Of a stretch of DNA of 25,159 nucleotides, positions 1 to 25,159 are shown piece after piece. The position numbers and the translations under genes were made by a program. The stretch lies in IMG/VR virus record IMGVR_UViG_3300040807_001132, positions 1-25,159 of that record, one strand, 5' to 3'. The notes below the pieces were generated by a model that had not been told where the DNA came from, searched no databases, and was given only the letters and a program-made list of their open reading frames with translations. How positions within the stretch are numbered: the first letter of the stretch is position 1; each line of letters begins with the position of its first letter. This DNA comes from a virus.

Positions 1-131
1 ACGAGGAAGAGCAACTGCTCGAACGCAAGTTCGTACAGGCCGAACTCATGCAGAAGCTGGAGAGCGTTGCCAAGATGACCGGCATCGACATCGACAAGAT
101 CGACACACCTGTCTTGGACAACAAGGCGTGA
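1..131 (+). CDS. C-terminal fragment of an unidentified protein
   Basis: The window opens inside a reading frame that starts at base 3 and ends with TGA at 129-131, giving about 42 visible residues. The visible part is highly charged and helix-prone, rich in Glu, Lys and Gln, then a short acidic tail (TGIDIDKIDTPVLDNKA). The stop overlaps the GTG of the next gene in a GTGA arrangement, so it belongs to the same tightly packed rightward operon. Nothing in the visible part identifies a family. It could be the end of a replication or regulatory protein, but that is only a guess from the neighbours. Confidence 0.6.
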   Translation, partial: EEEQLLERKFVQAELMQKLESVAKMTGIDIDKIDTPVLDNKA

Positions 132-361
132 CCTTGTCGATCCATGTGGAGGCGATGGCGGGTGACAGAATCAACGAAGTCGCAAACGAGATGTTGGTCT
201 TCGCCAATCGCAACCACGTCAACGTGACGTGTGATTTCAACGACGTCAAATTGACGATGCCAGTGAACGGCGACCCAGAGACGTTGGTCGAGGAGTTTTA
301 CAAGGCCATCAAGAGTAGTAGCGATCTGAAGATGGCCTTTGGATACGGGAAAAAACCATGA
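128..361 (+). CDS. Hypothetical small phage protein (77 aa)
   Basis: An unrecognised 77-residue protein. It starts with GTG overlapping the stop of the upstream gene (GTGA) and ends in an ATGA overlap with the next gene, the usual sign of translational coupling. The predicted structure is mixed alpha/beta: a helical N-terminal half, a beta-like stretch (VNVTCDFNDVKLTMPV) and a C-terminal helix. There is no signal peptide or membrane segment. The start is not certain: an in-frame ATG at 155 follows GGAGG, but the spacing is only 2 nt, so the overlapping GTG is preferred. The function is unknown; it lies just upstream of the DNA-metabolism genes. Confidence 0.6.
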   Translation: MTLSIHVEAMAGDRINEVANEMLVFANRNHVNVTCDFNDVKLTMPVNGDPETLVEEFYKAIKSSSDLKMAFGYGKKP

Positions 362-870
362 TCGATTTCGATAACATTCTGAAGATCGACGGCCTCTCTA
401 TTGAAGAGGTGCCGTCGATCACGAAGTGGGGGTACGAAGACCTCGATGACAACCCCGAGAACCATCGCTGGAGAGCGTGGTGGTGTTCGACGAGCGAAGG
501 TCACACCTACGGCATCGATCTTCGAGCCTATCCCATCTACAGCCGAACGGACACTGGTATCTGGTATCCCCGAAACCCGTACCGCCGACCGATCAAAGAT
601 GGTTACAAGTGGGAATACGGCGAGGATGATCTGCACTTCTGCACAAATGGCTCTGGGCAGTCGTGGGTGAAGCCGACGCAGGAGGAGGCAATCGAGAGTC
701 TCGCCATCCGCCTTACGCGATGGGCCAATTATGTGCAGCGCAGCGTCATTCGAGTGCATTCTGCCGCAAGCGCTCTCGCCACCCTGCGACCGGAACACAA
801 ATACCTAGCCGATGTCGCAAAACAGCGGATCGAAACCATAAGCAACCCGAAAGGAACCCGACATGCTTGA
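358..870 (+). CDS. Hypothetical phage protein (170 aa)
   Basis: A 170-residue soluble protein with no recognised domain. The N-terminal two thirds are unusually rich in Trp and Tyr (for example HRWRAWWCSTSEG and GIWYPRNPYRRP), which suggests a compact aromatic beta-rich fold. The last 50 residues look helical (EEAIESLAIRLTRWANYVQR) and basic near the end. The ATG at 358 overlaps the previous stop (ATGA), and its own stop at 868-870 overlaps the next gene by 8 nt. Position in the operon suggests early expression with the replication genes. No catalytic motif is visible, so no function is assigned. Confidence 0.65.
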   Translation: MIDFDNILKIDGLSIEEVPSITKWGYEDLDDNPENHRWRAWWCSTSEGHTYGIDLRAYPIYSRTDTGIWYPRNPYRRPIKDGYKWEYGEDDLHFCTNGSGQSWVKPTQEEAIESLAIRLTRWANYVQRSVIRVHSAASALATLRPEHKYLADVAKQRIETISNPKGTRHA

Positions 871-1525
871 AGAAGAAATCAAGAAACTCACAGCCGCCAT
901 CTACGAGTTGAACGCCACGCTCGAAGCGCAGGGCGCACCCACGGTCAGCGCACCAGTCCACAGCGGTAAGTCCGTCAAGGACGTCGTCGAAGAGGCTGTT
1001 GGCAAGCCGTCCAAGATTGACCGCGAGACCCGCAACGGCGTCACTGCGCCGAAACCTGGGGGTCAGGTGGCGAAGGCGTGGGGCATCTTCGATGATCTGA
1101 CGAACGAACTCGGTGAACCTGTTAAGTTCCCAGATGCCCAGTCCGCATGCGATGAGGCTGGCATCAAAGAGAACACCGCTCGCAATGCCCACAGCCAGTG
1201 GCGAAAGTTCTACAGTTCGGAGGAGCCAGAGACAGAAGAGGTCGAAGAGACTGCACCAGAGGTCGAAGAGACTGCACCAGAGGTCGAAGAGCCAGAGGTC
1301 GAAGAGCCAGAGGTCGAAGAGGTCGAAGAGACTGAGACCACGTTCTCGCATGAAGACGTCAAGAAGATGGCTCTGGCGATCAGCCGTGCGGATCGGTCGA
1401 AGCGCGACTGGATGAAGAACACTCTGGCTGAGTATGGTGCCAGCATCGCGACAGACCTTTCACCCGAAGAAACGCAGATCGTCGGCAAGCTGTTCGCCGA
1501 CATGAAGAAGGAGGTTGGAGCATGA
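863..1525 (+). CDS. Modular protein: coiled coil, HTH-like domain, acidic repeat linker, helical tail
   Basis: A 220-residue protein with clear modular architecture and no family name I can give with confidence. Residues 1-25 are a Leu/Glu/Lys coiled-coil stretch. Residues about 70-116 look like a small helix-turn-helix unit (DAQSACDEAGIKENTARNAH), a style common in phage DNA-binding proteins. Residues 119-158 are almost only Glu, Val, Pro and Thr in repeats EVEETAP and EVEEP. Residues 161-220 form a Lys-rich helical domain containing TLAEYGASIATDLSPEE. The acidic linker could be a flexible spacer or a DNA mimic; both are inference. It starts 8 nt before the upstream stop and ends in an ATGA overlap with the next gene. 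Confidence 0.7.
   Translation: MLEEEIKKLTAAIYELNATLEAQGAPTVSAPVHSGKSVKDVVEEAVGKPSKIDRETRNGVTAPKPGGQVAKAWGIFDDLTNELGEPVKFPDAQSACDEAGIKENTARNAHSQWRKFYSSEEPETEEVEETAPEVEETAPEVEEPEVEEPEVEEVEETETTFSHEDVKKMALAISRADRSKRDWMKNTLAEYGASIATDLSPEETQIVGKLFADMKKEVGA
1238..1335 (+). repeat. Coding tandem repeat, GAGGTCGAAGAG core
   Basis: A 12-nt core, GAGGTCGAAGAG, recurs in tandem with two spacers: twice as a 21-nt unit ending ACTGCACCA, twice as a 15-nt unit ending CCA, then in compressed form. It encodes the acidic EVEETAP/EVEEP linker of the surrounding gene. All units are multiples of 3, so copy number can change without breaking the frame. The antisense Leu/Trp/Phe-rich frame it creates is an artefact of the repeat. 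Confidence 0.85.
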
Positions 1526-1743
1526 TGACTGTGGAAGACATCGTCGGCTACGACGTCGAACGCTTCGAGGTGGCTCTTTCCCTGCTAAAAGCAGGGAAAC
1601 CCGACACCATCCGCAAGATGTTCCCTGAGCCTCACATGGAGGCGATCTTCGATCACATCGAAAACCTGAACGACGTGATCTCTGAACTTCTGGATGAGAA
1701 CGAGAACCTGCGTCAGACGCTGGACATACGAGGTGACGACTGA
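1522..1743 (+). CDS. Hypothetical small coiled-coil protein (73 aa)
   Basis: A 73-residue acidic protein of unknown function. The N-terminal part is globular-looking, while residues about 45-70 (HIENLNDVISELLDENENLR) have the heptad spacing of a short coiled coil, so it may oligomerise or bind a partner. The ATG overlaps the upstream stop (ATGA). Its TGA overlaps the ATG of the DUF2800 nuclease gene (TGATG), placing it directly in the replication operon. No catalytic or metal-binding motif is seen. Confidence 0.65.
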   Translation: MMTVEDIVGYDVERFEVALSLLKAGKPDTIRKMFPEPHMEAIFDHIENLNDVISELLDENENLRQTLDIRGDD

Positions 1744-2891
1744 TGCCCCCATCTAAACACGCCAAGCTCGGTGCCTCGAACGCCCATCGCTGGCTTTATT
1801 GTGGTGGATCAGTCCAAGCCGAAGAAGGTATCCCCGACAGCGGATCGAGTTTTGCGCTGGAGGGGACAGCCGCACACGAGCTTGCGGAGCAGACACTGCG
1901 ATCCGACAAAGAGCCTCACTTCTGGGTCGGTAAGACACTCGACAGCATGCCAGACTGGGTGGTGACCAAAGAGATGGCCGACCATGTGCAGGTCTACACA
2001 GACTATTGTCGGGCCATTGCCAAGGCGGCTGACGAGACGTTCCTCGAACAACAGGTCAGTTACACCGACTGGGTGCCAAACGGCTTTGGGACGAACGACT
2101 TCGGTGCGCTGTTCCTAAAAGACAAGCGCATCAAGATCGCGGACCTGAAGTTCGGCAAGGGTGTTCAGGTCGATGCTGAGAACAACCCACAGGCCATGCT
2201 CTACGCACTTGGCACCTACGCCGAGTATGGTTGGATCAGCGAGTTCGAGTGGGTGGACATCGCCATCGTGCAACCACGTCTCGACCACATCAGCGAATGG
2301 TCGATCTCGGTCAAAGAGCTTTTGAAGTGGGCCGAGTGGGTCAGCCAGAGGGCCGAGATCGCCCTGTCTGGTGATGCCGAGCGTGTTCCTGGCGAAAAGC
2401 AGTGTCGCTTCTGCAAGGCGAAGACGAACTGCAAAGCGCTGATGAAGTACACCGAAGACATCATCATGGCCGAGTTCGAAGACCTCGATGATCTTGAGTC
2501 ACCGGACAAGCTGACGGACAAGCAACTGTCTCAAGTGCTGAAGAGCAAGGCGTTGATCGAAAGCTGGCTCACCAGTGTCGAGAACGTCGTGCGCGAACGC
2601 CTTGAGGCTGGCGCAAGCTTCCCCGGCTTCAAGATCGTCGAGGGTCGATCTCTACGGAAATGGGCGGATGAGGCGTATGCCGAGCAGTTGCTGACCAAAT
2701 ACCTCGGCGACAAGCTGTTCAAAAAGACCATGATCTCTCCGGCACAGGCCGAGAAGTTGTTGATCAAGGAAAACCGCCATATACTTGAAGACGCTGTTGT
2801 GAAACCGGCTGGTCGTCCAACACTCGCACCGGAGGATGATAAGCGACCGCCCATCAACCTCACGGACGAAGACTTCGATGTTGTTTCGTAA
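1743..2891 (+). CDS. DUF2800 family Cas4/RecB-like nuclease
   Basis: This 382-residue protein matches the phage DUF2800 family, PD-(D/E)XK enzymes related to Cas4 and the RecB/AddB nuclease domain. Visible active-site elements are GTAAHELAE (His45), FGTNDFG (Asp119), IADLKFGKG (Asp134, Lys136) and NPQAMLYA (Gln150). Cys20 plus Cys221, Cys224 and Cys230 (CRFCKAKTNC) fit the split four-cysteine arrangement that holds a 4Fe-4S cluster in Cas4 and AddB. The likely role is 5'-to-3' or end-processing exonuclease activity during phage recombination or replication, acting with the ssDNA-binding protein downstream; this role is inferred from the family and cassette. It is translationally coupled upstream (TGATG) and overlaps the next gene by 14 nt. 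Confidence 0.88.
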   Translation: MPPSKHAKLGASNAHRWLYCGGSVQAEEGIPDSGSSFALEGTAAHELAEQTLRSDKEPHFWVGKTLDSMPDWVVTKEMADHVQVYTDYCRAIAKAADETFLEQQVSYTDWVPNGFGTNDFGALFLKDKRIKIADLKFGKGVQVDAENNPQAMLYALGTYAEYGWISEFEWVDIAIVQPRLDHISEWSISVKELLKWAEWVSQRAEIALSGDAERVPGEKQCRFCKAKTNCKALMKYTEDIIMAEFEDLDDLESPDKLTDKQLSQVLKSKALIESWLTSVENVVRERLEAGASFPGFKIVEGRSLRKWADEAYAEQLLTKYLGDKLFKKTMISPAQAEKLLIKENRHILEDAVVKPAGRPTLAPEDDKRPPINLTDEDFDVVS

Positions 2892-3195
2892 CGAAGAAAA
2901 AGGGTTCAGGACACCTTCGGATGCCAACAGCTACAGGCATCCGAAGGAGATCGTCGATGCCGCAGCACGTATGCGGTTCGAGAGCGGTGTGCCCTACAGG
3001 CAGATCGCCAAGGAACTCAACAGACTTGGTTACAAGACCGCATACGGCAAGGATTTCAACCACAAGCAGGTCGTCTACATGCTGCGAAGATATCGGAAAG
3101 AAAACGGAATTTCCGATAGTATTTTGTGTCAGAATCAGGTAAGCCCGACATTGCAGCGTATGCTGAATGAAACGTACAAGGATGAAAGCGAATGA
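2878..3195 (+). CDS. Small HTH protein, recombinase-domain-like
   Basis: A 105-residue basic protein. The start chosen is ATG 2878, inside the end of the nuclease gene, because it gives the shorter overlap (14 nt) typical of this operon; an upstream in-frame ATG at 2836 would overlap by 56 nt. Residues about 25-75 contain YRQIAKELNRLGYKTAYGKD followed by HKQVVYMLRRYRK. This closely resembles the 'recombinase' HTH segment found after the catalytic domain of large serine integrases (IAxxLNxxGxxTxxGxxWxxxxVxxxLxN). No catalytic serine domain is present, so it is more likely a DNA-binding accessory protein than an integrase. It ends in an ATGA overlap with the helicase gene. Confidence 0.7.
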   Translation: MLFRNEEKGFRTPSDANSYRHPKEIVDAAARMRFESGVPYRQIAKELNRLGYKTAYGKDFNHKQVVYMLRRYRKENGISDSILCQNQVSPTLQRMLNETYKDESE

Positions 3196-4538
3196 CACTC
3201 ACATCAGAACAGCAATGCGCTGTGGACGCCTTCGAAGATTTTCTGGACAAGCCCGACGAAACGCTCTTTGCCCTTCTCGGTTGGGCTGGTTGCGGTAAGT
3301 CATTCACAGCAAGCCACATGTACAAGATGATGGAAGAACGCCGTAGTGCGTTTGACGAGATGCTGTGGTTGGCCCCAACATGGAAGGCCACGCACATCTC
3401 CGGTCACTTCCTCTCTTCACAGGGTGCGCGGTTCGAGACCCGCTACGACAGTTTCAAGCACATGGGCGGCACGATGGTGCTGACCACAACGCAACAGGCC
3501 TTGGGTATCGCTCCGGTCATTGACGACAAGCAGAGCGAAGACAAGATGAAGTTCGGCAAGGTTAATCGTGGAACGGTGCGCGATCTTCGTCCGCGTTACA
3601 TCGTGATCGACGAGGTGTCGATGCTCTCTCGCGAGAACCTCAAGCAGGTCAACGCGATGGCAAAAGAGGTTGGCGCAAAGGTTCTGATCATCGGTGACCC
3701 CGGTCAGCTACCCCCAGTAGGGGAAGAGGAGATCAATTGGGCTGGCATCAAAAACCGCTACGAGTTGAAGACCATCATGCGTCAAAGCGGTGACTCAGCC
3801 ATCCCCCATCTCGCAGAGGCCATTCGGACTGGGCAAGAGTGGCGCGAGATCAAAGGCAATGGCGTCGAGCATGTTCGGAATGCTGCATCAGCCTTTCTTG
3901 ATACTGTAGACGTCCCATCGGCGATTGAAGAGAAACGCGATGTCTTCGTGGCCTACAGAAACGCAATCGTGAATAAGGTCCAAGAGGCTGCTTGCCAAAA
4001 GGTCTACGGTCATGGTCGAAATCATGTCGAGGTCGAACAGACGGTGATCGCACAATCCTCTATCGCACAATACGTTCGTGACCATCACACTGGAATGATG
4101 GTTGAAGAGCGCATCTGCAACCAAGACTCGCTCTGGGTGGTAAACAAGCTTGGTGCTGGTCAGTGGGGTGAGATCATCGAGGTGATGACAGGCGGAAATA
4201 CGTTTGTGGTTGAGTATTTGACCCAAGAAGCCCTGACAAACCCGAAACATCCGTATCGCGTTGAACTTGCTAGTCGCGCAGAGAGGGCGCGAGCGCTGCA
4301 GGAAGAATTCAAGAAAGATAAGTCCGTAGATTCTGATCGACGTGCTGCGTGGAAGTCATTCTTCGAATTGAAGGACAACACGGTCCTGTCTTTCTCGCAC
4401 CCGTTCGCCCTGACCTCACACAAGTCTCAGGGATCGTCATACCGTCGCGCCTTCGTTGATGCGCGTGACATTGAGAGCTTCACGTCGCGTGGCCTGTACG
4501 TTGCAGCCACACGACCGAAGGAGACCTTGTTCATCTGA
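3192..4538 (+). CDS. SF1B ATP-dependent DNA helicase (RecD/Dda-like)
   Basis: A 448-residue helicase with the superfamily 1 motifs in order. Walker A is GWAGCGKSFT (residues 30-39, Lys36), Walker B is IVIDEVSMLS (Asp140, Glu141), motif III is GDPGQLPPVG (168-177), and the C-terminal UvrD_C_2-type motifs run from LTSHKSQGSSYRRAF to GLYVAATRPKE. The layout and length match phage Dda and the helicase core of RecD, enzymes that move 5' to 3' on ssDNA. The likely job is unwinding or remodelling at replication forks and recombination intermediates. The gene starts with ATGA overlap, with AAGGA about 9 nt upstream of the start, and is followed by a 39-nt gap before the SSB gene. The assignment to SF1B is firm; the exact cellular role is inferred. 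Confidence 0.92.
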   Translation: MTLTSEQQCAVDAFEDFLDKPDETLFALLGWAGCGKSFTASHMYKMMEERRSAFDEMLWLAPTWKATHISGHFLSSQGARFETRYDSFKHMGGTMVLTTTQQALGIAPVIDDKQSEDKMKFGKVNRGTVRDLRPRYIVIDEVSMLSRENLKQVNAMAKEVGAKVLIIGDPGQLPPVGEEEINWAGIKNRYELKTIMRQSGDSAIPHLAEAIRTGQEWREIKGNGVEHVRNAASAFLDTVDVPSAIEEKRDVFVAYRNAIVNKVQEAACQKVYGHGRNHVEVEQTVIAQSSIAQYVRDHHTGMMVEERICNQDSLWVVNKLGAGQWGEIIEVMTGGNTFVVEYLTQEALTNPKHPYRVELASRAERARALQEEFKKDKSVDSDRRAAWKSFFELKDNTVLSFSHPFALTSHKSQGSSYRRAFVDARDIESFTSRGLYVAATRPKETLFI

Positions 4539-4577
4539 TCAGGTCTAAAACCAAGGCTACAATAGAAGGAAGCCAAA

Positions 4578-5105
4578 ATGCCGAAAATCAAACTCCAGAA
4601 CGTCCGTCTGTCTTTCCCATCGCTGTTCCGCAAGGCGCAGTTCCAAGGTGACGAGACCAAGTATGAGGCCACCTTCATGCTCAACAAGGAAGAGCATGCG
4701 GACAAGATCGCTGAGATCGAAAAGGCAATCCAAGCTGGGATGAAAGAGCACTTCAAGGGTGCTAAAATCCCGTCGGACAAAATCTGCTTGAAGGACGGTG
4801 ATCAGTCGGGTCGCGATGAGTACGAAGGTCACTACACGATCAAGTGCGCCAACAATAAGCGCCCGAAGGTCATCGACCGTGACAAGTCACCGCTCACTGA
4901 GGACGATGGTAAGCCCTACTCCGGCTGCTACGTCAACGCAGTGATCGATCTTTGGTATCAGAACAACGGCTACGGCAAGCGGGTGAACGCCAACTTGCTC
5001 GGGGTGCAGTTCTTCAAGGATGGTGAACCCTTCGAGAGTGGCAGCGTTGCTGACGATGACGACTTCGAAGAGTTCGAGGTGGACGACGAAGACTTCGACA
5101 TCTGA
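4578..5105 (+). CDS. Enc34-type ssDNA-binding protein (formerly DUF2815)
   Basis: A 175-residue protein of the family first named DUF2815 and later shown to contain the phage Enc34 ssDNA-binding OB fold. The N-terminal signature KIKLQNVRLSFPSLF and the later segments YEATFMLNKEEH, YSGCYVNAVIDLWYQ and GVQFFKDGEPF are characteristic. The last about 20 residues are almost all Asp, Glu and Phe, the acidic tail type that SSB proteins use to recruit replication and repair partners. A good ribosome-binding site (GAAGGAAG) precedes ATG 4578. It probably coats ssDNA made by the helicases and nuclease encoded around it. It is the last gene before a 179-nt structured spacer. Confidence 0.9.
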   Translation: MPKIKLQNVRLSFPSLFRKAQFQGDETKYEATFMLNKEEHADKIAEIEKAIQAGMKEHFKGAKIPSDKICLKDGDQSGRDEYEGHYTIKCANNKRPKVIDRDKSPLTEDDGKPYSGCYVNAVIDLWYQNNGYGKRVNANLLGVQFFKDGEPFESGSVADDDDFEEFEVDDEDFDI

Positions 5106-5284
5106 TCTGAGATCGAGAGCCGGACTCGGTGCATTTTAATGCGCATGTTTGTCACATCACGGGGCGGGTGTTCCGGTAGCCCCACCAGTTAGAGATTGCG
5201 ACCTCGCATCACGGGAATGACTCGGGGTCGCAAAGGGGGAGGCGTATCGCTGCCGCCTCCCCAACAAAACACTGAAAGGATGGA
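5106..5284 (+). other. Structured intergenic spacer, possible leader or processing RNA
   Basis: This is the largest gap inside the rightward operon. It holds an AT-rich palindrome (GCATTTTAATGC, 5131-5142), a short GGGGC/GCCCC hairpin (5161-5183), an 8-bp perfect inverted repeat TTGCGACC/GGTCGCAA (5196-5203 with 5226-5233), and a 9-bp GC-rich hairpin (5236-5262). The nonamer CATCACGGG occurs twice (5155 and 5207). No convincing tRNA fold, promoter or ORF was found. It could be a 5' leader controlling the polymerase pair, a processing site, or a partial terminator. Confidence 0.5.
5236..5262 (+). other. GC-rich hairpin upstream of the 61-aa gene and polymerase
   Basis: GGGGAGGCG (5236-5244) pairs perfectly with CGCCTCCCC (5254-5262) around a 9-nt loop. 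No T-tract follows; the next bases are AACAAAACACTG, then the AAAGGA ribosome-binding site at 5275-5280. A classical intrinsic terminator is therefore unlikely. A stable stem this close to a start codon could influence translation, mRNA stability or processing. Confidence 0.6.
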
Positions 5285-5470
5285 ATGATGAAACAGGTCA
5301 AATACACTGGCGATAACCCAACCCTGCGCAAAGGTCAGACAGCGCTCATGCGCGAAGACGGCAAGGTCCAGTTGGATGGGCCAAAAGAGGGTTGGAGAGC
5401 TTCAGCGCGAATGGACCCTCGTTGCTTTGGTTGGCATGACATTGGGGATCAGTGGGAAGAGGCAGTCTAA
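5285..5470 (+). CDS. Hypothetical small protein (61 aa)
   Basis: A 61-residue protein of unknown function. The sequence (TLRKGQTALMREDGKVQLDG, then GWRASARMDPRCFGWHDI) suggests a small beta-barrel or SH3-like fold, as in several short phage proteins with a conserved Gly-Trp, but no family is claimed. Two start codons are possible: ATG 5285 and ATG 5288, with AAAGGA at 5275-5280 giving spacings of 4 and 7 nt. Its TAA overlaps the ATG of the DNA polymerase (TAATG at 5468-5472), so its translation is probably coupled to polymerase synthesis, and it may be a polymerase accessory factor. Confidence 0.7.
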   Translation: MMKQVKYTGDNPTLRKGQTALMREDGKVQLDGPKEGWRASARMDPRCFGWHDIGDQWEEAV

Positions 5471-7269
5471 TGGCAACCTACGTCGTCGATGTCGAAACCT
5501 ACATCGATTATTTCCTTGTCCTCTTTAAGCGCGTCGGCTCCACCGAGACCGTCGCGTTTGAGCTTTACGAGGGGCAGGAACTAGAAATCGACGGGCTGAA
5601 GTCGATGATGGAAGAGAACCTCACCATCGGCTTCAACAGCAACAGCTATGACCTCTTCATGATCTCCGCTGCCATCAACGGGAAGAGCAACGAAGAGCTG
5701 AAGCGGTTGAGTGACAAGATCATCATGAGCGACAGACCCGCTTGGATGATCGCCGGAAAACACGACTGCGAGATACCGAAGAAGGCATATGGTGGGACGT
5801 TGTGGAACCACATCGACATCATCAATGTTGCACCAGGGCAGGCCTCATTGAAGATTTACGGTGGGCGCATCAACGCACCGAAGATGCAGGATCTGCCGAT
5901 TGATCCCAGCGCATCGATCTCGCCAACGCAACGCGAAGAACTGCGGACCTATTGTCTCAACGACCTTGAGACAACGGAGTTGCTCTACACCACGCTCTCG
6001 AAGCAGCTGAAGCTTCGGCGCGACATGAGTAAGCAGTACAAGATGGACCTGCGGTCGAAGTCAGACGCGCAGATCGCCGAGGCTGTGTTCCGCAAAGAGA
6101 TCGGCCAGCTCGATGGACGTCAGGTGTTGCCACCCAAGCGGATCGACCGCACGAAGACCTATCGCTATCTCAACCCGAAGATCATTGAGTTCCGATCTGA
6201 CGACCTGATTAAGACGTTATATGCGATCCTCGACACCGAGTTCACGCTGACCGAGAAGGCGTCGATCCAGCTGCCGAAATGGCTGTCTGAGAAGAAGATT
6301 GAGATCGGCGGGTCGAAGTATCAGATGGGCATCGGTGGTCTGCACTCTTGCGAGAAAAAGCGCCACATCATCTGCGATGGCAACCACGTTCTGCGCGATG
6401 CTGACGTGGCGAGTTACTACCCGTCGATCATCCTGCAGCAAGGGCTTATCCCTGAGAACATCGGCAAAGGGTTTGTCGATGTGTACACCAACATCTACGA
6501 GACGCGACTTGCGGCGAAGGCGTCTGGCGATAAGGTAACAGCCGACAGCCTCAAGATCACTCTGAACGGATCGTTTGGGAAACTCGGCTCGCGTTTCTCG
6601 GCGCTGTATGCACCAGACCTCCTGATCCAGACAACGATCACCGGACAGCTGTCGCTGTTGATGCTGATCGAGATGCTCGAAGACAAAGGCATATCTGTGG
6701 TCAGCGCCAACACGGACGGCATCGTCGTGCATTTCAACAAGTCGCTGCAGCGCACATATGAAGAGGTGTGCTGGGACTGGGAGATACGCACGTCGTATGA
6801 GCTGGAGTTCACGGACTACCGTGCCCTCTACAGCCGAGACGTCAACAGCTACATCGCGATCAAGCCGGATGGTTCGATCAAGGGGAAGGGTGCGTTCGCC
6901 GATCCGACGCTGATGAAGAACCCTCAGTTCGTGATCATCAACGACGCGATCAAGGCGCACCTCGCCAAGGGAACACCGATTGAGTCAACGGTCATGGCCT
7001 GTCAGGATGTCACCAAGTTCCTGATGGTGCGCAACGTAACGGGCGGTGCGGTCTGGAACGATGAGTATCTCGGCAAAGCCGTGCGCTTCTACTATTCGAA
7101 CGCCGTCGATGCCGAGACCTGCATCCGCTACGCGAAGAACGGCAACAAGGTTCCGATCTCAGATGGCGCTGTGCCTATGATGCAGCTGACAGAGAAGGTG
7201 CCGAAGGATGTGGACAGAGTTCGCTATATCCGCATGGCGAAGGAAACGCTGAAGGACTTTGGACTATGA
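5470..7269 (+). CDS. Compact family B DNA polymerase with 3'-5' exonuclease
   Basis: This 599-residue protein carries a DnaQ-like exonuclease followed by a family B polymerase core. Exonuclease residues appear as VVDVETY (Asp7, Glu9), NSNSYDLF (Asp61) and YCLNDLETT (Tyr161, Asp165). Polymerase motif A is DADVASYYPSIIL (catalytic Asp312), motif B is KITLNGSFGKLG (Lys362, Asn366, Gly370), and motif C is SANTDGIVV (Asp416) in place of the usual DTDS. It is much shorter than E. coli Pol II (783 aa). ATG 5470 is chosen over the in-frame GTG 5452 because it forms a TAATG junction with the upstream gene. It probably replicates phage DNA with proofreading. It overlaps the nuclease gene by 4 nt (ATGA). 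Confidence 0.92.
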   Translation: MATYVVDVETYIDYFLVLFKRVGSTETVAFELYEGQELEIDGLKSMMEENLTIGFNSNSYDLFMISAAINGKSNEELKRLSDKIIMSDRPAWMIAGKHDCEIPKKAYGGTLWNHIDIINVAPGQASLKIYGGRINAPKMQDLPIDPSASISPTQREELRTYCLNDLETTELLYTTLSKQLKLRRDMSKQYKMDLRSKSDAQIAEAVFRKEIGQLDGRQVLPPKRIDRTKTYRYLNPKIIEFRSDDLIKTLYAILDTEFTLTEKASIQLPKWLSEKKIEIGGSKYQMGIGGLHSCEKKRHIICDGNHVLRDADVASYYPSIILQQGLIPENIGKGFVDVYTNIYETRLAAKASGDKVTADSLKITLNGSFGKLGSRFSALYAPDLLIQTTITGQLSLLMLIEMLEDKGISVVSANTDGIVVHFNKSLQRTYEEVCWDWEIRTSYELEFTDYRALYSRDVNSYIAIKPDGSIKGKGAFADPTLMKNPQFVIINDAIKAHLAKGTPIESTVMACQDVTKFLMVRNVTGGAVWNDEYLGKAVRFYYSNAVDAETCIRYAKNGNKVPISDGAVPMMQLTEKVPKDVDRVRYIRMAKETLKDFGL

Positions 7270-7538
7270 TCTTGGAAGGTGACGTTGAACGCGCACTGGT
7301 GAAACGTGTTGAGAAAGAACTTGGCGGAATGTGCGAGAAGTTCACCAGCCCCGGTCGTCGATCTGTGCCGGATCGCATCATCACCCTCCCTGGGGGGTGC
7401 ATTATATTTGTGGAATTAAAAGCCCCCGGCAAGACGCCGTCAAAGCTACAGCAGCGAGACCATGAGCGCAGACGCGAGATGGGGTGTGACGTGCGCGTGA
7501 TCGACACAGTGGAGGATGCCCGTGCCTTTAGACCGTAA
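7266..7538 (+). CDS. VRR-NUC domain nuclease
   Basis: A 90-residue stand-alone VRR-NUC domain, the PD-(D/E)XK type found in FAN1 and in many phages. Catalytic signatures are visible: GRRSVPDRIITLPGG (Asp36), then IIFVELKAPG (Glu50, Lys52), followed by the conserved Gln-Gln (residues 62-63) and a C-terminal strand. The length is typical for phage versions, several of which cut branched DNA such as Holliday junctions as dimers. It probably resolves branched replication or recombination intermediates, and it lies between the polymerase and the SNF2 helicase genes, a common arrangement. ATGA overlap upstream; its 3' end overlaps the helicase gene. Confidence 0.88.
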   Translation: MILEGDVERALVKRVEKELGGMCEKFTSPGRRSVPDRIITLPGGCIIFVELKAPGKTPSKLQQRDHERRREMGCDVRVIDTVEDARAFRP

Positions 7539-8862
7539 TGATCTGCACGACTACCAACTCAAGGCGATTGATTTCATCATCGAAGAAGAGCGCTGTGCGC
7601 TGCTTCTCGATATGGGAATGGGCAAGTCTGTATCGACCCTGACAGCGATCAAAGACCTCAAGGACAGCTTTGCCGTCAACAAGGTGTTGGTGATCGCACC
7701 GCTTCGCGTTGCCCGTAGCGTATGGGCGCAGGAGGCACAGAAGTGGCGACACCTCGATGATCTGAAGGTTAGCGTGTGCCTTGGGGCGTCACGCAACAGG
7801 CAAGCCGCTCTGGCGCGTGACGCAGACATCTACGTCATCAACCGTGAGAACGTGACGTGGTTGGTCGATCTGTACAAAGCCAAGTGGCCGTTCGATGCTG
7901 TCATCATCGACGAGAGTTCGTCATTCAAGAGCCCGTCGTCGAAGCGGTTCCGGTCGATCAAGAAGATCTTGCCGTACACCAACTACATGGTTCTCCTGAC
8001 GGGTACGCCGTCGCCCAACAGTCTGATGGACCTGTGGTCTCAGATGTACCTTGTGGACTTCGGTGAGCGTCTCGGTCGCACCGTGACGGGATATCGGCAG
8101 AGGTTCTTCGATCAGGACTTCATGGGGTATCGCTACACGGCTCGACCGGGGTCTGCAGAAAAGATTCACGCGCTTATTTCAGACAAGGCGATCAGCATGA
8201 ACGCCGAAGACTATCTCGAATTACCCGATAGGATCGACATCGATCTCCCAGTGCAGATGCCGACAACGGCACTAAAGTCGTACAAAGAGATGGAGAAGAC
8301 CCTTCTCTCGACGCTGGAGACTGGCGAAGAGGTTGAGGCCGTGTCCGCTGCAGCGCTCGCCAACAAGCTCCTGCAGTTCGCCAATGGCGCTGCATATTAT
8401 GATGAACACAAGAACTGGGCCGAGGTGCATAAGGAAAAACTCGATGCCCTCGAAGAGATCGTCGAAGAGAACCCGAGCGAGAACATCCTTGTCGCCTACA
8501 ATTATAAGTTCGATTTGGCGCGTTTATTGAAGCGGTTTCCACAGGCCAAGGTGCTGGACAACGAGGACTCGACAATTGAGCGTTGGAACAGGGGGGAAAT
8601 CCCAATGCTGCTTGCGCATCCTGCAAGCGCCGGCCACGGGATCAACCTCCAGAAGGGCGGGTCTCTATCGGTGTGGTTTGGTTTGAACTGGTCGCTCGAA
8701 CTCTACCAACAGTTCAATGCCAGACTGCACAGGCAGGGCCAGACCAAGCCTGTGCGGATCATTCACTTGGTGTCCGAAGGCACGATAGATGAGCGCGTCC
8801 TGCGTGTTCTGAAGGACAAGGACGCGACCCAATCATCTTTGCTCAACGCACTCAAAGCTTAG
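7522..8862 (+). CDS. SNF2-family DNA helicase/translocase
   Basis: A 446-residue superfamily 2 protein. Near the N-terminus is HDYQLKAIDF (Q-motif-like), then the Walker A GMGKS (residues 32-36), DEAD-box variant IIDESSSFKS (Asp130, Glu131), LTGTPSPNSLMDLW, and motif VI FNARLHRQGQTKPVRI. These are the hallmarks of phage SNF2/DEAD-like helicases often found beside VRR-NUC. It probably uses ATP to move on dsDNA and remodel protein-DNA complexes or forks. GTG 7522 is chosen because GGAGG (7511-7515) lies 6 nt upstream; the in-frame ATG at 7516 directly abuts GGAGG and so is poorly spaced. The last 11 nt overlap the end of the oppositely oriented HD gene. Confidence 0.9.
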   Translation: MPLDRNDLHDYQLKAIDFIIEEERCALLLDMGMGKSVSTLTAIKDLKDSFAVNKVLVIAPLRVARSVWAQEAQKWRHLDDLKVSVCLGASRNRQAALARDADIYVINRENVTWLVDLYKAKWPFDAVIIDESSSFKSPSSKRFRSIKKILPYTNYMVLLTGTPSPNSLMDLWSQMYLVDFGERLGRTVTGYRQRFFDQDFMGYRYTARPGSAEKIHALISDKAISMNAEDYLELPDRIDIDLPVQMPTTALKSYKEMEKTLLSTLETGEEVEAVSAAALANKLLQFANGAAYYDEHKNWAEVHKEKLDALEEIVEENPSENILVAYNYKFDLARLLKRFPQAKVLDNEDSTIERWNRGEIPMLLAHPASAGHGINLQKGGSLSVWFGLNWSLELYQQFNARLHRQGQTKPVRIIHLVSEGTIDERVLRVLKDKDATQSSLLNALKA

Positions 8863-9337
8863 CGCCCATGAGTTCTGACGCAGCATCATAGACGCCGAGT
8901 TCAACTGCGATCTCGGCGGCTTCGTTGGCGCATTCCACCCAAGGGTTTGTGGCGAGGTGTGCGGGTGCGCGATCAGCCACCCAAAGGATTGCGTCTAGGA
9001 GATCGCACAGTCTTATCCAGCGCTTGTCTGTTCGACTTGGGATCGGAAGTCCGTAGGTCTTGGTCACCTCCTGCTCGTAGGCCTCAAGATACTCTCCGAT
9101 GCGCCCACCTTTGACGAGTGCAGGGACATCTCCAGTGAACGTCTCGGGAGTGTCGTGCGTCAGAATACAGGCGAGCAGATGGGTCGGAGGCTGTGACGGG
9201 TGGATCATCAACAAGATCAGCGCCATGCGTTGCGAGTGCCAGCCAGTCGTGTCACCGCTTTCGCGCAGATCGTTATCGATGTGGGAGTGCCAGCGCTTCA
9301 CTGCACCAGACTTCCAAATTCCATAGTCGGGTTTCAT
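8852..9337 (-). CDS. HD-domain phosphohydrolase
   Basis: A 161-residue HD-superfamily protein, the only leftward gene in the first 14 kb. Metal-binding residues fit the H...HD...D pattern: GWHSQRM (His34), LTHDTPE (His61, Asp62) and RLCDLLDAILW (Asp112 or Asp115). Overall it resembles YfbR-like 5'-deoxynucleotidases and other phage HD hydrolases, so nucleotide pool adjustment is a reasonable inference. A nucleotide-signal hydrolase is also possible. An AAAGG site lies about 7 nt upstream of its ATG on the minus strand. It converges on and overlaps the SNF2 gene by 11 nt, so the two transcripts must interfere unless expressed at different times. Confidence 0.85.
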   Translation of the reverse strand: MKPDYGIWKSGAVKRWHSHIDNDLRESGDTTGWHSQRMALILLMIHPSQPPTHLLACILTHDTPETFTGDVPALVKGGRIGEYLEAYEQEVTKTYGLPIPSRTDKRWIRLCDLLDAILWVADRAPAHLATNPWVECANEAAEIAVELGVYDAASELMGAKL

Positions 9338-9363
9338 ATTTTTACCTTTGCGATATTTTTTGA

Positions 9364-9393
9364 TTGACGGGGTCGAAGGGATCGACGTAAAGT
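9364..9393 (+). promoter_or_regulatory. Candidate promoter with dyad in the spacer
   Basis: In the short divergent region between the HD gene and the rightward gene at 9425, TTGACG (9364-9369) and TAAAGT (9388-9393) are 18 nt apart and resemble -35 and -10 boxes. Between them lies the inverted repeat GTCGA-N5-TCGAC (9372-9386), in the place where a repressor would block RNA polymerase. This is a prediction only; GATCGA-like words are frequent in this genome, so the dyad could be coincidental. Confidence 0.4.
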
Positions 9394-9424
9394 TAGCTTG
9401 TCATATCATAGAGGAATCATCAAC

Positions 9425-9733
9425 ATGTCACAGTCAAACTTTCTCCTTATCGATAGCGGTGATGTCTCCGAGCATCCGGCTCTCGCGTCCCTTTATTCTG
9501 ATGAGGCTCTGGAAATCTACGTTCTGGTTGAAGCCAAAGCAGAGTGGGATGACTATGGTGTTCCTGGTTCTCCGCGCTGGATTTCTTACGAAGACCCCGA
9601 GATGCTTGAGATCGATATCAACGGCGCATGCTTCACTGCAAAGCAGTTCGACAAGCGCTTTCCCAAGGAAGTCACCGACTACATCAACACCAAGTTTGGT
9701 GACATCGATCTTGGTGAGGGGGAGTGGGAATAA
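9425..9733 (+). CDS. Hypothetical protein (102 aa)
   Basis: A 102-residue acidic protein of unknown function, the first gene of the second rightward block. ATG 9425 is used because GAGG (9411-9414) is well placed 10 nt upstream; an in-frame TTG at 9398 has no support. The chain is rich in Asp, Glu, Tyr and Trp (EAKAEWDDYG, SPRWISYED), ends in DIDLGEGEWE and has no membrane segment. Its net charge is strongly negative, which would fit a protein partner or a DNA mimic, but nothing demonstrates either. The stop forms a TAATG junction with the next gene. Confidence 0.65.
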   Translation: MSQSNFLLIDSGDVSEHPALASLYSDEALEIYVLVEAKAEWDDYGVPGSPRWISYEDPEMLEIDINGACFTAKQFDKRFPKEVTDYINTKFGDIDLGEGEWE

Positions 9734-9915
9734 TGAGCGCACTTCTCGAAGAACTTGCCGACAGCCTCGCTGAAGCAGAGGTTGCATGCGGTCGAGCTTG
9801 GTTGATCTCTAAGCAGACAAACGACAGCGTCACGACAGCAGAACTACGGTCGATGAAGCGCCGCATCACAAAACTCGCCAAAGACTTGGACACCCTCATA
9901 GGGGAAATGGAATGA
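9733..9915 (+). CDS. Hypothetical small helical protein (60 aa)
   Basis: A 60-residue protein that is almost entirely helical by composition (MSALLEELADSLAEAEVACG, then KRRITKLAKDLDTLIGEME). Two amphipathic helices joined by a short TTAEL turn suggest a helical hairpin or small coiled-coil dimer. ATG 9733 is used because it overlaps the previous stop (TAATG), in preference to the in-frame GTG at 9724. Its end overlaps the next gene (ATGA). The function is unknown; small helical proteins like this are common phage accessory genes. Confidence 0.6.
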   Translation: MSALLEELADSLAEAEVACGRAWLISKQTNDSVTTAELRSMKRRITKLAKDLDTLIGEME

Positions 9916-10364
9916 GCCAGTTTGAGAAAGCCCTGACGTTTATGCGCTTCGCCTTCGCTGGCAACGCCACGTTCACTCTGGTCTCGCATCGTACAGGCTC
10001 GCGGTACACCTACAAGCTGAAGGCTGCGCCGCGTTCCAAGACCCGCTTCTTCGTCTCTACGCTTGTCGGCGCGGATAACGAGAACGACTACATGTATCTC
10101 GGCTATGTTGACATCTCTGCTTCGACACAGCGTGTTGTACCCCCTGCCAGTGGAAAAGCGCTGCGCGTCGGTTCGAAGGGATCGCCAGATGATCTGCGGT
10201 TCAAGGCGTTGGATTGGTTCCTTGATGCCGCGTCAACATACGAGCATCTTCCTACAACCGTCAGCGTCTATCACGAAGGTCGCTGCGGGAAATGTAATCG
10301 CAAGCTGACCGTACCATCTTCGATTGAAAGCGGTCTCGGTCCAGAGTGCGCAAAGTCACGATAG
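9912..10364 (+). CDS. DUF6011-like zinc-finger protein
   Basis: A 150-residue protein. The C-terminus, GRCGKCNRKLTVPSSIESG then LGPECAKSR, matches the DUF6011 signature: a CxxC pair, a short loop with 'xxPxSIxxGxGPEC', and a third Cys, probably a small zinc site. The N-terminal 110 residues look beta-rich (NATFTLVSHRTGSRYTYKL, FFVSTLVG), consistent with a domain often attached to this finger in phage proteins. The biochemical role of the family is unknown to me; nucleic-acid binding is only a possibility. It is coupled upstream by ATGA; a 12-nt gap with GAAAGGG precedes the next small gene. Confidence 0.75.
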   Translation: MSQFEKALTFMRFAFAGNATFTLVSHRTGSRYTYKLKAAPRSKTRFFVSTLVGADNENDYMYLGYVDISASTQRVVPPASGKALRVGSKGSPDDLRFKALDWFLDAASTYEHLPTTVSVYHEGRCGKCNRKLTVPSSIESGLGPECAKSR

Positions 10365-10376
10365 AAAGGGAAAAGA

Positions 10377-10520
10377 ATGAACGAGGATCAACAGGCATTG
10401 CTAAAGCGCCTTGAGCGCTTGGCAATCATCCTTCGCATTGAACTGAAGAGAACTGGTTCGCACATGGAACACAGCGCCGCCGAGATGCTTAACCTCATCG
10501 ACCTGATGAAGAGGTCGTAA
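10377..10520 (+). CDS. Hypothetical micro-protein (47 aa)
   Basis: A 47-residue reading frame preceded by GAAAGGG about 7 nt before ATG 10377; its TAA overlaps the ATG of the next gene (TAATG at 10518-10522). The protein is a predicted amphipathic helical hairpin, basic in its first half (LLKRLERLAIILRIELKRTG) with MLNLIDLMKRS at the end. Good ribosome-binding site, exact fit between neighbours and coupled stop argue for a real gene despite the small size. The function is unknown. Confidence 0.65.
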   Translation: MNEDQQALLKRLERLAIILRIELKRTGSHMEHSAAEMLNLIDLMKRS

Positions 10521-10735
10521 TGGTAGACGTCATTCAGTTCCCAAAACCCCAAGACAACTTGGATATGGACGAGTTTTTTGACTCTGCCAAAGAGGCTGCG
10601 AAGAGCGCTAATGCTTCTGACGTTGTCGTTGTCTTCACGAACAACGACGGAGAAGAGGTCGGTGTTGCAATGAGCGCTCGACGCCTTACTGCCTTGGGTA
10701 TTTTGGCAGTCGCCACGAAGGTGATTGGTCAATGA
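10520..10735 (+). CDS. Hypothetical small protein (71 aa)
   Basis: A 71-residue soluble protein with an alternating helix-strand pattern: MDEFFDSAKEAAKSANASDV, strand VVVVFTNNDGEEVGVAM, then a helix (ARRLTALGILAVATKVIG). The strand-turn-strand after the first helix suggests a compact alpha/beta fold that is common among phage accessory proteins. The ATG is embedded in the upstream stop (TAATG), and the TGA overlaps the methyltransferase start (ATGA), so it is co-translated with the MT-A70 gene and may affect DNA modification. No known family is recognised. Confidence 0.65.
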   Translation: MVDVIQFPKPQDNLDMDEFFDSAKEAAKSANASDVVVVFTNNDGEEVGVAMSARRLTALGILAVATKVIGQ

Positions 10736-11283
10736 TACCCCTGCCAGCGAAAACATATGATCTGATCATGGCCGATCCCCCTTGGACGTTCAAAACACGT
10801 TCGAGCAAGGGTGTGACGGAAAAGGGTGCTGGTGGTCAGTACGATCTCATGACGCAGTCTGACATTGAGCAGATGCCAGTTGCGGACATCGCAGCAAAGG
10901 ACTGCGTGTTGTGGTTATGGGCAACGAACCCAATGCTGCCACAGGCCTTCTCTGTGATGGAGGCTTGGGGCTTCCAGTTCAAGACTGCGGGGCATTGGGT
11001 GAAGCGCACCAAGCATGGGAAACTGGCGTTCGGCACGGGCTTCATCCTGCGCTGTGCCGGCGAACCCTTCCTGATCGGTACGCGCGGAAAACCAAAGACG
11101 ACACGGGTTGTCAGGAGTGTTGTCGAGGGTCCGATCAGAGAACACAGTCGAAAGCCGGATGAGGCTTTCGTTGAGGCTGAACGGCTGATGCCAGAAGCCA
11201 AACGCATAGAACTATTCTCACGCCAAGCCAGAGACGGTTGGGACGTATGGGGAAATCAATCAGATAAGTGGAACAAGAAATGA
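10732..11283 (+). CDS. MT-A70 family DNA N6-adenine methyltransferase
   Basis: A 183-residue MT-A70-type methyltransferase. The catalytic DPPW motif is at residues 15-18 (LIMADPPWTF), followed by conserved VLWLWATNPMLP, GFQFKTAGHWVK, the EPFLIGTRGKP segment and EHSRKPDEAF with RIELFSRQ near the end. MT-A70 enzymes transfer a methyl group from S-adenosylmethionine to the N6 of adenine; phage members act on DNA, often to evade restriction. Sequence specificity cannot be read from the protein. GATC and GANTC sites are both common in this window, so site avoidance gives no clue. The gene is coupled both upstream (ATGA) and downstream (ATGA). Confidence 0.9.
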   Translation: MIPLPAKTYDLIMADPPWTFKTRSSKGVTEKGAGGQYDLMTQSDIEQMPVADIAAKDCVLWLWATNPMLPQAFSVMEAWGFQFKTAGHWVKRTKHGKLAFGTGFILRCAGEPFLIGTRGKPKTTRVVRSVVEGPIREHSRKPDEAFVEAERLMPEAKRIELFSRQARDGWDVWGNQSDKWNKK

Positions 11284-11564
11284 TCGCCGAAGCATACATC
11301 ACGAAAATCTCTCTCGAAGAGAAGAAGGTCTTTGGCTTTGCCGAAACCGAGGACAACAAGACGGTCTTCATTCCTGGACGTGTCGTCGAAGAGTTCAATC
11401 TCGATGAGGTCGATGTTGGAACAAAGAACAAGATGCACATGTTGCCCGACAAGAAAGGTGGCAGCAGTTACGTCGCAACGACCCTGCTGTTTGAGGACAA
11501 CACCCTCGAAGCGGAAATCAAGCGCCTGAAAGAGATCTTGGACGACAACGGGATTGATTACTGA
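11280..11564 (+). CDS. Small OB-fold/cold-shock-like protein (94 aa)
   Basis: A 94-residue protein beginning at ATG 11280, which overlaps the methyltransferase stop (ATGA); an in-frame GTG at 11268 is less likely. The pattern AYITKISLEEKKVFGFAETE, then KTVFIPGRVVEEF and later KKGGSSYVATTLLFE, recalls a cold-shock or OB-fold barrel with a 'GFGF-like' strand (VFGFAETED). A C-terminal helix (LEAEIKRLKEILDDNG) is added. A nucleic-acid-binding role is therefore plausible but unproven. It is followed one base later by the winged-helix gene. Confidence 0.55.
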   Translation: MIAEAYITKISLEEKKVFGFAETEDNKTVFIPGRVVEEFNLDEVDVGTKNKMHMLPDKKGGSSYVATTLLFEDNTLEAEIKRLKEILDDNGIDY

Positions 11565-11565
11565 G

Positions 11566-11910
11566 ATGCCGAAACAACGAGTTCAGGACTATTTAGATGC
11601 CATTGAAGAGCATGGGCTCGACTACGACAAGCTTGTCGAGGTCTTGGGCGTACAGAGATCAACCATCTATGCGAAAGTCAGGGAGCTTCGATTGGCTGGG
11701 AAGCTCTCAAAATACGAGCCAGGTTGCTTTTACAAGAGACTGGCAAGCAAGAGCATGACGTCAGGGGATTTGAATAAGAAAATCAGGTCTTCACCAGAGG
11801 ATGTCCAACTTTGGCTCGCCCGCAACGTACCAGAAGGTGGAACAATAGCGGACTTTGCCATCGCCCTGATGATCGACGCGATGGATGAAGAAAACCAAAC
11901 CAACGCATAG
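11566..11910 (+). CDS. Winged-helix/HTH protein
   Basis: A 114-residue protein with a clear winged-helix-like N-terminal half: AIEEHGLDYDKLVEVLGVQR, STIYAKVRELRLAGKLSKYE and a wing-like basic stretch (CFYKRLASK). The C-terminal half (PEDVQLWLARNVPEGGTIAD) is helical and may dimerise. ATG 11566 is used, 1 nt after the previous stop; a TTG at 11554 is less likely. It probably binds DNA and could regulate transcription of nearby genes, but no operator is evident. A strong ribosome-binding site for the next gene directly follows its stop. Confidence 0.7.
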   Translation: MPKQRVQDYLDAIEEHGLDYDKLVEVLGVQRSTIYAKVRELRLAGKLSKYEPGCFYKRLASKSMTSGDLNKKIRSSPEDVQLWLARNVPEGGTIADFAIALMIDAMDEENQTNA

Positions 11911-11914
11911 GAGG
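11909..11914 (+). promoter_or_regulatory. Consensus Shine-Dalgarno (AGGAGG) for the lipoprotein gene
   Basis: AGGAGG lies 5 nt upstream of ATG 11920 and overlaps the end of the upstream stop codon. Most neighbouring genes have weak sites and rely on overlapping stops and starts, so this gene seems set for independent, strong translation. Confidence 0.7.
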
Positions 11915-11919
11915 AAAAC

Positions 11920-12270
11920 ATGCGTAAACTAATCCCGACAACCGCACTCATTGTAGCGACAACCTTATCGGCTTGTGCAACAGCACCAGAAGCTGTCGCT
12001 CCGTCATACGTCTCCTCGACGTCGTATGCCTCAATGAGTTGTAACCGCCTCAACATGGAGGCGCAGCACATCAACTCAAAGCTGTCTGAGGCCACAGGTC
12101 GCCAACAAGCCAAAGCGACAAGCGATGCAACGATGACGGCGATCTCTCTGCTGGTCTTCTGGCCCGCTGCGTTCTTCATCAGTGGCGACGGCGCTGCAGC
12201 TGGCGAGCTTGCTCGACTTAAGGGCGAGGCCCAAGCTGTCAACGAAGCTGCGATTGCGAAAGGTTGCTGA
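11920..12270 (+). CDS. Lipoprotein with central hydrophobic segment
   Basis: A 116-residue lipoprotein precursor. Residues 1-18 form a signal peptide and the lipobox LSAC places the lipid on Cys19. After a flexible Ala/Ser-rich stretch come Cys41, a helical region (NMEAQHINSKLSEATGRQQ), a hydrophobic segment with FWPAAFF (residues 71-88), then GELARLKGEAQAVNEAA and a C-terminal Cys116. Cys41 and Cys116 could form a disulfide. Related lipoproteins with the FWP and ELARLKGE motifs occur in bacteria and phages, but I know of no assigned function. A role in superinfection exclusion or lysogenic conversion is only a possibility. It has the best ribosome-binding site in the block. Confidence 0.8.
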   Translation: MRKLIPTTALIVATTLSACATAPEAVAPSYVSSTSYASMSCNRLNMEAQHINSKLSEATGRQQAKATSDATMTAISLLVFWPAAFFISGDGAAAGELARLKGEAQAVNEAAIAKGC

Positions 12271-12271
12271 G

Positions 12272-12493
12272 ATGAAATTGTTCACCGTATTGATTGCTCT
12301 CTACGCTGTGAACGGGGAGGACGTGGAAAGCCGCGTCCTCTTCCCCAGCGAAGCGGAGTGCGGCGCAGCACTGCAACCCATGCAAGCCATCCTTGAAGTG
12401 CCCTATGACGACGTGGCCGTTCTCTGTGTGCACTCAACGCTACTGAGCGCCTCACCGCGCCCTGTGGCCCGTCCAGAGGGGTTGGGGAGATGA
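12272..12493 (+). CDS. Small putatively exported two-cysteine protein
   Basis: A 73-residue protein starting at ATG 12272, one base after the lipoprotein stop. The N-terminus (MKLFTVLIALYAVNG) is short and hydrophobic, compatible with a minimal signal peptide or membrane anchor. The rest contains two cysteines (SEAECGAAL and AVLCVHSTL) that could bond in the periplasm, and a Pro-rich end (SPRPVARPEG). The immediate neighbour is a lipoprotein, so the two may act together at the cell envelope. Function unknown. The stop overlaps the next start (ATGA). Confidence 0.6.
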   Translation: MKLFTVLIALYAVNGEDVESRVLFPSEAECGAALQPMQAILEVPYDDVAVLCVHSTLLSASPRPVARPEGLGR

Positions 12494-12795
12494 GTGAAGC
12501 AAAGTATACGCCGGGACCGTGGTTTTACGTTGAGGCCGCCGACCAAGGGGAGTTTTTTGGTTGCGGCGTTTCTGAAACAGCAGACGGACCGGGCTTTATT
12601 TGGTTTGACGACGCAATAAATCCCGAAAAGGATATTGCCAACGTCCGCCTGATAGCCGCCGCACCTGACCTTCTCGAAGCGTTGGAGGAATTGGCAGACC
12701 TGTTTGATGCGATGGTTTCTGGTGAATACCGACCTGACAGCTTCACAACGCGACCCGCCCGCACCGCAATAGCCAAAGCCAAAGGTGAAACATGA
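12490..12795 (+). CDS. 'TPGPW' phage protein of unknown function
   Basis: A 101-residue member of a widespread phage protein type marked by YTPGPW at the start, a central IANVRLIAAAPDLLEAL block and a closing AIAKAKG. The signature is common in early or accessory regions of phages of Gram-negative bacteria; I know of no established biochemical role. The start is ATG 12490 (ATGA overlap); AGAGGGG at 12476-12482 is 7 nt upstream. The central hydrophobic helices are amphipathic, not membrane-spanning. It begins a run of small genes lacking recognisable enzymes. Confidence 0.75.
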   Translation: MSEAKYTPGPWFYVEAADQGEFFGCGVSETADGPGFIWFDDAINPEKDIANVRLIAAAPDLLEALEELADLFDAMVSGEYRPDSFTTRPARTAIAKAKGET

Positions 12796-13058
12796 CCTTA
12801 CCCGAAAACAGAAAACCTTTGCTCTGGAAAGACATACCGTTCTCCGAGCGGCCCAAGGCTCACCCGTCAAGTTGGGAGGGCGAAGCTAAGATTAGTCGCA
12901 TCACCATATCTCGCCTAGAAGCGCGGGTGGCTGAGTTAGAGGTTGCGTTGGGACGACTTGTAACGGCTGTTGAGGATGGCTGCTTTTGTTCGGAGATGGA
13001 AATGGCAACTCGTATTGATGAAGCCCGCGCCGCGCTGAAAGGGAAAGATGATGGATGA
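12792..13058 (+). CDS. Hypothetical coiled-coil protein (88 aa)
   Basis: An 88-residue protein. The first 35 residues are polar and Pro-rich (RKPLLWKDIPFSERPKAHPS). Residues 40-65 form a clear leucine-zipper-like coiled coil (RLEARVAELEVALGRLVTAV), followed by two cysteines (DGCFCSE) and an Ala-rich helical end. Similar architecture is frequent in phage Ead/Ea22-like accessory proteins, but identity with that family is not claimed. It is coupled to the previous gene (ATGA) and overlaps the next gene by 11 nt. Confidence 0.6.
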   Translation: MTLPENRKPLLWKDIPFSERPKAHPSSWEGEAKISRITISRLEARVAELEVALGRLVTAVEDGCFCSEMEMATRIDEARAALKGKDDG

Positions 13059-13422
13059 TTTGAAAGAACGTCTGCGAGCCAATGGACTTGATGAGTGCGA
13101 CGAGGCAATCGACCGCATCGAGGAATTGGAGCAAGATGTAAAAGCGGTTCAACGGCGTGAAGCAGACGCAAACCGCGCCGCAATGAAGCACCTGAGGAGC
13201 CTTGAATTGGAGCGGATCAAGTCCGCCAATTACGCCGAATTTAGCAACCAGTGGCGCAGGAAATGCGAAGCCCTCGAAGCCCGTATCGCCAAGGCGGATG
13301 CGCTGGCAGAGGCAGTGACGCACGAGCGTGAGCTGGTCTGTCAGGATATGGGAATGCAATTGGACGCTGCTTGCATGATTAACAATGCCCTTGCCACCTA
13401 CCGCGAAGGGTCCGACACATGA
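13048..13422 (+). CDS. Coiled-coil phage protein, Ead/Ea22-like
   Basis: A 124-residue, mostly helical protein. It begins DDLKERLRANGLDECDEAID and continues with EELEQDVKAVQRREADANRA and further heptad-like stretches (ALEARIAKADALAEAV) before a short C-terminal helix. The opening resembles the N-terminus of lambdoid Ead/Ea22 proteins, whose role is poorly known. Two in-frame ATG codons are possible, 13048 and 13051; AAAGGGA at 13038-13044 is better spaced for 13051. It ends in an ATGA overlap with the next gene. Confidence 0.65.
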   Translation: MMDDLKERLRANGLDECDEAIDRIEELEQDVKAVQRREADANRAAMKHLRSLELERIKSANYAEFSNQWRRKCEALEARIAKADALAEAVTHERELVCQDMGMQLDAACMINNALATYREGSDT

Positions 13423-13646
13423 GCGACCTTATTAAGCCCGAAGAAGTTGATCTGCGCGTCATAGACCAACGCATAGGCGCAGGTATTGGCGGCATGGATA
13501 CTGTCATCCGCCTTTACCACAAACCGTCAGGCATTTTGATTGAGGTGCCGCGAGTGACCAGCGGACAATACTATGACCGTGAGATAGCGGTGCAAATGCT
13601 GGAAGCGGCATTGACGCACCCAAAGTACCGGGAGGCCAACACATGA
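13419..13646 (+). CDS. 75-aa protein resembling a release-factor domain without GGQ
   Basis: A 75-residue protein. From residue 20 it follows the pattern of the class I release-factor peptidyl-hydrolase domain: GAGIGGMD, then VIRLYHKPSGI, then TSGQYYDREIAVQMLEAAL. The corresponding E. coli RF2 stretch, recalled from memory, has GAGGQ, VRITHIPTGI, then RSQHKNKDQAMKQMKAKL. The catalytic GGQ is replaced by a glycine-rich GIGGM, so hydrolysis is not expected. It could be a degenerate release-factor-like ribosome ligand or a chance resemblance. It is coupled on both sides by ATGA overlaps. The gene is secure; the homology is a hypothesis. Confidence 0.65.
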   Translation: MSDLIKPEEVDLRVIDQRIGAGIGGMDTVIRLYHKPSGILIEVPRVTSGQYYDREIAVQMLEAALTHPKYREANT

Positions 13647-13798
13647 GCCGTTTGCCAATCATTCGACACATCAGATGGTGGATTTGGAAGCGCCGTGTAG
13701 ATGCTCACTATGCACTATGGAAACAGCTTGGGAGCCATGACGGAAACCGTGTGAGTGATGACGCTCACTTGCAAAATATTTGGGATGGGAAAGTATGA
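13643..13798 (+). CDS. Hypothetical basic micro-protein (51 aa)
   Basis: A 51-residue reading frame whose ATG (13643) and TGA (13796-13798) both sit in ATGA overlaps with their neighbours. The sequence is rich in Trp, His and Arg (RHIRWWIWKRRVDAHYALWK) and ends HLQNIWDGKV. The first half could be an amphipathic, membrane-associating or nucleic-acid-binding helix. Similar short Trp/Arg-rich proteins occur in other phages, without a known role. The perfect fit between coupled genes supports it being real. Confidence 0.7.
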   Translation: MSRLPIIRHIRWWIWKRRVDAHYALWKQLGSHDGNRVSDDAHLQNIWDGKV

Positions 13799-13971
13799 GC
13801 CAAAAGAAAGACATAAAGCTAAAAGAGTTTGCTAAGACGTGGCTCAATGGTCCGTTGCCTGCTGATCTCATTGCAGACCTGTCAGACATTCTTGAAGATG
13901 AAGATTACCCCGCTGATAAACGGGTGCATCAAATTGTGTGGCAAGCAGTCAAGTGGGGAATGAACCAATGA
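13795..13971 (+). CDS. Hypothetical small protein (58 aa)
   Basis: A 58-residue acidic, helical protein (LKEFAKTWLNGPLPADLIAD, then KRVHQIVWQAVKWGMNQ). ATG 13795 overlaps the upstream stop (ATGA) and is chosen over an in-frame TTG at 13780. No motif identifies a function. Its end overlaps the next start by ATGA, so the three genes 13643-14276 are translated as a coupled unit. Confidence 0.6.
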   Translation: MSQKKDIKLKEFAKTWLNGPLPADLIADLSDILEDEDYPADKRVHQIVWQAVKWGMNQ

Positions 13972-14276
13972 CAGAAGCACCAGAACGTATTTGGATGGAC
14001 CCTGATATTAAGTTCCCAGAGTGCGAAAAGCAGTATGGATGTGATGTAGAATACATCCGCAAAGACGTATCAGATGCACTGGTAGCGACTGCACGAGAGG
14101 ATGCGCTGCGGGAGGCCTTAGATGCAGCAAGAGAATACCGCTACCGTCGCGGAGAAGCTGTAGAAAACGCCATCCTCGCCCTGATTGATAAGGATAATTC
14201 GCGCAAAGCGAAGAAACCTAACCTTGTGGGCACAGGCGTTCAAATGGGCATACTCAATAAAAACCCCGGCGGTTGA
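13968..14276 (+). CDS. Phage accessory protein with 'PERIW' start
   Basis: A 102-residue protein and the last gene of the rightward block. It opens TEAPERIWMDPD, followed by DVEYIRKDVSDALVATARED and an Ala-rich helix, a layout shared by many short phage proteins that pair an 'APERIW' beginning with a YIRxD segment. Its function is unknown. ATG 13968 overlaps the previous stop (ATGA); an in-frame GTG at 13938 is not needed. The last codons (KNPGG) and stop lie within the hairpin of the leftward terminator, so the DNA there serves two purposes. Confidence 0.65.
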   Translation: MTEAPERIWMDPDIKFPECEKQYGCDVEYIRKDVSDALVATAREDALREALDAAREYRYRRGEAVENAILALIDKDNSRKAKKPNLVGTGVQMGILNKNPGG

Positions 14277-14289
14277 GGCTCCGCCGGGG
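14259..14289 (-). terminator. Intrinsic terminator of the leftward lysis/tail operon
   Basis: CCCCGGCGG (14264-14272) pairs perfectly with CCGCCGGGG (14281-14289) around an 8-nt loop. On the minus strand the stem is followed at once by TTTTTATTGAG, the U-tract of a classical Rho-independent terminator. On the plus strand no T-run follows, so it acts mainly on leftward transcripts. The gp49-family gene, the last gene of that operon, ends 68 bp upstream in the direction of transcription. Confidence 0.85.
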
Positions 14290-14356
14290 CATATCGCATA
14301 TGGGGTATACGATACCTGCATCCGGCAGGCACGGATCACGCCACCCGGCGCAATTC

Positions 14357-14653
14357 TTACGCTGCTAACTTCTCTCGCAGCAAATATCCTTCAAGCGCCC
14401 AGATCTTGTTTCGGGCATTTTCACGCGCAATTTTTCGGCCAATAGCTTGGTCGAAATTTTCTGGTGATGCCGCCGCACTCTCGCCAGTCACGATGTACCC
14501 ATTGCGCAAAGTCAAAGCGCACACTGTCATAGTGGTGTTCGGAAACACATGATACTGCTCTGACGTGATAGCGGAATCAATTAGGTCCGGTGTAAGGCGT
14601 GGTGCGTTCAAGCCTTTGGCTTGGATTTCGTTCTCAATTTCATTCTCAGACAT
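14357..14653 (-). CDS. Phage Gp49-like family protein
   Basis: A 98-residue member of the Gp49/Gp66 phage protein family. The signature is very clear: ITSEQYHVFPNTTMTVCALT, LRNGYIVTGESAAASPENFD and KIARENARNKIWALEGYLLR. The family is widespread in phages and prophages, often near lysis or tail genes; no function is established. GGAG lies about 9-11 nt upstream of its ATG on the minus strand. It is the last gene of the leftward operon, followed by the terminator. Confidence 0.88.
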   Translation of the reverse strand: MSENEIENEIQAKGLNAPRLTPDLIDSAITSEQYHVFPNTTMTVCALTLRNGYIVTGESAAASPENFDQAIGRKIARENARNKIWALEGYLLREKLAA

Positions 14654-14711
14654 CTATCTAGTCTCCATCATGCCTGTTGACGCTCAGGCAGGCGAAAGCG
14701 CGTTTGCGCAA

Positions 14712-14933
14712 TTACTGACAGGCCGCGTCGATCTGCTGAATGAGATACGCGCCTGTAATCACTGATTTGTCACCGCCATCGGATGCAAGCGCGGCTGCGT
14801 GTGCCGTGCGGCTGGCCTCGGTGCCGTCGCAGATGGCGCTATCGTTCACCGCGCTCACGCAGCCACTCGCGGCTAGAATCGGCAGTATCGCCGTCCACCT
14901 TATCCATCCGCTTACGGGTTTCGATATACTCAT
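14712..14933 (-). CDS. Outer-membrane spanin (Rz1-like lipoprotein)
   Basis: A 73-residue putative o-spanin. A short basic and aromatic N-terminus precedes a hydrophobic segment ending in AASGC, a slightly unusual lipobox (Ala at -3) that would lipidate Cys25. The mature part contains SAICDGTEASRTAHAAALAS and ends with GAYLIQQIDAACQ; two further cysteines could form a disulfide. The start lies inside the i-spanin gene in another frame, an overlap of 95 nt that is typical of Rz/Rz1 pairs. With the inner partner it would fuse the two membranes at the last step of lysis. The mature part lacks the proline-rich look of lambda Rz1. Confidence 0.7.
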   Translation of the reverse strand: MSISKPVSGWIRWTAILPILAASGCVSAVNDSAICDGTEASRTAHAAALASDGGDKSVITGAYLIQQIDAACQ

Positions 14934-15048
14934 TGAGTTCCCTCACCTCGGCGTTGGCTTTGCCGTCGCGCCTGCCGTTCCAGTAAGCCGCGAACACCGC
15001 CGCGATAAACGCGCCAGCCGCTGCCAGCCAGATCTTGATCCGAAGCAT
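14839..15048 (-). CDS. Inner-membrane spanin (Rz-like)
   Basis: A 69-residue protein with one N-terminal membrane segment (IKIWLAAAGAFIAAVFAAYW) followed by an Arg/Glu-rich, coiled-coil-like periplasmic tail ending WLRERGER, the i-spanin topology. ATG 15048 is used because it forms a TGATG overlap with the endolysin stop; an upstream in-frame ATG at 15066 would overlap more. The o-spanin gene starts within its 3' half, in another frame. At lysis the pair links the inner and outer membranes. The tail is short compared with lambda Rz (153 aa). Confidence 0.75.
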   Translation of the reverse strand: MLRIKIWLAAAGAFIAAVFAAYWNGRRDGKANAEVRELNEYIETRKRMDKVDGDTADSSREWLRERGER

Positions 15049-15677
15049 CACCGCAGTTTCTTCCAAAGAACGAAGCCCAGCAACGCCGCAGCCACGCAGA
15101 TCGCCACCAGCTGCGCGGTCGGTGCGAGACTGCCCAACAGACCGCTCGCTGCGGGGACGTGCTCAACGATAGCCGCCACAGCCCCGGCGGCACCTGCACC
15201 AGCCGTAGCTTGCGCCTCGGTGTCTTCGCTCAGTGTCTCGGGTTGGCGCGGTGCCTCTTCGGGCCAGTTGGTTGCGGTCTTCGGCCAAGGGTTCCCCCAA
15301 CTGCGTGCTGGCCCTGTGTCGATGTGCATGAAGCCGCTCTTCTGGTAGTAACCAAAGCCAGTGAACCCCTCGGCCCGGGCCGCCGCCTCGAACTCGTGCG
15401 GGTCGTGGTTCTCCATCCGCACGTCGAACGCCACGCCCTGCATGTGCAGGCTGTTCTTCGCGCCACCTACGCGCTTGTTATGCTCAGGGCTGCGATAGGC
15501 GCTGGTCAGGATGATCGGCTTGCCAAGTCGGTCCCGCAGCGCCTGAAGTTGGTCCAGCGCATGGGTGTCGACAAGCAACGCCCCCTCGCCCTTACTCGCA
15601 ATTTCCTGCGGGCTGAAGCTAGTCCAAGGCCATTCAGCCGTCGGCACTTGTGAGAAATGCGAATAGTGCTTTTTCAC
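15048..15677 (-). CDS. M15 peptidase endolysin with C-terminal membrane segment
   Basis: A 209-residue protein. Residues about 20-125 form an M15-type (D-Ala-D-Ala carboxypeptidase/VanY-like) peptidase with SAYRSPEHNKRVGGAKNSLH, GVAFDVRMEN and GFMHIDTG, giving zinc ligands His78, Asp85 and His118. It would cut peptide cross-links in peptidoglycan. After a Pro/Glu-rich linker (133-155) comes an Ala/Gly-rich stretch and a predicted transmembrane helix (188-205: AQLVAICVAAALLGFVLW) ending KKLR. There is no N-terminal signal. The GTG start at 15677 overlaps the upstream stop (GTGA). The C-terminal helix may give export, membrane tethering or holin-like function; this is inference. Confidence 0.85.
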   Translation of the reverse strand: MKKHYSHFSQVPTAEWPWTSFSPQEIASKGEGALLVDTHALDQLQALRDRLGKPIILTSAYRSPEHNKRVGGAKNSLHMQGVAFDVRMENHDPHEFEAAARAEGFTGFGYYQKSGFMHIDTGPARSWGNPWPKTATNWPEEAPRQPETLSEDTEAQATAGAGAAGAVAAIVEHVPAASGLLGSLAPTAQLVAICVAAALLGFVLWKKLR

Positions 15678-15910
15678 TTCGACCCCACTTTCGCAATCAG
15701 TGCTTTGATGTCGTCGCGTATCTCGGCCAGCATCGCGTTGGTATCCTCACGGGCCGCTTTCGCAAGGTCCATGTCCTCCTTACGCTGGTTCCAGAGCCGC
15801 TTAATCTCTTTCGTGTTCTCCACGCTCCGCGCCTCCAGTCGAATGAGCCAAACCAAGAAGCCAACGAAGGCCAGCAGCACGGGCCAGAATTTAAGGATGT
15901 TCTCGGTCAT
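15674..15910 (-). CDS. Membrane-anchored coiled-coil protein, possible holin-like
   Basis: A 78-residue protein with an N-terminal membrane helix (ILKFWPVLLAFVGFLVWLIR) and a long charged helix with coiled-coil character (SVENTKEIKRLWNQRKEDMD, then MLAEIRDDIKALIAKVG). ATG 15910 is the first start before the hydrophobic segment; the longer frame from 16120 overlaps the upstream gene and has no membrane-protein look. It is directly coupled to the endolysin gene (GTGA), so a role in lysis is likely. It could be a holin-like or XhlA-like protein with reversed order of elements; the function is not shown by the sequence alone. Confidence 0.65.
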   Translation of the reverse strand: MTENILKFWPVLLAFVGFLVWLIRLEARSVENTKEIKRLWNQRKEDMDLAKAAREDTNAMLAEIRDDIKALIAKVGSK

Positions 15911-15989
15911 TCGTCTTCGCTCATCTTTACAGTGGACAGGATTTATAGTCATCTTACCGCAGAGAGCCGCCTCGCGCAATTTATGTGTT

Positions 15990-16187
15990 TTACGTCGGAG
16001 GGTCAGGCCAAGATATGTTGTCAGGAAATCCGACTTGCTGCGGTACATCGCGCAGAGCCCGGCGATAAGTAGCCCATGCTTGTGCATCAACAGGTGCGTC
16101 TGCGACCTGCGTCCAGTCACTTTCCATTAAAAGCTGATTGCGCTTCATTCTCGCCTTTTTCGCGGTAGGTGCAGAGATTGTTGGCAT
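15990..16187 (-). CDS. Phage tail assembly chaperone-like protein
   Basis: A 65-residue protein with the pattern of the Phage_tail_APC family: basic start, RMKRNQLLMESDWTQVADAP, WATYRRALRDVPQQ and FPDNISWPDPPT at the end. Members are usually encoded next to tail fibre genes, sometimes fused to them, and are thought to help fibre assembly. The start overlaps the previous stop (TGATG). Here it lies right after the fibre-associated small gene, and its stop is followed by a 79-nt gap before the next coupled lysis genes. Confidence 0.8.
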   Translation of the reverse strand: MPTISAPTAKKARMKRNQLLMESDWTQVADAPVDAQAWATYRRALRDVPQQVGFPDNISWPDPPT

Positions 16188-16561
16188 CAGGTGACCTCCA
16201 CTGTCGTTCGGATCGGGATGTACGGAAACGGAGGCTTGACTTGAAATTGGTATGTCTCTGGGCCTTCTAAGATAAGGCTTTCAGTCAAGTCGGTTATTTC
16301 ATATTCAGTCCCAAGGCTATCCGTTATTTTGACAATCGTTCCACTCGGTAGCGCGGTTAGATCATAGTTTTCGGATGGCTCAGGAAGCCTTGGTCTGTCA
16401 ATAAAAGATAGCGTAGATAAGTTGACATAGGTGTCTTTGGGGGCTTCACCCTCAATCCAACTCTCAGAATCTTTAGTGTTTAGATCAATTATTTCCTGCC
16501 TTCCAGAAGAAATAACTGCCGAGATTTCCCCAGTCTCTGAATCGTAGATTGTCGCTATCAT
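16187..16561 (-). CDS. Small tail-fibre-associated protein
   Basis: A 124-residue acidic, beta-rich protein (MIATIYDSETGEISAVISSG, KDTYVNLSTLSFIDRP, ALPSGTIVKITDSLGTEYEI). The style recalls small proteins encoded between fibre genes and their chaperones. It starts in an ATGA overlap with the J-like gene and ends in a TGATG overlap with the chaperone-like gene, so it is clearly part of the tip/fibre unit. The end contains PPFPYIPIRTTVEVT, a Pro-rich beta stretch. It may be a fibre cap or a short fibre protein; no family is named. Confidence 0.65.
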   Translation of the reverse strand: MIATIYDSETGEISAVISSGRQEIIDLNTKDSESWIEGEAPKDTYVNLSTLSFIDRPRLPEPSENYDLTALPSGTIVKITDSLGTEYEITDLTESLILEGPETYQFQVKPPFPYIPIRTTVEVT

Positions 16562-19500
16562 TTTAGCGCCTCCAAAATAAACAGCGACATATTGCTTGTG
16601 CTGACTGTCGTACCGTTCGTTCCGGCAGCTATTTCAACCAGAAGTGTGTTCGTCCCAGAGGCGGATAATCTAGAAGAAATCTCAACAACTTTTTGTGTAA
16701 TAGTACCGGTGTCCAGAGAAAAACTTCTGGAATCTATGACGCTCCCATTAAACTTAATCCTGTATTGCCCTGTTCTTGAGTTGCCAGCGGAGTTGGTAAA
16801 TGAGAAAGTGAATCTAGCACCAACAAGTATTTGCTCATTTGCGTTGGCAGAAATGCTTAAACTCCCCGCTGAGGCCCACGCACCTGAAGTGGTTGATGTG
16901 TCTGAAGGGTTTGAAGAAGTTTGATTTGTGACTGCCCTGTCTGTGATCTTACCTGTACCAACAGTCAGGTTTGCGATCTTTGCGCTGTCAACCTCAAGGT
17001 TGCCGATCTTGGCATTTGTAATTGCCGCGTTGGCGATCTTAGCATTGGTTATAAGTCCGTCATTTATCTGCGCCGAAGTTGTAATGATCCCACTGGTTGC
17101 CAGCAACCCCCCTGTAATCGTATTGGCGACAATCTTATCTCCGGTGATTGTTCCGGCTGAAATTTGCGTTGCTGTGATAGTTCCGGTGGCAATGTCAGAC
17201 GCTTGAATAGTACCAGCAACTATCTTTGCGGATGTGATGGAGTTAGATGCAATCTCTGTTGCAGTGACTGCCCCAGCGGCGATTTTGGCGGTTGTGATAG
17301 CGTCAGAAGCGATGTTGGTTGCAGTAATTGTTCCAGTCGCAATTTCGCTGGAAGTGATCGTTCCGGCGGAAATTTTTGCGGCTGTAACTGCATTGGCCTC
17401 TAGCTTCGGCGTTGAAATCGCGCCGTCCGAAATCTTTGTTTCAGTGACACTTAAATTTGCAATCTTGTCTGCATTGATTGCCAGATTTTTAATGTTTTCA
17501 GTCTGCACCGCATCGTTGGCAATCAGCGCGTTCGTTACAGCGTCATTGGCAATTTGCGCAGTCTGTAACTGACCAGAAATATCTGGTGCCTCGACGGCTG
17601 CAACAACCAATGTCCAAGCAGAGCCATTCCATTCATACAGCTTACCGTTGGTGCGATTGAAAACTTTTTGCCCGGTAAAATCACCAGAAGCGGGCAAGGA
17701 AGTAACGTCCTCAATGGCGTAAAGACCCTGATCAGTAAAAAGCGAATATACGCCGTCTGCAAAGTCGCCATCGTCTATAAATGTGGTTGTGCCAGAAACG
17801 CCGCTTGTAAAAGCAGATTTGTTTCCGCTGTAGTCTACAGCTTTTAAGAAATACCAACGTGTCTCGCTGATTCCGAGGTTGGTGCGCACAAACTCATCGC
17901 CACCCGAAACACCAACTTGAGTTGCGCCGCTGGTAGTGTTCGAAGTGTTTTCCCAAACCTCAACAAAATTCAAGTCTGCATCTGCGGGGTTTGTCCATCG
18001 CACGGTAATGTAGCCAAAGCCACCATCTGCTGTGATAGCTGTGGGCAAGGCTGGGGCTGTAGTATCACCACCTCCGGTGAACAAAACAGTGGTAAAGGGT
18101 CCGAGATTCCCACGACTGCTAACGGCGCGAACCCTGAAGATGTACTCTACACCATCTACAAGCGGAGAAATTTCGGCTGTGGTCTCTGTGGTTGTTGTGG
18201 ACGCATACTCAGAATCCGCAACGGGCTTCCATTGGATGTCGTAACGCGCGATGTATGCGTTGTCTGGTGCATCCCAAGACAAAATACAGGAGTTAATGAA
18301 AGTACCATCACCCTGAGTTCTACCCCCACCAGAGGCAACAAGATTCGAGATAATCAGATCGTTGTTATAGTTATCAAGATCACTGTCATTACCGATGATG
18401 TCTTCTTCTTCAGCATTCCAATCGAAAGCCGCAGATGATGTTTCCCTCAGAGTGAGCGTGACGCGCAAATCGCCAGCCTCGTCATCAGAACCGAAACGCC
18501 AGCCAACAACCTCGAATTCCTTCTCGTCCCAACCATAACGGTCGATTGTCAGAGCGACGATCTCGCCAACCTCAACATCAAATGCGCTCAGGCCAAACTC
18601 AGCGGAAAACACCATCTGCTCACGACCACGGAAGAGCGTCATCTTTGCAAGGCGCTGGGCGGTCGCGGGTGATGTAGTGAACGGTAGATCGAGGTCCAGG
18701 GTTTGCTCAACGCCGCCGTCTTGAGCCAAAAACGCAGAGGTCGGATAGTCTGTTTGGTTCGGATAGGGTGGATAGTCAGCCGCGATGTATCTCTGGTTCG
18801 CATCAGAGAACACGCCTTGGACACGATTGAACTGGTCGCGCAGATTGACGCGCGTTTGCAGGTTGATGTTTGAGCGCAGATCATCGAGTGTTAGCACCTT
18901 AGTCGGCGCGTTGTATTCACCTGCCTTCAGCTTCCATTTGCCTGCACCCCAGAACAGTGTTCCGGCACAAGCCGTGACCATCTGTTGCAACACGTCACCA
19001 TAGGTCTGTTCGGTATTTACTACGCCATTGATGGTGTAACGGGGTTCCGTTCCACCCGCATCGAGGGTAACGGGCTCGTCACAAGTGTTCGCGGCGGCTT
19101 GGAACACTGTTTCGTCTATCTTGGGATCTTCCAAGCCGTATGCGCTGGTAAGATAGTCACGAATGCAAAGCGCGGCATTGTTGGAGTAGGCTGTGGACGT
19201 GTCGCGCGGATCGTAAACCTTCTTTCCTCTAATCTTCGCCGTAATCGTGGGAATACCGTTTTGGAACACACCAGAGGCGTAGCTAAAGCGAACAAACAGA
19301 TAAGCAATGCCATTGCCCACAAAGGAGTCTTTTGTGGGTTGTCCCGTACCGTCAAAATTCTGACTGTCCTCATCAGAAGACCCCGTATCAAAAAACACGC
19401 TGTCCAAAGACTCTACGGATGAGTTGGCAAACGTGTCCGTGATCGCCGTCTGATCACCCAGGTGATAGAAAATGCGGATTTCGTGTTCGTTGCCGTCTTC

Positions 19501-19992
19501 CGACCAGTTATCATTTGTGACCCACCCGGCACCAGACCGTTTGCTGACTGAGTAAGCGTCGTTGGAAAGTGTCGCCACCTCGTCGTTTATGTAGATCTCC
19601 TCAACACTTTCGATTTCGTGCGCGGCTAATGTAATAATCTGATATAAGACCGAACCGCCCCGTGTGGTCTCCAAATATGTAATGGTTCCACCTTTACGGA
19701 CCTCGCCGTACACAATTTCTTGGGGTCCGGCGGCGCTACGGGAATTTACTAGAAGACTCTGTTTTGGACTTGGCGGCGCTGGAGTCAGAGCGCTAATTAT
19801 GGCGTTGGTTGCGACACTGATAGCCAAGTTTACAGCCGTAAGAGCTAGTGCGTACCCGAATGTACCAAGCGCCGCTGTGGCAGCGGCAGCGCTGGCATAG
19901 CCACCAATAGCAAGTACAATCGCCTCGGCTCTGGGGGCATTGCTCCACGAGTTCCGATCCCGCAGGACGTTAAATGGTTCGCCTTGCTTCAT
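16558..19992 (-). CDS. Tail tip / host-specificity protein, lambda J-like
   Basis: An 1144-residue tip protein. Residues 20-70 are strongly hydrophobic and Ala-rich, ending in ALTPAPPSP. Next comes the J-type hub (SAAGPQEIVYGEVRKGGTIT, RGGSVLYQIITLAAHEIES). Two fibronectin III domains follow at about 565-640 and 645-745 (for example YIARYDIQWKP, VEYIFRVRAVSSRGN). Residues about 850-1022 consist of short degenerate repeats (ITTAKIAAG, VTATEIASN), and the last about 110 residues form a beta-rich receptor-facing domain. The protein closes the tail tube and carries the fibre that recognises the host. It is flanked by ATGA overlaps on both sides. The FN3 and repeat regions are usual for this class. 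Confidence 0.9.
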   Translation of the reverse strand: MKQGEPFNVLRDRNSWSNAPRAEAIVLAIGGYASAAAATAALGTFGYALALTAVNLAISVATNAIISALTPAPPSPKQSLLVNSRSAAGPQEIVYGEVRKGGTITYLETTRGGSVLYQIITLAAHEIESVEEIYINDEVATLSNDAYSVSKRSGAGWVTNDNWSEDGNEHEIRIFYHLGDQTAITDTFANSSVESLDSVFFDTGSSDEDSQNFDGTGQPTKDSFVGNGIAYLFVRFSYASGVFQNGIPTITAKIRGKKVYDPRDTSTAYSNNAALCIRDYLTSAYGLEDPKIDETVFQAAANTCDEPVTLDAGGTEPRYTINGVVNTEQTYGDVLQQMVTACAGTLFWGAGKWKLKAGEYNAPTKVLTLDDLRSNINLQTRVNLRDQFNRVQGVFSDANQRYIAADYPPYPNQTDYPTSAFLAQDGGVEQTLDLDLPFTTSPATAQRLAKMTLFRGREQMVFSAEFGLSAFDVEVGEIVALTIDRYGWDEKEFEVVGWRFGSDDEAGDLRVTLTLRETSSAAFDWNAEEEDIIGNDSDLDNYNNDLIISNLVASGGGRTQGDGTFINSCILSWDAPDNAYIARYDIQWKPVADSEYASTTTTETTAEISPLVDGVEYIFRVRAVSSRGNLGPFTTVLFTGGGDTTAPALPTAITADGGFGYITVRWTNPADADLNFVEVWENTSNTTSGATQVGVSGGDEFVRTNLGISETRWYFLKAVDYSGNKSAFTSGVSGTTTFIDDGDFADGVYSLFTDQGLYAIEDVTSLPASGDFTGQKVFNRTNGKLYEWNGSAWTLVVAAVEAPDISGQLQTAQIANDAVTNALIANDAVQTENIKNLAINADKIANLSVTETKISDGAISTPKLEANAVTAAKISAGTITSSEIATGTITATNIASDAITTAKIAAGAVTATEIASNSITSAKIVAGTIQASDIATGTITATQISAGTITGDKIVANTITGGLLATSGIITTSAQINDGLITNAKIANAAITNAKIGNLEVDSAKIANLTVGTGKITDRAVTNQTSSNPSDTSTTSGAWASAGSLSISANANEQILVGARFTFSFTNSAGNSRTGQYRIKFNGSVIDSRSFSLDTGTITQKVVEISSRLSASGTNTLLVEIAAGTNGTTVSTSNMSLFILEALK
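16925..17565 (-). repeat. Degenerate pentad-type repeats in the J-like fibre region
   Basis: Short units of about 10 residues of the form I-T-x-x-x-I-A-x-x-x follow one another about 17 times (AITTAKIAAG, AVTATEIASN, SITSAKIVAG, TIQASDIATG). At DNA level the copies share cores such as GTTGCAGTAATTGTTCCAG but have diverged. Regular Ile and Val spacing suggests a triple beta-helix or fibrous trimer stem. Such repeats allow length changes by recombination. Confidence 0.8.
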
Positions 19993-20408
19993 GCCTTAAT
20001 CCACGCTTTATCGATGGTTTCGATTGGATGATATACGAGACCGTGCTTTGACACAAAGGCCGCTTTGAGACCAACGGAGATGCCCATCGCGTTCCCGATA
20101 GCCCAGCGCCTTGCCTTCTTTGTCGTCACCAAAGACCCGCGCGGTGGAACGCCCCCAATGCGTTGCAGGCGCTTGTCTACGGCCTCTGTGAATGTCCGGT
20201 ATCCAAACTCGACCTGCAACTCTTTGCGCTTGAGCGGAAAACCATCTCGCATATACCGCCCCAGCCAATCTTCCGCCCAACCCTCGCCGCACATCTCTCG
20301 AAACGCCTGATTGGTGAATATAAGACAATCGTGTTCACCCCATTTGAACGGGATGTCACGCACGGACTTGAGATAGCCCGCCAGCTTATTTGGGTTGAAA
20401 TCTAACAC
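19989..20408 (-). CDS. DUF6950-like, NlpC/P60-related tail protein (lambda K position)
   Basis: A 139-residue protein with the motif PFKWGEHDCLIFTNQAF, where Cys28 after His-Asp resembles the nucleophile of NlpC/P60 peptidases, and a later KKARRWAIGNAMGISVG stretch. This fits DUF6950, a short phage tail family found just before J-like genes, in the position of lambda K. It may be an assembly factor or trim peptidoglycan during DNA entry; the full catalytic set is not clear to me. GTG 20408 is used because AGGA lies 5 nt upstream on the minus strand. It overlaps the upstream gene by 23 nt and the J-like gene by 4 nt. Confidence 0.78.
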   Translation of the reverse strand: MLDFNPNKLAGYLKSVRDIPFKWGEHDCLIFTNQAFREMCGEGWAEDWLGRYMRDGFPLKRKELQVEFGYRTFTEAVDKRLQRIGGVPPRGSLVTTKKARRWAIGNAMGISVGLKAAFVSKHGLVYHPIETIDKAWIKA

Positions 20409-20931
20409 CTTTGTCCTGAATTTGGGCCACGAAATCGAAGAATGTGTCCGTGGGATGTCGGGTTTTGTGGCTTACGGAAGTGTAACGCCAATTACGGGCA
20501 CTCTCCAGTTCCACCAGCTTGCTATCAACCGTCACGGAGATGCTGCCATTTTCGGGCCCATCCTCAATGATCATTTGATTCAGAGACCCAGAGAAAACCT
20601 CCACGAAGTCCGATACGCCGACAACGCCCCAAAGAACTCGCACGAGACGACGCTGGTACGGCTCTTGTAGGGCGAGCGACACAATTTCTGAGGGCATACC
20701 ACTCAGCGTCAGCGTGATGTTCTTGGCAGATAAATCGGCGACTTCTTCTAGCCCACTGATGGACACCAAATTCCCAGAGCCAGTATAGGTCTGGCTATCG
20801 ATGGTGCGGTCACCATACCCAGTCCAGAGGCGAAGCGGCCCGCTATCCAGATCGACCTCAATAGCGTAGAATGGCTCGACCTCAGACTGCGTGAGTGCGG
20901 TCAGGATCGCAGCTGGGACTGTCCGAGACAT
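20386..20931 (-). CDS. Distal tail protein, DUF2163/lambda L-like
   Basis: A 181-residue tail protein. It opens SRTVPAAILTALTQSEVEPF, followed by DLDSGPLRLWTGYGDRTIDS and TYTGSGNLVSISGLEEVADL, features shared by phage and GTA proteins of the DUF2163-like type that lie between the tape measure and tip. Later parts (LTLSGMPSEIVSLAL, RRLVRVLWGVV, SVTVDSKLVELES) are beta-rich. It is probably a ring or connector at the tail end, corresponding in order to lambda L. ATG 20931 is used because it overlaps the upstream stop (TGATG); the longer frame from 20991 lies inside the previous gene. No Cys cluster like that of lambda L is seen. Confidence 0.75.
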   Translation of the reverse strand: MSRTVPAAILTALTQSEVEPFYAIEVDLDSGPLRLWTGYGDRTIDSQTYTGSGNLVSISGLEEVADLSAKNITLTLSGMPSEIVSLALQEPYQRRLVRVLWGVVGVSDFVEVFSGSLNQMIIEDGPENGSISVTVDSKLVELESARNWRYTSVSHKTRHPTDTFFDFVAQIQDKGVRFQPK

Positions 20932-21515
20932 CAGATGTCCTCCATTGCTTCGAACTGAATGCCGTAAGCACTGTTGTTGCTGATGCCCCACTGGGTTGCG
21001 TTTTCAGCAAGGCGGAACACCCCCTTAGCATTTGTCAGTGTGGCTGATGTGGAAGAATAGTTTGCGCGAAGCGCAGGCCATATCTCCATTGTTCCGCTGC
21101 CGCTTCGATCCTGCACGACTTTGTGCAGTCGTGCGTTCTCACCAGAACCCAATTGGAGGTAGTCACCAGCCTTGAGCGTTCCCGTCATCGCAACGGTCAC
21201 AGAGCGATCACCCAAAGAGCCTGTGACCGTTGCAGACGTGGCAGTACCCTGCGGGGAAGTCATGTTGGGGTCACCCAGAAGGAACGTGCCGTACTGGCCG
21301 CGCAGCGACAGCAGGAACGCCACCCACGGTTCAGCGAGGTCTTTACGTACTGGCGGGATCGTCACGCTGGCAGACCACATTTCACCGGGGTAGGCGTGAA
21401 CCTGGGTGGCGAAGGTGAACGGGCTGCGCGACACCGCGATAGCGTTCGTGGCGGTCAACTGGATCTCGGCAATGCCGATGTCCGTTGGAGTAGATATTGG
21501 ATAGCTGACTGCCAT
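20931..21515 (-). CDS. Distal/minor tail protein (lambda M position)
   Basis: A 194-residue, beta-rich protein immediately after the tape measure gene (TAA followed directly by ATG). Visible parts are ISTPTDIGIAEIQLTATNAI, an AYPGEMWSASVTIPPVRKDL segment and LRGQYGTFLLGDPN, a pattern seen in phage tail proteins of this position. By gene order it takes the place of lambda M or a Dit-like protein, which joins tail tube and tip. The Thr/Ser-rich middle (SPQGTATSATVTGSLGD) could be an inserted carbohydrate-binding-like loop domain. The family cannot be named with certainty. Confidence 0.72.
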   Translation of the reverse strand: MAVSYPISTPTDIGIAEIQLTATNAIAVSRSPFTFATQVHAYPGEMWSASVTIPPVRKDLAEPWVAFLLSLRGQYGTFLLGDPNMTSPQGTATSATVTGSLGDRSVTVAMTGTLKAGDYLQLGSGENARLHKVVQDRSGSGTMEIWPALRANYSSTSATLTNAKGVFRLAENATQWGISNNSAYGIQFEAMEDI

Positions 21516-24500
21516 TTAGAAACTCCGTCCGTAAGAGCCACCACGGCGTTTCGCATCGAGCACCGCAGCCTTGGCCTGTTCAGCAATGCGCGGGGTCTCT
21601 TGGCGCACGATACGACGCACAGAGTCGTCGCCATTGGCCGCGATGTTGAAGTATTGGTTGACTGTCACGTTACCCGCATTGCCGTCAACCTGTACGCCCA
21701 GTTTGCCGTTTGCACCGCGCTTGAGAGGCATGATCGCTTCTGGACCCGCCTCGCCCATCATGCCGACACCCGTTGAGTGTCCGAAGAGCGTTGGACTGCT
21801 AACAACACCCCCATTGGCGAAGAACTCTACACCGTTGTTGTACGCTCGACCGTCCGCCGCCAGTGGCCGTGCCACAGGTCGGATAGAGGTGGTCGGTGCT
21901 TGCGCTGTCGGCGCACCGCCGCCAATACCACTGATGATGCTGCTCAAGAAGTTCCCAATACCTCTCGCCGCTGGCTCTGCGACCTGCTGTTCGTAGATGG
22001 CAAGAATGATGTTCCGCAGCATATTGCGGAACGCATCTTCGACAGAGGCCGAGCCGTCGACCATCGTCATGAAGGCGCTCTTGATGTGACCCTCGACAGT
22101 GTCCATCAGTTGTTGGCGCTCCTGTTCGGCTTGCATCAGTTTGCGCGTCTCGGCTTCGGTCTTGATGATACCCTCAATGCGCTCCTTTTCGCGCTCTGTA
22201 AGCGCACGACCATCTTCCGCCAGCTTGAGAGTGATCTGCGCACGGCGCTCATCCTGCAGCTTCTGCTCTTCACTCAGACCGATAAGAGCACGTTTGGCGA
22301 TGGCTTCTTGTTCGAGCTTGTAGAGGTATTCCTCGTCCTTACGAGCGGCGGTGCCACCACGCTTGCTTGCGCGGTCGGCTTCGGCCAAGGTGGCTTTTTC
22401 CGTCGTAAGAGCCCCAACCCTGTTGGCTTGGGCGACTCTTTCTTGGAACACTGCATCAATGGCGTCGGGATCGAAAAGACCTGATGCCAAGGCAACATCT
22501 CGCTCTTGCGTAGCCTTCTCAATCAAACCCGCCCGCTTACCCTCGGCCTGTACGTTTAGCCCCTGCTTATACGCATTGACCTCAGCCTCAAGGGTCGCGA
22601 TCTGCACATCCAAACTGTTGCCCATGTTGACCAGAGAAGACATTGCCGATACCGCCGCCCGCAGTTCTGCGGTCAAACCTTTGGCAGCGTCAGCCGCGTC
22701 GTTTAGCCCGGCCTCTGCCCGCATGATCTGCGCGTTCGCCTCAACCAGTTCGTCAATGGCGTCTCGTTCAGCCTGAGTGATACCATCCGTTGCCGCTCTT
22801 CGAAGTTCCTGTTCTCGCAACAGGTCCGAAGCCAAAGCGATCTCCAACTCAAGGGTCTGAGTAGTCTTCTCACCCTCAGAATTGTAAGATTGCAGGATTT
22901 CCAATCGGCGACGGGCCAACTCTGTCTGGTCCATAATCGCAACAGTTTGGCTTTGAGTTGCCGTCAAAGACTGCCCCATCAACTGGGCTTCTTTGGCGAA
23001 TCGCTGATCGATGGCTTGTTCTTCTGCTGCAATAAGGTCCAACGAGCGCTGTGCATTTGCGTCGGATATCTGGACATCTTGAGCCATCAACTGCGCTTCT
23101 TTGGAATAGCGCTGATCAATGGCTCGCTCTTGCGCAGAGATTATATCTAAAGAGCGCTGAGCATTTGCGTCAGAGATAGCGACAGTCTGACCCATTAACT
23201 CCGCTTCTTTGGAATAGCGCTGGTCAATAGCACGGTCACTTGCCGCTATGCGCTTATTCTGCACGTCTTCGTCTATGGCGACAATCTGCGCCATCAACTG
23301 CTCTTCTTTTCTGAAGCGATAGTCAATGTTACTCTGGATAGCGTTTACCCGCTGTTTTTCGGCTTCGGCGGCATTTTTGGCAGCTTGAGCTGTGCCATTT
23401 AACCTACCTTCTATCGTGGCAAGGGCCGTTGAGCTGCTCTCTAACGCAAACAGAAGTTCACGCCCTGTTTCTGTGACGCGCCGCCCCTCGCTACCATCCC
23501 CGGCATCTCGAATCATGACATCTGCGAGCTTCACCACCCCAGCCCGGTCGCCGGATTGCGCTAAGCGCTGCAACTCTTCTGTGTAAGTTAAAAACTGTTC
23601 GCGGGCCATGTTAAGACCAAGCTTTTGAAAAGCTTGCTCATCCATTGCCCCCAAGTATTTGTCGAATTGGATGAGACCGCCAGCTGCGAGAGCCCGTGGA
23701 GATAGCACAAGAGCCAACCCTGCGGCGATGTCCTCCCACCACGTCGCATTCGCAGCAGTCTCAATTTTCTCTAATACGGCGTCCAAGTTATCTAGTTGCG
23801 CATCACTATTCAGCTGTTGCATTGCCTCCGACAAACTTCTGACTTCTTCCGTCAGACTACCGAATTCCTCATCAAGTTTTTTGTCCTCTAATCTGTTCAG
23901 AGTTTTAACATAGCGTGACGTAGCAGAATCGAGTTCCCCCAAGCGCTGCTCTAGGTTCTTAGACGCACCGGACGCCCGCATGATACCACCCGCAACCGCC
24001 GTCACAATCGGCACCACAACACCCAGTGCCGATAGCCCTACTATCATGCTTGTCGAACGCGCGAGCATGGCGAACGTGCCGATAAGCTGCGTTGCCTGTT
24101 GACCAAGGGCGACCATGACGTGCGTTCCAGACTGTATCTGGACAAAGAAGTCACCAAACTGATAGCCCATCTGCTGCGCCACAACACCCGTGCGGTTCAT
24201 GCCGCGCGTGGCAAGCTGGTTGGCGGCGTCCATCGCTCGGAGTGCGTTCCGGTATTGGTTCAATGCCTGCGCGGCCTGTGTGGTCGTAATCGCACCGGCG
24301 GCGACTGCCGCGCGGAGCATATCGACGGTTTGTCGCGTCTGCTGCTGACGTGCGATCACCGGATTGATGGACGCGAGAAGCTGGTTGTAAGATTGCGTCA
24401 GCCGAGTTTTGGTGGCCGCTGCTGCAGCGTCTGCGGCTGCAGCCTGTTGAGTGGCTTGCGCCGCTCGTATCTCGGCCTGAGCCTTCTGTGTGTTCAATGC

Positions 24501-25064
24501 GCCGTTTGCTTTGAGATAACCATTTGTGGCGGCAAGGGCGCGAGCAATTTCTAACTCACCTTGCTGCATCCTGGCAGCGGAGACTGCTCCTTTTTGACGC
24601 AACTGCTCAAGTTGTTTAAGTTGATTGACAGCATTGTTGACTGCTTGACCTTCTTTGAGAACACTGCCCTCAAGGTTTTTTATCGCGTTCATGCGAGCTT
24701 GTGCGGCCTGCGCCGCTTTCGCATCGGCTTGAGCTTTCCTCTGCGCCGCTGCCGCAGCCTCCGCGTCAGCCTGAGCCAGCTTCAACGCATCCCGAGCCTG
24801 ATTCTGCGTCATCCCAGTAAGCTTTGCCAACTGGGAAGCTAACTTCTCTTGGGCGGACGTCAGCGCCAAAAAACCAACAACCTGTCGGTTGTTAAGATCA
24901 GTGAGTTTTTTCCACTCACCCTGAACCGAAGAGATTTTGTTGGCGAGACCAACAACGCTGGTCCCGACTTTTTCACCAGAATTATAGAAGCGATTTAGGG
25001 CTTGGGTCGCTTGGTCTTCACCTGCGACCTTCAGATCAATCGTAACGCTGCTAAGAGATGCCAT
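21516..25064 (-). CDS. Tail length tape measure protein
   Basis: An 1182-residue tape measure. The N-terminal 300 residues are long Ala/Gln-rich helices (for example AAQRKAQADAKAAQAAQARM). A block with YQFGDFFVQIQSGTHVMVAL (about 300-320) matches the Prophage tail length tape measure family, and a membrane-like stretch follows (about 330-375, GLSALGVVVPIVTAVAGGIM). The middle holds 36-residue tandem repeats, and the C-terminus has the lambda H-type domain (FANGGVVSSPTLFGHST, GEAGPEAIMPLKRG). The protein sets tail length and may help DNA cross the membrane. It starts in a TGATG overlap with the upstream gene. Predicted length of the helical part implies a tail well over 100 nm; that figure is a rough estimate. 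Confidence 0.93.
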   Translation of the reverse strand: MASLSSVTIDLKVAGEDQATQALNRFYNSGEKVGTSVVGLANKISSVQGEWKKLTDLNNRQVVGFLALTSAQEKLASQLAKLTGMTQNQARDALKLAQADAEAAAAAQRKAQADAKAAQAAQARMNAIKNLEGSVLKEGQAVNNAVNQLKQLEQLRQKGAVSAARMQQGELEIARALAATNGYLKANGALNTQKAQAEIRAAQATQQAAAADAAAAATKTRLTQSYNQLLASINPVIARQQQTRQTVDMLRAAVAAGAITTTQAAQALNQYRNALRAMDAANQLATRGMNRTGVVAQQMGYQFGDFFVQIQSGTHVMVALGQQATQLIGTFAMLARSTSMIVGLSALGVVVPIVTAVAGGIMRASGASKNLEQRLGELDSATSRYVKTLNRLEDKKLDEEFGSLTEEVRSLSEAMQQLNSDAQLDNLDAVLEKIETAANATWWEDIAAGLALVLSPRALAAGGLIQFDKYLGAMDEQAFQKLGLNMAREQFLTYTEELQRLAQSGDRAGVVKLADVMIRDAGDGSEGRRVTETGRELLFALESSSTALATIEGRLNGTAQAAKNAAEAEKQRVNAIQSNIDYRFRKEEQLMAQIVAIDEDVQNKRIAASDRAIDQRYSKEAELMGQTVAISDANAQRSLDIISAQERAIDQRYSKEAQLMAQDVQISDANAQRSLDLIAAEEQAIDQRFAKEAQLMGQSLTATQSQTVAIMDQTELARRRLEILQSYNSEGEKTTQTLELEIALASDLLREQELRRAATDGITQAERDAIDELVEANAQIMRAEAGLNDAADAAKGLTAELRAAVSAMSSLVNMGNSLDVQIATLEAEVNAYKQGLNVQAEGKRAGLIEKATQERDVALASGLFDPDAIDAVFQERVAQANRVGALTTEKATLAEADRASKRGGTAARKDEEYLYKLEQEAIAKRALIGLSEEQKLQDERRAQITLKLAEDGRALTEREKERIEGIIKTEAETRKLMQAEQERQQLMDTVEGHIKSAFMTMVDGSASVEDAFRNMLRNIILAIYEQQVAEPAARGIGNFLSSIISGIGGGAPTAQAPTTSIRPVARPLAADGRAYNNGVEFFANGGVVSSPTLFGHSTGVGMMGEAGPEAIMPLKRGANGKLGVQVDGNAGNVTVNQYFNIAANGDDSVRRIVRQETPRIAEQAKAAVLDAKRRGGSYGRSF
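22971..23327 (-). repeat. 108-bp tandem repeats in the tape measure gene
   Basis: Four successive copies of a unit beginning ID(Q/Y)R(Y/F)xKExxLMxQ. Copy 1 is 33 residues (99 bp, 23327-23229). Copies 2 and 3 are 36 residues each (108 bp; 23228-23121 and 23120-23013). Copy 4 matches only in its first 14 residues (23012-22971). Copies 2 and 3 are nearly identical in protein and share long runs of bases, which suggests recent duplication. All are in frame, so each changes predicted tail length by one unit. Confidence 0.88.
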
Positions 25065-25159
25065 CAGTCGCTTCTTTCGTTCGATACTCTGACCCAGAGC
25101 ATATCAACCGCTTTGATTATATCAACTTCGTGCGAAGATAACACAATCCGATTGAGATC
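25064..25159 (-). CDS. C-terminal fragment of the gene before the tape measure
   Basis: A reading frame enters from the right edge and ends at TGA (25066-25064), which overlaps the tape measure ATG (TGATG). Thirty-one residues are visible (IVLSSHEVDIIKAVDMLWVR in the middle), helical and charged. In lambda-type tail operons the gene here is the tail assembly chaperone (G/GT) with a programmed frameshift, so it is probably the chaperone or its extended form. The visible part is too short to prove it, and any slippery site would lie outside the window. Confidence 0.6.
   Translation of the reverse strand, partial: DLNRIVLSSHEVDIIKAVDMLWVRVSNERSD

Follow-up and report, generated by a model that had tools for sequence, protein, structure and literature searches.

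Endolysins with a C-terminal transmembrane domain (TMD) have been published for Siskin (PMC6498227), M4Lys (PMC7143992), Enc34 (PMC8943055) and Acidovorax phage AP1, whose enzyme is LysAP (PMC8879335). In the AP1 report the C-terminal TMD of LysAP was required for lysis and for membrane localisation, and LysAP alone lysed E. coli; HolAP, a protein with one transmembrane (TM) segment, bound LysAP and strengthened lysis, and showed no release of beta-galactosidase (PMC8879335). M4Lys is described as needing its TMD for lysis, and that TMD alone was bacteriostatic (PMC7143992). How C-terminal TMD endolysins gain access to peptidoglycan is left open by the Enc34 and AP1 authors (PMC8943055, PMC8879335).

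Two further systems are comparable in part. LysF1a and LysF1b of F1 cluster mycobacteriophages are reported to act jointly in lysis, the one having two TMs and an N-in/C-in orientation, the other one TM and N-out/C-in (PMC13056207); they are separate genes, the host is Gram-positive, and the likeness to the locus studied here is one of layout. The TpeE-family fusion of Clostridium sporogenes is a natural holin-endolysin fusion, as we propose below for this locus, but its holin (one TM plus an amphipathic helix) precedes the endolysin, and its context is Gram-positive, non-lytic secretion, unlike that of the locus studied here (PMC9527704). In the literature searched, we found no holin fused to an endolysin C-terminus besides the TpeE case and the cited TMD endolysins, and neither a spread of such a domain over several enzyme classes nor its exclusion of a separate two-helix gene. 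The C-terminal TMD architecture is already known; the M15 version described here adds a variant to it.

Layout of the lysis cassette

The window, by which we mean the whole stretch of viral DNA analysed, comprises 25,159 bases; its source record is that of a linear virus sequence, probably a fragment. On the minus strand, ahead of the lysis cassette, lie genes for a distal tail protein, a tail protein and the central fibre protein J; a gene for tail fibre assembly (15990-16187, minus strand; PHROG search) also precedes the cassette. The cassette, also on the minus strand, contains in order the genes for a 1-TM protein, the endolysin, an i-spanin and an o-spanin, with start/stop overlaps GTGA and TGATG. 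The 1-TM protein (15674..15910; 78 aa) is a putative holin partner or releasin-like protein. The endolysin (15048..15677) has 209 aa, begins with a GTG start, and joins an M15 peptidase to a C-terminal membrane module. The i-spanin (14839..15048; 69 aa, TM 4-22) matched the Rz-like spanin family phrog_1026 at 1.2e-9. Read from the sequence, an o-spanin-like lipoprotein of 73 aa with the lipobox LAASGC (14712..14933) lies in another frame and overlaps the i-spanin gene; it had no family match at E 0.1. A TM i-spanin together with an overlapping o-spanin lipoprotein is the composition of a two-component spanin.

Because the four cassette genes overlap, the stretch from the 78-aa gene to the spanin pair has no room for a further gene. 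The cassette holds no separate multi-helix holin gene, as an earlier note on this DNA had claimed for the interval from the fibre genes to the spanins. Since the window is probably a fragment, this absence applies to the cassette.

The endolysin and its C-terminal module

Residues 38-120 of the endolysin matched Peptidase_M15_3 (PF08291) at 3.2e-28, with 98.4 bits against a cutoff of 23.2. The closest solved structure to this domain was 1lbu, a Zn DD-peptidase (phmmer 2.4e-8; Foldseek 1.6e-6). The catalytic domain was placed at residues 1-130 (15288..15677, minus strand) by Pfam, alignments, AF2 and phmmer. His78, Asp85 and His118, the residues named in the earlier note when it called the protein an M15 peptidase, were unchanged in 18/18 rows of one alignment and 24/24 rows of another, and that assignment holds. 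The AF2 model was confident for the M15 domain to residue 130 (block values 95-98); from residue 131 the block means were 44-78, with an unsure linker and helices at 153-170 and 186-208.

Hydropathy revealed a strong segment at residues 187-205 (KD 2.16), followed by KKLR, and a weaker preceding segment at 163-181 (KD 1.44). We annotated the weak Gly/Ala-rich stretch at residues 154-181 (15135..15218, minus strand) as putative TM1, from hydropathy and the low-confidence AF2 helix at 153-170. The strong helix at residues 185-205 (15063..15125, minus strand; hydropathy and AF2) was annotated as putative TM2, and the basic C-terminus KKLR comprises residues 206-209 (15051..15062, minus strand; sequence). 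On a rough version of a published scale, the insertion score of putative TM1 was unfavourable. As a candidate class II holin, the module thus has two hydropathy segments, of which the first is weak and its AF2 helix of low confidence. The linker, Ala/Gly-rich stretch and hydrophobic helix ending in KKLR that had been noticed earlier were all recovered, and the helix, as shown below, is conserved.

No N-terminal signal was seen by hydropathy, hydrophobic segments occurring only after residue 160, in agreement with the earlier view that the enzyme has no signal peptide. The 15048-15677 product lacks the weakly hydrophobic N-terminal signal-anchor of a SAR endolysin. Its hydropathy profile shows the LysAP-type layout of an N-terminal enzyme and a C-terminal TM with no N-terminal signal. 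The isolated tail had no PHROG match, and the full-length endolysin matched phrog_17373 at 2.4e-70 over residues 3-194. The gp2 proteins of Rhodobacter capsulatus phage RcTitan and of RcSpartan belong to the same full-length family, tail included (43.8% and 44.3% over 98%). The family is annotated only as 'peptidase', and in RcTitan the 1-TM protein encoded upstream carries its TM C-terminally.

Conservation among M15 relatives

M15 relatives were taken from lists of the best 80 matches each, ranked by full-length score, a ranking that biases the lists toward tailed proteins. They amounted to 184 loci, of which 180 were closed and 158 distinct; the 4 that ran into a contig end were excluded. 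Among the matches listed, a C-terminal segment with a KD of at least 1.5 was present in 157/158 distinct closed relatives, the exception (L127) having a non-hydrophobic and apparently frameshifted end, and the C-terminal end was net positive in 150/158. For 156 of the relatives listed, the first segment showed a mean KD of 1.35 and 48% Gly+Ala and the second a mean of 2.31; the best enzyme-domain stretch averaged 0.87 (17-residue windows). By record titles the hosts were mainly Rhodobacterales and other Alphaproteobacteria. The earlier note had suggested a search for the same architecture in related phages, and it is found both in these relatives and, as described below, on several enzyme classes.

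The tail was absent from all 14 distant M15 hits examined (L027-L042 without L032 and L033). The M15 protein of Jorvik, which shares 51% identity with the query across 64% of its length, also lacks the module. The tail is therefore a mark of a subfamily and not of all M15 enzymes.

Translation of a free module from an internal start was considered and rejected. There is no ATG inside the window's module, and in-frame GTG/TTG codons occur only from residue 167 on. The motif used for comparison was present in 124/158 relatives, and at its conserved position 77 of these 124 had ATG/GTG/TTG and 34 had CTG (among the matches listed). A start codon is thus not conserved there, and free-module translation was rejected for that reason.

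The module on different enzyme classes

A mixed HMM, built from 26 M15-family tails, detected the module on other enzymes. It gave 47.7 bits at the C-terminus of the GH24 lysozyme of Roseobacter phage CRP-3 (best of 200 shuffles 4.7) and 38.0 bits at that of the Amidase_2 of Microcystis phage yong2 (best shuffle 3.5). The tail of the GH24 enzyme LysAP scored 25.7 bits (0/500 shuffles as high; best 8.6). By tblastn the module was also present on CRP-403 gp39 and on two amidases, those of CRP-811 and CRP-406. These matches needed long-type, CRP-3 and L155 tails as queries; the window's own tail gave no tblastn matches in phage records.

In a stricter test, an HMM from window-type tails alone was compared with 300 shuffles of each target. 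Scores above all 300 shuffles were obtained for RcTitan (27.2), CRP-3 (14.8), M15_4 (13.0), CHAP-like (12.8), LysAP (10.2; shuffle maximum 6.1) and GH24 L297 (9.0) tails. The intermediate M15 type reached 3.3 bits (7/300 shuffles equal or higher) and the long M15 tail only 1.2 bits (32/300 equal or higher), and the amidase tails of L301 and yong2 were missed (215/300 and 272/300 shuffles as high). The long-type HMM gave -0.8 bits on the window's tail (130/200 shuffles as high), and the intermediate-type HMM alone missed the LysAP tail (49/300 as high). By these sequence comparisons the window's tail is linked to other module types, LysAP included, but modestly; the case for a single module uniting all types depends on the mixed HMM and the intermediate types.

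At the 1-TM loci described in the next section, the module was found on M15_3, M15_4, Amidase_2, GH24 and CHAP-like domains, with representatives checked in Pfam. 'CHAP-like' is our own label: Pfam gave nothing at 0.01 for the example with the module and, for the example without it, only sub-threshold matches, such as NLPC_P60 at 0.0088. A search of 4,024 ORFs (35-130 aa, both strands, 107 loci) for the module as a protein by itself had no match at E 0.01.

LysAP and HolAP are the described pair most readily set beside the window. They share with it an N-terminal enzyme, a basic-ended C-terminal TM, the lack of a signal peptide and an upstream 1-TM N-out/C-in protein (PMC8879335), and the LysAP tail scores as a relative with both the mixed and the window-type HMM (0/500 and 0/300 shuffles as high). 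LysAP differs in being a GH24 and not an M15 enzyme, a single TM is described for it, and no spanin is reported (PMC8879335). At 3.0 bits, HolAP and the 1-TM protein of the window showed no detectable relation. Enc34 ORF39, M4Lys and Siskin resemble the window in having an N-terminal enzyme and a C-terminal TM domain, and for Enc34 and Siskin a two-helix TMD, an upstream 1-TM holin and downstream spanins are described (PMC8943055, PMC7143992, PMC6498227). The catalytic domain of these chi-like proteins is PHA02564, whereas that of the window's endolysin is M15. The Siskin TMD scored 1.3 bits with the mixed HMM (33/500 shuffles as high), was matched or exceeded by 235/500 shuffles with the widest HMM and 235/300 with the window-type HMM, and reached 6.5 bits with the long-type HMM (2/500 and, in a smaller run, 0/200 shuffles as high), the one HMM of the four to come near significance.

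Fused module or separate two-helix gene

Two scans, one with the 78-aa protein as query and one with a relative of it, gave 107 unique virus contigs, with 160 locus rows in all; these sets were gathered via the 1-TM gene, so its constancy in them is by construction. An endolysin was found on 86 of the 107 contigs. Of the 80 loci in the first scan 62 had an endolysin, and a 4-base overlap with the 1-TM stop was seen in 47/62. After leaving out 21 contigs on which no endolysin was found and 14 that were cut, 72 contigs remained, representing 60 distinct endolysins: 35 module-bearing and 25 module-free. A separate two-helix protein was defined as having 40-115 aa, two segments with a KD of at least 1.3 spaced by 20 or more, of which the second ends no more than 25 residues before the C-terminus, and no lipobox. 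This final rule was set after a looser one had flagged 38/148 module-bearing loci because it caught i-spanins.

A separate two-helix gene directly followed none of the 35 module-bearing endolysins versus 21 of the 25 module-free ones, counts that overstate independence because the contigs are related. At thresholds of 1.2, 1.4 and 1.6 the gene was seen with 21, 19 and 10 of the 25 module-free endolysins, and with 0/35 module-bearing ones throughout. In the larger M15_3 set, 1/148 loci among the matches listed had a two-helix gene next, and this was a truncated i-spanin. The module-free exceptions were L284, L286, L288 and L311 (4/25); in L284 a two-segment gene sits before the endolysin instead. 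On the EAD trees the minimum number of changes between fused and free was 2 for Amidase_2, 1 for M15_4 and 1 for CHAP-like enzymes, and the most parsimonious number was 3, 2 and 1, respectively, which indicates that the counts reflect a small number of lineages, yet more than one.

In gene order the module thus sits where module-free cassettes have their separate two-helix gene, as a class II holin domain should. The separate two-helix genes were of several types, with one weak PHROG holin match (phrog_34682, 0.0062). When their proteins were searched for homology to the module, none emerged as a homologue: the best reached 7.4 bits (1/200 shuffles as high), and for the others 5 to 109/200 shuffles were as high. 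The 0/35 versus 21/25 exclusion, a pattern of gene content, lends support to the earlier proposal that the C-terminal helix, the 78-aa protein or both may supply holin function. Jorvik, whose M15 is module-free, is described with a separate putative holin (PMC10589892). In the complete RcTitan genome (61 annotated CDS), two hydrophobic segments occurred in just one protein of less than 250 aa, the endolysin gp2; below 100 aa, gp1, gp3, gp4, gp24, gp39 and gp60 had one such segment each. That no separate multi-helix holin is seen is therefore not merely an effect of window length.

The upstream 1-TM protein

The 78-aa protein has an N-terminal TM at residues 5-23 followed by a charged coiled-coil-like part, just as it had been described earlier, and its charge predicts an N-out/C-in orientation. 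CRP-811 gp30 was 72% identical to it and precedes the module-bearing amidase of that phage. The 1-TM gene was also found beside module-free endolysins; it is thus not tied to the module, and its product may be a holin alone. None of 16 relatives of the 78-aa protein matched DUF2730, the Pfam family of releasins, at E 0.1.

Other arrangements were observed around the 1-TM gene. In L016 (4684-5001) and L044 (1-258) the upstream 1-TM protein was inverted, with the coiled-coil-like part first and a hydrophobic C-terminus. This order, a coiled-coil-like part and then a C-terminal hydrophobic segment, is that of XhlA-type proteins. In L289 (2710-3174), L208 (1622-2071) and L210 (1121-1591) the 1-TM gene was separated from the endolysin by the gene of a protein of about 150 aa with a C-terminal TM; the L289 protein belongs to phrog_32327, whose function is not annotated. 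At eleven loci (L247, L248, L252-L254, L260, L261, L263-L265 and L271) a protein of 187-263 aa directly followed the 1-TM gene, and no endolysin was seen within the flank examined; the L248 protein is phrog_8198, a family likewise lacking a functional annotation, and the L247 copy is cut at the contig end. Several module-free endolysins, among them those at L272 (2725-3297), L298 (2728-3315) and L295, carried a short, basic, amphipathic-looking terminal helix.

Proposed mechanism and alternatives

We give an even chance to the proposal that the tail is a fused holin-like two-helix domain, with both ends in the cytoplasm, that works with the 1-TM protein. The C-terminal 60 or so residues would form a weak Gly/Ala-rich helix and a strong basic-ended helix, probably as a hairpin. 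The module would replace a separate two-helix holin gene and cooperate with the upstream 15674-15910 protein. With a two-helix hairpin the cytoplasm is the probable starting place of the peptidase, which would be made already tethered at the inner membrane face. Module and 1-TM protein would then assemble and trigger, and the same lesion would bring the tethered peptidase to the peptidoglycan; alternatively, the weak first helix might flip and take the peptidase there. The spanins would finally breach the outer membrane. Topology, oligomerisation, the formation of a hole or a pinhole, and the route of the peptidase to its substrate are all predictions of this scheme. In its broader form, which we hold tentatively and rate a little short of even, alphaproteobacterial phages would have repeatedly joined a mobile fused holin to different endolysin domains, giving one protein that opens the membrane and cuts the wall.

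The published LysAP and M4Lys data fit a fused holin and also a SAR-like anchor. The tail anchor of the earlier note stands in so far as the helix is real and conserved, but a single anchor is less likely than a two-helix hairpin. As a C-terminal SAR-like anchor, the tail would be a single TM with its basic C-terminus inside and the peptidase outside, and the restrained, tethered enzyme would be freed or activated once the membrane potential has been collapsed by the 1-TM protein, much as has been proposed for LysAP. We consider this somewhat unlikely. It agrees with the positive-inside rule applied to KKLR, with the N-out/C-in prediction for M4Lys (PMC7143992) and with the TMD-dependent lysis of E. 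coli by LysAP or M4Lys alone (PMC8879335, PMC7143992); HolAP and LysAP also bind in a two-hybrid assay, and the AP1 authors lean to an anchor (PMC8879335). However, the Enc34 authors state that they know no route by which a C-terminal signal would export an N-terminal domain (PMC8943055), and M4Lys lysis was reported not to be stopped by a Sec inhibitor (PMC7143992), although the AP1 authors do propose Sec (PMC8879335). Nor does a single anchor account for the second hydrophobic segment before the TM, or for the separate two-helix gene that module-free relatives carry in the same place.

That separate gene also bears on the proposal that the 78-aa protein is itself the holin (Siskin 'class IV') or a Mu gp25-like releasin, the module merely concentrating the enzyme at the membrane. 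The 1-TM gene occurs in fused and separate cassettes alike, in sets collected by that gene, and its product has the layout of the Siskin holin, HolAP and Mu gp25, with an N-terminal TM and N-out/C-in (PMC9239132). LysF1b, another 1-TM N-out/C-in protein, is reported to be needed for efficient lysis (PMC13056207). This proposal does not account for the way in which the module and a separate two-helix gene exclude each other, and the failure of the 16 relatives to match DUF2730 also speaks against it; we judge it improbable. M15 domains are known from virion enzymes as well, and the M15 protein might be a virion-associated or accessory peptidase whose tail has another role. Its gene, however, is directly coupled to those of the 1-TM protein and the spanins, and other endolysin classes occupy the same place, which makes this very hard to sustain. 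The related M15 of Jorvik, moreover, degrades R. capsulatus cell walls and is a proposed endolysin (PMC10589892); it was also detected in a virion-enriched sample, according to the same report (PMC10589892).

For the fused holin, the fused-or-separate pattern offers a concrete, testable answer to the question of peptidoglycan access, namely that the TMD is a holin. If the mobile fused holin is real, hole formation and enzyme delivery would be one event. Where the annotation of a phage lists no holin, one may be present in fused form. The architecture is apparently wider than the chi-like clade, given as its limit in the Enc34 paper (PMC8943055), as is suggested by a module match in 47 of 198 genomes, a sample from the bacterial family of one of these genomes. 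Fused and separate versions with similar enzymes are ready-made matched pairs.

Other genes of the window

Two further genes were observed on the plus strand of the window. One, at 11920-12270, encodes a lipoprotein with the lipobox LSAC and a second hydrophobic segment at residues 70-88, a layout that recalls a one-protein spanin; it lies in a gene block on the strand opposite to the lysis cassette, and its PHROG matches were only of unknown function. The other, at 10732-11283, is a DNA methyltransferase gene (phrog_359, 4.3e-75).
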